DNA of 64,000 bases, from the NCBI GenBank assembly GCA_022340465.1, contig JAJDNW010000024.1:1-64000 (forward strand). The letters are read 5' to 3'. Below, one piece after another: positions 1 to 64,000 of the stretch; position 1 is the stretch's first letter, and each line of letters starts with the position of its first letter. The notes under the pieces were generated by a model that did not search any database, was not told the origin of the DNA, and saw nothing but the letters and a program-made list of their open reading frames with translations. A program made the translations under genes and the position numbers. The stretch is from Deltaproteobacteria bacterium (GTDB taxonomy: Bacteria > Desulfobacterota > Desulfobacteria > Desulfobacterales > B30-G6).

Positions 1-1629
1 GGAATAACCGCCCAGCTCATACAAAACAGCGTTATTTTCAAAGGCGTTTTAAAGGATTTTTCAACGGATTCTTTTCACGTGAAAATTTCGCTTGAACCAC
101 CGCAGACATCCCAGTGGATCAATCCTGAGACAAATGTCGAAGTTATTTTATCGAACGAAAATGAGATTATGTATACGGGGAAATGTTCTATAAGGGAAAA
201 GGCTGTTTTGGCGAAGGATATAATACTTTTACTAATGCCGGAAAGTAAGGCCGTCCAAAGATTTAGACAAAAGAAGTTTAGAAGTAAAAGAATTCACACC
301 TTACCATCACCCAACATTATTTTTTACCATCCATTAACGGGGAAATTGTTTGACATTAAAGCAGCCGATGTTTCCGGGTTGGGGTTTGCAATAGAAGTTG
401 AATCAAGCAAGGCTTCGTTTCTGCCAGGAATGATTTTTCCTGAAATGGAAATGAATTTTGCAAATAGCTTTCGTTTTCAATTTAAGGCTCAAGTTTTATA
501 TAAAACAGAAGGAGATGCTGAAAATATAAAGTCAAATGAAAAAGTTAGGTATGGATTAGCATTTCTTGATATTAGTAGTAAAGATCATCTAAAATTATTG
601 GCACATCTCTACCAGTCGAATGAAAATAATGTATATATTAGTAATAAAGTAGATTTGAAATTACTTTGGAAATTTTTTTTCGACTCCAACTTTATTTATC
701 CAGAGAAGTATAAATTTTTGCAATCTAATAAAAATGAAATCAAACAGACCTATGAAAAACTTTATTCTCAGGAATCTGAAATTGCGAGACACTTTACGTA
801 TCAGGAAAATGAAAATATTGCTAGCCATCTTGCAATGGTAAGATTTTATGAAAACACTTGGCTAATTCACCACCATGCGTCTAATAGAACAGTTCCATTT
901 CGTGCAGGATTGTCGGTATTAAATCAAATAGGCCTTTATTCCAACGATTCGTACAATTTATATTCAAATCATATGAATTATTTGCTTTGTTACTTCAGGC
1001 CGGAAAATAAATTTCCAAATAGAGTTTTTGGAGGAGCTGCAAGATCGATTAACGATAATAAAAAATGTTGTTTAGAGCTTTTTGCATATTTTCATTTCAA
1101 CAACTCTGATTATAAAAGCATGAATACACATTGGTCCTGGGGATTAACGGAAACAGATGGTGATGATCTTGAGGAATTAAATGCATTTTACACAAAAAAA
1201 TCAACAGGGATGATGTTGAAAGCGTTTGATCTTGAAGATGCAACGAATGGAAAAGATATTTATAAGGCGTTTGAAAAATCTGGATTGAAGCGAAATAGGT
1301 TTCTATTTTCAGTGAAGATTGATCAGAAGCTAAAAGCGATATTAATGGTAAATGTTGCAAATGTTGGGCTAAATTTATCAGATCTTACAAATGCTACAAC
1401 CATAATTGTTGTGGATGAAGAGGGTTTGTCTATCGATATAATAAAAACAGCATTATCATTGTTAACTGCAAAATTAAATTTAGTAAATATTCCAGTATTG
1501 ATCTACCCCTCTATTTTTGCAGAAAATAGTTCAATTGACAAGGAAAGAGAATATTGTCTTTGGATATTGGATACTCAATATGGAGATAGCTATTTTAAGT
1601 ATGTGAACCGATTAACTCGCTTAATATAG
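1..1629 (+). CDS. PilZ-domain protein, 5' end outside the window
   Basis: The frame is open from base 1, so this is the 3' part of a longer gene; a GTG at 79 is probably internal. About 542 residues are visible. A PilZ-like segment lies roughly at residues 90-200 (RSKRIHTLPSP, then DVSGLGFAIEVE), the fold that binds c-di-GMP. The canonical RxxxR and D/NxSxxG elements are only partly matched, so ligand binding is inferred. The C-terminal ~300 residues carry an HHHASNR stretch and end without a recognised family; a GNAT-like fold is possible but unproven. Base composition is strikingly AT-rich compared with the rest of the window. The HD-GYP gene 25 bases downstream suggests a shared c-di-GMP role. 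Confidence 0.65.
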   Translation, partial: GITAQLIQNSVIFKGVLKDFSTDSFHVKISLEPPQTSQWINPETNVEVILSNENEIMYTGKCSIREKAVLAKDIILLLMPESKAVQRFRQKKFRSKRIHTLPSPNIIFYHPLTGKLFDIKAADVSGLGFAIEVESSKASFLPGMIFPEMEMNFANSFRFQFKAQVLYKTEGDAENIKSNEKVRYGLAFLDISSKDHLKLLAHLYQSNENNVYISNKVDLKLLWKFFFDSNFIYPEKYKFLQSNKNEIKQTYEKLYSQESEIARHFTYQENENIASHLAMVRFYENTWLIHHHASNRTVPFRAGLSVLNQIGLYSNDSYNLYSNHMNYLLCYFRPENKFPNRVFGGAARSINDNKKCCLELFAYFHFNNSDYKSMNTHWSWGLTETDGDDLEELNAFYTKKSTGMMLKAFDLEDATNGKDIYKAFEKSGLKRNRFLFSVKIDQKLKAILMVNVANVGLNLSDLTNATTIIVVDEEGLSIDIIKTALSLLTAKLNLVNIPVLIYPSIFAENSSIDKEREYCLWILDTQYGDSYFKYVNRLTRLI

Positions 1630-1654
1630 AAATATTTTTTTCAATGTATTGTCT

Positions 1655-3580
1655 ATGCATAATCCATCAATAGATAACAACACGCCAATATATAACAGCA
1701 GGATAGTTAGTACTTATATAAGGCTTATTAGAAAGGATTATCCTTTTGTAGATATTCAGGAATTATTAGATTATGCTAATATGACAACCTATGAGGTTGC
1801 TGACGAGGGACATTGGTTTTCACAAAACCATGTCAACCGGTTTCATGATAAACTTTCTCAGCTAACAAACAATGAGAATATTGCTAGAGAGGCGGGGCGT
1901 TTTGCGGCATCGCCAGAATCAATTGGTTCAATGCGGCAATACATACTGGGAATGATCAGTCCTGCAAAAGCCTATGAGATAGCGGGGAAAGCTGCTGAAA
2001 GATTTACAAAGTCTACTAACTACGAGGCCAAAAAGCTATCCTCAAATAAAGTCGAGATCAATGTAACTCCCCGTAAAGGGGTACAAGAGCAACCATTTCA
2101 ATGTGAAAATCGTATCGGCTTTTTTGATGCGATATCAGTAGGCTTTACAAACAAATTGCCAACAATAGAGCATCCCGAATGCGTCTTCAGGGGAGGATCG
2201 TCCTGTCGCTATATTATATCCTGGGAAAAAAATTTTTCAGATGTGTGGAAAAGAGCACGAAACTATGCCTTGCTGTTTTTCGTTTTGGTGTGCCTGGTTG
2301 CCATTTTTATTCATCCGACCTTCATGCTCTCAGTCATTCTACCGATATCGGTTTTAATTTTATTTTTATTGAGTTCCACCAGCGAACGTATAGAAAAAAA
2401 TGAGTTGAAATCCAGCTTGAGCCACCTCAGGAACTCAAGCGACCAGCTGTTGGAAAAAATAGAAACAAACTATAACAATGCGTTGATGACCAACGAAATC
2501 GGTCTGGCCATCAGCAGACATACACGCATCGAAGATGTTTTGGACAACGTCATCAATGTGTCTGAAAAGAGGTTGGATTACGACCGGGGAGTGATTCTTC
2601 TGGCAAATGAGGACAGAACCAGACTGATTTTCAGGGCTGGTTTCGGATATACAGACAAGCAGTACGATATTATTAAAAACACAGCCTTCCATCTAGACAG
2701 ACCTGAGTCGACAGGTGTCTTTATTTTGTCCTTTCATGAACAGAAACCCTTTTTGGTTAACGACATTAACGATATCGAGGGTACGCTCTCACCCCGGAGC
2801 GTCGAATTTGCCAACGTACTGGAAACCAAGTCTTTTGTTTGTTGTCCCATCGTTTGCGACAACGAGTCGCTCGGCATTCTGGCCGTCGACAATCTAACGT
2901 CCAAACGCCAATTGATTCAAAGCGACATCAGTTTACTTCTTGGCATCGCATCGGTTTTGGGGATAAGCATTCGAAATGCGGAGCTTTTAGAGGCAAGAGA
3001 ACGACAATTCAACTCTTTGCTCCAGACCCTGGCCGCTAGTATCGATGCCAGAGACCCCCTCACTGCCGGCCACTCGATTAAGGTGACAGAGTTTGCTTTG
3101 GGCATCTGCGATGAGATGGAACTGAGTCATGAATATCGTGAAATGATACGCGTAGCCGCCTTGCTTCACGATTATGGAAAAATTGGGGTTCCGGACGCCA
3201 TATTGCTGGCTCCCAGAAAATTGACGCCAGAAGAATACGAGGAAGTAAAAACACATTCTGAAAAAACAAAAGTGATTTTGGACCAGGTCAATTTTGAAGG
3301 GATTTTCAGCCAGGTTCCCATAATTGCCGGCGCTCATCATGAAAAAATGGATGGGAGCGGTTATCCAAACGGGCTTAAAGGCGATGAGATACCACTAGGG
3401 GCAAGAATAATTGCCGTTGCCGACTTCTTCGAGGCGATTACCGCCAAAAGACACTATCGCGACCCCATGCCGTTTGAAGAGGCTGAGGCGCTGTTGAAAA
3501 AACATACCGGAAACCATTTTGACGAAGAGATCGTTTCTTCTTTTATGAGTTATTATAAGAGGGAAAACAAAATTCCTTGA
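1655..3580 (+). CDS. HD-GYP phosphodiesterase with sensor, membrane and GAF domains
   Basis: Probable c-di-GMP phosphodiesterase. Domains in order: an N-terminal sensor of about 190 residues ending in ECVFRGGSSCRYIISW, like the 4-vinyl-reductase/heme-NO-associated modules of deltaproteobacterial signalling proteins; two transmembrane helices (about 205-245); a short coiled coil; a GAF domain (about 285-440); and an HD-GYP domain (about 455-635). Catalytic signatures are visible: LLHDYGKIG (HD near 505), AHHEKMDGSGYP (GYP near 570) and DFFEAITAKRHYR. ATG at 1655 was preferred over TTG at 1649; neither has a clear Shine-Dalgarno sequence. The sensor-coding part is AT-rich (one 60-base line counted at 32% GC) while the GAF/HD-GYP part matches the rest of the window (55% in a counted line), so the gene looks mosaic. 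Confidence 0.85.
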   Translation: MHNPSIDNNTPIYNSRIVSTYIRLIRKDYPFVDIQELLDYANMTTYEVADEGHWFSQNHVNRFHDKLSQLTNNENIAREAGRFAASPESIGSMRQYILGMISPAKAYEIAGKAAERFTKSTNYEAKKLSSNKVEINVTPRKGVQEQPFQCENRIGFFDAISVGFTNKLPTIEHPECVFRGGSSCRYIISWEKNFSDVWKRARNYALLFFVLVCLVAIFIHPTFMLSVILPISVLILFLLSSTSERIEKNELKSSLSHLRNSSDQLLEKIETNYNNALMTNEIGLAISRHTRIEDVLDNVINVSEKRLDYDRGVILLANEDRTRLIFRAGFGYTDKQYDIIKNTAFHLDRPESTGVFILSFHEQKPFLVNDINDIEGTLSPRSVEFANVLETKSFVCCPIVCDNESLGILAVDNLTSKRQLIQSDISLLLGIASVLGISIRNAELLEARERQFNSLLQTLAASIDARDPLTAGHSIKVTEFALGICDEMELSHEYREMIRVAALLHDYGKIGVPDAILLAPRKLTPEEYEEVKTHSEKTKVILDQVNFEGIFSQVPIIAGAHHEKMDGSGYPNGLKGDEIPLGARIIAVADFFEAITAKRHYRDPMPFEEAEALLKKHTGNHFDEEIVSSFMSYYKRENKIP

Positions 3581-3642
3581 AGCGATGGTCTGCACTCTCA
3601 ATCTGTTTTGATGGTGGTTAAATTTCAAAACACATATTGAAT

Positions 3643-3978
3643 TTATTGTTTAATTTCAATCTTGATATCCTTGGGTAAAGCCAGTCCAGCAGCAACATAC
3701 ATGGCTTTGCAGACAGCCGTCGGCACGACACATGCTTCACAGGCACCCTTTTCCACAAGAACTTTCCGGGAGATATTGAGAATCTGGCTTTCACTTTTTG
3801 GGCCTATATCCTGGTAGGCATTGATCGGGCAAATTTCTTTGTATTGCGCAGCCAGGCCTTTGATGATTTCACACGGGCTGACAACTTTAAGGTCAACATT
3901 CATGCTGTCTTCCGAAGTTGCGGTAATAATGGTTTTAAAGCCGCAGATACCAGCATCGACCTTAACCTTTGCATCCAT
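3643..3978 (-). CDS. small cysteine-rich protein, DUF6951-like
   Basis: Encodes 111 residues. The start at 3978 is preceded by a strong GGAGGTTAATT ribosome site; longer upstream starts lack one. Six cysteines (12, 36, 50, 80, 83, 90), including a GACEAC pair, suggest metal or cofactor binding, though no known cluster motif is complete. No signal peptide or membrane helix. I recognise it as resembling DUF6951, which I recall next to corrinoid methyltransferase genes; no function is established. It is the last gene of the minus-strand methyltransferase operon, about 140 bases after the FAD oxidoreductase and separated from it by a hairpin. Confidence 0.7.
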   Translation of the reverse strand: MDAKVKVDAGICGFKTIITATSEDSMNVDLKVVSPCEIIKGLAAQYKEICPINAYQDIGPKSESQILNISRKVLVEKGACEACVVPTAVCKAMYVAAGLALPKDIKIEIKQ

Positions 3979-4055
3979 AATTAACCTCCATGCCTTTCGA
4001 GCCTTCTCTGTCTTTAAACGTCCAGATCGATATTTCGAGTGTAATCTATCATATG

Positions 4056-4095
4056 CCAGGTTCGAATTGGTTAAGCAAAGCATTTTTCGACCTGG
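4056..4095 (-). other. stem-loop between oxidoreductase and DUF6951-like gene
   Basis: CCAGGTTCGAA and TTCGACCTGG can pair with one bulged base around an 18-19 base loop. It lies about 20 bases after the stop of the upstream minus-strand gene. There is no U-run, so a processing or stability element is as likely as termination. The GGTTCGAATT stretch resembles a tRNA T-arm, but no cloverleaf forms. Confidence 0.4.
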
Positions 4096-4116
4096 CGCTT
4101 TTTACGGCCGCGAAAG

Positions 4117-5718
4117 TCACCGTCGACGGCGCTTAAGGTCGGTTATCACCCGACGGGCGGCATTGTACCCGGGTGCCCCGGACACGCCCCCACCGGGATG
4201 GGCGCCGGAGCCGCACAGGTAAAGCCCTTTTACCGGGGTCTCATACTGGGCAGCCTGTGGGTGAGGCCGCATTGAAAAAATTTGGTCCATGTCGTGACGC
4301 CCGTGGAAAATATCCGATTCCGTGAGGCCGTAGATCGTTTCCAGGTCCAGAGGGCTGATCATTTGACGTCCGATGACAAGCCCGGGCAGGTTGGGCATAA
4401 CCCTTGCCATGTAGTCCACGATCCGGTCGGCAACGTCCTCCTTGATGTCGTCCCAGCTTCTTTCATCAGCCATTTTATAGGGATAGTATTTGGCCAGAAT
4501 GCTCACAACGTGGTGGCCCGGCGGTGCCAGGCTGTCATCCAGCGTGGAGGGAATCGTGATTTCCAGACGCGGCTCGTCCGGCAACTGACCCGTGGCAGCG
4601 GCAAAATAGTTGGCCTCCATGGCCTCGTAGCCCGGGAACATCATGATGTCGGAACGGTGCCAAGGGCCCTCCCCTGCTGGAAAAAATTTGATGTCGGGGA
4701 GCCCCTTCAAAGCCAGGTTGAGACGGAGGGAACTGTGGCCCATACGGTACTGGCGGATATCGCGTACAAAATCTGAATCGAGCTGTTCCGGCTTGATGAG
4801 TTTCAAAAAGGTGCGCTTGGGGTCCGTGTTGGCCAGGACGCAGCGGCCGCCGATGACCTCACCATCGACGAGCCGCACACCGGTAGCTCCTCCACTTTGA
4901 GTCAGTATCCTTTCCACGGCGGCGTGGGTGCGGATTTGGACACCCTTGGACTGTGCAAATCCAGCCATGGCCCGGGTAAGTGCCCCCATGCCACCCTTGA
5001 CCAGGCGCCAGGCGCCCCGTTCTCCTTCGATTTCACCGATTGCGCTGTGAAGGAACGGGATGGCCGAACCCGGCTGACGAAGGCTGGCAAAGTTGCCTGA
5101 AAAACAGGCCGAGGCATACATGTTCTTGATCATGGAACTGTGGAACCAGCGCTGAATGAAATCATCGGCACTGCCCAGGAGCATCTGGAACAGGCGATGC
5201 CTCAATTCCGGTGTCAGTTTTTTAATATCCCAGCCCATACCCGCAAGCGCCGTAAGACCTTTCAGATCAGACAAACCGACCCCAAGCTTGGGCGGTTCCC
5301 GCAGCATTTGATTGCGTATGACCGCACCGACATGCTGGATGACCGCTTCAAACCGCTGCATGGCATCATAGTCAAGATCTGAAAAACGGCCCACCTCCTT
5401 GCGGTCATGCTTTTCATCACCTGTTAGGAACAGATAGTCGTTATTGCAAATGGCCAGAGTGCCGTCCATTTTCAACATCTCGAATCCGTGCTTTTTCAAT
5501 TCGAGATCCTCTATGATCTCCGGTCGCAGCAGGCTGACCACGTAGGAGACCGCGGAAATGCGGTGTCCCGGATAAATTTCCTCGGTGACCACGGCGCCGC
5601 CGACCTGAGACAGCCGCTCTAGAACTATCGTTTTAAAACCCGCTTTGCCCAGGTATCCTGCCGCTGTCAGTCCGTTGTGACCGCCCCCCACGATGATCGC
5701 ATCAAAATGTTCAGTCAT
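4117..5718 (-). CDS. FAD-dependent oxidoreductase, phytoene-desaturase/PYROXD2-like
   Basis: A 533-residue flavoenzyme with an N-terminal dinucleotide-binding motif (FDAIIVGGGHNGLTAAGYLG, residues 5-24) and the C-terminal FAD-contact block GLYLCGSGAHPGGGVSGAPG. This is the signature of the phytoene-desaturase/PYROXD2-like amine-oxidase superfamily; members oxidise C-C or C-N bonds but the substrate cannot be read from sequence. No signal peptide is seen. The start has AGGATTAAGGC upstream. It is the fifth enzyme gene of a minus-strand operon of methyltransferases and amine oxidoreductases, which favours an N-methylated amine or its product as substrate. A carotenoid role is unlikely because no other carotenoid genes are nearby. 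Confidence 0.8.
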   Translation of the reverse strand: MTEHFDAIIVGGGHNGLTAAGYLGKAGFKTIVLERLSQVGGAVVTEEIYPGHRISAVSYVVSLLRPEIIEDLELKKHGFEMLKMDGTLAICNNDYLFLTGDEKHDRKEVGRFSDLDYDAMQRFEAVIQHVGAVIRNQMLREPPKLGVGLSDLKGLTALAGMGWDIKKLTPELRHRLFQMLLGSADDFIQRWFHSSMIKNMYASACFSGNFASLRQPGSAIPFLHSAIGEIEGERGAWRLVKGGMGALTRAMAGFAQSKGVQIRTHAAVERILTQSGGATGVRLVDGEVIGGRCVLANTDPKRTFLKLIKPEQLDSDFVRDIRQYRMGHSSLRLNLALKGLPDIKFFPAGEGPWHRSDIMMFPGYEAMEANYFAAATGQLPDEPRLEITIPSTLDDSLAPPGHHVVSILAKYYPYKMADERSWDDIKEDVADRIVDYMARVMPNLPGLVIGRQMISPLDLETIYGLTESDIFHGRHDMDQIFSMRPHPQAAQYETPVKGLYLCGSGAHPGGGVSGAPGYNAARRVITDLKRRRR

Positions 5719-5806
5719 GCCTTAATCCTATGTGCAGCCGGAATGATGTATGCAACACGCTTTAAGCCAGCCATTTCCGACCGAGCCGATGACTGGACAA
5801 GTATGT

Positions 5807-7174
5807 TCAAATATGCCCCGATGCCTTGACGACATCGATCATGTACTTTTTTTTCAAAGCGCCGAAAAACGATCGCAATACCCTTGGCCCTGCATGGGGG
5901 ATCTTGCGGTTGACAATAAAATGCGAGGTGAATTCGTTGGTTTCACCGGCCATCAAATCGGCGATAATTCTGCCGCCCGTCTGTGTGGCGGGAACACCCT
6001 CGTTGTATCCGACACCATAGTAGATGTTGCGATGCTCGCCCATCACACCGACGGATGGTCCAAAATCGCGGGTGCCTGCCGTTGGACCGCCCCAGGCATG
6101 CTCGATTTTGATCCCGGCAAGCGACGGAAAACTTTTGATAAGATCCTTGACAATTTTATGGGTGACGGATTTGTTGTTCCCGGGAGCGATGCTGTCATTG
6201 TGATAGTATTTGGAGTCCGACCCGCCAATAATAATCCGTCCATCAGCACTGGGAATCATGTAGTTGAACAACACCCGGTAATCGGAAAGACCCCTGCGAT
6301 TTTGCCAGCCAATGCTTTCCCACTGTGACTCGCTCAGGGGTTCCGTGGCCACGATGTAGGTATATATGGGAAAAACACGGTCATTAAAAAAGCCGATCTT
6401 GTGGGAATAGGCATTGGTGGCCAGGACAACCACCGGGGTTTTCACTTCCCCGAGTTCAGTGTCCACATGATGAATCTTTCCGGGAACCACACGGGTAACC
6501 ACGGTGCGCTCCCTGATCTCTACCCCCATGCCTTCCACAATTTTTTTCATGCCGCGGGCCAGTTTGGCAGGGTTGAGAATGGCGCCGTGCGATGTTACGA
6601 GCCCGGCCCTAAAGCGTGATGACTTAATCTCTTTTTCAAGCGCCTTTCCTTGCAGCATCTCCACATTCAGGCCCCACTTTTTGAGGATGTGGTACTCCGC
6701 CTGCATGACTTTGACCTGGGCGTCATTCAGGGCAACATCCAGCATCCCGTTTTCTTCAAAATCACAGTCCAAACCGTGGTCGGAAATGCAATTCTTGATC
6801 TGCTGAATACCGTAAAAGCTGACATCCAGGTTTTTTTTACAGGTTTCAGAATCTTTACACTTTGGATCCAGCAGTGATGTTGCGACACAAAACCCACCGT
6901 TGCGGCCACTGGCCCCATAACCGCAGCAGGCACCCTCGAGGAGCAGGATCTTTTTCCCGGGAAATTTTCGATGGATATTGTAGGCAGATGAAAGGCCGGT
7001 ATAACCACCGCCGATGATGACGACATCCGCTTTGTGCTTTCCCCGCAACGGTTCATTGATGGCTTCATTTTCAAGTCCGGCAGTCTTGAACCAAAAATTG
7101 TCAAGGAAGTATTCATACAGGGCCGGTGGCTTCAGGCCCTGTCGCCGGGTGGCTAAAGGTGAAAAGTATTTCAA
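5807..7174 (-). CDS. FAD-dependent amine/D-amino-acid oxidoreductase (DadA/PuuB family)
   Basis: A 455-residue DAO-family flavoprotein. The FAD motif ADVVIIGGGYTGLSSAYNIH is at about residues 49-68, followed by YGASGRNGGFCVAT, the flavin-contact segment typical of gamma-glutamylputrescine oxidase, sarcosine oxidase and DadA relatives. The family oxidises secondary or primary amines, giving aldehyde or formaldehyde plus reduced flavin. The start is TTG at 7174 with AAAGGAAAAACGGC in front; no ATG is well placed. It sits 56 bases after an MttB-family gene in the same direction. A role in oxidising the partly demethylated amine left by the methyltransferases is inferred, not shown. Confidence 0.82.
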   Translation of the reverse strand: MKYFSPLATRRQGLKPPALYEYFLDNFWFKTAGLENEAINEPLRGKHKADVVIIGGGYTGLSSAYNIHRKFPGKKILLLEGACCGYGASGRNGGFCVATSLLDPKCKDSETCKKNLDVSFYGIQQIKNCISDHGLDCDFEENGMLDVALNDAQVKVMQAEYHILKKWGLNVEMLQGKALEKEIKSSRFRAGLVTSHGAILNPAKLARGMKKIVEGMGVEIRERTVVTRVVPGKIHHVDTELGEVKTPVVVLATNAYSHKIGFFNDRVFPIYTYIVATEPLSESQWESIGWQNRRGLSDYRVLFNYMIPSADGRIIIGGSDSKYYHNDSIAPGNNKSVTHKIVKDLIKSFPSLAGIKIEHAWGGPTAGTRDFGPSVGVMGEHRNIYYGVGYNEGVPATQTGGRIIADLMAGETNEFTSHFIVNRKIPHAGPRVLRSFFGALKKKYMIDVVKASGHI

Positions 7175-7230
7175 GCCGTTTTTCCTTTCAATACGTTGAA
7201 TCTTAGAGCGCTTTAGATCAGTATGCGGGT

Positions 7231-8685
7231 CTAACCTTCAAGATGGTCATTTGATTTGAGAGCCTTATCCGCCTTGCGCTGGATGGCTTCCAACTTGCCC
7301 AGAATATCGTCGTCCAGCGCGTTTTTCAAGTGGCCTGCTAGAATCTGCTCCACCTTTTCCCGGGCCTTGCTGTAAAGATCCGGCCTTCCCAGCGTTTCCC
7401 AGTGCTCGTAAGTGTTGCGGTCACAAAGCGCCGGTCGGAAGAACTCCTTGTCACGGCAGTACCTCAGGGTCCCCGGTTGTGTTAAAAAGTGCCCGCCCGG
7501 CTGGGCCCCCTTCACATCTGCATAAAGATCCTTTTCATCGCACACATCGATGCCATCCTTGTAGCGCTGGCACATGAGGGCGATCTCGTGGTCCACGACG
7601 ATCTGCTCCAGCACCAGAAGTTGACTGGTGTCCAGCTCGCCGATACCGTTGATCAGATCCACACCACTCAGGACAAGCGGCAGCGTACTCAGCGTTTTTT
7701 CCATGATGGCCTGGGCACCGGGCTGCTTGGCATCGCTCAAACACCCGGCCTGGGTATTGGGCAAACCGTAAAAACGCGCCATTTCACCCAAAGCGGCATT
7801 GATCAGGGTTGTTTCGGGTGCGCCCTCGAGAAAGGTGCCGATGCTGAAATTGGTGATACCGGCTGCATGGCCTAAAATGATGGGTGTACCCGGCTCGGCC
7901 ATCTGGTATAGCACCAGGGTCGACAGACCCTCGGCATTGGCCACGGCGGTGTCGCTGTAAAGACTGGCCGGACCGGTTGAGCCGGCGGCTGGCATGGGGA
8001 AGGCCAGGATGGGTACGTGAAATTGAACCAAATCCAGATAGGTGTCGCACATTTCCCGGTCGTGCGTCAGCGGTGGTATAGTGCAGTAGCAGACCGAAAA
8101 TATTTTCCTTTCCTTGACCCTGTCTTCACTGCCCAGGATGGCGGTCAACCCTTCGATTAGAAACGGCACCTCCTCAGGATGGTGCAGCTCGTTCTGGATG
8201 TGCTTGGAGGAATGGATAAAGGATGTGAAGGACGGTCGGATCTCATTGTAGTTGTCAGTCGTGTCGCTGCACAAGACATTGGGCCAGACCACCGTGGCCA
8301 GCGGCATCTCTTCGAATATGCGCAGGCTGGAGACCAGATCTTCAGTCATCGCGTTGCGACGTTCACCGGTCATAAAATCAATGGCAAAAGTAGCCGCCCC
8401 ATCCAGGGTATAGCCCGTATCGGTAGACGGCAGGGCAAAGTCGAATTCGGGATTCCGGGCGCCCAATACAAAGGATTTCGGTGCCGTGTTCAAGGCCTGG
8501 TTCACCATTTCCTCCGGTATTTTGGCCACTCGGGTGTCCCTGTTTATGCTAGCTCCGTTTGCGTCCAGAACATCGAGAGCCTTGTCGCTCATGAATTTTA
8601 CGCCAACCTCAGCCAGAATCTTCAGGCTGTCCGCGTGGATACGAACCTTTTCTTCTTCGGACAGGATGTTCAGGTGTAACTGCAT
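7231..8685 (-). CDS. trimethylamine methyltransferase (MttB) family, non-pyrrolysine
   Basis: 484 residues, the full length expected for MttB-family corrinoid methyltransferases (TIM-barrel), with no internal UAG. Such pyrrolysine-free members include MtgB (glycine betaine) and relatives acting on proline betaine, carnitine or gamma-butyrobetaine; they move a methyl group from a quaternary amine to Co(I)-corrinoid protein. Landmarks include HADSLKILAEVGVKF near the N-terminus, DFMTGERRNA and NTQAGCLSDAKQPGAQA. By eye it is close to the plus-strand paralogue at 13.8-15.2 kb and more distant from the one at 10.3-11.7 kb. The stop is UAG, backed by UAA five codons later. No corrinoid protein gene lies nearby. 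Confidence 0.87.
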   Translation of the reverse strand: MQLHLNILSEEEKVRIHADSLKILAEVGVKFMSDKALDVLDANGASINRDTRVAKIPEEMVNQALNTAPKSFVLGARNPEFDFALPSTDTGYTLDGAATFAIDFMTGERRNAMTEDLVSSLRIFEEMPLATVVWPNVLCSDTTDNYNEIRPSFTSFIHSSKHIQNELHHPEEVPFLIEGLTAILGSEDRVKERKIFSVCYCTIPPLTHDREMCDTYLDLVQFHVPILAFPMPAAGSTGPASLYSDTAVANAEGLSTLVLYQMAEPGTPIILGHAAGITNFSIGTFLEGAPETTLINAALGEMARFYGLPNTQAGCLSDAKQPGAQAIMEKTLSTLPLVLSGVDLINGIGELDTSQLLVLEQIVVDHEIALMCQRYKDGIDVCDEKDLYADVKGAQPGGHFLTQPGTLRYCRDKEFFRPALCDRNTYEHWETLGRPDLYSKAREKVEQILAGHLKNALDDDILGKLEAIQRKADKALKSNDHLEG

Positions 8686-8735
8686 TTAGGGTACCCCATG
8701 AACATAGCTATTGGGTTAAGGGTTTGCGAATGAAC

Positions 8736-8801
8736 CGCCGGGACGCAAAGACCGCAAAGGATGATTTTAGTAAAGATCTTGGCGTTCTTTGGGCCTTGGC
8801 G
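8736..8801. repeat. imperfect palindromic intergenic element
   Basis: CGCCGGGACGCAAAGACCGC on the left and TTGGCGTTCTTTGGGCCTTG on the right form an interrupted inverted repeat. It has the look of the dispersed 'CGCAAAG...CTTTGCG' elements found between genes in many proteobacterial genomes. Only one copy is visible here. It lies between mtbB and the next methyltransferase gene, so it may act as an mRNA stability or partial termination structure. Confidence 0.45.
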
Positions 8802-8833
8802 ATTCAGGCTTTACTGACATATAAAGGTTCTCA

Positions 8834-17168: not shown

Positions 17169-18519
17169 AATATCGGCTCCTCGTTTTTCTCTTAATCGCT
17201 TCGGCAAATCGTGCCGGGAAAAGGCATAGTTTAATAAAAAAAGTGACCGGCCAGCGCAGCCACACGGGCAATCTGAATTGTCCGATGCCTAAATAGAGTT
17301 CAATCGGCAGAGAAAAGAAAGGCTCGGAAAGATACTGTACATCCGTAAGCCACCACCGGTTGTAAAGATCAGCCGCTGTTTCCATCTCGCAAGTCGAAGC
17401 GGATCTGTTCGGGCCGGCATAGTAGTCGCTTTCCCTCCGGCTTCTGTGTATCATGCCAAGTAAGGCCGTAGTGTCTAGGTACCTGACATAATGTTTTAAG
17501 CTGCGTTTGCTGAAGTCTTGCTTTTTAACGGCATCTCCGATGGTTTCCGCCGCCATCATTCCGGACAGGATACAGGTAGGCACCCCCATACCGGTAGTGG
17601 TGGCTGTAATGCCGCCGGCCTCACCACAGAGAATCACCCCGTCTCCGTAAAGGTTCTCCGGCGGTATCCTGCCGCCGTCGGACAAAATGTGGGCCTGGTA
17701 TTCCCGTAGCACAGCACCTTTGATAAGGTTGTTGACATAAGGGTGCTCTTTGAGTTTATCCAGCTGCTCATGCAGCCGGATATGCTTCTGTTGCAGTTCA
17801 TCCAGGCGGGCAAAAACCGCCAGGGAAATGCTGTCCCTGTTGGTGTACATTGTTGCTGAAAATATATCCAATTCATTCAACCGGTAGCAGTAGATGCCCT
17901 GCTCGCAGGCGATGCCGTCTGTCAGCTGGAAGCGTTCGTTGATGACAGCGGCGGGAAGGTCGAGCACCTCCTTGACAGCCAGATAACACCGTTCAGGTTT
18001 CCAGGTCGTAACCAGTCCGGATTTTTCACCGACAACGGTGTGATAACCGTCCGCACCCACGACCACATCGGCATACAGTTCTTCTTCTCCCACTTTGACC
18101 CCGACCACCTGGTCGCCGTCTTTAATCAAGTCGCCCACCTTCATGCCGCTCATTAGCTGAACGCCGGCATCAACGGCCTTCTTTGCAAACCAGGCATCGA
18201 ACTTTCTTCTGAAGGCGGTAAATGCTATCGGGTCATCGACCCAGCGGTAGTTGTGGCTTGTAAGCGCCTTGGAATCGTTTGGGCCCAGATACACCTGGTC
18301 CGTACGCACGACCATTCTTTCAAAAGGCAGATCCTTTCTGAAATCCGGAATCAAGCGTTTTAACTCAGCCGCATACAGTACAAAAGAAGACACATTCTTT
18401 TCACCCGGCACCCGTCCCCGCTCGAACAGAACGGTCTCGACCCCCTTGCGGGCCAGAGCAAGTGCACAGGCCGAACCGGCAGGGCCGGCACCGACCACGA
18501 TGCAAGTTACTTTATCCAT
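17152..18519 (-). CDS. fixC: FixC, electron-transfer-flavoprotein:quinone oxidoreductase
   Basis: 455 residues. The N-terminal FAD motif TCIVVGAGPAGSACALALAR (residues 5-24) is followed by GEKNVSSFVLYAAEL, VVVGADGYHTVVGEKSGL and CGEAGGITATTTGMGVPTCI, all conserved in FixC/ETF-QO. It takes electrons from electron-transfer flavoprotein and passes them towards quinone or, with FixABX, takes part in bifurcation. The ribosome site is AAGGATGA. It pairs with fixX, but FixAB/EtfAB must come from elsewhere. The location beside several FAD amine oxidoreductases suggests it collects their electrons. The C-terminus has a hydrophobic, membrane-associating stretch (PVTFFIKLCLFPARF). Confidence 0.9.
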   Translation of the reverse strand: MDKVTCIVVGAGPAGSACALALARKGVETVLFERGRVPGEKNVSSFVLYAAELKRLIPDFRKDLPFERMVVRTDQVYLGPNDSKALTSHNYRWVDDPIAFTAFRRKFDAWFAKKAVDAGVQLMSGMKVGDLIKDGDQVVGVKVGEEELYADVVVGADGYHTVVGEKSGLVTTWKPERCYLAVKEVLDLPAAVINERFQLTDGIACEQGIYCYRLNELDIFSATMYTNRDSISLAVFARLDELQQKHIRLHEQLDKLKEHPYVNNLIKGAVLREYQAHILSDGGRIPPENLYGDGVILCGEAGGITATTTGMGVPTCILSGMMAAETIGDAVKKQDFSKRSLKHYVRYLDTTALLGMIHRSRRESDYYAGPNRSASTCEMETAADLYNRWWLTDVQYLSEPFFSLPIELYLGIGQFRLPVWLRWPVTFFIKLCLFPARFAEAIKRKTRSRYYEWKK

Positions 18520-18544
18520 GCTTCATCCTTTTCCGTGTTGCCTG

Positions 18545-19957
18545 TCAGGGTGAATATACCGGTTTTGTTGCCGCATCCAACCACTCATGGTCCACTTGGA
18601 TTTGGGTCCATTTTCTGGAAAAGAAGCCGGCGAACATGAACAGGCTGTGAAAAACCAGGTAAAGGGCAAAGGCGCTCCAGGCTCCGTAGATTCCGAAATC
18701 GAACACCCGCGTGAACAAAAGGGTGCAGCCAATGATACACACAACATTGGTGGCAATTTCGGATATGAGTACATAGCGCCCCCAACCGTTGTGGGTAAAA
18801 ATAACCTCAAAAGGAAACCCGACCGCCTCAATGAGTAAAAACGGGGCAAAAAACCGCAGGGCCTTTGACCCGGCTTCCACCAGAGCGGCATCCGCATTGA
18901 AGACACGCACGATGTGATCTGGGAAAAAGAAGATCAGCCCAAACATTACGACACCGATCAGGATGGCGATGACTTCCGAAGCATAGGCATAGCGAACGGC
19001 TTCCCTTTTCTTTTCTTCTCCCAGGGCATTACCCACCAGGATGGAACCGCCTTCGGCAAAGCCGCCCACCATGGTCCTTTTCAGGACGAATATGGTAAAT
19101 ACGATGTGCGTTGCAGCCAGATACAGGATGTCGAGGTTGGCGATCATGGATTCATAATAGAGGAATATGAAAAGGGCCGAACCCAATTGGGCGATAATGG
19201 GGCTTGCTGAACGCAGAATGCCGTTGATGATATCCCCACGCAGATTTGTAAACGTCAGGCAATGATAGGGCCTTACATCTGTTGCCAACAGGGCATATCC
19301 GACCAGAAAGACCGTGCCCAGGCTTTGGGCGATGACCGTTCCCAATGCCGCGCCCATAATACCTAAAGCCGGGAACCCGAATTTACCAAAAATAAACATG
19401 TAGTTGAACACGACGTTCACCAGGTTCAGACCGATCGTCGCCACCATGATGATCTTGGTTTGGTTGACCGCTGCCAGAAAGCCATAGATGGCATAAAAAA
19501 CGCAAGCAAGCGGCATGGCCCATTTGAGGGTGGCGATATAGGCATAGGCCAGCGGTATCAAGTCCTTGTCGTCTAAGAGCATGTTTAATATGGGTTTTGC
19601 AAACAGGCCAACGGCAATGGCGCCGCACCCGACCACGACAGACACGATGAGGGCGTTGTCCAGGGTCTCGCCGGTGCGCTTTTTCAAGGCTTTCAGGGTG
19701 GCTGGATTCCGGTCAGCTTCTTTCTTTTGTCGGCCGAACCGTCGAGAGGCAATGGACTGGGTTCCCGGCGCCAGGGGCCAAACGATCACCCACAGCAGTT
19801 CACCGAAGATGGTGGCGATGCCGATGGCTGCCAGGTAATCGGTTCCCAGCCTCCCCACCATGACAGAGTCGGCAAGGACCATTAGAAATTCCGACACGAG
19901 TCCGGCTAAAAGGGGCGCTCCCAGAATAAGTATTTTTTTTAAATGGCTGTGATTCAT
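18545..19957 (-). CDS. MATE-family efflux transporter
   Basis: 470 residues with about 12 hydrophobic helices and the internal two-fold repeat of the MATE/NorM family; the first helices include PLLAGLVSEFLMVLADSVMV and GTDYLAAIGIATIF. Members export organic cations or small metabolites using a Na+ or H+ gradient. It is 25 bases upstream of fixC on the same strand, and 195 bases downstream of the sigma54-controlled decarboxylase gene, also on the same strand. It could therefore export that pathway's product or belong with fixCX; the sequence does not decide. The ribosome site is weak. Confidence 0.87.
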   Translation of the reverse strand: MNHSHLKKILILGAPLLAGLVSEFLMVLADSVMVGRLGTDYLAAIGIATIFGELLWVIVWPLAPGTQSIASRRFGRQKKEADRNPATLKALKKRTGETLDNALIVSVVVGCGAIAVGLFAKPILNMLLDDKDLIPLAYAYIATLKWAMPLACVFYAIYGFLAAVNQTKIIMVATIGLNLVNVVFNYMFIFGKFGFPALGIMGAALGTVIAQSLGTVFLVGYALLATDVRPYHCLTFTNLRGDIINGILRSASPIIAQLGSALFIFLYYESMIANLDILYLAATHIVFTIFVLKRTMVGGFAEGGSILVGNALGEEKKREAVRYAYASEVIAILIGVVMFGLIFFFPDHIVRVFNADAALVEAGSKALRFFAPFLLIEAVGFPFEVIFTHNGWGRYVLISEIATNVVCIIGCTLLFTRVFDFGIYGAWSAFALYLVFHSLFMFAGFFSRKWTQIQVDHEWLDAATKPVYSP

Positions 19958-20152
19958 ATGTTTTCGAATCGGCCTATCGAAATTAACACGAAGTTGTGTA
20001 TATTTCGTTAAATATATGGGTTGATAGTTGCGATTGTCAAGAATATATTAGCGAAATACGAAAATTTAAAAAACAGCTGTGGCGTGTCCGGCGGCGTGGC
20101 GAATAGAGGGAACTACACTTGGGAGGGAGCGTCCGCCTGTTTGAAGCGGGCG

Positions 20153-21460
20153 TCAGTCGGCGGTTACAACCTTGGGCAGCGGTTTGATGAAGTTTTGTCT
20201 CAGGCTGTAGGTGTAGGCCCCCTGGTTGGGAACCATCAGGATGTCACCTGTCTCGATGGCCGTGCCAAAGTAGAAGTAGCCCCATACATCGTGGGGTGTG
20301 CATAGGGAACCCAGGATGTGACATGGGGTTTCCGTCAGCGAAGGGCGGGTCAGGTTTAGCAATGGAAAGTAGTCGCTTTCAAAGCGCTCCCAGCCAATGG
20401 CGTTGGTTCCGGCATCGGTGATCACCAGGTCCGGCGCTTTTTTGTCTGCCACGGTGACCAAAAGGTGCATGGCTTCATGACTGAGCCAACGGCCGGGTTC
20501 AATACAGATGCGGCCAGGCAATATGGAAAAAAGATGTTCATGGATGGCTGCGCCCAGCTGTTCGGCGACGCTTTCTATGGGAACGGCCGGGAGACAGTGG
20601 TGGGATGCGGGGCACTCCGGTGCATACCCCAATGCCTGTCTTGCGCGTCCGGGCGGGGTGGCATCGGGGTGCAGCCATTCACCTTCTTCGGGCCAATAAC
20701 CGCCGCCGATATCGATAAATTCAATGGCCTTCCTATGGGCGGGTGACAGTCTTCCGATGGTCTTGCCGAGCTTTTGGATAAAGGCGATCTGGGGGCGGGG
20801 GGACAGGTTCCAGCTGGTATGAAATTGCAGCCCGCTCAAGCGGATGTATGGGCAGCGGTTCGCCGTCCGGAAGAAATCCTCGATCGCGTCCACGGAGATA
20901 CCGAATTTGCGCCAAAGTCCACTGGGATTCACGGTCAGGCGCACGCCGCAGTTCACCGTCTGCTTCAGCCTGGATGCCACCGCTGCCAAGCGCTCCATCT
21001 CACCCGGACTGTCCATCAGGATGGTCACCCTGTCGGCATGCCTTGCTGCCAGAAGCAGTTCATGGCCAACTTTTCCCGGACCGCTGAAGACGATCTCCCT
21101 GGCATCCAGCTCAAGGGCCATTTTGAGCTCAAGCCCGCTGGAGACATCCAGGCCAAAGCCGCGCGCCAGCAGGCATCTGGCCACATCGGGGTGGTTGTTG
21201 CTCTTTACGGCATAGTAAAAGCCCACTGGTGAAAAGACATTTTCAAAGGCGGCTTTGAGTCGATCGGCTCTGGCCTTCAGCACGGCGGTGTCCAGCAGGT
21301 AGAGGGGGGAGCCGTGGGTTCGGACAGCTTCCAGGAAGCGCCCGCGCTGTTCAAAATAAGGGGCGACAAAGGCCTTAAGCTTATCTGCCGACAATTCAGG
21401 CACAGGATGGGATAAGAGATGGCTCAGGGAGCGCTGCAAATCTTCGTTGGACGGGCCCAT
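20153..21460 (-). CDS. PLP-dependent decarboxylase, LysA/ornithine-decarboxylase fold type III
   Basis: 435 residues. The PLP lysine is in FYYAVKSNNHPDVARCL (about residue 80); HTSW, the glycine loop FIDIGGGYWPEEGEW and EPGRWL follow in the family order. LGSLCTPHDVWG carries the cysteine that contacts substrate in the diaminopimelate/ornithine/carboxynorspermidine decarboxylase group, and GAYTYSLRQNF closes the active site. The true substrate is unknown; a modified diamino acid is likely. It starts one base after the ATP-grasp stop with GGAGGTGGCC inside that gene's end, so the two are translationally coupled. About 195 bases of spacer separate it from the MATE gene. Confidence 0.83.
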   Translation of the reverse strand: MGPSNEDLQRSLSHLLSHPVPELSADKLKAFVAPYFEQRGRFLEAVRTHGSPLYLLDTAVLKARADRLKAAFENVFSPVGFYYAVKSNNHPDVARCLLARGFGLDVSSGLELKMALELDAREIVFSGPGKVGHELLLAARHADRVTILMDSPGEMERLAAVASRLKQTVNCGVRLTVNPSGLWRKFGISVDAIEDFFRTANRCPYIRLSGLQFHTSWNLSPRPQIAFIQKLGKTIGRLSPAHRKAIEFIDIGGGYWPEEGEWLHPDATPPGRARQALGYAPECPASHHCLPAVPIESVAEQLGAAIHEHLFSILPGRICIEPGRWLSHEAMHLLVTVADKKAPDLVITDAGTNAIGWERFESDYFPLLNLTRPSLTETPCHILGSLCTPHDVWGYFYFGTAIETGDILMVPNQGAYTYSLRQNFIKPLPKVVTAD

Positions 21461-21461
21461 A

Positions 21462-22763
21462 TCAGGCCACCTCCACCGGGATGCGGTCTAAAAGTTGGTT
21501 GCACTGGGCGTGAATATCCGCGCTGTCATCCGGAGCAAAGATCATGTGTCCCAGAAGCCATGATTCATAATCCGCGGGTGGCAAGGTGATCCGGTGGCCA
21601 GGCTGTTGAATCACATGTATTTCCATTACGCGCGGGTCGCTTGCGACGGTGTCGACGTCGACACTTCTGAGCGTACCGCTGCGCCTGGCCAGCACCCTTA
21701 CCCCCACCAGGCGTTTTGCCGAGGAAAGCGGTGGCGGCGGCTCGATTTGCTGCCGGGAAAAATCGATCTGCAACTTGAGTATGTCCAGACCGTATCCGCA
21801 GCGCAGTAAAAAGGGCAAACAGTCCCCTCCCGGTCGAGGAGCCAGTTCCAGCAGAACGATGGTATCCCCACTGATAATAAAATCGAGCATACACACGGCA
21901 CGTTCGAGCCCCAGGGCCGCTGCACATTGATATAAAAGTCGGTTAAAACGCTTTTCACTCACCCATACAGGCAGTTGTGCGGGCAGTAAATAACCCAAAA
22001 TTGTACCGAACGGTTCGGTCGGCGATTTTATTTTTCGGGCCAGACGGATAACCCGGGCTCGTCCATCCTGCAAAATAAAGTCACAGCTATACTCATGCCC
22101 TTCTATAAACCCTTCGGCCATGATCAAAGGACCGACAGCCGGTATCAAGGATCTGTAGAGTCTGTGTTTGCAGCGTTCCTGCAAGCCTTTATGAATTTGA
22201 TCATAACGATCCGCGCAGGCTTGCGCATCGGTGCATTCGAAGACCAATTCACTGCCGCTGCCGTTGGTTGGTTTGAGCACCACAGGACCGCCGACCGTTC
22301 TGAAAAAATCGATGGCCTCGTCTGCCGATCCAACGATGGCAGCAGGCGCCGTGCTTAATCCGTGTTTCAGCCAAAGATGTTTGGCCGTTAATTTGTCGCG
22401 GCAGTTGCGTACGGCCTTCACCGACGGATAGGGCAATGAAAAGTGCTCCGCCAACACTGCCGTCAGTTCCATGGATTCGCAGTCAAAGCAGGCAATTCCC
22501 TCTAGGGCCAGGCCGTGTATTCTGAGGTGTTTTTCAAGCAGTCCGAGCGCCCCACGGTAATCGGTCAGGTCGCAGCACAGCTCGTCGGAAGGCTCCGGAG
22601 ATCCTTCGGTGGCCGCGCGGCGAACCTTTGCGTCGGTGAAAAAGAGAGCCTGTCGCGGGCAGGAATGCTGGATCCACTCGATATAGTCCGGCGTGGTGCC
22701 GACCACCAGGATCCTGAGATCAGGCTGCGAAACTGGGCTGCCTGAACCAAAACTGTGATTCAT
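21462..22763 (-). CDS. ATP-grasp ligase
   Basis: 433 residues from ATG 22763, which follows GGAGATCCGGC and overlaps the upstream gene by 44 bases. ATP-grasp features are clear: KLTAKHLWLKHGLSTAPA, the ATP-binding strand GGPVVLKPTNGSGSELVFEC, and metal-binding LLELAPRPGGDCLPFLL (compare carboxylate-amine ligases such as carnosine synthase and BL00235-like enzymes). It forms an amide between a carboxylate and an amino group at ATP cost. The N-terminal ~100 residues are a pre-ATP-grasp domain. The partners imply that it joins a GNAT-modified or amino-acid building block to an amine made by the decarboxylase; this is inference. It is not PylC: no PylB or PylD is present. Confidence 0.85.
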   Translation of the reverse strand: MNHSFGSGSPVSQPDLRILVVGTTPDYIEWIQHSCPRQALFFTDAKVRRAATEGSPEPSDELCCDLTDYRGALGLLEKHLRIHGLALEGIACFDCESMELTAVLAEHFSLPYPSVKAVRNCRDKLTAKHLWLKHGLSTAPAAIVGSADEAIDFFRTVGGPVVLKPTNGSGSELVFECTDAQACADRYDQIHKGLQERCKHRLYRSLIPAVGPLIMAEGFIEGHEYSCDFILQDGRARVIRLARKIKSPTEPFGTILGYLLPAQLPVWVSEKRFNRLLYQCAAALGLERAVCMLDFIISGDTIVLLELAPRPGGDCLPFLLRCGYGLDILKLQIDFSRQQIEPPPPLSSAKRLVGVRVLARRSGTLRSVDVDTVASDPRVMEIHVIQQPGHRITLPPADYESWLLGHMIFAPDDSADIHAQCNQLLDRIPVEVA

Positions 22764-23694
22764 GCCGGATCTCCATGGTATGCGGCCGTTGTATCTGGAA
22801 AAGTGGTCGGGGGGTAAGGTGAAAGCGCTGCTTCCAGTTAAAATCACCGCAAAGAAAATCTACCAGGGCGATCTTCCGGTCGCAGGCCCACTCAAGGTGG
22901 TGCAGATTGATCATTTTTGCCACCCCTGGAAAATCTGCGTGGGTTCCTCCGGCAAGCACGGAGTAGGTGTTGTTCCAGACGGCTCCCATGTCAACCGCTG
23001 CCACACGGCCTCCTATCAAAACGGTGGTGACCCGCAACATGTCGTTGGCCAGAAGCCATGCGGCCAAGCTCTCGAAGGCACCTAAAAAACGAGTGTCGTA
23101 AAAGTAAGATTTGTCTTTATAGTACTCCAGGTTCAGGCGAAACATCCATTCCAGATCAGGCGCGTGGTTGTGCCGAAATGAGATGCCGCTGCTTTTAAGA
23201 TGGTTGATCTCACTGTTCAGTTTTTTCCGCGATTTGCCGGTAAACGTGTTCCAGTAGCCCTGCATTGCAAACTGGTATTGACCGGGAAAGAAGAGATAGC
23301 CGACCTCGTCCTCGGTCGTTCGGCGTGCCATTTCCAGCCGGTGGTTCGGGCATAGATAACGGATCTGCGTACCCTGGGGCATCTGGTCCAGAAGCGCTCT
23401 GGCAGACGCGGAATCGGCAGCAACGATTTTGTTTTGTTCAAGCCACGTTTGTCCGTGCCACACCTCGCCGGGAAAGTGGCCGAAACAGTCTTCTTCGTCG
23501 ATCCAGCTCAATGCAAGCAGGCCACATACCCGATGCCCCCGGGTGGCGACTAGAAAGTGGGGCTGATGGTGATAGTGCCGCTGAAAACACTCCCGGACCG
23601 GCCAAAGGTCGAAGATGCACTGCCGGGGCCATTGCCGCTTCCACAGTGATTCGGCCCTGTCGAGATCATTACACACGTGAATTTTGGGAATCAT
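22720..23694 (-). CDS. GNAT/FemAB-like acyl- or aminoacyltransferase
   Basis: 324 residues. The fold reads as GNAT/CelD-type: GKSRKKLNSEINHLKSSGIS, FRLNLEYYKDKSYF, RVTTVLIGGRVAAVDMGAVW and the C-terminal ALVDFLCGDFNWKQRF. These resemble the CelD/BcsL and FemAB groups that transfer acyl or aminoacyl units to amino groups. Substrates are unknown. It is the first gene of the minus-strand operon, directly behind a perfect -24/-12 promoter, with AAAGGGCGG before its ATG. It overlaps the ATP-grasp gene by 44 bases, so the three enzymes must be made together. Confidence 0.75.
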   Translation of the reverse strand: MIPKIHVCNDLDRAESLWKRQWPRQCIFDLWPVRECFQRHYHHQPHFLVATRGHRVCGLLALSWIDEEDCFGHFPGEVWHGQTWLEQNKIVAADSASARALLDQMPQGTQIRYLCPNHRLEMARRTTEDEVGYLFFPGQYQFAMQGYWNTFTGKSRKKLNSEINHLKSSGISFRHNHAPDLEWMFRLNLEYYKDKSYFYDTRFLGAFESLAAWLLANDMLRVTTVLIGGRVAAVDMGAVWNNTYSVLAGGTHADFPGVAKMINLHHLEWACDRKIALVDFLCGDFNWKQRFHLTPRPLFQIQRPHTMEIRHESQFWFRQPSFAA

Positions 23695-23772
23695 GGACCG
23701 CCCTTTCTTTTAAGGCTTTCCCGCAGGAGCGGTAAGCACTATTTTGGATTGGATCTTTTTAGAATGAGTTTC

Positions 23773-23788
23773 AGCAAATTGTGTGCCA
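23773..23788 (-). promoter_or_regulatory. sigma54 (-24/-12) promoter of the GNAT/ATP-grasp/decarboxylase operon
   Basis: Reads TGGCACACAATTTGCT on the minus strand: GG, exactly ten bases, GC, and TGGCAC-N5-TTGC in full. It sits about 80 bases before the GNAT start, giving a leader of roughly 65-70 bases. Because sigma54 needs an activator, the divergent NtrC-type gene at 24.1 kb is the obvious candidate. Confidence 0.85.
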
Positions 23789-24115
23789 ACCGCGGATATT
23801 TTTCTAACCATTCGTTTTATCTATTATTTTAATATAGAGACTGCTTTTGAGGCTTCAATTAGTGGTATTTAGATACTTAAATATAAAATATCGGTATTAG
23901 ATTACCATTAAATTCAGTTAGGTTTCTTTTTTCTCTTATCACGGATTCAAGCCATCGGAAAAATGATCTATTGCCAATCATATAAAATAGATATGTTGTA
24001 TTAAAAATCCGTTAAGGCGCATCGTGGATTATTTGGTTGCATTAACGTACCGGTTGTCATATCTTTCACAAACGGCCAGAAAACGGTAACTAATTGCCGA
24101 TAAAAGGAGTCGGTG
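23789..24115. promoter_or_regulatory. AT-rich regulatory region with candidate enhancer sites
   Basis: There is no gene here. Two related partial palindromes, GGTATTTAGATAC (23864-23876) and GGTATTAGATTACC (23893-23906), lie 75-130 bases upstream of the sigma54 promoter, the usual distance for activator binding. A third GGTAAC-N-rich segment lies near 24085. The promoter of the activator gene itself is not obvious. Confidence 0.45.
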
Positions 24116-25528
24116 GTGATAATAAGGGTTGCACTGGCGATTGAGGACAATCGGTTGCTCGGCTATCTGGAGCGCAAGCTTTCAGCTTCGGACGTACGCA
24201 TCGAAGCCATTGGGGGGCATCAAGCTGTGTGGGAAAAGCTGATGCGAAGCGCCTGTGATGTTATCATTATCAACGAAGCGCTGATCCCTGGAGCGACTGA
24301 AGACGGCATAATAATGCTCAACGACTTGCCGGAAAATCCTACCACCATTGTGATTCTGGACAGAGATGTGGCCGAGGACCACGCACAGCTGACAGCCGCC
24401 GGTGCCGATTTGGTCCTCTATGGCGGCATATCCAAAAAAAGCATGTCTGAAGCGATTGAAACCGCGTTGGATTCCAGGCGCCAATATATCCAGGGCCGGC
24501 GATTTGACCGCCGCGGAGCATCGGAGCCCAAGCTTGCCGATTTTGTGTCGGAGAGCCGTGCGATGCAGCTGTTCATGGAAGATGTACAGCAGGTCATTGC
24601 CAACGATACGCCCATTTTGCTTTTGGGTGAAACAGGGGTAGGCAAAGAGCATCTGGCCAAAGCGATCCATGCTCAAAGCCCTCGATCCGCAGGACCCTTC
24701 ATAACCGTCAATATGGCGGCCATGCCCGATCAGCTACTGGAAAGCGAGTTGTTCGGCCATGAGCAGGGCGCGTTTACCGGCGCCATACGCTATCGCCGGG
24801 GCGCATTTGAATTGGCCCACGGCGGCACCATTTTTTTAGATGAGATTGGAGAGATGCCCCTGCATCTGCAAACCAAGTTGCTGGGTGTTTTACAAAACTA
24901 TGAAGTCAAACCGGTGGGGGGGGAGACGACTATCGGCCTGGACGTGCGTGTCATTGCCGCCACCAATCAAAATCTGGAAGAGCGGATCAATAATGGCAGC
25001 TTCCGGCAGGATCTCTATTATCGTCTCAGCGTGCTGACGCTCGATATTCCCCCGTTGCGACATCGCAGGGAAGATATTCCAGCCATGGTGAGGCGCTTTG
25101 TGGCATATTACCGCTATAAAATAGGCCGGGAAATCAACACGGTCCAGGATCGGGCCCTCAAGGCCCTGTGTGAATACGACTGGCCGGGAAACGTCCGGGA
25201 ATTGATGAATGTGGTCGAACGCGCTATCCTGCTCAGCAAGACCGACGAAATCGGCATGGCCGAACTGCCCCAAGCCTTTCATGGGGATACCACCGATGAC
25301 CTGAACCTCTTTTCAGGGCCGTCTATCGATTGGCAGGCATTGTTTGAGAAAACCCTTCCCGAAGTTCAGCAAATTGCCTTGGAGATGGTGGAGCGGCGCT
25401 ATTTGAGGTCGGTGCTGCAAAAAACCCAGGGTAAAATCAATGTAACCGCTAAAATTGCCGGGATTCATCCCCGCGGCCTGTATAACAAAATGAAACGGTA
25501 TGGATTGAACAAGGAAGATTTCAAGTGA
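24116..25528 (+). CDS. sigma54-dependent transcriptional activator with degenerate receiver
   Basis: 470 residues from GTG 24116, correctly spaced from AAAAGGAG (GTG 24113 is too close). Domains: a receiver-like module (about 1-125), AAA+ (about 145-385) and a Fis-type HTH (about 425-468). Walker A is [15 protein letters not shown], the sigma54-contact loop GAFTGA is intact, and Walker B is [12 protein letters not shown]. The receiver lacks the usual phospho-acceptor: the strand reads [12 protein letters not shown], with Asn where Asp is expected, and the switch residues are also changed, so activation by phosphorylation is doubtful and a ligand or partner protein is more likely. It is divergent from the sigma54-promoted operon and probably controls it. 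Confidence 0.9.
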
Positions 25529-25615
25529 CAGGGCATTCAGGTCACTGTCGCCCGGAAGCCAACGATTGTCCGCCCACGGGTGAGAAATTTGTTCGCGAGC
25601 ATTAGGATGTAAAAA

Positions 25616-26080
25616 ATGATGGAAAAACGAATCGACGCCACAGACATGAGAATCATCCGCCTGCTGCAGCAGAACGGGCGCATGTCCAACACGGACATCG
25701 CCAAAAAAGCGGGTATTTCCGAAACCACCGTTCGCTACCGCCTGCAAAGGCTCACCAAGGAAGAATTCATCCAAATCGTGGCCATGGTCAACCCCTTGAA
25801 GCTGGGGTTCGGTATCGAAGGCAGCATTCGCATCAAGGCAGACATCAAAGCCATCCACAAGATCGCCGAAAAGCTCAAAGCCATCGATTCCCTCTACTTT
25901 GTCGCCCGCAGCATGGGCGTGTATGACTTCGAAACCGAATACTACGTCAAATCGTCGACCGAATTGAAGACGTTGATCGACACCATCAACGCCATCGAAG
26001 GCGTCTTGGACACCGAGGTTTCCACCGTCCTGGACTATGTCAAGGAGCGTTATGACTTCGGGGAGATAGGTGAGGGATAG
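25616..26080 (+). CDS. Lrp/AsnC-family regulator
   Basis: 154 residues. HTH: DATDMRIIRLLQQNGRMSN, then SETTVRYRLQRL (residues 5-60), followed by a RAM-type effector domain. It is very similar by eye to the Lrp protein at 11.8-12.3 kb (IQIVAMVNPLKLGFGI against IQIVAVGNPFKLGFGI), implying recent paralogy and related effectors. It is 87 bases after the sigma54 activator on the same strand and converges on the saccharopine-dehydrogenase-like gene at 26.2-27.4 kb. Confidence 0.9.
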   Translation: MMEKRIDATDMRIIRLLQQNGRMSNTDIAKKAGISETTVRYRLQRLTKEEFIQIVAMVNPLKLGFGIEGSIRIKADIKAIHKIAEKLKAIDSLYFVARSMGVYDFETEYYVKSSTELKTLIDTINAIEGVLDTEVSTVLDYVKERYDFGEIGEG

Positions 26081-26180
26081 CGCCTCGGAGCAAATCGTCA
26101 CGGCACGAATTTATCGCTTCTGGCACGGTGCGGTAAAAATTTTCCAGCTTGGCTTTCAGTCGATATGCATCGCAGCGCTG

Positions 26181-27407
26181 TTATTGCAGGCGCTCTTCCA
26201 CGATCCGATCCACGGTAATATCCAGCTTAGCCGCCTCCCTGAGGTAGTAAGCGCGCTGTTGGTCGTCAAGCACTTCGGGCGGGAACAACCCTTTCTGATG
26301 GATTTTGTCGTTCACGAACATCTTGGTGAACAGCGCTCCGCACTGGCCGGTCAGATAGGTTTCGGCTGTTAAACCCGCCTTTTCGAAAGCTTCGGCCACC
26401 CCGGGCGCATTGACGTAATTGTCTATCCGCACCGGCTTGCCATCTTTGGCTCCGTCTACTCGAATCAGGAAGGCGCCTTCTTCGGCCTCCAAGCCTTCGT
26501 CAAGAATGGCTTTGATCTCTTCGGGATATTTGGGTGCCGGGGGCGTCAGCGCAAGGGCCAGATCCATGGGCACGATGGTCGTGCCCTTGACATCCACCGG
26601 CTTGCTGGAGAGCAGCCCCATGCGGTAAAGGGGTTCGGCAAAATCGACGCCAAAGCCGCCATACTTGAAGTAGATGTTCCGGGCGCCCTTGAGGTATTTG
26701 TCGGCCAACAGCCCCATGGTGACCGGTTCGTCGTGGGCGTGTTCCACCATGCGGATTTGTCGGTCGATGCCTCTGAATTTCATCCACATTTCATGGCTGA
26801 AGGGTTCCGTCTCCTTGATCCGCCCGTCCTCGTAGCAGTAGGCCGGGCAGCTCATATCGCCTAAGGCAACTTCAGGGGACCACCAGAAAGGCAAGAAGCG
26901 CTTGGCCCAGACCCCTTCGTATACATGGATCTGGATGGTGTCGCAGGTGTCCATTTTTTCCACGGTTTCCCGTGTGATGACATTGGCCAGACCCGGAGCT
27001 GATCCGGTACTCATCAGGGCCGACAATCCCCTGGCCTCGAATTTGTCACTCCACTCGGTGAGCAGCAGTTCGATGCCTTTGTCAAAAGCAAGGTTCTCGA
27101 ATTCGGCCGCGGCAAAATCCTGGTAGCTTACCTCAGCTTCCAGAGCGGCCTGCAACGCATTGGGCGACAGGACGATGGGCAGGGCGTTAACGATCAGGTC
27201 AACGCCCCGTGCTGCCCGGACGATGTTTTCAACCCTGGTGGCATCCAGCTCGAGCGCCGTGGCCTTTTGCAAGGTGCGCTCCATTTCCTTCACAGCCGCC
27301 ACGTCGTAGTCCGCGCAGACAATCTCAGCCACATTGGGCTCTTCGTTCATCCGCTTGGCTACGGTGCTGCCCTGTGCGCCGGCCCCGAGCAATAACAATT
27401 TTTTCAT
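26181..27407 (-). CDS. saccharopine-dehydrogenase-family oxidoreductase (copy 2)
   Basis: 408 residues from ATG 27407 behind AAGGAACC. Rossmann motif KKLLLLGAGAQGSTVAKRMN (2-21), then IVCADYDVAAVKEMERTL. Shared family blocks include STGSAPGLANVITRETVE and PFWWSPEVALGDMSCPAYC. It is closest to the copy at 37.8-39 kb (both have a VWAKRFLPFWW/IWTNRFIPFWW block) and less like the copy at 12.4 kb. NAD(P)-dependent chemistry on an amino acid or polyamine-like C-N bond is inferred from the family; the substrate is unknown. It is preceded by a highly structured leader (27436-27519). Confidence 0.8.
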   Translation of the reverse strand: MKKLLLLGAGAQGSTVAKRMNEEPNVAEIVCADYDVAAVKEMERTLQKATALELDATRVENIVRAARGVDLIVNALPIVLSPNALQAALEAEVSYQDFAAAEFENLAFDKGIELLLTEWSDKFEARGLSALMSTGSAPGLANVITRETVEKMDTCDTIQIHVYEGVWAKRFLPFWWSPEVALGDMSCPAYCYEDGRIKETEPFSHEMWMKFRGIDRQIRMVEHAHDEPVTMGLLADKYLKGARNIYFKYGGFGVDFAEPLYRMGLLSSKPVDVKGTTIVPMDLALALTPPAPKYPEEIKAILDEGLEAEEGAFLIRVDGAKDGKPVRIDNYVNAPGVAEAFEKAGLTAETYLTGQCGALFTKMFVNDKIHQKGLFPPEVLDDQQRAYYLREAAKLDITVDRIVEERLQ

Positions 27408-27435
27408 TTTTGGTTCCTTATGCAATATGACCCAA

Positions 27436-27519
27436 CCGCTTCAGCGGGAAAGCAATCTCTGACAAGATTGAATCACCCCGCTGTCCACCAGCAGGCATGG
27501 ACGGCGGGGGTGAATTCAA
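27436..27519 (-). other. cluster of three stem-loops between lipoprotein and dehydrogenase genes
   Basis: CCGCT-tc-AGCGG (27436-27447), CAATCT-N6-AGATTG (27453-27470), and a long arm pair TTGAATCACCCCGCTGTCCA (27468-27487) with TGGACGGCGGGGGTGAATTCAA (27498-27519), which pairs almost completely with a two-base bulge and one mismatch. No U-run follows. It may be the 3' end of the lipoprotein transcript or a structured leader of the dehydrogenase gene; no known riboswitch consensus was recognised. Confidence 0.5.
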
Positions 27520-27580
27520 ACGTATAAATTTTGATGTGCTGGCGACAACGTCGCGTTTTATAAACTTGTGGAACACGACG

Positions 27581-27895
27581 TCATTCCTCGTCCCAGCTTT
27601 CTTTGGTATAACCCAGGGCAGTTGCCGCTGCCTGTTCCTCCGGTGTCAATGCGTTCCAGTATTTGTCCTCCGAAGCGGGCTGTTTGGCTTCGCCTTCCCA
27701 GCTGGCTTCATTCCATCCCAATACTTTCCACAGATCTTGCTCCGCAGGTGTCATGTCCGTCCAAGCGCAATCTTCCCAAAATTGGAGATCGTCCGTACGC
27801 ACCATGTTCGGGTCCAGTTTTCCCGAGCTCGCACAACCAAAGAGCAGGGCGACACTCATCAACACAACCATTACAAAAGCAACTCTTGTTTTCAT
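27581..27895 (-). CDS. small lipoprotein with a tandem Trp-rich repeat
   Basis: 104 residues. Lipoprotein signal with lipobox LLFGC (Cys 21), so the mature protein is about 84 residues and membrane-anchored. It contains two copies of a ~25-residue unit: residues 43-69 (TDMTPAEQDLWKVLGWNEAS) and 78-104 (NALTPEEQAAATALGYTKES), each of the form W-x4-TPxEQxxxxxLG[WY]xxxSW. I know of similar repeats in marine bacterial and algal proteins, without a function. The ribosome site GGAGGACG precedes the start. It stands alone between the ABC operon and the dehydrogenase gene. Confidence 0.75.
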   Translation of the reverse strand: MKTRVAFVMVVLMSVALLFGCASSGKLDPNMVRTDDLQFWEDCAWTDMTPAEQDLWKVLGWNEASWEGEAKQPASEDKYWNALTPEEQAAATALGYTKESWDEE

Positions 27896-28032
27896 TTTCG
27901 TCCTCCTTGTTTTTGGTTATATCAGCCGTCATGGTCTTGCTGCGCTGCAGCATCATGACTTCCGACAGTAATATCGGTGCAAAGCGGTGGAGTTGGCCTG
28001 TTCGATGACAACCGTCATCTAATGTTGCGTTC

Positions 28033-29061
28033 CTATCGTTTTGCAGGCCATGCGCCACTGTCACGCCCTTCAATCAAGGAGCATGAGGCAAAATGGCCGT
28101 CACCTACCTGCACCATTTTCGGTTGGCCGGTTCGGCACAACTTGCTGCGTTCCAAACAGCGGGGTTCGAAGCTGCAGCAGCCGATGGTGTCCTCCGGCAT
28201 GATAGGCACATACCCACGGATGGGAAGCTCGCGTGTCTTGGCCGTCGGGTCGGGCACGGGGACCGCCGAGATCAGAGCCCTTGTATACGGATGACACGGG
28301 TGGTTGATGATCGTCTCCGTGGGCCCGACTTCCAGGATTTTTCCCAGATACATGATGGCAATCCTGTCACAAACATAGCGTGCCGTGATCAAATCGTGGG
28401 TAATATAGATAAAGGAAATGCCATATTTGTCCCGCATTTTCAGAATAAGATCCAGAATGCCGATTCTGACCGACACATCCAGCATGGATACGGACTCGTC
28501 GGCAATCACCAGCTTGGGCTGCAGGATCAGCACCCGTCCGATGCTCACACGCTGCAGCTGTCCACCACTTAAAAGCGCCGGATACTTGTCCCAGTACTCG
28601 TCCACCGGATGAAGGCCCACTTCCGCAAGAGTCCGGGTAATGAGCTCGTCTTCGGCGGCCTTGCCGTTTGCCAGACTGTGAATCCGGATGGTCTGCCGCA
28701 GGGTTTCCGAAACGGTTCGCCGGGGATTCAGGGAACCGAAAGGGTCCTGAAAAATCATCTGCATTTTTCGGCGATACGGTTTAAAGCTGCTTTTTCCCAG
28801 AGCATCCACCCGGGTGTCGTCGAAATATATTTTTCCCCCAGTGGGTTCGACAAGCTTCAGAATCGTGCGGCTCATGGTGGACTTGCCGCAACCGCTCTCC
28901 CCCACGAAACCCAGGATCTCGCCCCGGCCCACGTGAAAGCTGATATTGTCCACCGCCCTGATATATGAACCCTCCCTGCCGGCCAGCCTGGACAGCAATC
29001 CGCTTCTCAGGGAAAAATACTTTTTCAGGTTTTCTATTCTTAAAATATGATTGGTAGCCAT
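28033..29061 (-). CDS. dppF: peptide/amine ABC transporter ATP-binding protein (DppF/OppF type)
   Basis: 342 residues. Walker A GESGCGKSTMSRTILKL, ABC signature LSGGQLQRVSIGR and Walker B LVIADESVSMLDVS are all present; DESVSMLD replaces the more usual DEPVSALD. The C-terminal Cys-containing extension (CCSFEPRCLERSKLC) is the [Fe-S]-type motif of the Dpp/Opp ATPases. It forms a heterodimer with the DppD-like protein and powers import through DppB/DppC. It is the last gene of the five-gene importer operon, separated from the DppD gene by 180 bases. Confidence 0.9.
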   Translation of the reverse strand: MATNHILRIENLKKYFSLRSGLLSRLAGREGSYIRAVDNISFHVGRGEILGFVGESGCGKSTMSRTILKLVEPTGGKIYFDDTRVDALGKSSFKPYRRKMQMIFQDPFGSLNPRRTVSETLRQTIRIHSLANGKAAEDELITRTLAEVGLHPVDEYWDKYPALLSGGQLQRVSIGRVLILQPKLVIADESVSMLDVSVRIGILDLILKMRDKYGISFIYITHDLITARYVCDRIAIMYLGKILEVGPTETIINHPCHPYTRALISAVPVPDPTAKTRELPIRGYVPIMPEDTIGCCSFEPRCLERSKLCRTGQPKMVQVGDGHFASCSLIEGRDSGAWPAKR

Positions 29062-29109
29062 TGTGTCTCTTTATATGTCCTATACGGGATAAAAGGCGCA
29101 AACCAGCGA

Positions 29110-29128
29110 CCGCCGGCTGAGCCGGTGG
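29110..29128 (-). other. stem-loop in the dppD-dppF spacer
   Basis: CCACCGGC-TCA-GCCGGCGG on the minus strand, eight pairs with one mismatch and a three-base loop, lying 50-70 bases before the dppF start. Further GGGCCC-rich sequence lies nearer dppD. There is no U-run. The 180-base gap is unusual inside an otherwise tightly packed operon and may attenuate dppF expression. Confidence 0.4.
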
Positions 29129-29241
29129 CTTATTAAGGGAGTTATCTGCTGTTAGATCCTGGCCCTCATTTGACCATCTACATATGCCGACAGCTGAGGA
29201 AAACCCCTTGAGCCCTTGGGCCCTGGGCCCCTCGAATCCTG

Positions 29242-30192
29242 TTATTCTATCAAATGACACGCCACGCGCCGGCCCGCCATCTCCCTTGCTTCAGGTTCGG
29301 CTTCACTGCACACGTCCATGGCATGGTTGCAGCGCGGTGCAAAACGGCATCCGTCCGGCGGGTCGATCAACCGGGGAGGCGCGCCGGGAATGCTTTTCAA
29401 CCGCTTCTTTTCACCCTTCAAACTGGGATAAGCGCCGATCAGCGCCTGGCTGTAGGGGTGCATGGGCCGCTGGTACAACTCAACGGTGTCGGCCTCTTCC
29501 ATAAGTTTGCCGGCATACATGACCGCAACCCTGTCACAGGTTTCCGCCACCACGGAAAGGTCGTGGGAGATAAACACCGATGTCAGGTGCAACTCCTGTT
29601 TGAGGTTATTGAGCATACTCAATATTTGCCGCTGCACGATTACATCCAGACCGGTGGTGGGCTCGTCCAATATCAACAGTTTGGGATTGCAGGCCGTTGC
29701 AATGGCCACCATGGCCCGTTGTTTCATGCCGCCGCTGAATTCATGGGGATAGCTGTCGACCCTTTTTTCATTGATGCCCACCAGGTTAAGCTGGTTCCGG
29801 GCTCTTGCCAGAGCCGCTTTCTTCGTGACCGGCTCATGTTCCACGATCAGCTCCGTAATCTGCCGGCCGATGGTCATCACCGGATTCAGGGCGTTTTGGG
29901 CTTCCTGCCTGACAATGGCGATGTGTTTTCCGCGAAGCCGCCGGATCTTTTCGTCGTTCATGCTGACGATATCAGACCCGTTGAAAAGGATTTTTCCTCC
30001 AACAATGCGCCCGGGCGGTTTGACAAAACGCATGATGGCCATAGCCATGGTTGTCTTGCCGCAGCCGGACTCTCCGATGAGACCCAGGGTTTGGTTCTTT
30101 TCGATCTGTAGACTGACCCCGTCAACCGCTTTGGCCGGCCCGCGGAACGTTAAAAACTGGATTTTTAAATCCTGTACATCGATTAACGCCAT
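29242..30192 (-). CDS. dppD: peptide/amine ABC transporter ATP-binding protein (DppD/OppD type)
   Basis: 316 residues. Walker A GESGCGKTTMAMAIMRF, signature FSGGMKQRAMVAIA, Walker B LLILDEPTTGLDV, followed by the H-loop in VFISHDLSVVAET. The C-terminal cysteine cluster CRFAPRCNHAMDVC is the Dpp/Opp-specific motif. It works as a heterodimer with the DppF-like ATPase at the inner membrane. It starts six bases after the DppC gene, so translation is probably coupled. Confidence 0.92.
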   Translation of the reverse strand: MALIDVQDLKIQFLTFRGPAKAVDGVSLQIEKNQTLGLIGESGCGKTTMAMAIMRFVKPPGRIVGGKILFNGSDIVSMNDEKIRRLRGKHIAIVRQEAQNALNPVMTIGRQITELIVEHEPVTKKAALARARNQLNLVGINEKRVDSYPHEFSGGMKQRAMVAIATACNPKLLILDEPTTGLDVIVQRQILSMLNNLKQELHLTSVFISHDLSVVAETCDRVAVMYAGKLMEEADTVELYQRPMHPYSQALIGAYPSLKGEKKRLKSIPGAPPRLIDPPDGCRFAPRCNHAMDVCSEAEPEAREMAGRRVACHLIE

Positions 30193-30198
30193 TGAATT

Positions 30199-31077
30199 TT
30201 AGAATCCTTTTTTCTCTTTATAGCCGGGCTCCAGGACATCGCTGACCGCTGTTCCGAGAAGACTGAAGCTCACGATAAGGGCCACGATGCTGACGATGGG
30301 CGGCAGCACCCACCACATGGAACGGGCAATTACGCCGGATTCGAAGGCATAGTGCAGCATCATGCCCCAACTGATGCTGGTGGGGTCGCCCAGACCGAGG
30401 AAGCTCAAAACCGCTTCGGCGTATATGGCTTCGGTGATCATGATCACCGCCTGGGCAAACATCAGGGGAACCACATTGGGCAGAATCTCACCAAACATCA
30501 GACGCATGCTGCCGGCCCCGATGCACCGAGATGCCTCCACAAAGGGCCTCTCCTTGAGCGAAAGGACCTGGGATCGAACGACACGTGCCGTGGTAGGCCA
30601 GCTCACCAAGCTTACAACCAGGATGATATTCCACATGCTGGGTCCCAGAACAGCCGCCAGAACGATCATCAGGGGCAGCTCCGGCAGCATCATGAAAAAA
30701 TCCACGATGCGCATGAGCACTTCTTCCAGTATCCTGCCATAAAATCCGGCAATCAGACCCACCAGCGTACCGGACACCACCGTGATAAGGGCGGCCACAA
30801 ACCCGACGGTCAGTGAAATCCTGGAGCCGAAAATGGTCTGGCTCCAGATATCCCTAGCCAGATCGTCGGTCCCGAACCAAAAATTCGGGGAGGGCGACTG
30901 AAGAATGTCTTCGACAGCACCGGTTCGCGCGGGGTCGACCGTTCCCAGAAAAGACGCAAAGACCGCCATGAACAAAAATATCGAAATAACGACAAATCCT
31001 GCCAGTCCCATCCTGTGGCTGAAAAGGAGTTTGAAAAATATTCTCAGTTTTTCAAGTTTAATAGTCAACTGATTCAT
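30199..31077 (-). CDS. dppC: ABC transporter permease (DppC/OppC type)
   Basis: 292 residues with an N-terminal helix (GLAGFVVISIFLFMAVFASF), the periplasmic FWFGTDDLARDIWSQTIFG motif typical of DppC, and five further helices. The ATPase-contact EAA loop reads EASRCIGAGSMRLMFGEILP. It forms the membrane channel with DppB. It is eight bases after the DppB gene. The C-terminus, SDVLEPGYKEKKGF, lies in the cytoplasm. Confidence 0.9.
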   Translation of the reverse strand: MNQLTIKLEKLRIFFKLLFSHRMGLAGFVVISIFLFMAVFASFLGTVDPARTGAVEDILQSPSPNFWFGTDDLARDIWSQTIFGSRISLTVGFVAALITVVSGTLVGLIAGFYGRILEEVLMRIVDFFMMLPELPLMIVLAAVLGPSMWNIILVVSLVSWPTTARVVRSQVLSLKERPFVEASRCIGAGSMRLMFGEILPNVVPLMFAQAVIMITEAIYAEAVLSFLGLGDPTSISWGMMLHYAFESGVIARSMWWVLPPIVSIVALIVSFSLLGTAVSDVLEPGYKEKKGF

Positions 31078-31085
31078 GGCCGCTC

Positions 31086-32060
31086 CTATCCGCTCACCTT
31101 GATCCGGGGGTCGATGTATCCGTAAATCAGATCGATCACCAGATTGGCCAGAACCACGGAAAAGGCAAACAGCAGGAATACGCCCTGCAGCAATGGATAA
31201 TCGCGATGCGATACGGCGTCATACACCAGCCGCCCCACACCCGGCCAAGAGAAAACTGTCTCGGCCTCGATGACACCGGCCACGGCAAACCCCAGGTTGA
31301 CACCTGTGATGGTCACCACCGGCAGCAAGGCATTTCGCAGCGCATGATTTTTCAGAATTCTGAATTTTTTGAGTCCCTTGGAGTAGGCCGTGGTAATGTA
31401 CTCCTGGCCCATGACTTCGATCATCGAGCTTCGGGTGAGCAATACGTATTCTCCCACATACCAGATCACGATGGAAAGGGCCGGCAGGAACAAATGCCAT
31501 AGAACGTCCCACACCAGCTCGGCGCCTTCATACAGCGACGCCGGTGTAGCGATACCGCCCAGCGGGAAGATGGCGATGTGATAAGCAAACACCAGCAGCA
31601 GTATGATTCCCAATGCAAAGGTAGGGATCGAATACATGGTCAGCGACGCTGTCAGGATAAACGTGTCCAGTCTCGTCCCGCTTTTCCAACCGGACAACGC
31701 CCCTAGAGCCACACCCAGAAAAACAGCGATTATCAGGGCTGTGACCACCAACAGCAGGGTGGCCGGAATTTTGGCGGCGATCACCTCCAATACGGGCCGC
31801 CGGTGTGAAAATGACTGCCCCAGATCCCCCCGGGCCATCCCCTTGACGTAGGCCACGAACTGGCCGCTCAACGGTTTGTCCAAACCGAAGGTCTGCTTCA
31901 TCTCCTCCAGCTTTTCAGCGCTGACCCGGGGGTCCCGGAACATTATTCGCACCGGGTCTCCGGGGGCCATTCTGAAGATGACGAAGTTGACGCACACGAT
32001 GGCGACGATGGTCAGGCAGGCCGCCACGACTTTGCGGAGAATGAATCCTTTTAACCCCAA
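31086..32060 (-). CDS. dppB: ABC transporter permease (DppB/OppB type)
   Basis: 324 residues if translation begins at TTG 32060, giving the expected MGLKGFILRKVVAACLTIVA start; earlier in-frame starts would add a charged leader unlike the family. MAPGDPVRIMFRDPRVS, the periplasmic loop and the EAA-type loop TTAYSKGLKKFRILKNHALR are diagnostic. Six helices are expected. It pairs with DppC. About 97 bases separate it from the binding-protein gene upstream, a common arrangement that lets the binding protein be made in excess. Confidence 0.87.
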   Translation of the reverse strand: MGLKGFILRKVVAACLTIVAIVCVNFVIFRMAPGDPVRIMFRDPRVSAEKLEEMKQTFGLDKPLSGQFVAYVKGMARGDLGQSFSHRRPVLEVIAAKIPATLLLVVTALIIAVFLGVALGALSGWKSGTRLDTFILTASLTMYSIPTFALGIILLLVFAYHIAIFPLGGIATPASLYEGAELVWDVLWHLFLPALSIVIWYVGEYVLLTRSSMIEVMGQEYITTAYSKGLKKFRILKNHALRNALLPVVTITGVNLGFAVAGVIEAETVFSWPGVGRLVYDAVSHRDYPLLQGVFLLFAFSVVLANLVIDLIYGYIDPRIKVSG

Positions 32061-32157
32061 TATGAATACCCCTATGATAAGAGACCTCAAAGGCACAAGG
32101 AGCACGCAGTGATTTTTCCTGGATTGCCCCCTGCGGCCTTGTGGTCGAAAACACGGT

Positions 32158-33801
32158 CTACTTTTTCGGTCGGATCTTGAAATAGGTCCAGGCGTTGATC
32201 CACGACGAAAAGCCGCCCATGCAGGCCACATGGCCTTCGAACTTGTCTGTGCGGTAAGGATCGATCATGTCCGCTCTAATCAGCAAGGCATAGGGAAGGT
32301 CCTCGGCGACGATTTCCTGAAGCTTGAAGGTCAGCGCCTTCCGCTTTTGCGGATCGACCTCCGAATTCATGGCGTCGAGGGTCTTGTCGAACTCGGGATT
32401 GTCGTAATAGGACTGATTCCACCCCGAGCCCCCATGGTTGTAGCCCCTGACGAACTCCCAGATCCAGGAACCGTTGGGGCCGGGCTCTTCGCTGGACACG
32501 GATATGTCGAACTGGTCGTCGGTGGGGGTGTAGATGAACTGGTAATAGGTATCCAGATCGACTACCTTCAGTTTGATTTCGATACCGATGTCCTTGAGCT
32601 GCTCCTTGACCACCTTGGCCAGCTTGACCTCGTCCGGCCAGGCAGATGGAACCAAAAAGTCGAAAGACATGGTTTTTCCGGTCTTTTTATCCGTACGGTA
32701 ACCGTCGCCGTCGGCATCCACATAGCCGGCCTGTTCCAACATCTGGCGGGCCTTGTCGGCGTTGTGTGTATACTTGGGAAGGTCGGGATTATAGGTGTCC
32801 ATTTCAGGATAAATGAAGCTGTAAGCCGGCTTGGCATGCCCCAGGTACACCATCTGGATCATGCGGTCGCGGTCGATGGCGTACATGATTGCCTGCCGCA
32901 CCAGTTTGTCCTGGATAGCGTTTTCCTTGTGAAGATTAAAGGAAAACCACAGCAGGGCAATGCCCGGGGATATTTTCACATCGATATTATCGGCCTTTTT
33001 ATAATCTTCATAGGATACCGAAGGCGCACCATTGTAGCCGATAAATTCGATATCACCTTTTTTCATGGCCATGCTGATGGCATCCTGACTGCCGTAGCTT
33101 TTGAAAACCACTTCATCCACAGCCGGGACGTGCCCCCAGTACTTTTCGTTCTTGACCATCCATATGTACTCACCGCCCTTGAATTTTTTCAGCTTGAAAG
33201 GCCCGGAACCGATGCATTTTTTGTTTTCGAATTTGCCCAGTTTTCTCTTGTGGGATTTCCAGATGTGTTCCGGCAGCACCGGCATCCACGAAGCCGGTGG
33301 GTACTTGCCGGGCCACTTGGCCGCAAGGGTGAACTCAAGCGTGTAGTCATCGATGATCTTAATCGACGTTTTATCTTCGATATCATTGTCCGGGTAATCC
33401 CAGGCCGGGTTGGATTTTGGCAGGTACCACAAAGTAAAAGCCACGTCCCTGGCGGTCACCGGTTTACCGTCATGAAATTTGGCATTCTTCACCAGGTAGA
33501 ATCGCCAGGTCTGATAGTCATCCGTCTCCCAGCGTTCGACGATCATGGGCAGGGGATCATAATCGGGTGCCGGCCCCATGATCCAGAGCTGGTCGTAAAC
33601 CAGCGGCCAGAAAACGGCTCCCATCTCGGTGTACTGCATGGCTTCGCCCATCTGAAGGTTCTCAAGCGCTTCTTCAGCCGTAAAACCTACGCTGAGCCGG
33701 TATTTTTTTGCATGCACATTTGAAGAAAAGGCGAACAGCAATAAACAGATGCCGATTAGACATACTGCCGCCCACGATCCATTCCGCAGTCTTTCCACCA
33801 T
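32158..33801 (-). CDS. periplasmic substrate-binding protein, SBP_bac_5 family
   Basis: 547 residues. A signal peptide (about 1-32, hydrophobic AAVCLIGICLLLFAFSSNVH, then AKK) targets it to the periplasm. The body is the peptide/nickel/amine-binding family 5 fold: ERWETDDYQTWRFYLVKNAKF, DGKPVTARDVAFTLWYLP and AIMYAIDRDRMIQMVYLGHA. The ligand could be a peptide, betaine or polyamine; sequence alone does not tell. It heads the importer operon, with GGAGGC before its start, and is preceded by a TTGACA-type promoter. Neighbouring Lrp, amidohydrolase and putrescine aminotransferase genes favour a nitrogenous ligand. Confidence 0.9.
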   Translation of the reverse strand: MVERLRNGSWAAVCLIGICLLLFAFSSNVHAKKYRLSVGFTAEEALENLQMGEAMQYTEMGAVFWPLVYDQLWIMGPAPDYDPLPMIVERWETDDYQTWRFYLVKNAKFHDGKPVTARDVAFTLWYLPKSNPAWDYPDNDIEDKTSIKIIDDYTLEFTLAAKWPGKYPPASWMPVLPEHIWKSHKRKLGKFENKKCIGSGPFKLKKFKGGEYIWMVKNEKYWGHVPAVDEVVFKSYGSQDAISMAMKKGDIEFIGYNGAPSVSYEDYKKADNIDVKISPGIALLWFSFNLHKENAIQDKLVRQAIMYAIDRDRMIQMVYLGHAKPAYSFIYPEMDTYNPDLPKYTHNADKARQMLEQAGYVDADGDGYRTDKKTGKTMSFDFLVPSAWPDEVKLAKVVKEQLKDIGIEIKLKVVDLDTYYQFIYTPTDDQFDISVSSEEPGPNGSWIWEFVRGYNHGGSGWNQSYYDNPEFDKTLDAMNSEVDPQKRKALTFKLQEIVAEDLPYALLIRADMIDPYRTDKFEGHVACMGGFSSWINAWTYFKIRPKK

Positions 33802-33836
33802 GTTCGGCCTCCTTTGATTGTGACGTTGAATAAAAC

Positions 33837-33865
33837 ATTCTTTCTAATATTGCTGACCATGTCAA
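33837..33865 (-). promoter_or_regulatory. candidate promoter of the ABC importer operon
   Basis: Minus strand: TTGACA (33865-33860), 17 bases, then AAGAAT (33842-33837). The -35 is perfect and the -10 is four of six. It lies 36 bases before the binding-protein start. Confidence 0.4.
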
Positions 33866-33898
33866 ACCGGACCGCAATGTCGATTGGCCCGTCTATGG

Positions 33899-34378
33899 TT
33901 AGTCCCAGGCCGTGCCGTAATCGTTTTTTTCTTTTATCAGGTCCACCATTAGGGACGTTTCCGTGGACAACACCCCGTCGATTTTGCTTATCTTGTGAAA
34001 AATCAGATCCTGCAGCTCCTTCATGGAGCGCACAGCAAAATCCACATCGATATCGGCTCCGCCCGTGGTCAATGCGATCCAGATCAGTTCGTCGATCTTT
34101 GCCAACTCGCCGGTAACGTGATCGGTTTTTTTCAGATCGATGCGGATTTTCAGATTGCCGCAAACCTCGAATCCCAAGTTAATGGGGTTGCCCACCGCCA
34201 CGACCCGGATAATGCCGCTGTCCAAAATGCGTTTGAGACGCGTTCTCACGGTAGCTTCCGAGGTGCCCAATTTCTGTGCGATGGCAGTGTTGGACATGCG
34301 TCCGTCCTTCTGGAGAAGCCGTACCAGCTTGCAGTCCAGACGATCAAGCCGGCCATTGTTTTTGTCGGTTTTTCCCAT
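33899..34378 (-). CDS. Lrp/AsnC-family regulator
   Basis: 159 residues from ATG 34378 (TTG 34384 is the alternative). HTH LDRLDCKLVRLLQKDGRMSN, then SEATVRTRLKRIL (about 10-70), followed by the RAM domain. It resembles the two other Lrp proteins of the window (IRVVAVGNPINLGFEV) but diverges in the effector half, suggesting a different ligand. It lies between the importer operon (same strand, 97 bases downstream) and the divergent amidohydrolase/aminotransferase/dehydrogenase operon, so it is well placed to control both. Confidence 0.9.
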   Translation of the reverse strand: MGKTDKNNGRLDRLDCKLVRLLQKDGRMSNTAIAQKLGTSEATVRTRLKRILDSGIIRVVAVGNPINLGFEVCGNLKIRIDLKKTDHVTGELAKIDELIWIALTTGGADIDVDFAVRSMKELQDLIFHKISKIDGVLSTETSLMVDLIKEKNDYGTAWD

Positions 34379-34447
34379 AGTCAATTATATGGATGGAAAA
34401 CGATAATAATTTTCTGTATATTTCCGAAATTCGTTGTTATTTAATTT

Positions 34448-34477
34448 TATATTTGCACCATTCGATGGATTTGTCAA
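34448..34477 (-). promoter_or_regulatory. candidate promoter of the Lrp gene
   Basis: TTGACA (34477-34472) and AATATA (34453-34448) on the minus strand with an 18-base spacer, about 70 bases before the coding start. Its -35 box is one arm of the dyad at 34470-34493. Confidence 0.5.
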
Positions 34478-34493
34478 ATAATTTCTTGACAAA
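34470..34493. promoter_or_regulatory. 8+8 dyad made of two face-to-face -35 boxes
   Basis: TTTGTCAA-ATAATTTC-TTGACAAA is a perfect inverted repeat. Each arm contains a TTGACA hexamer, one reading towards the Lrp gene and one towards the amidohydrolase gene. The plus-direction -10 (TACCCA, 34509-34514, 17-base spacer) is weak, as expected of an activated promoter. One regulator bound here would control both directions. Confidence 0.5.
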
Positions 34494-34573
34494 AAATAGG
34501 GCCTGGGATACCCAAATATCATCGGTTGCCGTGCGATTGTTTGGGTGCGCATGGTAACGCCTGAAGGAATACA

Positions 34574-36274
34574 ATGAAAAACCAGTTTAACGACATCGGC
34601 AAGTCCACGGCGCACAGGGCATTTATCAATGGTCGTATCTACACGCTCGACCGGAAACAACCCTGGGCGGAATCCGTTGCGGTGAGGGATGGAAGGATTA
34701 CCTTTGTCGGCAGTTCCTCGGCGTTGGAAGAGACCGTCGGACCTGAAACCGAGGTAGTCGACCTGGACGGGAAGATGATGTTGCCGGGGTTTATCGACAG
34801 CCATGCGCATGTCTCCTGGACCACCAACGAGGCCGCCAGTCTGGAGATGTTTCACCTGGATTCATTGGAAGCCTATCTCGAGGCCGTCGGAAATTTTGCC
34901 GCCGACCATCCGGAGCACGACGTCATCTACGGCGCTGGATGGCACAACAACCTTTTTCCGCCGTCCGGACCCGTCAAGGAGGACCTGGACACCATTGTTC
35001 CGGACCGACCGGTTTGTCTGACGTCCGAAGACGGCCATTTTTCCTGGGTAAATTCCAAGACCATTGCCCGGGCGGGGATTACCCGCGAAACCCCCAACCC
35101 CGCCGGCGGTGTCATCGAAAGGGATCCCGGGACCGGAGAACCCAGCGGCACCTTTCGTGAGACCGCCAGGGATCTCGTCCAGAACGTACTGCCGCCGTTT
35201 ACGGTCGATCAACTCAAGGGCAGTATCCGCAATTTCATGCAGGAAGCCGCCAGGGTCGGCATCACGAGCGTGCACGACCCCCTGTTGATTCTGCCTGAGG
35301 CCGCCGGCCAGTTGAACGGATTCGGCGCCGTGCGCAACAACATCCAGGCCTACGCGGAGTTGGCGCGTGACGGAGAACTGACCTTGCGGGTCCGGGGAAC
35401 GGTGCTGACCGACCCCACCCTCGACGCCGGCCAGGTGCGGGCCATCACGTCCGCCTGCAACCGGAATGCCGACCCCCTGTTTCAGGTTGCCGGGATCAAG
35501 GTGTTTGTCGACGGGGTGGTGGAAGGCGGAACCGCCTATCTTCTGGAACCCTATGCGCATATGCCGGAGTCCCGCGGCGAGCCCCTGTGGACGCAGGAAG
35601 GCCTGAATCTTTTGTTTGAGGAAGCGGATCGCGACAGGCTGCAAATTCATATCCACGCCATCGGAGACGCGGCTATCCGCATGTCTCTGGATGCACTGGA
35701 ATATGCGCGTAAAAAAAACGGGAGCCTCCATTCCCGGCACCTGATCACACACCTTCAACTTCTGGATCGGGCCGACATTGCCCGCATGGCGGCCCTGAAG
35801 GTGATCGGCGTTCCCCAGCCTTTCTGGCATGTCAAGGGAAGCTATTTTTACGACCTGGAAGTCGCCTATCTGGGTGAGGGCCGCGCCCTGAGGGAATACC
35901 CCATGAAGAGCCTGTCCGATGCCGGCATTCTTTTAGCCGGCGCCAGCGACTATCCCGTGCAAGTGCCCAGCCCGCCGCTGCTGGGCATCGCCCTGGGGGT
36001 GACACGGTGTGAGCCCGGGGAAACCGACCCCGAGGAAATCCTGGGTCCGGAGGAACGCATGAGCGTCGAGGAGATGATCGCCTGCTTCACCATCAACGGT
36101 GCCCGTGCCAACTTCATGGAAAACGAGACCGGTTCCATCGAAGTCGGCAAAAAGGCCGATATGGTTGTGCTGGAAAACAACCTGTTCGATATTCCAGCTG
36201 GCACCATCCCTGAGACCAGGGTGCTGATGACGGTTTTTGAAGGCCGGACCGTGCACCGCGCTGCCTCGATATAA
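34574..36274 (+). CDS. amidohydrolase family 3 protein (YtcJ-like)
   Basis: 566 residues. Metal-dependent hydrolase: LPGFIDSHAHVSW holds the first metal ligands, FVDGVVEGGTAYL and IHIHAIGDAAIRM follow, and TINGARANFMENETGSIEVG is the C-terminal beta-sandwich block of the YtcJ/amidohydrolase-3 group. These enzymes hydrolyse amide or N-formyl-type bonds; the specific substrate is unknown. GAAGGAATACA precedes the ATG. It is the first gene of an operon with a putrescine-type aminotransferase and a saccharopine-dehydrogenase-like enzyme, so an N-acylated amine or polyamine conjugate is a reasonable guess. No signal peptide, so cytoplasmic. Confidence 0.85.
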   Translation: MKNQFNDIGKSTAHRAFINGRIYTLDRKQPWAESVAVRDGRITFVGSSSALEETVGPETEVVDLDGKMMLPGFIDSHAHVSWTTNEAASLEMFHLDSLEAYLEAVGNFAADHPEHDVIYGAGWHNNLFPPSGPVKEDLDTIVPDRPVCLTSEDGHFSWVNSKTIARAGITRETPNPAGGVIERDPGTGEPSGTFRETARDLVQNVLPPFTVDQLKGSIRNFMQEAARVGITSVHDPLLILPEAAGQLNGFGAVRNNIQAYAELARDGELTLRVRGTVLTDPTLDAGQVRAITSACNRNADPLFQVAGIKVFVDGVVEGGTAYLLEPYAHMPESRGEPLWTQEGLNLLFEEADRDRLQIHIHAIGDAAIRMSLDALEYARKKNGSLHSRHLITHLQLLDRADIARMAALKVIGVPQPFWHVKGSYFYDLEVAYLGEGRALREYPMKSLSDAGILLAGASDYPVQVPSPPLLGIALGVTRCEPGETDPEEILGPEERMSVEEMIACFTINGARANFMENETGSIEVGKKADMVVLENNLFDIPAGTIPETRVLMTVFEGRTVHRAASI

Positions 36275-36325
36275 AGGATGCGCGTTTAGAAAAAATGTAT
36301 AAGAACCAAAAAAAAGGAGGAATCC

Positions 36326-37678
36326 ATGACCGCATATAAAAACGAGGTTATAAAAGAAGCGACCAGAATTTTGGATTACATTCTCAAGGAGGAATTGGCG
36401 GAAGAAGAAAAGGACCGCATCACTGCCGACTCCATCGAGAACTTCAACGAGCACGTCAACCCGGGTTGGCTGGAATACCGCAAGTCCGTTTCCACGGATG
36501 CCGCCTTCGTGGAATGGACGGATTCCCAGGAAACCTTTATGGACACCCATGGAAACGAATTTATCGACTGCCTGGGCGGCTTCGGCGTCTATACCGCCGG
36601 ACACCGCAATCCTGAAATCCTCAAGGCGGTTCAGGCACAGCTCAGCCGCTACGCCCTGCACAGCCAGGAACTTGTCGATCCGTTACGGGGATATCTGGCC
36701 AAGCTTGTCGCCATGTGCACACCGGGAGACCTGCAATACGCCTTTTTCTGCAACGGCGGGGCCGAAGCCGTGGAAATGGCCCTGAAACTGGCACGGCTGG
36801 CATCCGGCAAGCACTACTACATTTCCACGGTCAACGGTTTCCACGGCAAATCACTGGGGGCCGTCTCCGCCACCGGGAAGGGCACCTACCGGAAACCGTA
36901 TATGCCCATCATCCAGGGGGTTCAGCATGTGGAATTCGGCAATGCCGATGCGGCTGAAGCGGCCATCAAGAATCTGATTGCCGTCGGGGAAACCGTGGCC
37001 GGTATGATCGTCGAGCCGATTCAGGGTGAGGCCGGCATTGTCCTGCCGCCGGAGGGTTATCTTAAACGGCTCCGGGAAATCTGCGACCAGTACGGCGTGT
37101 TTCTGATATTCGACGAGATTCAGACCGGTATGGGGCGCACCGGCACCCTGTGGGCCTGTGAGGGCTATGACGTGGTGCCGGACATCATGACCTTCGGCAA
37201 GGCCTTCGGGGGTGGGATCATGCCCATTACCGGCATCATAGCCCGCCCGCACCTGTGGACGGATGAGCTCAAGGAAAACCCCTGGATACTGGGGTCGCCC
37301 ACATTCGGCGGGAACCCCCTGGCCTGTGCCGCAGCTATTGCCGCCATTAAATTTACGGTTGAAAACGACCTTCCCGCACAGATCAAGGAAAAGGGCGACT
37401 ATTTCATGGAAAAACTTGTCGCTCTGCAGAAAAAGCACGCCATTCTGGTGGATGTCCGCGGCAAGGGCTTTCTGATCGGCCTCGAATACCCGACCCCGGA
37501 GATGGGTTGGGCCGTTTCCAAGGGGCTGTTCAAGAGGGGCGTAATGACCGGCGGAACCCTGAACAACGCCAAGGTCAATCGCATCGAACCCCCCGGAATC
37601 TTGAGCTACGAAACCATCGATACGATCATCGAAAAACTGGATGAAACCCTGGCTGAGGTGACCGAAGCATTCAAATAA
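36326..37678 (+). CDS. patA: class III aminotransferase, putrescine aminotransferase-like
   Basis: 450 residues, strikingly like E. coli PatA/YgjG along its length: EHVNPGWLEYRKSVST, EFIDCLGGFGVYTAGHRNP, HSQELVDPLR, EPIQGEAGIVLPPEGYL, DEIQTGMGRTG and the PLP-lysine block MTFGKAFGGGIMP. It would convert putrescine (or cadaverine) plus 2-oxoglutarate to the aminoaldehyde and glutamate. A strong AAAAGGAGG site precedes the start. It lies 51 bases after the amidohydrolase gene and about 90 bases before the dehydrogenase gene, on the same strand. Close relatives also use ornithine-like diamines, so substrate is likely rather than certain. Confidence 0.88.
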   Translation: MTAYKNEVIKEATRILDYILKEELAEEEKDRITADSIENFNEHVNPGWLEYRKSVSTDAAFVEWTDSQETFMDTHGNEFIDCLGGFGVYTAGHRNPEILKAVQAQLSRYALHSQELVDPLRGYLAKLVAMCTPGDLQYAFFCNGGAEAVEMALKLARLASGKHYYISTVNGFHGKSLGAVSATGKGTYRKPYMPIIQGVQHVEFGNADAAEAAIKNLIAVGETVAGMIVEPIQGEAGIVLPPEGYLKRLREICDQYGVFLIFDEIQTGMGRTGTLWACEGYDVVPDIMTFGKAFGGGIMPITGIIARPHLWTDELKENPWILGSPTFGGNPLACAAAIAAIKFTVENDLPAQIKEKGDYFMEKLVALQKKHAILVDVRGKGFLIGLEYPTPEMGWAVSKGLFKRGVMTGGTLNNAKVNRIEPPGILSYETIDTIIEKLDETLAEVTEAFK

Positions 37679-37770
37679 TAATTCTTCCATACGAACAATG
37701 TCAGGAAGGATGAAATAAGATTGTTTATTCGCTTTTTAACTGTTCATTAATGGTGAAGGATGGAAGAATT

Positions 37771-38982
37771 ATGAAAAAAACAGTGATCGTCATGGGGACC
37801 GGTGCACAGGGCGGCACGATCGCCATGCGCTTGAATGAAGAGCCGAACGTGGAAAAAATTATCTGCGCCGACTATGATCTGGATGCGGCCAAGCGTTATG
37901 AAAAGATGCTCGACAAGGCGGTCGCCGTCAAGGTCGACGCCAGCAATCCGAAAGAGATCGTGGCGGCCTCGGAGGGCGCAGAACTCATCGTCAACGGTTT
38001 GCCCCCGGACTTCAACGCAGCGGTCATGGAGGCCGCTTTGGCCAGGGGCATGCACTATCAGGATATGGCATCCGGTCCCGTGGCCGATATCGATTTTGTA
38101 GGCGCCGTAAAGCGTCAGCTGGCCCTGGATGATAAATTCAAGGCGGCCGGTCTGAGCGCCCTGATCAATACAGGGTCGGCGCCCGGACTGGTGAATGTGA
38201 TCGCCAGAAACGCCGCCGACAAGCTGGACCAACCCGAAACCATCGACATATACATCTATGACGGTATCTGGACGAACAGGTTTATCCCCTTCTGGTGGTC
38301 GCCGGAAACGGCCTTCGGCGATATGGCAGCCGAGCCGATAAGATACGAGAACGGCGAATACAAGAAGGTGCCGCCTTTCAACAACCCGGAAATGATCGAC
38401 TTCAAAGGTTTGGGCCCCCGCAGGATGGTGGATCACGAGCATGAAGAGCCGGTGACCTTCGGTCTGTTTTTCAAAGGGTTGAAAAGGGCCAATTTCAAAT
38501 ATGGCGGACCTGCCTGCAATATGGCGGAATCCTTTTATAAAATGGGCCTCTTGGGGACGGAACCCGTTGAGGTGAACGGCAGCAAAATTGTTCCCCTAGA
38601 CCTGGTGTGCCGCCTGACGCCACCGGCGCCCTCGGACCCGGACACCATCCGGGAGGCGCTTTCCGAGGGTATGGCTCTGGAAGAGGGTGCCAGCCTGGTG
38701 CGTGTCAAGGGCCAGAAAAACGGACAACCGGTCTGTCTGGACAACTATATCAATGCGCCGGGCTTGACGGAAGCATTCGAAAAATATGGCATAACCCATG
38801 AATCCTTTGTAACGGGACAGTCGGCATTTCTTTTCACCAAGCTTTTCGTGAACGCCAAAATAGACATTCGGGGGGTGTTTCCGCCGGAAGTGCTTGAGGT
38901 GGATGCCAGGGAATATTATCTGAAAGAGGCTGCCGCCTTGGGTATCACCGTGGATGAGATCGTGGAGACCCGGCTTTACTGA
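37771..38982 (+). CDS. saccharopine-dehydrogenase-family oxidoreductase (copy 3)
   Basis: 403 residues from ATG 37771 (GGAAGAATT upstream). Rossmann motif KKTVIVMGTGAQGGTIAMRL (2-21), then IICADYDLDAAKRYEKML. NTGSAPGLVNVIARNAADKL and PFWWSPETAFGDMAAEPIRY match copy 2, and the C-termini are also alike. It probably reduces or oxidises the imine/aldehyde product made by the aminotransferase just upstream, but this is inferred from position. It is the last gene of the operon; the 219 bases after it, up to tatA, contain no gene I can identify. Confidence 0.82.
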   Translation: MKKTVIVMGTGAQGGTIAMRLNEEPNVEKIICADYDLDAAKRYEKMLDKAVAVKVDASNPKEIVAASEGAELIVNGLPPDFNAAVMEAALARGMHYQDMASGPVADIDFVGAVKRQLALDDKFKAAGLSALINTGSAPGLVNVIARNAADKLDQPETIDIYIYDGIWTNRFIPFWWSPETAFGDMAAEPIRYENGEYKKVPPFNNPEMIDFKGLGPRRMVDHEHEEPVTFGLFFKGLKRANFKYGGPACNMAESFYKMGLLGTEPVEVNGSKIVPLDLVCRLTPPAPSDPDTIREALSEGMALEEGASLVRVKGQKNGQPVCLDNYINAPGLTEAFEKYGITHESFVTGQSAFLFTKLFVNAKIDIRGVFPPEVLEVDAREYYLKEAAALGITVDEIVETRLY

Positions 38983-39201
38983 TGCCGCACCCCTCGGCCG
39001 GCTGGCTTTTACCTTGTTATTGGTTATAGGTCCGAAGATCTATTCTCAAGGAAAGATTGACAGTGATCGGGGCCGGTGGTATATTGATTTGGTATAGTTA
39101 GTATTAATAAAATAATTTAAGCGGGTTATTGCGAGATACCCGGTTGCTGCGGTTCAAGAAAAAAGATCTGCGGTGGCGGGGGTTCCGCACAGGAGGTTTG
39201 A

Positions 39202-39387
39202 ATGTTTGGAATAGGTATGCCCGAACTGATTATCATCCTTGTCATCATTCTCATCATTTTCGGTGCAGGAAAACTGCCGGAGATCGGCGGTGGAATGGGA
39301 AAAGCCATAAAGAATTTCAAAAGCGCTACCACTGAAGCCGAGAGAAAAGAAGCAGAAAAAATCGAAGAGGAAAAAAAAGAAGCCTAA
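39202..39387 (+). CDS. tatA: twin-arginine translocase subunit TatA
   Basis: 61 residues: a short N-terminus with one membrane helix ([20 protein letters not shown]), the conserved FG hinge, an amphipathic helix ([14 protein letters not shown]) and an acidic/basic tail, exactly the TatA/E pattern. It forms the pore that exports folded proteins with TatB/TatC, which are not here. AGGAGGTTTGA precedes the ATG. It may be co-transcribed with the GNAT gene eight bases downstream. Confidence 0.92.
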
Positions 39388-39394
39388 TCCCCCA

Positions 39395-40396
39395 TTGCCA
39401 AAGCTCTATATAGAAGAATATACAAAAACCCTTGCAGGCAAGTCTGTTTGTATTGCCTGCAGGGAAGGCATCCTCAGAGATCATTTCCAAGACATCATAG
39501 CGGATATAAAATTTCTAAACCGGCAGGGGGTCCATACGATCCTCTTCCACAACATGCCCAACCGTTTTTCCAACCAGAAGCATTTTCGAGAACTGTCATC
39601 CCGGTTGCCGGAAACCAGAATCGTAAAAGTCCTGCCGGATATCGATTTCTATAACTTTGTTCTCGATTTCGAACCGCATGTGCACAAGCTTATCTTCCTG
39701 GAAAGAAAATTTCTGATGGACCATCAGGGCGTTAAAATCAACGCCATCAACACCGGCAGATTCATGGAGGCGTTCGGCGGTTATACCGACTTCATTGCCA
39801 ACGTCAATTTCAGGGACGCATTGGAAAAGATCTGCCGCAAGATAGACAGCGGCCAATGCGAACGTGCGCACATCCTGCCAGCTGGAAAGCATAGTATCAA
39901 ACACGAACTGTTCACCATCGAGGGATCCGGAACCCTGATCGCCAACAATTTCGAGGAATCTTTCAGCGTTGTCGCCACTCGGCGCGAAGTCGAGATTATA
40001 TTCGGCATCCTGAACATGTACAAGCACGAGTCGTATCTAAAACCGCGCAGCCTCGAATATATCCAGGAAAAAAGGGATGCATTCTATGTAACCAAGATCG
40101 ACGGTATCATCGTGGGGTGTGTCGAAAAAAAGGTCATCGATGACGAAACCGTAGAACTGGGGGCTGTCGCCATTTCTACAAAATTCATCAATCAACGGGT
40201 GGGTGTATTCACAATCAACGCATTTATAGATAAAATGGCCGTAGAAGGATACCGGTGTTTTATCTCCCTGACCAGCAATCCCCAGCTGGGAAGATTGTAC
40301 AAACGAATGGGCTTCAGCAGGGGGCTTTTCCCGCGATACGCTGCAAGGCAGGACCAGTCCCCGGGCGTTACCATGTACGTTAAGGAGATTGGATGA
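39395..40396 (+). CDS. N-acetylglutamate-synthase-like GNAT protein
   Basis: 333 residues, with TTG 39395 as the only plausible start near the upstream stop. The N-terminal ~160 residues have an amino-acid-kinase-like look, and the C-terminal ~150 (ESYLKPRSLEYIQEKRDAFY, ELGAVAIS, FISLTSNPQLGRLYKRMGF) form a GNAT domain. This arrangement resembles ArgA-type N-acetylglutamate synthases, although the kinase-like part is divergent and ArgA function is only a guess. It overlaps the next gene by four bases (ATGA), so they are translationally coupled. Confidence 0.6.
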   Translation: MPKLYIEEYTKTLAGKSVCIACREGILRDHFQDIIADIKFLNRQGVHTILFHNMPNRFSNQKHFRELSSRLPETRIVKVLPDIDFYNFVLDFEPHVHKLIFLERKFLMDHQGVKINAINTGRFMEAFGGYTDFIANVNFRDALEKICRKIDSGQCERAHILPAGKHSIKHELFTIEGSGTLIANNFEESFSVVATRREVEIIFGILNMYKHESYLKPRSLEYIQEKRDAFYVTKIDGIIVGCVEKKVIDDETVELGAVAISTKFINQRVGVFTINAFIDKMAVEGYRCFISLTSNPQLGRLYKRMGFSRGLFPRYAARQDQSPGVTMYVKEIG

Positions 40397-40656
40397 AAGT
40401 CGTCAACCGGCTGGACAACAGCGAATTGAAACCAGATCAGATTCTTAGTGTTTATACCGGGCAGGCGTTCGGGCTGGCGGATGATAGCGCATATGAAACC
40501 GATCGCTTTGAAGCGTCTGTTCCGGACAGGATCATGCCCCGGGAACTGGTTCTGCACGAGCTCAATCTGCTGCAGATCGGGTTTACATTCTGGGTAAAAA
40601 TCGACACCGCAACAGGGGGTGGGGCAAAGTGGGTTCCCGCCAGAATCGACGCCTGA
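40393..40656 (+). CDS. small hypothetical protein
   Basis: 87 residues, starting with the ATGA overlap on the GNAT-like gene, which supports a real, coupled gene. No family is recognised. It is soluble, mixed alpha/beta in appearance, with no cysteines or signal. It could be an accessory to the GNAT protein. Confidence 0.55.
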   Translation: MKVVNRLDNSELKPDQILSVYTGQAFGLADDSAYETDRFEASVPDRIMPRELVLHELNLLQIGFTFWVKIDTATGGGAKWVPARIDA

Positions 40657-40754
40657 AGAAACGGGTTGATTAAAAAAAGATGGCGCATTTTACAGTATAG
40701 AATGATGCCGATCTGTCATGGGCAACCCATAGCAGACATCCTGTGATCCGCGCC

Positions 40755-41018
40755 CTACGGTTTCTTTCTCCACCCCTTCCGGCGCATGCACTCTTTAATC
40801 ATGCGCTGTTCCTCGGTGTGGTTGTGGAAGGAAAAATCCCGGCCGATGTCATCCCCGTAAATATCGGGGTCCTCCCTTATAATGGCCCTGACCTGCCTTT
40901 CGCAATCCCTGTGGTCACTGCCCCATTCAGAGCGCGGTTTGGTGGGGTGGTAGGTCGCGGTAGCGCATGCGGTAACCACGACGGCAAGCGCGAAAATGAG
41001 TACAGTTATTTTTTTCAT
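40755..41018 (-). CDS. small lipoprotein of unknown function
   Basis: 87 residues with a lipoprotein signal (LIFALAVVVTAC, Cys 18). The mature part contains DCERQVRAIIRE and ECMRRKGW, the pattern of small envelope lipoproteins with a conserved Cys pair and 'CMRxKGW' ending. Function unknown. GGAGAGGGG is upstream of its start. It is the only minus-strand gene between tatA/GNAT and the DUF6909-like gene. Confidence 0.65.
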   Translation of the reverse strand: MKKITVLIFALAVVVTACATATYHPTKPRSEWGSDHRDCERQVRAIIREDPDIYGDDIGRDFSFHNHTEEQRMIKECMRRKGWRKKP

Positions 41019-41088
41019 AACCCCTCTCCGGTAATACGACGAGGTTTGGAGATTTCCATTTTACCATTTGGTGCCGGTATAATCCACC

Positions 41089-42777
41089 TTACTCGTGCGA
41101 GAATATTTTTTCAAGAATCACTTTGGTAATCATGTAGGTCGGCTTGACCCCTTCCCTTCCCATGGCACCTGCGGCAAGGGTGTTTCCAGTGGCCAGAGGA
41201 TTGTCGGAGGCATAGTAGGCGTATCTCAATTTGACTTTGTTGGCGATGTTGCCCTTGATGATCGCGGCGCTGATTGCACGTTGATAATGGCCGCCCTCCA
41301 TTTCCAGCCCGACCGTCTTCCAGTCCGATTGGAAACGCTCCAGAACGTCCCGGTTCTGGAGTGAGGTTCCCAGGACCGTAACCATCGGACCGATGAAGAC
41401 ATTCACATCCTTGCTGAAGTCCGACCGGGTAAGTTCGTTCTCAAAAATGTAGTTGTCGGAGGTGCCTTCGAACACGTGGGCTGTCGCCAGCATGATGTCG
41501 CCTTTTTCTCCTGCCAGGATGCCGGCTTTGCCCATGACGGAAATGGATCTGACATTCATATAGCGGGTTGTGTTGTCGTAGGTGAAAGGGCGCAGGATAT
41601 TTTCCATTATTTCAAATGCCTGGGCTCCAAAGGCATAGTCCATAACTAGAAGAACAGGTTTTTCCCCGGGCAGTTCAGAGGGATCGAAACCCAATTCCGG
41701 GTGCCATTCCAGGCCTTCGAGCATCGCTGTGTCTATCAACTGGCAGTCGACGTGAGTGCCGGAATGATCGGTAAGCTCATACAGGCCGTGGGCTTTGCCT
41801 TTGTTGACAACCGCCTGCCGCATATCGCGGATGTGGTAGCAAAAATCATACAGAGGCGTTTCTGCCATATCTGATCGATTTTGTGCCTTGAAGGCGGCAT
41901 ATCCGTATAACAAATTGACCACACTGTGCAGGTTGGCACTGATTATGTGCAGCGGGCGGCCCAAAAGGTTGAGACGCTGCATTTGGGTCTTGATGTCTCC
42001 GGCCCACTGAATGCCGTATTTCTGGCGGCCGATGATGTTGATCAGCGAGGGGGTCAGGTAAACAACGACGGCATCGTCCAGGGAAGCGTTTTCTTCATCG
42101 ATGCGTTTGCCCAGCTGGTATATGGTGGAGAAAAGGCCGTTGTTGCTGCTGTGCTCCTTTTTCACTTTTTCCAGGTAGTCGTATGTTTCGCGTGTTTCCT
42201 GATAAGGACGTCCGAGGATGAGGCTGAGGTTCCACAGGGCCTGGTCCCGCCGGTTGCCATCCAACGCTTCGATGACCTCCATGGTTTTCTCCAGCGACCG
42301 CCACTCGATGGTCTGCACGTTCGTTTCCGTTTTCATGCGGGTGAAAATTTTTTTTGCTTCGCTGTACAAAAAGGTAAGGTGCGTGAGAATGTCGTAGATC
42401 TCACTCAGCCCTCTGGAAATGACGATACAGATTTCGTTGGTGCTGACCCGATAGGCTGTCCTCCGCCTTTTGAAGGGTTCGATCCTTTCGGCTTCGGAAT
42501 TTTCAAAAGGGTCTTCTTCTGTCAGGATGATCCGGTTGCATTCCTCAATGCCTCTGGGCAGCCGGTCCAGCACGTACTCCAGTCCCTTGAGTTCCACGAT
42601 CCTGGGATCGTTCATCGATCCGTAAATCTCGGGGCTGAGATTTTTCAAACAGGATTCGAGCTCCCGGCCCAGCTTTCCGGACAAGCGGTAGAATCCGCGC
42701 AACGCCAAGGCATCGGTGATGGTCTTGAACTCCCTTATAGCGTGCCGAGCCCTCTGGGAATCGGTCAATTCTTCCAT
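41089..42777 (-). CDS. large conserved protein, DUF6909-like
   Basis: 562 residues from ATG 42777 (AGGGAGACACGCC upstream); earlier in-frame starts add an unlikely 48-residue leader. I recognise it as resembling the uncharacterised DUF6909 family. Helical N-terminal half; the second half has VLLVMDYAFGAQAFEIMENI, SVMGKAGILAGEKGDIMLAT and VGLEMEGGHYQRAI, suggesting a nucleoside-phosphorylase-like or other Rossmann-type core. There is no signal peptide or membrane helix. No neighbour gives a function: a lone lipoprotein gene lies on one side and a divergent radical SAM gene on the other. Confidence 0.7.
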   Translation of the reverse strand: MEELTDSQRARHAIREFKTITDALALRGFYRLSGKLGRELESCLKNLSPEIYGSMNDPRIVELKGLEYVLDRLPRGIEECNRIILTEEDPFENSEAERIEPFKRRRTAYRVSTNEICIVISRGLSEIYDILTHLTFLYSEAKKIFTRMKTETNVQTIEWRSLEKTMEVIEALDGNRRDQALWNLSLILGRPYQETRETYDYLEKVKKEHSSNNGLFSTIYQLGKRIDEENASLDDAVVVYLTPSLINIIGRQKYGIQWAGDIKTQMQRLNLLGRPLHIISANLHSVVNLLYGYAAFKAQNRSDMAETPLYDFCYHIRDMRQAVVNKGKAHGLYELTDHSGTHVDCQLIDTAMLEGLEWHPELGFDPSELPGEKPVLLVMDYAFGAQAFEIMENILRPFTYDNTTRYMNVRSISVMGKAGILAGEKGDIMLATAHVFEGTSDNYIFENELTRSDFSKDVNVFIGPMVTVLGTSLQNRDVLERFQSDWKTVGLEMEGGHYQRAISAAIIKGNIANKVKLRYAYYASDNPLATGNTLAAGAMGREGVKPTYMITKVILEKIFSHE

Positions 42778-43211
42778 GGCGTGTCTCCCTGTATGATCTG
42801 CGTTGGAAGGGTCATCTTTTTTCCATCGTTCCTTTTCAGCTTTTCCAAGGGTAGGGTGCGTGTCAACAGGGACATATCCACCTCGCCTTTCTATCTGGCG
42901 GCGTGTGAAAGGGCAGCCCACAACAATTCACCCTCATGGTTGCATAAACAACATGGCAACGTGTATATAATGTTGAGGCTTCTTCAAGGCTTTTGCAATG
43001 TTGCGGTCAATATAGGTGATCATTCTGATGAAATCAACCACGGGGTTGACCCTGTGGGGTTTATTGCCTATGTTCTCCTCAACCTTAGGATTCCGTATTG
43101 AATTTTTCCGGCGCCAAGCCGCCAGCGGTCCATTCGGATGCAAGCAATGAGGCACCGACAATCGACGTGGCGACAGGAAGGGTCAGCCGGGAGTCAACGA
43201 AAGGATGCTGT
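42778..43211. other. intergenic region without identified genes
   Basis: 434 bases between two divergent genes. It contains an imperfect palindrome, CCACGGGGTT-GACCCTGTGG (8 of 10 pairs, near 43037-43056), and AT-rich stretches on either side of position 42970. I see no convincing -35/-10 pair on either strand and no tRNA or small ORF with a good ribosome site. Confidence 0.4.
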
Positions 43212-44444
43212 ATGCCGGACACACTCTTTTTGCAGTTTTACAACCAGATCAAGGAGTCTTATTACGATCTTTGCAACGGTTATTCCGATACCTATGACCT
43301 CTGCCTGAGCAAGGGTGATTTTTACTGGACCCAACACGAAACGGACCGCAGCAAATGGTATGACGATGCCACTTACGTTGACCGGAAGCTGCCCATCGAC
43401 AAGGGCAGGATATATATCAGCGCGATTTACAGCAATCACCTCTACCAGGCCTATATTTGGGCCAAGGCATATCCTGAGATTGATTTTGTCGTCGGCGGAC
43501 CGGTGGCTGCCGAGAGAACGATGGTCAAGGGGGAATGGAACCCGGTGTACGTAGCGGTTGACAAGAATGTCGTCCTTCCTGAAAACCTGACGATTACCGG
43601 AAAAAGTCTGGAGGACTGGTTCGGGGTACCGAATTTCAGCGGTAAATGGAAATTGGCCCTGCCGGACGATATCTCATCGAACAGTAGGATCTACTTTTCC
43701 TATACCCTGGACAACCGCTGCTATTGGAAAAAATGCATCTACTGCAACATTGCCCTGCACGCCGATGAGGTTTTCCGGGAACGAAAGCGCATCGACTGCG
43801 AATTCGCCGACGTCGACCACGCAGGCGTGAAGATCGTTCGTTTGAACACAGGCTCGATTACCCCCAAGTTTTTAAGAGAGGTGCTTCCTGTGCTTCCCAA
43901 CCGTGACGACCTCGACTACCGCATGTTCATTCGGTCGGGAAGCGTGGAAACCCGTGCCCTGGAATATGCACTGAAACAGCTGGACGGCAACATCCCCAAT
44001 TTGGTGTTGGGGTTCGGTATGGAGTTCCCCTCCAATCGGATGCTGAAGTATGCCGGCAAAGGCTTCACCACAGGCGAGCTGTTGGAATTTTTACACCTGT
44101 CCAAGGCGTATGGCCTGAGAATAAACGCCAACTTCATGCTGGGCTGGAACAACCTGGTCGAAGACGATCTGATCGAGTTGGAAGCCTTCATGGCGGCCAT
44201 GCCGGAAGATGCCGTAACCACGGCCCAGATCCGGTGGCTGCTGGCCCATCCGTTTGCCCAGGTTCACGATACCTACGAGGGGGAGCCCATCTGGATGGGG
44301 CCGTTTTATGAAGGTTTCCGGGTGTCGGTCGACGATGGTCAGAAAGCCCTGAACCGTCAGGCCCTGGAGATCGTTAAAAAGTACAGCCGGGTAAAAAATT
44401 TCGAGGTGCAGGGTCTGGTTTCCATCCGGGAGTACATGCAATAA
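43212..44444 (+). CDS. radical SAM protein
   Basis: 410 residues from ATG 43212 behind AAAGGA. The [4Fe-4S]/SAM motif is CYWKKCIYC (CX4CX2C, one residue longer than the canonical CX3CX2C). It is followed by VKIVRLNTGSITPKFLREV and FGMEFPSNRMLKYAGKGFT, as in B12-dependent or RiPP-type radical SAM enzymes. The N-terminal ~150 residues contain FVVGGPVAAE, reminiscent of a cobalamin-binding domain but without DxHxxG. Substrate unknown. It stands alone; a RiPP precursor was looked for nearby and not found. Confidence 0.75.
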   Translation: MPDTLFLQFYNQIKESYYDLCNGYSDTYDLCLSKGDFYWTQHETDRSKWYDDATYVDRKLPIDKGRIYISAIYSNHLYQAYIWAKAYPEIDFVVGGPVAAERTMVKGEWNPVYVAVDKNVVLPENLTITGKSLEDWFGVPNFSGKWKLALPDDISSNSRIYFSYTLDNRCYWKKCIYCNIALHADEVFRERKRIDCEFADVDHAGVKIVRLNTGSITPKFLREVLPVLPNRDDLDYRMFIRSGSVETRALEYALKQLDGNIPNLVLGFGMEFPSNRMLKYAGKGFTTGELLEFLHLSKAYGLRINANFMLGWNNLVEDDLIELEAFMAAMPEDAVTTAQIRWLLAHPFAQVHDTYEGEPIWMGPFYEGFRVSVDDGQKALNRQALEIVKKYSRVKNFEVQGLVSIREYMQ

Positions 44445-44662
44445 TGCAAATTTCAAGGTCGAGGTAGATGCATCCCGTTCTGCGGGCAGCGGAGAATTAC
44501 AATAAAAAGAAGACCCTGGCGTACAAGTTGAGGCCGATGTAGCTGAAAATAACGTTGCCACGCAGGTCGTTTTCCGGAAAAAGAAGATCGTCGTTTATTT
44601 GCGGTTGATTTCGAAGGCGGATCTGATTCCGATTATAATGTAGGTGTATTGTTCGACCTGTG

Positions 44663-46510
44663 TCAAACACTCCGCTCTTTTTTTTGAGCGACGTCGGCCA
44701 GGTGGCGTTTTTGGGCGGGGAGAATGGCCTTGCGCATCCGCAGCGATTTAGGGGTAACTTCCACCAGCTCGTCTTCACGAATGAAACTGATGGCCTGCTC
44801 CAGGGTAACCGGTCTGATGGGTGACAAAATGACGTTTTCATCCTTGCCCGCGGCGCGCATGTTGGTCAGTTTCTTTTCCTTGCAGGGATTCACGTTGATG
44901 TCCTGGCCGCGGTTGTGCTCTCCGATGATCATGCCCTCGTAGGTTGGGTTGCCGGGCTCCACAAAGAGCCTGCCGCGGGGTTCCAGATTGAACAGGGCAT
45001 ACGGCACGGCATGGCCCTGGCGGTCCGCAACGATGGAGCCGGTAAATCGGCTGGGGCATTCGCCCCTGTGGTCGCCGTAGCCGTCGAACAGTGCGTTCAT
45101 GATGCCCGTACCGCGCGTGTCCGTCAGGAATTCGTCCCGGTAGCCGATCAGCGCCCTGGCCGGTACGGAAAATTCGATCAGCACGCGGCCGTTGCCGTTG
45201 TTGGTCAGGTTGGTCATCTTGCCCTTGCGCAGGGAAAGCTTTTCCGTCACGACGCCGAGGAACTGTTCTTCGCAGTCGACGAATAGTTTTTCCAAAGGTT
45301 CCAGCTTGCGTCCGTTTTCATATTTGAAAATGACTTCCGGGCGGCCCACACAAAATTCGTAACCTTCGCGCCGCATGGTTTCGATGAGGATGGCCAACTG
45401 AAATTCCCCCCGGCCCTTGACCAGGAGGCTGTCTCTGTCCCCGCCCGCTTCCACCTGGACGGCGACATTCAGAAGCGACTCCTTGTGCAGGCGTTTTCTA
45501 AGGCGACTGGACTGGACATATTTTCCCTCTCTACCGCCAAAGGGGGAGTTGTTGATGGTGAACTTCATGGACACCGTGGGTTCGTCCACACTGATCCGGG
45601 GGAGCGCTTCGGGTCGTTCACGGTTGCAAATGGTGTCTCCTATGGTGACATTTTCGATGCCTGCGAGCACGACGATATCGCCCGGCTGCACCTCCTCGAT
45701 GTCCACCAGGCTCATGCCGTTGTATACCTGGAGCTTCGACACCTTCAACGGGGTTACCAGGTCCTTTTCGCCGATGCACACGAGGCTGTCACGGGAACGC
45801 GCCTTGCCGTTGAAGACTTTTCCGACAGCCAGACGCCCCACGTAGTCGGAATATCCCAGATCGGATACCCGCATCTGGAAGGGGGCCCCGGGATCGTAGG
45901 TCGGTCCCGGTATTTCTTCAATAATGGTGTCGAAGAGCGGGTGGAGATTTTTTCCGCCTTCGATGGGGTCTCGCATGGCGATGCCATCCCGTCCCACCGC
46001 GTAAAGCAGGGGAAAGTCGATCTGTTCGTCGGCAGCGTCCAGGTCGATAAGCAGATCGTATATTTCGTCCAGGACTTCTGACGGCCGTGCGTCCTGCCGG
46101 TCGATCTTGTTGACGACCACGATAATCTTAAGCCCGGCCTCCAGGGCCTTTTTCAGCACGAAACGCGTCTGGGGAAGGGGTCCCTCGGAGGCGTCCACCA
46201 GCAGAATGGCGCCATCCGCCATGGAAAGGGCCCGCTCGACTTCTCCGCCGAAATCGGCATGCCCGGGTGTGTCGATAATGTTGATGCGCACCCCGTTCCA
46301 GAAGACGGAGCAATTTTTAGCCGCGATGGTAATACCGCGTTCCCGTTCCAGGTCGAGGGTATCCATGAGCCGTTCTTCCAGGTCCTGGTTTTCCCTGAAC
46401 ATACCACTCTGGCGGAACATGGCATCCACCAGCGTGGTTTTGCCGTGGTCGACGTGGGCGATGATGGCTATATTGCGGAGTCCATTATTTGTAGATCTAC
46501 TTGGAGTCAT
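44663..46510 (-). CDS. typA: translational GTPase TypA/BipA
   Basis: 615 residues. G1 AHVDHGKTTLVDAMF, switch RGITIAAKN, G3 DTPGHADFGGEVER and G4 NKIDRQDARP are intact, followed by the EF-G-like domains II, III and V and the TypA-specific C-terminal region (MRAAGKDENVILSPIRPVTL). A ribosome-associated GTPase acting in 50S assembly and stress or low-temperature growth. It overlaps the small gene upstream by 14 bases. The 218 bases beyond its stop hold no gene I can support. Confidence 0.95.
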   Translation of the reverse strand: MTPSRSTNNGLRNIAIIAHVDHGKTTLVDAMFRQSGMFRENQDLEERLMDTLDLERERGITIAAKNCSVFWNGVRINIIDTPGHADFGGEVERALSMADGAILLVDASEGPLPQTRFVLKKALEAGLKIIVVVNKIDRQDARPSEVLDEIYDLLIDLDAADEQIDFPLLYAVGRDGIAMRDPIEGGKNLHPLFDTIIEEIPGPTYDPGAPFQMRVSDLGYSDYVGRLAVGKVFNGKARSRDSLVCIGEKDLVTPLKVSKLQVYNGMSLVDIEEVQPGDIVVLAGIENVTIGDTICNRERPEALPRISVDEPTVSMKFTINNSPFGGREGKYVQSSRLRKRLHKESLLNVAVQVEAGGDRDSLLVKGRGEFQLAILIETMRREGYEFCVGRPEVIFKYENGRKLEPLEKLFVDCEEQFLGVVTEKLSLRKGKMTNLTNNGNGRVLIEFSVPARALIGYRDEFLTDTRGTGIMNALFDGYGDHRGECPSRFTGSIVADRQGHAVPYALFNLEPRGRLFVEPGNPTYEGMIIGEHNRGQDINVNPCKEKKLTNMRAAGKDENVILSPIRPVTLEQAISFIREDELVEVTPKSLRMRKAILPAQKRHLADVAQKKERSV

Positions 46511-46700
46511 TATTCAACCGTGAGGATGTTTCCTTTAACAAGAGGTTTTTGCATGTATTATCTTGTGATGTGCACTCATACACCTTTTGCGACAGTTCGA
46601 TGAAGGCTTCCAGCAATTCCTCCCTGGTCAAGGTGTCGATGGGTCTTCCATGATAACCGATATCCGCACTGGTTAGTTTTCGCATATTCTTATTCTGCAT
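46497..46700 (-). CDS. small hypothetical protein upstream of typA
   Basis: 67 residues, or 62 from the second Met. Predicted helical, with DTLTREELLEAFIELSQKVY, no signal and two cysteines. It overlaps typA by 14 bases, which suggests coupling. The ribosome site is weak. It could be a non-coding leader of typA, but the amphipathic LTREELLEAFIEL helix looks like selected protein sequence. Confidence 0.5.
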   Translation of the reverse strand: MQNKNMRKLTSADIGYHGRPIDTLTREELLEAFIELSQKVYECTSQDNTCKNLLLKETSSRLNNDSK

Positions 46701-46855
46701 TATTTTATACTGTTTATTCCATGTTGATGTTTATCTGAGCCGTATGAACCGCATCGTTGTGCAACCGAATTTATCCTCAGGCGCGTTTTTGAAACGGTGA
46801 GGTTAAGTTAAGCACGACCGCGGCGAGGTCAAATCGGAACAGCCCCAGACATCAA

Positions 46856-46878
46856 GACCTGAACCAATGGCTCAGGCC
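46856..46878 (-). terminator. stem-loop after ahcY
   Basis: GGCCTGAGCC-ATT-GGTTCAGGTC on the minus strand, eight of ten pairs, about 70 bases after the ahcY stop. Only a short T-run follows, so it may be a weak or Rho-assisted end. Confidence 0.35.
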
Positions 46879-46948
46879 TTTGCTTTGACTCCTGACAGGG
46901 GGGGTTAGGCGTTGATTGTTGTCTCCCGTTCTTACACTTGCGCAGAAA

Positions 46949-48256
<1,308 letters not shown>

Positions 48257-48286
48257 TCAATAACAGGCCGGCATCCTCTAATGCGT

Positions 48287-49456
48287 TCAAATGCCGGCTT
48301 TCTCCCGCAACGTTTCCGCCATGTTGGTCCGCTCCCATGAAAACTCGGGCTCTGATCTTCCGAAGTGCCCATAAGCGGAGGTTTTGGCATAGATGGGGCG
48401 CAGAAGATCAAGGTATTCTATGATGGCCGCAGGGCGCAGATCGAACACCTCCTTGACGATCTCCTTAACGCGGCGTTGGGGCAGTGCACCGGTTCCCATG
48501 AGATCCACCATGATGGAAACCGGTTCGGCCACGCCGATGGCGTAGGCAATCTGAATCTCACATTTTTTGGCCAGCCCGGCGGCGACGATATTCTTGGCGA
48601 TGTGGCGTCCCATGTAAGAGGCGCTCCTGTCGACCTTGGAGGGGTCCTTGCCTGAAAAGCAACCGCCCCCGTGGCTTCCTTGACCGCCATAGGTATCGAC
48701 AATTATTTTTCGTCCCGTGAGCCCGCAATCGCCCATGGGGCCTCCAACCACGAATTTTCCGGTGGGATTGATGAAATACTTTGTGTCGCCGTCGGTCATT
48801 TCCCTGGGAATCGTCTTCTTGATGACCTCTTCGATGACAGCTTCCCTGAGGTCTTCGTAAGAGATGTCCGGTTTGTGCTGGGTGGAGACGATCACCGCGT
48901 CGACCCGTTGGGGGGTTCCATTCAGATACTCTATGGTTACCTGGGATTTGCCGTCGGGCCTCAGGAAATCCAGGGCGCCGTTTTTGCGAACGGCGGTCAG
49001 CCGCTTGCAGAGTTTGTGGGCGTACATGATCGGCATGGGCATGAGTTCCGGCGTTTCATCGGAGGCGAATCCGAACATGAGGCCCTGGTCGCCGGCCCCC
49101 TGATCTTTGTAAAGCCCTTCCCCCACATTGACCCCCTGGGCGATGTCGGGCGACTGGCGGTCGATACTGGTGATCACGGCGCAGGTTTGATAGTCAAAGC
49201 CCATCCGCGACGAGCTGTAGCCGATACTTTGTATGGTTTCCCGCACGATCTGGGGGATGTCCACATAGCATTCCGTTGTGATTTCACCGGCGATAAACGC
49301 CATGCCGGTGGTGACCATGGTTTCACAGGCAACCCGGCACCGTTTATCCTGAGCCATGATGGCATCCAGAACGGAATCGGAAATGGCATCCGCCACTTTG
49401 TCCGGATGCCCTTCGGTAACGGACTCGGACGTGAAGAAATAGCTCTCTTTTTCCAT
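48287..49456 (-). CDS. metK: S-adenosylmethionine synthetase
   Basis: 389 residues from ATG 49456 behind AAGGAGAG; earlier in-frame starts were rejected because the family begins with [13 protein letters not shown]. It makes SAM from methionine and ATP. Signatures: [32 protein letters not shown] and [19 protein letters not shown]. Length and motifs match the bacterial enzyme. It has its own TTGACA/TATTTT promoter and is followed by ahcY after 81 bases. No SAM riboswitch consensus was found in the short leader. Confidence 0.96.
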
Positions 49457-49531
49457 AAGTACTCTCCTTGCCGCTGGTTGTTCAGCCCCGGGAGGCAGAA
49501 TTTTCTGCCGTACCATCCAGCAGAACAAAAA

Positions 49532-49560
49532 AAAATAGTTAAAGAATAAGGGATTGTCAA
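49532..49560 (-). promoter_or_regulatory. promoter of metK
   Basis: Minus strand: TTGACA (49560-49555), 17 bases, TATTTT (49537-49532). It lies 76 bases before the metK ATG and gives a leader of about 70 bases. Confidence 0.6.
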
Positions 49561-49580
49561 TGATAATAAAAAATATGGGC

Positions 49581-49645
49581 CTATCTACCATATTGAGGCA
49601 CGGGCATTGGCCGGCGAATACAGCGAACCTTTTTTTGGTAGATAG
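49581..49645. other. nine-base inverted repeat upstream of the metK promoter
   Basis: CTATCTACC (49581-49589) and GGTAGATAG (49637-49645) pair perfectly across 47 bases, between the cytidylate-kinase-like stop and the metK -35 box. Possible roles are a paired operator or the 3' structure of the upstream transcript; there is nothing to decide between them. Confidence 0.4.
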
Positions 49646-49764
49646 TATCGAAAAAATATGCTGGGCCGGGGTGTGGACGCGGGGCAGGCTGGACGCGAAC
49701 CACGGCCGGAAGGCGGGCGCTTCTCGTTTTCAGACGGACTCCCGTGCAGCCGGCGGCGTAAACC

Positions 49765-50376
49765 TCAGTTGTTTACGAGGTCACAGATCATTTTGCAGGC
49801 TTGCTCCAGGGTGAAGCGGTTCATGTTGAGAACCAGGTGATAAAGCGCCGGGTTGTCGTAGTCTTTTTTCCCGAGCCTGCTGTAGAGGCTGAAACGGCGT
49901 TTTTCCTCATTGTTGACAACCCTGGCAGCCTGTTTCTCGGATACGTCATAATGGTCGACGATGAACTTGATGCGGTGCTGGAGTTCATCGATCAACAATA
50001 CATGGTAGGCATCGGGGTGGTCGTTCAAAATGTACTGACTCCCCCTTCCGAGCAAAACCACATCGCCCTCATCGGCCATTTTAGCGATGATCAAAACCAG
50101 GTAATCGAGATAGATTCGTTCATCCAGATACCCGCGTTCATCCTTCAGGATGCGGTCAATCCACCGTTGGGACACCATGCTGGAAATGACGCGGGAAAGT
50201 TTCGTACCGGCTTCTTTTTCGAACGATTCGACCCACTGGGGGGACACGTTGGCTTCCTGGGCGATTTGCTGAATGATATCGCTGTCAGCAAAGGTGTAAT
50301 CCAATTCGTTGGCAATCATTTTACCAAGGGTTTTTCCCCCTGCCCCGAATTGCCTGGATATGGTAATTACGGCCAT
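49765..50376 (-). CDS. cytidylate-kinase-like family protein
   Basis: 203 residues. The N-terminal P-loop region ITISRQFGAGGKTLGKMIAN and the YTFADSDII block mark the cytidylate-kinase-like (AAA_26/CMK-like) family often found with stress genes in deltaproteobacteria. It is probably a nucleotide or small-molecule kinase; the Walker A is atypical (GAGGKTLGK). Function is not established. It follows a universal stress gene on the same strand with a 106-base spacer. Confidence 0.8.
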   Translation of the reverse strand: MAVITISRQFGAGGKTLGKMIANELDYTFADSDIIQQIAQEANVSPQWVESFEKEAGTKLSRVISSMVSQRWIDRILKDERGYLDERIYLDYLVLIIAKMADEGDVVLLGRGSQYILNDHPDAYHVLLIDELQHRIKFIVDHYDVSEKQAARVVNNEEKRRFSLYSRLGKKDYDNPALYHLVLNMNRFTLEQACKMICDLVNN

Positions 50377-50482
50377 GGCTGTCTCCTTGTCACTTCACTT
50401 TCCGGATTTGGATTAAACCTCAAATCTGAGGTAAACACGCTATTCAACCCTCTGCAGGGAATACGGATGCTGTCGCGGCCCA

Positions 50483-51358
50483 TCACTTGCCCGGCGGAAC
50501 CAGCAGGGTCGGAAAGGCCGAGTTTTCAGCCAGCTTCCGGGGGGTGCTGCCGACAAACCGTTCCCTCCAGGAGTCTTTGGAGGAAGTCCCCGCTATGATC
50601 ATGGTTGCGTTGAATTCCCTGGCTGCATTTTCAATCTCTTGAACCGGGCTCCCAACGTACACACTGGGCGCGGCATCGATTCCATGAGAGATCAGCACGT
50701 CACAGATCTCCTCGAGTTTCTTGCGGCTCTCCTTACGCGTTCGTTGAATGGCCATGGCCGACGGCTCCTTGAGCAGCTTTGGTTCGGCCACATTGATAAC
50801 GTTGACTTTTTCAACAACCTTGCCCAATTTTTTAAGGTATTCGACGGCTTGGTTGGACGTTTGGGAAAAAGAGGTGGCTAAAAGCGGCCTTTCGAAGGGC
50901 TTCTCGGCGCCGGCCTCCGGGCTTGCTTTGTATTTGTACACGAGTACCGGTGTGTCGGACCTTCTGATGATTTCAATGATGTCTGAAGGCGCGTAAAACT
51001 GTTCAAATCTCCCCTTTTTCAGATTGCCGATAACCACGAGATCGATGCCTTCGTTTTCGATGGCCATGATCACCTTCTGCACCAGCCCGCCCACAACGAT
51101 GTAGGCACCGACCTCTATTCCCTGTTCGAAAAGGTTTTCCGCCCAGTTGATGAAGCGGATATTGGCCATTTCCCTCAAGCGGATCTCTTCCTTTTTCTCG
51201 TAGCCCTTGCCGCGGCGCATGGCCACTTTATCGCGCTGAATGACGTTGAGAAAAACGACATGGTTCATGGAGGCCTTTCGCAGGTCCATCAACGATTCCA
51301 GTGCATCGAACCACAGATCTTCGAATTTTGTAACGAACAGGACTTTTTCAATATTCAT
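50483..51358 (-). CDS. universal stress protein, tandem Usp domains
   Basis: 291 residues with two Usp domains (about 1-145 and 150-290). The second ends in the ATP-binding signature MIIAGTSSKDSWRERFVGST; the first has the comparable DLVVIGNLKKGRFEQFYAPS. It probably binds nucleotide and acts in stress survival. No ribosome site peculiarity. It sits downstream of the response-regulator gene on the same strand. Confidence 0.87.
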   Translation of the reverse strand: MNIEKVLFVTKFEDLWFDALESLMDLRKASMNHVVFLNVIQRDKVAMRRGKGYEKKEEIRLREMANIRFINWAENLFEQGIEVGAYIVVGGLVQKVIMAIENEGIDLVVIGNLKKGRFEQFYAPSDIIEIIRRSDTPVLVYKYKASPEAGAEKPFERPLLATSFSQTSNQAVEYLKKLGKVVEKVNVINVAEPKLLKEPSAMAIQRTRKESRKKLEEICDVLISHGIDAAPSVYVGSPVQEIENAAREFNATMIIAGTSSKDSWRERFVGSTPRKLAENSAFPTLLVPPGK

Positions 51359-51456
51359 TGGGTTGCAACCCTTTTACGTATGTCTTGGGCGATTGAAAAA
51401 ATCACAGGCCGCCTGACGGCATTTTACGAATTCAGCCTGACGTCGGGCCACAAACA

Positions 51457-51852
51457 TCAATCGAGAAATTTTTTTATGGCGGCTGTCAACACTTCCGGTT
51501 CGACCGGTTTTTCCAGGTAGACTTCCGGTTCCGGAACGACGTCTCCGCCGAATTCGGTCAGGGCTTTCTGAGACCGCAAAAAAGTTTTCTGGGCGATGCC
51601 TGAAAGTATAATGACGTTGATATCCTTGAAGGCCGCGTCGGTTTTGAGTTCACGGTAAAACCGAATGCCACTTTGCCTGGGCATCAGCACATCGAGAATG
51701 ACCAGGTCGGGCTTTTCTTCCTTCAGTCTTTTCAGTCCTTCCTCACCATTGGCCGCTTCAATGGGAATAAAGCCGTTTTCTTCCACAACGGTGGTGTTGA
51801 ACAGTCTCACATCGGGGTCGTCGTCGACGACAAGCACTTTTTTCTGGCTCAT
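51457..51852 (-). CDS. stand-alone response regulator (receiver domain)
   Basis: 131 residues, CheY-like. Acidic pocket VLVVDDDPDV, phospho-acceptor Asp in DLVILDVLMP, switch Ser in NVIILSG and conserved Lys in YLEKPVEP are all present, so it should be phosphorylatable. There is no output domain. It is 118 bases downstream of the large histidine kinase on the same strand and is its most likely partner. GGAGGACG precedes the start. Confidence 0.92.
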   Translation of the reverse strand: MSQKKVLVVDDDPDVRLFNTTVVEENGFIPIEAANGEEGLKRLKEEKPDLVILDVLMPRQSGIRFYRELKTDAAFKDINVIILSGIAQKTFLRSQKALTEFGGDVVPEPEVYLEKPVEPEVLTAAIKKFLD

Positions 51853-51970
51853 TGAACGTCCTCCTAAGGGCGGCCTAAACTGAGCGTTTCAACTGACGGC
51901 CTCAATTTAGGTACTGGCGTGATGTCCCGGGGCGAGAGGCATCATTTTTGTGTCGGTTCATTCCCTTGCG

Positions 51971-54900
51971 TCAGCGATTCGTTGCCTTTTCGTCAACCAA
52001 AAAGGGCAGCCTGATGGTGAAAGTGGTACCCTCCCCTACGGTTGACCTGACGTCTATTTCACCTTGATTCTCTTCGATAAGCTTATGGGTCACGAGCAGC
52101 CCCAAACCGGTGCCCTTGGCTCCCTTGGTGCTGAAAAATGAAGAAAACAGTTTTTCCTTGACCTCTTCGTCCATGCCGCAACCGTTGTCTTCCACTTCAA
52201 GGACGACGAAGCGTTCCTCAAGTCTAGTGCGGACATGAACCGTATGTTTTTTATCGATGCTATCGTCGAAAATACAGGCGTCGATCGCATTCCCGACTAG
52301 GTTCAGCAAGGCCCGGTGCACGGTGGTCGGATCTAAAATTACCTCACCGATCTGATCGGAAAAGTTTTTTACGATCTCGATTTCATAATCCTGGGCGTTT
52401 CCCCGGACAAGTTCGCAGACATCGTCGGCGATCTCACTGGGATTGCACGGTTTATATTCAGGCTCTCTTTCCTTGGAATATGAAAGCAGGTCCATGACCA
52501 GCTCCGAGGTCTGATCTATGTTGCGCTTTATCATATCCCATCCATTTTTTAACTTATCGACGTTATTTTTGTCAATGCCGATGTCTACGAGGTAGCGCCC
52601 ACCCTTGAAGCCGTTCAGTATATTTTTTATGCCGTGGGCCATGCCGGCAACCGTCTGGCCCACCGCCGCCAGGCGTTCGGCATTGAGCAGCTCCCTCTGC
52701 AGATTTTTGATTTCCCGAATGTCCTGGAAAAAAGCCACGCTGCCCATCATCCGGCCTTTTTCGAACAGCGGCGCACAGGAGAAGTTGACCGGGATCATTT
52801 CTCCTTTTTTCGATTGTATCAGCGCCTCCTTCCAAGTGGTAAGTTCTGCCAGCCGCCTGTTTTCCACCTTTTCCTGGATGGACGTGATGAATGCTTCCGG
52901 AAGGAGGTCCCGGGCATCCATGGCGCCGACAACATCGTCAGCCGCAAAGCCAAACAGCCTTTGGGCTTCGGGGTTGTACATCACGATATTCCAGTCGGCA
53001 TCCGTGGCGACAATACCATTGTTGGAGCTGTGGATCAGCTTGGCCTGGAAATTGGCCCTGCGTTTGATCTCTTCCTGAAGCGTGGCGTTCTCCATGGCCA
53101 CGCCAATACGGTTGCCGGTCAGTTCGAGGATCTGTTTTTCACCCGTGTGGAACTGGCTGGAATTCCTGCTGCCGGCCCGAATGACGCCGATGGCCTTGTT
53201 TTCTTTGCCCACTAGCGGGATGTAAACCAGAGAATTCAGACCAGCCGCTTTCAAGTGCTCGATTTCGGCGTCCGTCTGGTCGTCCAGATTTTCAAAAAGT
53301 GCCAGTTTCCCGGAGCGCCCTACCTGAGAAATGCAGCTGATGCCGCTTTCCCCGTTTTCCAGATCGTCAATGCTGCAGACGGCATCCGGGGAGCCGAAAC
53401 TGTACTTCAGCTGATAGGTGCCGTCCGCTTCCAGGGAAAAAACACAAATGACATCGAAGGCGAAAATGTTGGTTATCTCCTTCAGGGCTTCTTCAATTCT
53501 TCCCTGGAGGTCCAGGGGGGCGCTGAGGGTCGAATAAATGGAGCAGAGGGTGGCGAGTTCCTGGGTGTGCCGGGCCTGCTCCTGTTCGGCATGCTTCTCC
53601 TCGGTTTTGTCCCAAAGCGTTTCGATGGCACCCACCACGGTGCCGTCCGGATCGGTCAGAGGCGCGGCCGTGAAGAACAGCCACTTGCCTTCATCGCCCA
53701 TGTGTTCGAAAAACTCCTCGGCTTCATAGGCACCCCGGATCAGGTCCGATTTTTTCCAACGGGTGCTGTAGTAGCGCCAGACCTCTTCTTCATTGACGCC
53801 ATCGAGAACCAGGTCCGCCATGACAGGCCTTTCCTGAAGCCGGAAGGGCTTCCACTGCTTCCTGGTTCCCACCATCTCTTCAGCGGAAAACCCGGTCAGC
53901 TTTTCGCATGCCCGGTTCCAGTGGGTCACCTTGTGGTCTCTATCGATGACGAAGGTAGGGATGGTGCTGCCCTGGATGATCTGGGCCATGGCTTCTTTAC
54001 TGGCCAGAAGCGCTTTGGTCTGCTGGGACAATTCCCGGTTGTGGCGGTCCAGCTCGAACTGCGCATTTTTTTCCTCGCTTTTGTCCCAGAGCGTTTCGAT
54101 GGCACCGATGATTTCCCCTTCAGGGGAGCGGATCGGTGCGGCCGTAAAAAAACACCACCTGCCGTTTTCCCCCAGGTGGGGAAAGAAGATTTCGGCCTCA
54201 TAGGCACCGTCGATCAGGGCCGACTTTCGCCATTTCGAACCGTACAGGTTTTTTATCTCACGTTCATCGGTCTGGTCCAAGATGACGTCGGCCATTGCCG
54301 GCCGTTCGCTGTCCCAGAACGGCATCCACTGCTTATTGGTTCCCACCATCTCCTCGCCGCGGCACCCGGTCAGGTTTTCCAGGGCTTTGTTCCAGTGAAT
54401 GATGGTGTGTGTTTTGTCGATGACGAAGGTAGGGATGGTGCTGCCCTGGATGATCTGGGCCATGATTTCATGGCTGGCGGCCAGTTCCCTGGCTTTTTCC
54501 TTCAGTTCGATGTTGTGGCGCTCGCGTTCTTCCTGGGCGCGTTTTTCTGCGGTCTTATCCCATAGGGTTTCGATGGCGCCGATCACCAGTCCTTCTGCAT
54601 TCTTTATGGGCGCTGCCGTAAAGAAAAGCCACTTGCCGTTCTCCCCCAGGTGGTCGAAGTACTCTTCCGCTTCGAATGCGCCTTGAATCAGTTCCGACCG
54701 ATTCCATTTGGCCCCGTAATACCGCCACACCTCTTCTTCGCTGACGCCGTCGAGAATGAGATCGGCCATGATGGGCCGCTTTTCCGGCCTGAACGGTTTC
54801 CAGTGCTGTCGGGTACCGATAATTTCGGTGGCCGGATAGCCGGTGAGTTTTTCGCAGGCGCGGTTCCAGTGCGTCACGGTGTGCGATTTGTTGATGACGA

Positions 54901-55450
54901 AGGTGGGAATGGTACTTCCCTGCACGATCTGCGCAAGGGCTCTTTCGCCGGCCAGAATTTCCTTGCGGTTGATCAGCGTGTAGGTGTCCTTGCGCCTGGA
55001 GGTTTCGACGATGAAGGTGTAGAATTCGTCGAAGAGCGCTTCTATTTTTGAAAAGTCATCCCTGTGCTGTTGCAGTTTTTCGAAAATGTCCCGCTTTTTA
55101 TTCTTGACGTGCAGGCGGTCGAGCAGTGCGCGGGCCTCGAAAAAGTCAATGAATTGGACACTGGCCGGTTTGCTGCGTTTTATTTCCTCGCCAACGGCAA
55201 TGTCTTTGGTCAGTTCGACGATCAGGCGAAGGCCTTCCAACCGGTACAGCTCCTTGTAGTCGCTGGTGGTGAAAATGCCGTTTTTCTTTGCATAGAGCCG
55301 TCCCACGGCATATGGATTGGGGTCGGCGACGCCAAGTACCTGGGTTCCATTGCCGCCATTTTCGCTGTCGAAAAGTGCTTCTAAAAGGGCCTTGCAGAAT
55401 CTTCCCCCGCCGACAATGGCGATATTGATATTTTTCAAGATGGAAGTCAT
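51971..55450 (-). CDS. multi-PAS/GAF sensor histidine kinase with N-terminal Rossmann domain
   Basis: 1159 residues from ATG 55450 (AAGGGCAAC upstream). Order: a Rossmann-like domain (NINIAIVGGGRFCKALLEAL, about 5-110), rare in kinases and perhaps binding NAD(P) or a CoA-type ligand; a coiled coil; three near-identical PAS modules (each with QGSTIPTFVI and W[NK][RK][AS]); a GAF domain; a fourth PAS; then DHp with MAHGIKNILNG, N-box NLVGNAIDAC, DNGCGMDEEV and GTGLGLLVTH. There is no transmembrane segment, so it senses a cytoplasmic signal. It starts 10 bases after the antiporter gene and precedes the response regulator, suggesting that it controls ion or stress responses. Confidence 0.92.
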   Translation of the reverse strand: MTSILKNINIAIVGGGRFCKALLEALFDSENGGNGTQVLGVADPNPYAVGRLYAKKNGIFTTSDYKELYRLEGLRLIVELTKDIAVGEEIKRSKPASVQFIDFFEARALLDRLHVKNKKRDIFEKLQQHRDDFSKIEALFDEFYTFIVETSRRKDTYTLINRKEILAGERALAQIVQGSTIPTFVINKSHTVTHWNRACEKLTGYPATEIIGTRQHWKPFRPEKRPIMADLILDGVSEEEVWRYYGAKWNRSELIQGAFEAEEYFDHLGENGKWLFFTAAPIKNAEGLVIGAIETLWDKTAEKRAQEERERHNIELKEKARELAASHEIMAQIIQGSTIPTFVIDKTHTIIHWNKALENLTGCRGEEMVGTNKQWMPFWDSERPAMADVILDQTDEREIKNLYGSKWRKSALIDGAYEAEIFFPHLGENGRWCFFTAAPIRSPEGEIIGAIETLWDKSEEKNAQFELDRHNRELSQQTKALLASKEAMAQIIQGSTIPTFVIDRDHKVTHWNRACEKLTGFSAEEMVGTRKQWKPFRLQERPVMADLVLDGVNEEEVWRYYSTRWKKSDLIRGAYEAEEFFEHMGDEGKWLFFTAAPLTDPDGTVVGAIETLWDKTEEKHAEQEQARHTQELATLCSIYSTLSAPLDLQGRIEEALKEITNIFAFDVICVFSLEADGTYQLKYSFGSPDAVCSIDDLENGESGISCISQVGRSGKLALFENLDDQTDAEIEHLKAAGLNSLVYIPLVGKENKAIGVIRAGSRNSSQFHTGEKQILELTGNRIGVAMENATLQEEIKRRANFQAKLIHSSNNGIVATDADWNIVMYNPEAQRLFGFAADDVVGAMDARDLLPEAFITSIQEKVENRRLAELTTWKEALIQSKKGEMIPVNFSCAPLFEKGRMMGSVAFFQDIREIKNLQRELLNAERLAAVGQTVAGMAHGIKNILNGFKGGRYLVDIGIDKNNVDKLKNGWDMIKRNIDQTSELVMDLLSYSKEREPEYKPCNPSEIADDVCELVRGNAQDYEIEIVKNFSDQIGEVILDPTTVHRALLNLVGNAIDACIFDDSIDKKHTVHVRTRLEERFVVLEVEDNGCGMDEEVKEKLFSSFFSTKGAKGTGLGLLVTHKLIEENQGEIDVRSTVGEGTTFTIRLPFLVDEKATNR

Positions 55451-55460
55451 GTTGCCCTTT

Positions 55461-56996
55461 TTACCATAAAAAGAAAACAAGTGTTACCAATATAAAAGAG
55501 GGTATCAGAAAAACCAATGAATATTTCAGGATGTAGCCGAAAAAGCTGGGCATGGGGGTGCCGGCTTCTTCCGCGATGGATCGAACCATGAAGTTGGGTG
55601 CATTGCCGATGTAGCTGCAGGCACCGAAGAAAACGGACCCGGCTGAAATTGCCTGTAGATATATGGCCTTATCGGTCATAAGCAGGGGCACGGCCTGGGC
55701 TTCGGTCAATTCCGAGTAGAAGCTTCCCAGGGCGGTATTGAAAAAGGTAAGGTATGTGGGCGCATTGTCCAGGAAGCTGGAAAGCGCACCGGTTACCCAG
55801 AAATAGTGCCAGGGCTTTTCAACCGCACCGATCAGAAACCCGAGGGCGCCGTGGGAGCCCGCCTTGAGAATCAGCAGGCAGGGTATCATGGTGATGAAAA
55901 TGCCGATGAAAAGGTAGGCGACTTCAACAATGGGAAACCAGGTAAAGTCGTTGTCGTCGCGGAGCCGGGAGGGGGTGGCCAAGAGCGAAGCGATTCCCAG
56001 AAAAACCAGCAGGCCGTCTCGAACCCAATCCTGAATCGCCCTGTGGATTCCCAGGGTGGAGATTTCCCCCCAGTCCACCATACCGCTCATGAGTACGGAT
56101 CCGACAACGCCTGCCAGCAGGATGAAGTTGTATACCCCTTCCAGTTTGAGCGGTTGCTTTTCCCCCGTTTCATCGGGATGAGGAGCGCCTTCTTTGCGGT
56201 AGAAATAGGTGTCGAGCAGGAAATAGATTATCAGTAACAGTACCGTCACCAGCAGCATGTGGGGCAGGATTTTGAAGGTCCAGAAAAAGGTAACGCCATG
56301 GAGGAAGCCCAGAAATAGCGGGGGATCCCCCAAGGGTGTCAGCGATCCACCGATGTTTGCTATCAGAAAAATGAAAAAAACCACCATGAAGGTACGGCTT
56401 TTGCGGTAGCTGTTGGCCCTTAAGAACGGGCGAATCATCAGCATGGCGGCCCCGGTGGTGCCCATCCAGGAAGCCAGCAGCGTTCCCAAGAGGAGCATGG
56501 CCGTGTTGACGACCGGCTTTCCGCGTAGTGTGCCTTTCAGAAGAATTCCGCCCGAAACCGTGTAGAGGGACCACAGCAGTATGATAAAGGGAACGTAATC
56601 GGCGAGGACAATGTGCAGAATTTCATAAGCCGCCCCGCCCCTGAAGGCGATCAGAAAGGGGATGCCCATGGAAGCCGCCCAGAATGCGGATATCTTGCCG
56701 AAATGATGATGCCAGAAATTGGGCAGAAGCAGAGGCATCAGGGCGATGGAGAGCAGCATGCAGGCGAAGGGGATACAGCTCCACAAGGGAAGGCGTTCCC
56801 CCAGGTTGGCATGCCCTTCTTTTTCGTGGCCGCTACCGGAGGGCGTGAGTCCGGCAGGGTCCTGGCTGTGCGTATCTGTTGATGCTTCCGACGAGTGCCC
56901 TTGCGCGTGGGAGCGTGTTGCTGAACCGAGAACCAGAAATGAGATCAGGGATAAACAGATGGTTGCAAACGCCGCACACCGTATCAGAGGTCTCAT
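55461..56996 (-). CDS. NhaD-type Na+/H+ antiporter family protein
   Basis: 511 residues from ATG 56996 (AAGGAAAC upstream). There is an N-terminal signal-like helix and a His-rich periplasmic segment, then about 11-12 helices. NTAMLLLGTLLASWMGTTGA, IANIGGSLTPLGDPPLFLGF and SSFLDNAPTYLTFFN are typical of the NhaD/citrate-transporter ion-transport superfamily. It probably exchanges Na+ for H+. It is divergent from the F0 operon whose c-subunit carries a sodium-type site, and is followed by the large histidine kinase. Confidence 0.87.
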   Translation of the reverse strand: MRPLIRCAAFATICLSLISFLVLGSATRSHAQGHSSEASTDTHSQDPAGLTPSGSGHEKEGHANLGERLPLWSCIPFACMLLSIALMPLLLPNFWHHHFGKISAFWAASMGIPFLIAFRGGAAYEILHIVLADYVPFIILLWSLYTVSGGILLKGTLRGKPVVNTAMLLLGTLLASWMGTTGAAMLMIRPFLRANSYRKSRTFMVVFFIFLIANIGGSLTPLGDPPLFLGFLHGVTFFWTFKILPHMLLVTVLLLIIYFLLDTYFYRKEGAPHPDETGEKQPLKLEGVYNFILLAGVVGSVLMSGMVDWGEISTLGIHRAIQDWVRDGLLVFLGIASLLATPSRLRDDNDFTWFPIVEVAYLFIGIFITMIPCLLILKAGSHGALGFLIGAVEKPWHYFWVTGALSSFLDNAPTYLTFFNTALGSFYSELTEAQAVPLLMTDKAIYLQAISAGSVFFGACSYIGNAPNFMVRSIAEEAGTPMPSFFGYILKYSLVFLIPSFILVTLVFFLW

Positions 56997-57317
56997 GAGC
57001 GAGTTTCCTTTTACCTGCGCTATTAATGGGAAATACACCTCCAAAAAAGCATATTCGCTTTGAAGTTTCAATAATTATATGAATATTGGTCATTAAAAGA
57101 TTTGTTATTAATTTATGAACATACGTTGCGACCGCTGTTTTTGATTGCAGGGGGTCTTCGCAAACCGGGCGTTGCGGGTGATTTCGCGTGTCGGTCCTGG
57201 CCGCGGGAAAATTTACTGGCATCACCGAATTAACCGTTGCAATATTCTTCTGATGTGTTATCAGGGAAAACTGTTCAAAATCCGGTAAAGCTAATATCGT
57301 AAATCCGGCAAGATCTC

Positions 57318-57551
57318 ATGTTCTTCAACTATAAAAAGAACAGGGTATGGGCCGAAAACCTGTCCATCGTCATGCAGATCGGGCTGACCATGGCAGGGTG
57401 TATCTGTTTTTGCTTTTTTATCGGTCTCTATCTCGATCGCTGGCTGGGCACCCGGGGTATCCTGACGGTTGTGTTCATTTTGCTCGGAGTGGCGGGGGGC
57501 GCCAATGTCGTCTACCGGCAAATTATACATGTTACGAAAGACAGGGAATAG
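57318..57551 (+). CDS. atpZ: AtpZ-like F0 accessory protein
   Basis: 77 residues with two membrane helices (IVMQIGLTMAGCICFCFFIG and GILTVVFILLGVAGGANVVY) and a short charged start, the AtpZ/AtpI-like pattern at the head of atp operons. AtpZ is thought to help with AtpI in c-ring assembly or ion supply. Its stop abuts the next start with no gap. The ribosome site is weak. The 246 bases before it include a candidate TTGCAA/TATCAG promoter that I would not press. Confidence 0.82.
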   Translation: MFFNYKKNRVWAENLSIVMQIGLTMAGCICFCFFIGLYLDRWLGTRGILTVVFILLGVAGGANVVYRQIIHVTKDRE

Positions 57552-57947
57552 ATGACGGCGGGAATCAGAAATACCCAGAAACGTTATGGGACGGTATCCA
57601 TGATGGCGGCCGTCTTCGTGGGAATGGTCTTTATCGTTTTGGGCTATAAGCCGTTGGCCAAGGGCGTGGTCCTGGGGGGCCTATTCAGTGTGCTGAATTT
57701 CGTTCTGATCGGGGAAATTCTCCCCATCATCGTCGGAAACTCCAGGAAACGGGCCTCTTTCGTCTCCCTGGGTTCCATCCTATTGCGCTATCTGCTTATG
57801 GCCGTGCCGCTGTTTGTGGCACTGAAGCTGGAATGGATCGACTTCACCGCCACCGCCGTAGGGCTGTTCATGGTGCAGTTCATGATTTTGGGAGATCACT
57901 TGTTATCACGCTTTTTCCCGACGGGCATCAAACAAACACAGGATTAA
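57552..57947 (+). CDS. atpI: ATP synthase subunit I (AtpI)
   Basis: 131 residues with four membrane helices (MMAAVFVGMVFIVLGYKPLA, GGLFSVLNFVLIGEI and others). AtpI is an F0 assembly factor for the c-ring, notably in sodium-type enzymes. It begins directly after the atpZ stop and lies 12 bases before the subunit a gene. Confidence 0.83.
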   Translation: MTAGIRNTQKRYGTVSMMAAVFVGMVFIVLGYKPLAKGVVLGGLFSVLNFVLIGEILPIIVGNSRKRASFVSLGSILLRYLLMAVPLFVALKLEWIDFTATAVGLFMVQFMILGDHLLSRFFPTGIKQTQD

Positions 57948-57959
57948 ACGTCAAGGACC

Positions 57960-58634
57960 ATGGGTGAATTAGGCTTAATACATCAACTGATCATTCCCTT
58001 TCTGGGGCATAACATCACCATCAACCTGGAAGTCGTGGCGATGACCTGGATCGTTTTCGCTTTTCTGGTGGTGGTGGGGATCTTGTCCACCCGTAAAAGA
58101 AGCATTTTCCCCCGATCGATGCAGATGTTCGGTGAATTGTTCGTCAATCAGTTTTACGGTCTCACCGAAGATGCCCTGGACAAGGAAATGGCCAAAAAAT
58201 ACGGCCCCCTCATCTGCGCGCTTTTCATGTTTCTTGTACTGGCCAACTGGCTGGGTATCATCCCACATCTGGAAGAACCCACCAAGGATCTCAACACCCC
58301 ACTAAGCCTCGGGCTGATGGGGTTTGTCATCGCCCACTATGCCGGTATCAAGACAAAAGGATTTAAAGCCTATGTAAAGGAATACATGGAGCCGATGTTT
58401 TTCATGGCACCCTTGAACATTATCGGGGAGCTTGCCAAGATTGTGTCCATTTCATTTCGGCTTTTCGGCAATATCATGGGCGGCTCCATCATCATACTGG
58501 TGGTTTCCCATCTGACCTACAGCATCGTCCTGCCACCCTTGCTGAACGCTTTTTTCGGTCTCTTTGTGGGCACCATACAGGCTTTCGTGTTCACCATGCT
58601 TACCGTGGTCTATATATCGGTTCAGGTCAAATAA
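57960..58634 (+). CDS. atpB: F-type ATP synthase subunit a
   Basis: 224 residues. Six helices; the essential arginine sits in SISFRLFGNIMGGS (Arg 167). GELAKIVSISFRLFGN is the diagnostic subunit-a block. It forms the ion half-channels against the c-ring. A short form of the family, as is common in Desulfobacterota. It is followed three bases later by the four-hairpin c gene, so translation is coupled. Confidence 0.93.
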   Translation: MGELGLIHQLIIPFLGHNITINLEVVAMTWIVFAFLVVVGILSTRKRSIFPRSMQMFGELFVNQFYGLTEDALDKEMAKKYGPLICALFMFLVLANWLGIIPHLEEPTKDLNTPLSLGLMGFVIAHYAGIKTKGFKAYVKEYMEPMFFMAPLNIIGELAKIVSISFRLFGNIMGGSIIILVVSHLTYSIVLPPLLNAFFGLFVGTIQAFVFTMLTVVYISVQVK

Positions 58635-58637
58635 GCT

Positions 58638-59612
58638 ATGGAATTTGAAACTCAACTTATCATAAAAGCGGCCGCATTTACGGGTGCGGGGATTGCCATG
58701 GGACTGGGGGCCATCGGGGCCGCCATCGGCGAAGGCTATACGGCTGCCATGGCCAATGACGCCGTCTCCAGAAATCCGGAACTGTCCGGCGAAATTTTCA
58801 AAAACATGCTGGTCGGTCAAGCGGTTGCAGAGTCGGCCTCTATTTTCGCACTGGTGATTGCCATTTTGATGCTGTTTCTGGGTGTACCCCTGGACAACCT
58901 CTTGGAAGGCGCATCCATGTTCGGCGCGGGCCTCTGTATGGGTTTCGGTGCGGTTGGCTCCGGTGTCGGGTCTGGATTCCCGGGCGGACAGGCCTGTGTC
59001 GGCATTGCCAGGCAGCCGGCCGTCACATCGCGTCTGACCACCAACATGCTTATCGGGTCGGCCGTCTGCCAAACACCGGCAATTTTTTCAATGGTGGTAG
59101 CCCTGATGCTGATTTTCATGAACTTTGGCCAGCTGCCGTTGGCCCCGACCTGGGCCGCGCTGATCGGTGCAGGATTAAGCACCGGACTGGCGGCTATCGG
59201 GTCAGGATATGGCGGCGGTCTGGCTGCAGGATCAAGCTGCGAGGGTATTGCTAGGCAGCCGGAGTCGGTCGGTAATGTAACCACCGTTATGCTGGTAGGG
59301 CAGGCGGTTGCTCAGACACCGTCCATTTTTGGGTTGCTGGTCAGCTTTATCCTGCTGTTTAAAAAGTTTCCTGAATCTTCCACACTGCAGGCCGCAATGG
59401 CATTGCTGGGCGCCGGTCTGTGTATGGGATTGGGCGGCATCGGACCGGGTGTCGGCAACGGTATGGCGGCTGAGGGTGCCGTTCGATGGGTGGCCAGAAA
59501 AGTCAACAGGTCCGGTGAACTGATGCGGATCATGCTGGTGGGACAGGCGGTTTCTCAATCTACGGCTATATATGCCATGGTGATTGCGTTGGTCCTTATT
59601 TTTGTAGTTTGA
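58638..59612 (+). CDS. atpE: ATP synthase c-subunit of four fused hairpins (one with carboxylate)
   Basis: 324 residues, about four times a normal c-subunit: four repeats near 1-81, 90-160, 170-241 and 250-324, giving eight membrane helices. Each repeat has the glycine-rich first helix (GAG..MG.GAIG) and a second helix with GQAV or its variant. The ion-binding carboxylate is present only in repeat 1 (GQAVAES, Glu 65, plus Glu 32 in GEG). The equivalent positions are Gln 145 (SAVCQTP), Gln 226 (GQAVAQTP) and Gln 307 (GQAVSQST), with Ser, Gly and Asn in the first helices. It is therefore a multi-hairpin rotor subunit with one ion site, formally like A. woodii c1 or V-type c but twice as long. 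The gene is a clean reading frame with no frameshift. Confidence 0.93.
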   Translation: MEFETQLIIKAAAFTGAGIAMGLGAIGAAIGEGYTAAMANDAVSRNPELSGEIFKNMLVGQAVAESASIFALVIAILMLFLGVPLDNLLEGASMFGAGLCMGFGAVGSGVGSGFPGGQACVGIARQPAVTSRLTTNMLIGSAVCQTPAIFSMVVALMLIFMNFGQLPLAPTWAALIGAGLSTGLAAIGSGYGGGLAAGSSCEGIARQPESVGNVTTVMLVGQAVAQTPSIFGLLVSFILLFKKFPESSTLQAAMALLGAGLCMGLGGIGPGVGNGMAAEGAVRWVARKVNRSGELMRIMLVGQAVSQSTAIYAMVIALVLIFVV

Positions 59613-59726
59613 CAAATGGCGGTGAAAAATGCCCAATTTCGACGTTACGCGAATTTCGTTGCTATTTAAACGTACAAAACTGTACGCCTCATAACACAAA
59701 ATTCGCGGTGCCTTGAACTTGAACAT

Positions 59727-59756
59727 TTTACACCACCATGAACACAGAATTATAAT
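59727..59756 (+). promoter_or_regulatory. internal promoter for the single-hairpin atpE
   Basis: TTTACA (59727-59732), 18 bases, TATAAT (59751-59756). It lies within the 214-base spacer between the two c genes and would let the normal c be made separately from the fused one. Confidence 0.5.
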
Positions 59757-59772
59757 ATTAACTCATTAACCA

Positions 59773-59813
59773 GCGGCGAAGCCGCGTAAAATAAATTCGC
59801 TTCCAGCGAATTT
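59773..59813 (+). promoter_or_regulatory. two stem-loops in the leader of the single-hairpin atpE
   Basis: GCGGC-GAA-GCCGC (59773-59785) and AAATTCGCT-TCC-AGCGAATTT (59793-59813), the second with nine perfect pairs directly before the GGAGGTG ribosome site at 59816. They may set translation or mRNA stability of the c gene relative to its neighbours. A third hairpin, GTAC-AAAACT-GTAC, lies further upstream. Confidence 0.55.
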
Positions 59814-59826
59814 ATGGAGGTGAAAA

Positions 59827-60075
59827 ATGGCTATTGAAGGCATTGATATTGTAAAAGCGGCAGCTTTTCTCGGAGCTGGAATTTCCATGGGTTTAGGCGC
59901 TATTGGACCCGGTGTGGGCGAAGGCATGGTTGCAGCCAAAGCATGTGAAGCGATCGGTAAAAACCCAAGGGAGGCCGGTCTTTTAACCCGAACCATGCTC
60001 GTTGGCCAGGCGGTTTCGGAATCCACCGGCATCTATTCACTGGTTATCGCGTTGCTGCTACTCTTCGTGGTCTAA
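59827..60075 (+). CDS. atpE: F-type ATP synthase c-subunit with sodium-type two-carboxylate site
   Basis: 82 residues, a normal two-helix c-subunit with a strong GGAGGTG site. Helix 1 has IGPGVGEG (Glu 32), helix 2 GQAVSESTGIYSLVIAL (Glu 65, Ser 66, Thr 67, Tyr 70). This matches the sodium-binding motif of Ilyobacter/Fusobacterium c-subunits; Glu at 32 together with Glu 65 is the two-carboxylate form described for Fusobacterium nucleatum. Na+ coupling is therefore likely, but not proven by sequence alone. It has its own promoter and structured leader. Confidence 0.95.
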   Translation: MAIEGIDIVKAAAFLGAGISMGLGAIGPGVGEGMVAAKACEAIGKNPREAGLLTRTMLVGQAVSESTGIYSLVIALLLLFVV

Positions 60076-60130
60076 CGGCAATGGGCAGATCTTGTATTCA
60101 ACGCCCTGAAACAACGGTGGAAAACAAGCT

Positions 60131-60586
60131 ATGCAGATTATCAGCAATGTTGCCCTGATCAGCATTAATGAAACCCTGGTGGTTCAGCTGATCTCCTTCT
60201 TGATATTCCTCTTTGTCATCAATCGGGTCATGTTTCGCCCGTTGCGCGAATCGATGCAGGAACGGGAGCATTACATAGAGGGGATCCAGCTGGAGATTCG
60301 GGATGCGGAAAGGAAGCTGCAGAAAATCATGTTGGAAACCAGGGAGGAAGATGCCGCCGTACGCCGGGCGGGGCAGCAGGTGGCCGCCGAATTGGAAAAG
60401 CAGGCTTCCACGGAAGCGTCGGACATTATTGAGGGCGTCAGACAGCAGATCCTAGAGATGGGCGAGAAAAATCGAAAGGAGATCGATGCCCGCGTCGCCG
60501 AGGCGCGCAAAACGATCGCCGAGGAGGCGGACAAGTTGTCGTTGAGTATCATGGAAAAGGTTCTCGAGAGGAGACTGGCATCATGA
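60131..60586 (+). CDS. atpF: ATP synthase subunit b' (AtpF-type)
   Basis: 151 residues: one N-terminal helix (LVVQLISFLIFLFVINRVMF) and then a long charged coiled coil (RESMQEREHYIEGIQLEIRD and on to the end), the peripheral stalk. The last four bases overlap the start of the next b-type gene. With that gene it makes a b/b' heterodimer, as in alphaproteobacteria and other Desulfobacterota. Confidence 0.9.
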   Translation: MQIISNVALISINETLVVQLISFLIFLFVINRVMFRPLRESMQEREHYIEGIQLEIRDAERKLQKIMLETREEDAAVRRAGQQVAAELEKQASTEASDIIEGVRQQILEMGEKNRKEIDARVAEARKTIAEEADKLSLSIMEKVLERRLAS

Positions 60587-61188
60587 AGGCTCGAAGCCGT
60601 AGCCGCATATTCGCGTTGCTGTCGCGGTTGCTGCCGCTTGTATTACTGGCAACGGCCGCCATGTTCATGATTGTGCACGGGGCCATGGCCGCGGAAGATG
60701 CCGCTGACTGGCGCCCTGCCTATGATCTTATCCTGCGCTATATCAATTTTGCCATCCTGATGTTTCTCATTTTCAAGTACGCTAGAAAGCCTTTGGTCAA
60801 CTTTTTCAAGGAAAAAAGCGAGGATGTAAAAAAAGAGATCCAAGATGTGGAAAGGGAAAAGAAGGAGATCCTGGCAAAAGTCGAGGATCTTCTGAAGGCC
60901 CGCGACCACAGCAAGGAAAGACTCGAGAAACTGAAGGAGCGCATCATATCCCAGGGCAGAGCCAGCAAACAGCGCATCATCGACAGTGCCCAAGAGGAAG
61001 GCACCATTTTATTGGAAAGCGCGAAGCGGAAACTCCATAGCCAGCTGCTGTCGGCCCACGCGGACATCCGAGCGGAGATGATCGACCTAGCCATCGACAT
61101 GGCCACCCGGAAACTGCCCGACCACATAGACGACCGGGACAACCAGATGATTTTAGAACACTACATGAAAAGCACCGATAGCCTCTGA
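60583..61188 (+). CDS. atpF: ATP synthase subunit b
   Basis: 201 residues: an N-terminal hydrophobic segment resembling a signal sequence (LPLVLLATAAMFMIVHGAMA, then AED), a second helix (LRYINFAILMFLIFKYARKP), and a coiled coil with KEKSEDVKKEIQDVEREKKE. This two-helix b with a cleavable-looking leader is known from deltaproteobacterial atp clusters. It overlaps the b' gene by four bases. No atpH or other F1 gene follows, so the remaining subunits are encoded elsewhere. Confidence 0.9.
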   Translation: MKARSRSRIFALLSRLLPLVLLATAAMFMIVHGAMAAEDAADWRPAYDLILRYINFAILMFLIFKYARKPLVNFFKEKSEDVKKEIQDVEREKKEILAKVEDLLKARDHSKERLEKLKERIISQGRASKQRIIDSAQEEGTILLESAKRKLHSQLLSAHADIRAEMIDLAIDMATRKLPDHIDDRDNQMILEHYMKSTDSL

Positions 61189-61274
61189 CGCATCACGCAG
61201 GCCACCGTCCAGCCATGCACCTCCCGCGCCCCCGGCCTCCTTGCGGCGGTTCTTCCAACTTCCGACAAATTGTC

Positions 61275-61303
61275 TTGACCATCTCATTGTTCTTCATTAT
61301 AAA
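61275..61303 (+). promoter_or_regulatory. promoter of the second ABC importer
   Basis: TTGACC (61275-61280), 17 bases, TATAAA (61298-61303), about 115 bases before the binding-protein start. This shows that the importer is transcribed independently of the atp genes; the remainder of the 229-base spacer holds no gene. Confidence 0.55.
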
Positions 61304-61417
61304 TTGTACGACAGCCTCAATGCGATGCCCGTTGTGCACCGCATCCAGCCGCTCAAACCCAACCTGAAAAGGATCTTCAGGGTTGATGCAAACCAATTAC
61401 AATGAAGGGGGGTAAGA

Positions 61418-62974
61418 ATGAAAAAAGTGTTGATTGTTCTCAGTCTGCTGGCTGTAACCGTATTTTTTATTTCCGGCAGCGGCTTTGCCAAGAGCCAGGC
61501 GCTGGTCTATGGCACCACGGAAAAAGTCACCGACATGGATCCATGCAATGCCTATGACTTTCACACCTGGGAAATTTTTTACAACATCTACCAGGGCCTG
61601 ATGGGCTATCCTCCGGGAGAAACCAATCTGGTTCCGGGCCTGGCGGAATCCTACACGATCAGCGACGATGGCAAGGCCTATACCTTCAACTTGAAAAAGG
61701 GCCTGAAGTTTTCGGACGGCACCCCGTTCGATTCCCAGACAGTCAAGTGGTCCATCGACCGGGTCATGCGCATCGCCGGGGATCCCTCCTGGCTGGTGAC
61801 CGATTTTGTAGAGAGCGTCGAGGCCGTCGATAAATACCGCGTGAAGTTCAATTTGAAAAACCCCGTGGCCTATTTCCCCTCTCTCGTGGCCACCCCACCC
61901 TACTACCCGGTCAACCCCAATGTCTATCCGGCCGACAAAATCGTCAAAAACCCTTCCGAACTCAAGGGTGGAAAACTGGTGGGCCTCGGACCTTACCAGG
62001 CGGTTTCGTTCAAACGGGACGAGGAGATCGTTCTGGATCTCAACCCTTACTATGCGGGCGACAAACCCCTGAATGACCGGGTGGTCATCCGCTATTTCGC
62101 CGACGCCACCACCATGCGCCTGGCCCTGGAAAAGGGCGAGCTGGATTTTGCCTTCAAGTCCTTTAACCCGTCCGACATCAAAGACCTGGAAAATTCTTCC
62201 AAGATCAAAACCATCAAGGGGCAGGGCCCCTACATCCGTTATGTCTGTTTTCAGTGCGAAACCCCGCCCTTTGACGACAAGGTGGTCCGTCAGGGAATCG
62301 CCGCCGCCCTGAACAGAAAGGAAATCATCAAAAAGGTGTTTCTGGGACAGAATGCGCCGCTTTACTCCATGGTGCCAATGGGCATGTGGACCCACACCGA
62401 CAGCTTCAAGTTTGCCTTCGGGGACGGCAACATCGCCAAAGCCAAGGAGCTTTTGGCCTCCAAAGGATTTAACAGCAGCAACAAGCTGAAATTCGATTTC
62501 TGGTACACGCCCAGCCATTACGGCGACACGGAAGTCGACATGGCCGCTGTCATCAAGTCCCAGCTGGAAGCAACCGGCGTCATGGAGGTGACGGTGAAGT
62601 CCGCCGAGTGGGCCACCTACAAGCAGAACTGGCACCAAAAGCTGATGCCGGTATACCTCCTGGGATGGTATCCGGATTACATCGATCCGGACAATTACAC
62701 CGCCGCCTTTGCCGGCACGGCCGGATCCAAAGGCAACGGCATCTATTTTTCCAGCCCCGTATGGGACGCCTTGTTTGTGGAGGGACAGAAAAATCCCGAT
62801 CCCGCCAAACGGGCCGCCGTATACGGGCAGGTACAGCAAATGTGGACCGACGAAGTCCCCACGGCCCCGATCTTTCAGGGAACGCTTTACCTGTTTTCCC
62901 AGAAAAACATAGAGGGCATCATGATTTCGCCCACGCTGCAGTTCATTTATGCACCCATCAAACGTACCGAGTAA
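61418..62974 (+). CDS. periplasmic substrate-binding protein, SBP_bac_5 family
   Basis: 518 residues with a clear signal peptide (about 1-25, LIVLSLLAVTVFFISGSGFA). Family-5 landmarks: PGLAESYTISDDGKAYTFNL, KKGLKFSDGTPFDSQTVKWS and GIAAALNRKEIIKKVFLGQN. It binds peptides, amines or related organic molecules in the periplasm. It is only distantly related to the binding protein at 32.2-33.8 kb. AAGGGGGG precedes the ATG. A perfect terminator-like hairpin follows, so it should be made in excess of the permease. Confidence 0.92.
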   Translation: MKKVLIVLSLLAVTVFFISGSGFAKSQALVYGTTEKVTDMDPCNAYDFHTWEIFYNIYQGLMGYPPGETNLVPGLAESYTISDDGKAYTFNLKKGLKFSDGTPFDSQTVKWSIDRVMRIAGDPSWLVTDFVESVEAVDKYRVKFNLKNPVAYFPSLVATPPYYPVNPNVYPADKIVKNPSELKGGKLVGLGPYQAVSFKRDEEIVLDLNPYYAGDKPLNDRVVIRYFADATTMRLALEKGELDFAFKSFNPSDIKDLENSSKIKTIKGQGPYIRYVCFQCETPPFDDKVVRQGIAAALNRKEIIKKVFLGQNAPLYSMVPMGMWTHTDSFKFAFGDGNIAKAKELLASKGFNSSNKLKFDFWYTPSHYGDTEVDMAAVIKSQLEATGVMEVTVKSAEWATYKQNWHQKLMPVYLLGWYPDYIDPDNYTAAFAGTAGSKGNGIYFSSPVWDALFVEGQKNPDPAKRAAVYGQVQQMWTDEVPTAPIFQGTLYLFSQKNIEGIMISPTLQFIYAPIKRTE

Positions 62975-62983
62975 GGGACCATC

Positions 62984-63026
62984 GGCCCGTGTGCCGCGGG
63001 AGCGTGTGCGGCACACGGGCCTTTTT
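62984..63026 (+). terminator. intrinsic terminator between binding protein and permease
   Basis: GGCCCGTGTGCCGC and GCGGCACACGGGCC are perfect complements (14 pairs) around a ten-base loop, followed by TTTTT. The permease ATG comes five bases after the T-run, so it acts as a partial terminator and also leaves the permease without a normal ribosome site. Confidence 0.85.
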
Positions 63027-63031
63027 AATGT

Positions 63032-64000
63032 ATGAAAAATCTTCTTCGATACATCTTCACACGAACCCTTCTAACCGTTCCCATGCTCTTTATTCTCTTG
63101 AGCATCGTTTTTGTGGTGATTCGCATCATGCCTGGGGACCCGGTTTCTTCCATGCTGGGCGGCCACGCTCCCGACAGCGTCATCGAGCAGAAAAAAGAGG
63201 AGTTGGGGCTCAACAGGCCCCTGATCGTGCAGTATGGCGATTATCTACTGCAAATCTGCCGATTGGACCTCGGCAACTCCATGATTTTCAATGAACGCGT
63301 CATCGATTCCATCAAGATGAAGGTTCCGGCCACCATCGAGCTCACCTTTTTCGGCATGCTGATCACGTTGATCCTGGGGATTCTGCTGGGGGTCTATGCC
63401 GCCGACAAGCGCCGGTCCCCCCAGGATTACGCCATCCGCCTTTACGGCATCGTCATATACTGCATTCCGGTCTACTGGCTGGGGTTGATGCTGCAGATGA
63501 TCTTCGGGGTCTGGTTGGACGTGTTGCCGGTGGCCGGCCGGACCGGTGCGCGCGTGTTCGTGTCGATGTTCGAAAAAACCGGGTTTTACATTCTGGACAC
63601 AATCCTGGTCAGGGATTTCGAAGCCCTGAAAGATGTCCTCATCCACTTGATCCTGCCCTCGTTCACGCTTGGGCTGACCCTTTCGGGAATTTTTATTCGT
63701 TTGACGCGGGCCAACATGCTTGATGTGCTCAAAGCGGACTACATCCTGGCGGCCGAAGCCCGGGGCATCCGGCACAACCGGGTAGTGTACAAACACGCAT
63801 TGCTGAACGCCTTCGTACCCATATTGACCATGATGGGCCTCCAGGTGGCTCTGCTCATGGCCGGTGCGGTGTTGACGGAAACCACTTTTTCCTGGCCGGG
63901 AATGGGGCGGCTGCTCCTGGAGCGGATCTATCTCAGAGACTACCCCACCATCCAGGGCGTCATCGTCATCTTTGCCATGATCGTCGCCCTGGTGTCGCTG
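63032..64000 (+). CDS. ABC transporter permease (DppB/OppB type), 3' end outside the window
   Basis: 323 residues are visible and the frame is still open at the window end. Start ATG 63032, immediately after the terminator hairpin; no Shine-Dalgarno is present. N-terminal helix LLTVPMLFILLSIVFVVIRI, then MPGDPVSSMLGG, the DppB hallmark; EAA-type loop LAAEARGIRHNRVVYKHALL; and TETTFSWPGMGRLLLERIYL. It is the channel partner of the upstream binding protein. DppC and ATPase genes presumably lie beyond the edge. It is related to, but clearly not identical with, the DppB of the 31-kb operon. Confidence 0.92.
   Translation, partial: MKNLLRYIFTRTLLTVPMLFILLSIVFVVIRIMPGDPVSSMLGGHAPDSVIEQKKEELGLNRPLIVQYGDYLLQICRLDLGNSMIFNERVIDSIKMKVPATIELTFFGMLITLILGILLGVYAADKRRSPQDYAIRLYGIVIYCIPVYWLGLMLQMIFGVWLDVLPVAGRTGARVFVSMFEKTGFYILDTILVRDFEALKDVLIHLILPSFTLGLTLSGIFIRLTRANMLDVLKADYILAAEARGIRHNRVVYKHALLNAFVPILTMMGLQVALLMAGAVLTETTFSWPGMGRLLLERIYLRDYPTIQGVIVIFAMIVALVSL

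What the first reader, a model, noticed from the sequence alone, without database searches (positions are those of the whole stretch)
58638..59612. Four-hairpin rotor c-subunit carrying a single ion-binding carboxylate
Seen directly: four c-like repeats in one uninterrupted frame, with Glu 65 (and Glu 32) only in repeat 1; the matching positions are Gln 145, Gln 226 and Gln 307. Known: Acetobacterium woodii uses a two-hairpin, one-site c1 with normal c-subunits, and eukaryotic V-type c is also two-hairpin; multi-hairpin archaeal forms exist. I do not know of a four-hairpin, one-site c within an F-type operon. Inference: building it into the ring would remove three ion sites per copy, lowering ions per turn and hence ions per ATP. 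That could favour ATP-driven ion pumping, or could tune the enzyme to a low ion-motive force.
Basis: partly seen in the sequence, partly recalled or inferred. Interest (0 to 1): 0.92.

Follow-up and report, generated by a model that had tools for sequence, protein, structure and literature searches.

The report
Rotor subunit with mostly blanked sites
Many sulfate-reducing bacteria and their relatives carry a second membrane motor for ATP synthase whose rotor includes a long fused piece in which most ion-carrying positions have been switched off in an orderly way, which may give the cell a second gear for exchanging ions and ATP.

Summary
In detail: window 58638-59612 is an intact 324-aa chain of four c-type hairpins with Glu32/Glu65 in hairpin 1 and Gln145/226/307 in the others. 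It belongs to a family: 134 non-redundant proteins of 2-6 hairpins and 1-3 carboxylates; the key residue is Glu (202) or Gln (342) in 544 hairpins, nothing else. Sites vanish as whole units: Glu65 in a hairpin goes with Thr67+Tyr70 in the preceding hairpin in 55 of 69 cases, against 1 of 341 for Gln. Median dN/dS is 0.06. The operon is a second Fo without F1; the genome has one F1 and a conventional Fo. In 10 of 34 loci outside the order the same Fo carries the F1 genes, and there the conventional a-c locus shows neither b nor F1 in the stretch held. Best reading: a Na+-type mixed rotor, mostly c with some c4, on an F1 shared with the conventional Fo, moving fewer ions per ATP. Ring make-up, ion, F1 sharing and direction are inferred. 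Closest known: Acetobacterium woodii c1 (two hairpins, Glu then Gln).

The parts
57318..57551 (+). small membrane protein, AtpZ/AtpQ-like (77 aa), first gene of the Fo operon
   Evidence: Pfam PF09527 ATPase_gene1 62.6 bits
57552..57947 (+). AtpI/AtpR-like protein (131 aa)
   Evidence: Pfam PF03899 ATP-synt_I 33.9 bits
57960..58634 (+). Fo subunit a, essential Arg in RLFGN kept
   Evidence: PF00119 171.8 bits; Arg in 129 of 129 aligned cN-type a subunits (the window's own row was not among them, its SFRLFGN is read)
58638..59612 (+). four-hairpin c subunit (c4), pattern Glu-Gln-Gln-Gln
58731..58733 (+). codon of Glu32, first carboxylate of hairpin 1
58830..58832 (+). codon of Glu65, principal carboxylate of hairpin 1
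59070..59072 (+). codon of Gln145 (hairpin 2, site lost)
59313..59315 (+). codon of Gln226 (hairpin 3, site lost)
59556..59558 (+). codon of Gln307 (hairpin 4, site lost; Ser308-Thr309-Tyr312 kept)
59827..60075 (+). single-hairpin c subunit with full Na+ ligand signature E32 V63 E65 S66 T67 Y70
   Evidence: PF00137 67.5 bits; signature in 115 of 118 single c subunits most like it
60131..60586 (+). subunit b'
   Evidence: PF00430 48.1 bits
60583..61188 (+). subunit b
   Evidence: PF00430 52.2 bits

Best explanation
The protein is a fused rotor subunit of a second, Na+-type Fo motor. It takes its place in a mixed c-ring together with the single-hairpin c encoded next to it, c probably being in the majority. 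Each Na+ site in such a ring lies between two neighbouring hairpins; in c4 three of the four interfaces have been disabled as complete units, so every copy built in removes three ion steps per turn. This Fo has its own a, b and b' but no F1, and most likely docks on the cell's only F1, which also serves a conventional (probably H+) Fo. The cell would thus own two membrane motors with different ion and different ions-per-ATP for one catalytic head. The low-site motor suits ATP-driven Na+ pumping to a high gradient, or ATP synthesis only when the Na+-motive force is high. Shown: sequence pattern, conservation, operon, gene counts. Inferred: ring composition, ion, sharing of F1, direction.
For: Glu or Gln only at the key place, 544 hairpins of 134 ORFs. 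Glu32 in 197 of 202 Glu65 hairpins and in 0 of 342 Gln65 hairpins. Cross-hairpin rule: Glu65 of hairpin i with Thr67+Tyr70 of hairpin i-1, 55 of 69 against 1 of 341; no association within the same hairpin (p=0.93), as expected from the Fusobacterium ring, where Val63 and Ser66 of the adjacent subunit join Glu32 and Glu65 (PMC3692424, passages). The last hairpin keeps the Ser/Thr/Tyr set in 132 of 134 whatever its own Glu/Gln, as if it always abuts a Glu hairpin. The F1-facing Arg-x-Pro loop is largely kept. Gene order whole in 75 of 80 named loci. One F1, two Fo: of the 29 relatives with this gene and at least one gamma, all 29 have more a than gamma genes; of 22 without it, 1; same excess in 7 of 7 genomes reached from named loci and exactly one in 32 of 34 further genomes with the gene. 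In 10 of 40 loci, all 10 outside the order, the same Fo operon carries delta, alpha, gamma, beta; in 9 of those genomes, and in 3 whose fused-c operon is cut, the conventional a-c locus shows neither b nor F1 in the stretch held. c has the stronger ribosome-binding site in 64 of 78 operons. Closest solved chain: A. woodii c1, with the same Glu-then-Gln order.
Against: In Bacillus PS3 a single Glu-to-Gln change in one of ten fused hairpins abolishes ATP synthesis and pumping (stated in PMC8809890, passages); here 3 to 5 neighbouring Gln hairpins would have to pass subunit a. There are no ring, protein or expression data. 14 of 69 Glu hairpins break the Thr/Tyr rule, 8 of them with the same Gln-Pro-Leu form in the preceding hairpin. 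Hairpin 1 itself has Ala67 and Phe70. The rows are related: on well supported branches only four independent pairs test the rule, and 33 of 136 inner branches of that tree are well supported. cN-type a lacks the acidic residue at Arg+9 in 126 of 129, where the ten conventional a subunits compared have Glu, Asp or His, so the ion path is not ordinary. Sharing of F1 rests on gene counts and gene order alone; no gamma was found in 7 of the 36 relatives with the gene (six drafts and one single-contig assembly rated 79% complete), and the 34 genomes have no matched control without the gene. Several genomes also hold a second, weaker-scoring gamma (about 100-210 bits), so there a second F1 exists.
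Confidence: 0.6

Rival explanations
1. A brake: c4 enters the ring in small numbers and stalls rotation through its site-less arc, so the second Fo is a switchable plug or inhibitor rather than a motor.
For: One Glu-to-Gln change kills the Bacillus PS3 enzyme (PMC8809890, passages). c is likely translated more strongly than c4.
Against: The bookkeeping between hairpins keeps the remaining sites whole, which a plug does not need. Clostridium aceticum, which has a c1 with a Gln hairpin, shows Na+-dependent ATPase activity (PMC7911925, passages). In 10 of 40 loci the gene lies in an F1Fo operon.
Confidence: 0.12
2. The second Fo works without F1, as an ion-conducting or ion-sensing rotor of its own.
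For: No F1 gene was seen near the operon in the 80 named loci except one weak 29-bit hit in L125; 53 of the 80 hold at least 3 kb beyond b.
Against: It keeps b, b' and most F1-facing loops, and related operons carry delta, alpha, gamma and beta.
Confidence: 0.1
3. The ring is built of the fused subunit alone (for example three c4 giving 12 hairpins and one ion per 120-degree step), and the single c belongs to an alternative ring.
For: The last hairpin keeps Ser/Thr/Tyr, which would also fit the next subunit being another cN.
Against: Five hairpins per chain do not divide a ring of, say, 11 or 12; a single c lies beside the fused gene in the operons and has the stronger ribosome-binding site in 64 of 78.
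Confidence: 0.12
4. A dispensable duplication under relaxed selection.
For: Hairpin number and site pattern change often (at least 17 and 38 changes on the best tree).
Against: Median dN/dS 0.06, range 0.025-0.133, in 50 pairs that are not independent of each other; only Glu or Gln at the key place.
Confidence: 0.03

Closest known systems
Acetobacterium woodii c1 of the hybrid Na+ c-ring (PDB 4bem)
   Same: F-type c fused in tandem, Glu in hairpin 1 and Gln in hairpin 2; ring partner of a normal c (4bem holds c1 and c2); best hit by sequence and by fold. It also follows the Thr/Tyr rule: ETSGIF, then QTTGIY.
   Different: Two hairpins, not four; one lost site, not three; Gln in the place of Glu32; its operon has its own F1 (recalled).
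Fusobacterium nucleatum two-carboxylate Na+ c-ring (PDB 3zk1)
   Same: Glu32 plus Glu65, Val63, Ser66, Thr67, Tyr70, as in the single c of this operon (PMC3692424, passages).
   Different: Single hairpins, every site kept.
Archaeal multi-hairpin c subunits (Methanopyrus kandleri, 13 hairpins)
   Same: Many hairpins in one chain (PMC2359735, passages).
   Different: V/A-type enzyme; in M. kandleri every hairpin keeps its full Na+ ligand set (same passages).
V-type two-hairpin c/K (Enterococcus hirae and others)
   Same: Tandem hairpins with ligands lost and one ion per chain in E. hirae (PMC2359735, passages).
   Different: V-type; further by fold (Foldseek E about 1e-3 against 1.5e-6 for A. 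woodii c1).
Extra 'ectopic' Fo set of Desulfococcus oleovorans
   Same: A full second Fo complement in a related bacterium, a and c grouping with Thermotogae (PMC4154653, passages); possibly the same operon, not checked.
   Different: Reported as one species' duplication; no multi-hairpin c is mentioned in the passages I saw.
N-ATPase
   Same: Small genes before a (atpR named in PMC4154653, passages).
   Different: No F1 in this operon; a, b' and single c score far below the alternate-F1F0 cut-offs.

Membership tests
F-type ATP synthase subunit c | matches to the c-subunit profile over cut-off, one per hairpin | tested here: met
   PF00137, four stretches, 201.6 bits against 24; TIGR01260 154.5 bits against 43.95
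F-type ATP synthase subunit c | encoded with an F-type subunit a that keeps the essential Arg | tested here: met
   PF00119; Arg in 129 of 129 related a subunits, and read in the window's a
A. woodii-type hybrid-rotor c1 | tandem chain with Glu in hairpin 1 and Gln in hairpin 2, with a normal c beside it | tested here: met
A. woodii-type hybrid-rotor c1 | exactly two hairpins | tested here: not met
   four hairpins here, 2-6 in the family
A. woodii-type hybrid-rotor c1 | present in a measured ring with the normal c | not testable with these tools
   needs protein
Two-carboxylate Na+ c (F. nucleatum type) | Glu32, Val63, Glu65, Ser66, Thr67, Tyr70 | tested here: met
   single c: 115 of 118. c4 hairpin 1 alone does not have the set (Ala67, Phe70); by inference its neighbour in the ring supplies Thr and Tyr
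Two-carboxylate Na+ c (F. nucleatum type) | Na+ binding measured | not testable with these tools
   needs protein
N-ATPase | own F1 genes in the operon | tested here: not met
   no F1 gene in the operon
N-ATPase | score over the alternate-F1F0 profiles | tested here: not met
   a 127.6 of 302.1, b' 30.6 of 224.7, b 25.7 of 224.7, single c 65.2 of 130.85 bits; c4 passes TIGR03322 (153.9 of 130.85) as a sum over four repeats
Archaeal multi-hairpin A-type c | A/V-type operon | tested here: not met
   F-type a, b, b' beside it

The most novel reading that the evidence does not exclude
A two-gear ATP synthase: one F1 shared by two exchangeable membrane motors, a conventional one and a Na+ one whose gear ratio evolution adjusts by fusing 2-6 hairpins and switching whole ion sites off (or on) at the interfaces, with up to five neighbouring hairpins without a site.
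Probability: 0.5. Interest if true: 0.95.

Novelty: new variant of a known kind. Interest (0 to 1): 0.86.

Why it matters
Ions per ATP is a basic number of bioenergetics and is usually thought of as set by ring size. This family appears to change it by blanking sites inside a fused rotor subunit, in graded steps that can be compared across living relatives, and in genomes that keep a second, conventional Fo beside a single F1. That makes two questions testable: how many adjacent neutral hairpins a rotor can tolerate, and whether cells swap membrane motors on one F1.

Tried and rejected
Decay, chance and assembly error were rejected. N-ATPase membership was rejected. I first called the upstream minus-strand gene NhaD-like from memory; Pfam names it CitMHS_2, putative citrate transport, and NCBIfam has no match, so I draw no Na+ argument from it. 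A link between Lys at Arg-7 of subunit a and Na+ was considered and dropped, since by recall E. coli has Lys there too. Whether sites were lost or gained is not resolved: the tree counts do not depend on a root. The second structure job was not used, and I could not put names on the G-handle genomes. Rows dropped: one search removed identical or contained copies and kept ORFs with at least two hairpins (score over 5, at least 40 positions); one of the 134 (L022) is cut at a contig end and shows Gln only. One search left out 5 of the 134 for want of an a subunit in the stretch, among them the window's own row (held there as L001). One search used pairs of 85-98.5% identity with dS between 0.2 and 2.

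Full report
What is there. Window 58638-59612 (+) is an open frame of 324 aa with four ATP-synt_C stretches. The hairpins are spaced 80, 81 and 81 residues apart. Hairpin 1 has Glu32 and Glu65; the equivalent pairs are Ser112/Gln145, Gly193/Gln226 and Asn274/Gln307. AlphaFold2 on an alignment of 27 sequences gives pLDDT 94.9 and pTM 0.90, helical throughout. Both the sequence search and Foldseek put Acetobacterium woodii c1 first among solved structures.

Operon and genome. The gene lies in a row of seven: PF09527 protein, ATP-synt_I protein, a, c4, c, b', b. No F1 gene is in it. The genome holds one gamma and one alpha-beta pair of full strength (273 and 252 bits; two further PF00006 matches score about 90), on another contig with b', b and delta, and a second Fo locus, Z-I-a-c, on a third contig. 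So there are two Fo sets and one F1.

Spread. The gene was found (E<=1e-30) in 36 of 58 relatives, the window's own genome included, in 166 of 389 genomes drawn from the class and in 43 of 395 drawn from the phylum. The full gene order was seen in 75 of 80. Of the other five, L101, L106, L116 and L143 run into the end of the stretch; L089 is cut downstream and lacks a whole a gene upstream although sequence is held there.

A graded series. Counting hairpins with a profile built from these repeats gave 134 non-redundant ORFs: EE 1, EQ 3, EQE 4, EQQ 5, QQQ 1 (cut at a contig end), EQEE 8, EQEQ 1, EQQE 41, EQQQ 50, EQQQE 6, EQQQQ 8, EQQQQQ 6. The key residue is Glu in 202 and Gln in 342 of 544 hairpins and nothing else. 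The helix-1 Glu is present in 197 of the 202 Glu hairpins (exceptions: Gln twice, Ile, Leu, Lys) and in none of the 342 Gln hairpins. The named loci were found with two short patterns, one of which allows only Glu or Gln at the key place of one hairpin; the loci of the genome search were not, and all hairpins of each ORF were then read.

Whole sites are lost. In the Fusobacterium nucleatum ring Na+ is held by Glu32 and Glu65 together with Val63 and Ser66 of the adjacent subunit; Tyr70 binds Glu65 and Thr67 the water (PMC3692424, passages). If a site is shared by two hairpins, loss of a site should show in both. It does: where hairpin i has Glu65, hairpin i-1 has Thr67 and Tyr70 in 55 of 69 cases; where it has Gln, in 1 of 341 (Fisher p 9e-54). 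Within the same hairpin there is no association (p 0.93). The last hairpin keeps Ser66, Thr67 and Tyr70 in 132 of 134 whether or not its own Glu is kept (one of the two exceptions, L201, is cut at a contig end), and the first hairpin read, which nearly always faces a Gln hairpin, lacks the Thr/Tyr pair in 133 of 134; the one that has it is the EE protein, whose hairpin 2 has its Glu. A. woodii c1 obeys the same rule (ETSGIF, then QTTGIY, in the alignment). Against it: 14 exceptions among the 69, 8 of one form; and the rows are related, so the p-value overstates. On the a-subunit tree the hairpin-4 state changes at least 12 times among 98 four-hairpin rows, but only four independent pairs lie on well supported branches; there the Thr/Tyr state goes the same way in 3.7 of 4 on average and the other way in 0.0. 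Hairpin number needs at least 17 and the whole pattern at least 38 changes on that tree, of whose 136 inner branches 33 are well supported.

Selection. dN/dS in 50 pairs of four-hairpin genes has median 0.060, range 0.025-0.133 (the pairs overlap). The loop that faces F1 keeps Arg in 308 and Pro in 279 of 342 Gln hairpins.

Ion type. The single c most like the window's has E32, V63, E65, S66, T67, Y70 in 115 of 118 (two have Gln32; one reads Ala32 and Gln65); the conventional c has Leu at 67 in 23 of 23. By established knowledge of c-rings the first is a Na+ signature; that the second is H+ is an inference. The cN-type a keeps the essential Arg in 129 of 129 but has Ser or Ala in 126 of 129 at Arg+9, where ten conventional a subunits have Glu, Asp or His.

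One F1, two Fo. Of the 36 relatives with the gene, 29 have a gamma; all 29 have more a than gamma genes, exactly one more in 27 once a matches below the family cut-off are left out (G005 has two such operons; G053's a is in pieces). Of the 22 without the gene, one does (G052, whose extra Fo has only a single c). In 7 genomes reached from named loci the excess is one in 7 of 7. Of the 43 phylum genomes I took the 34 outside the order: the excess is one in 32, none in G631, two in G704 (G618 counted with a gamma fragment below the cut-off). Some genomes hold a second, weaker gamma with its own a, probably of an N-ATPase (inference). Of 40 loci read (34 outside the order, 6 inside), 10, all outside, have the fused-c operon going on into delta, alpha, gamma and beta. 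I fetched the conventional locus of 9 of those 10 genomes and of G515, G542 and G631, whose fused-c operon is cut by a contig end: it is Z-(I)-a-c with no b, delta or F1 hit in the stretch held, 12 of 12, though L217, L218 and L221 end close by. In four other genomes F1 stands with b' and b apart from the fused-c operon (G431, G526, G667, G714). So the single ordinary F1 is linked to the fused-c Fo in some families and to a stand-alone b'-b pair in others, and in the former the conventional a and c have no stalk genes of their own nearby. The simplest account is that one F1 serves both; further b genes elsewhere in those genomes were not searched for.

Mixing ratio. The c gene has a better ribosome-binding site than the fused gene in 64 of 78 operons, a worse one in 3 and an equal one in 11. 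This suggests a ring mostly of c, as in 4bem with nine c2 chains to one c1. As arithmetic only: a ring of 11 hairpins with one EQQQ subunit has 8 sites, 2.7 ions per ATP; with one EQQQQQ, 6 sites, 2.0. Fewer ions per ATP need a higher ion-motive force for synthesis and let ATP hydrolysis pump against a higher one.

The hard point. In Bacillus PS3 one Glu-to-Gln change in a fused ten-hairpin ring stops synthesis and pumping (PMC8809890, passages). A. woodii and Clostridium aceticum have a Gln hairpin in c1, and the C. aceticum ATPase depends on Na+ (PMC7911925, passages), so one appears tolerable; for three to five in a row I found no precedent. A brake is therefore a live rival.

What is in print. 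I searched the held open library and saw listings with the beginnings of abstracts, and passages of the papers named here (also PMC11887813, which reports an abundant sodium-pumping Rnf2 complex in Desulfobacteraceae). In what I saw, none described an F-type c of more than two hairpins or a graded loss of sites. An extra Fo set in Desulfococcus oleovorans is reported (PMC4154653, passages). Subscription papers, among them the review of hybrid rotors by Brandt and Mueller, were not seen.

Noticed in passing
window 51971-55480 (-) and 55464-57071 (-): A PAS-repeat protein ending in a histidine-kinase-like domain (by reading, no profile run) and a CitMHS_2-family transporter stand beside the Fo operon; proteins most like the two occur in 17 and 10 of the 80 named loci.
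   Followed up: partly
L014 and L046 (genome G005): One genome carries two such operons, one with four hairpins (EQQQ) and one with five (EQQQQ).
   Followed up: no
L032 and L054/L089 (genomes G037 and G039): Two draft genomes share a four-hairpin gene with only a piece of a in front of it although sequence is held upstream; a rearrangement or a chimeric contig.
   Followed up: no
L061 and L092: Two single-hairpin c genes follow the fused one.
   Followed up: no
L053 (genome G052): The same F1-less Fo operon without any fused c, only a single c.
   Followed up: no
L082 and L206: Hairpin 1 has Gln32 in place of Glu32, the ligand of other Na+ rings.
   Followed up: no
window 59613-59826: A gap of 214 bases lies between c4 and c; in relatives the gap ranges from 16 to 340 bases.
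   Followed up: partly
window 57960-58634 and relatives: cN-type subunit a lacks the acidic residue at Arg+9 (126 of 129 Ser or Ala), yet keeps the essential Arg.
   Followed up: partly
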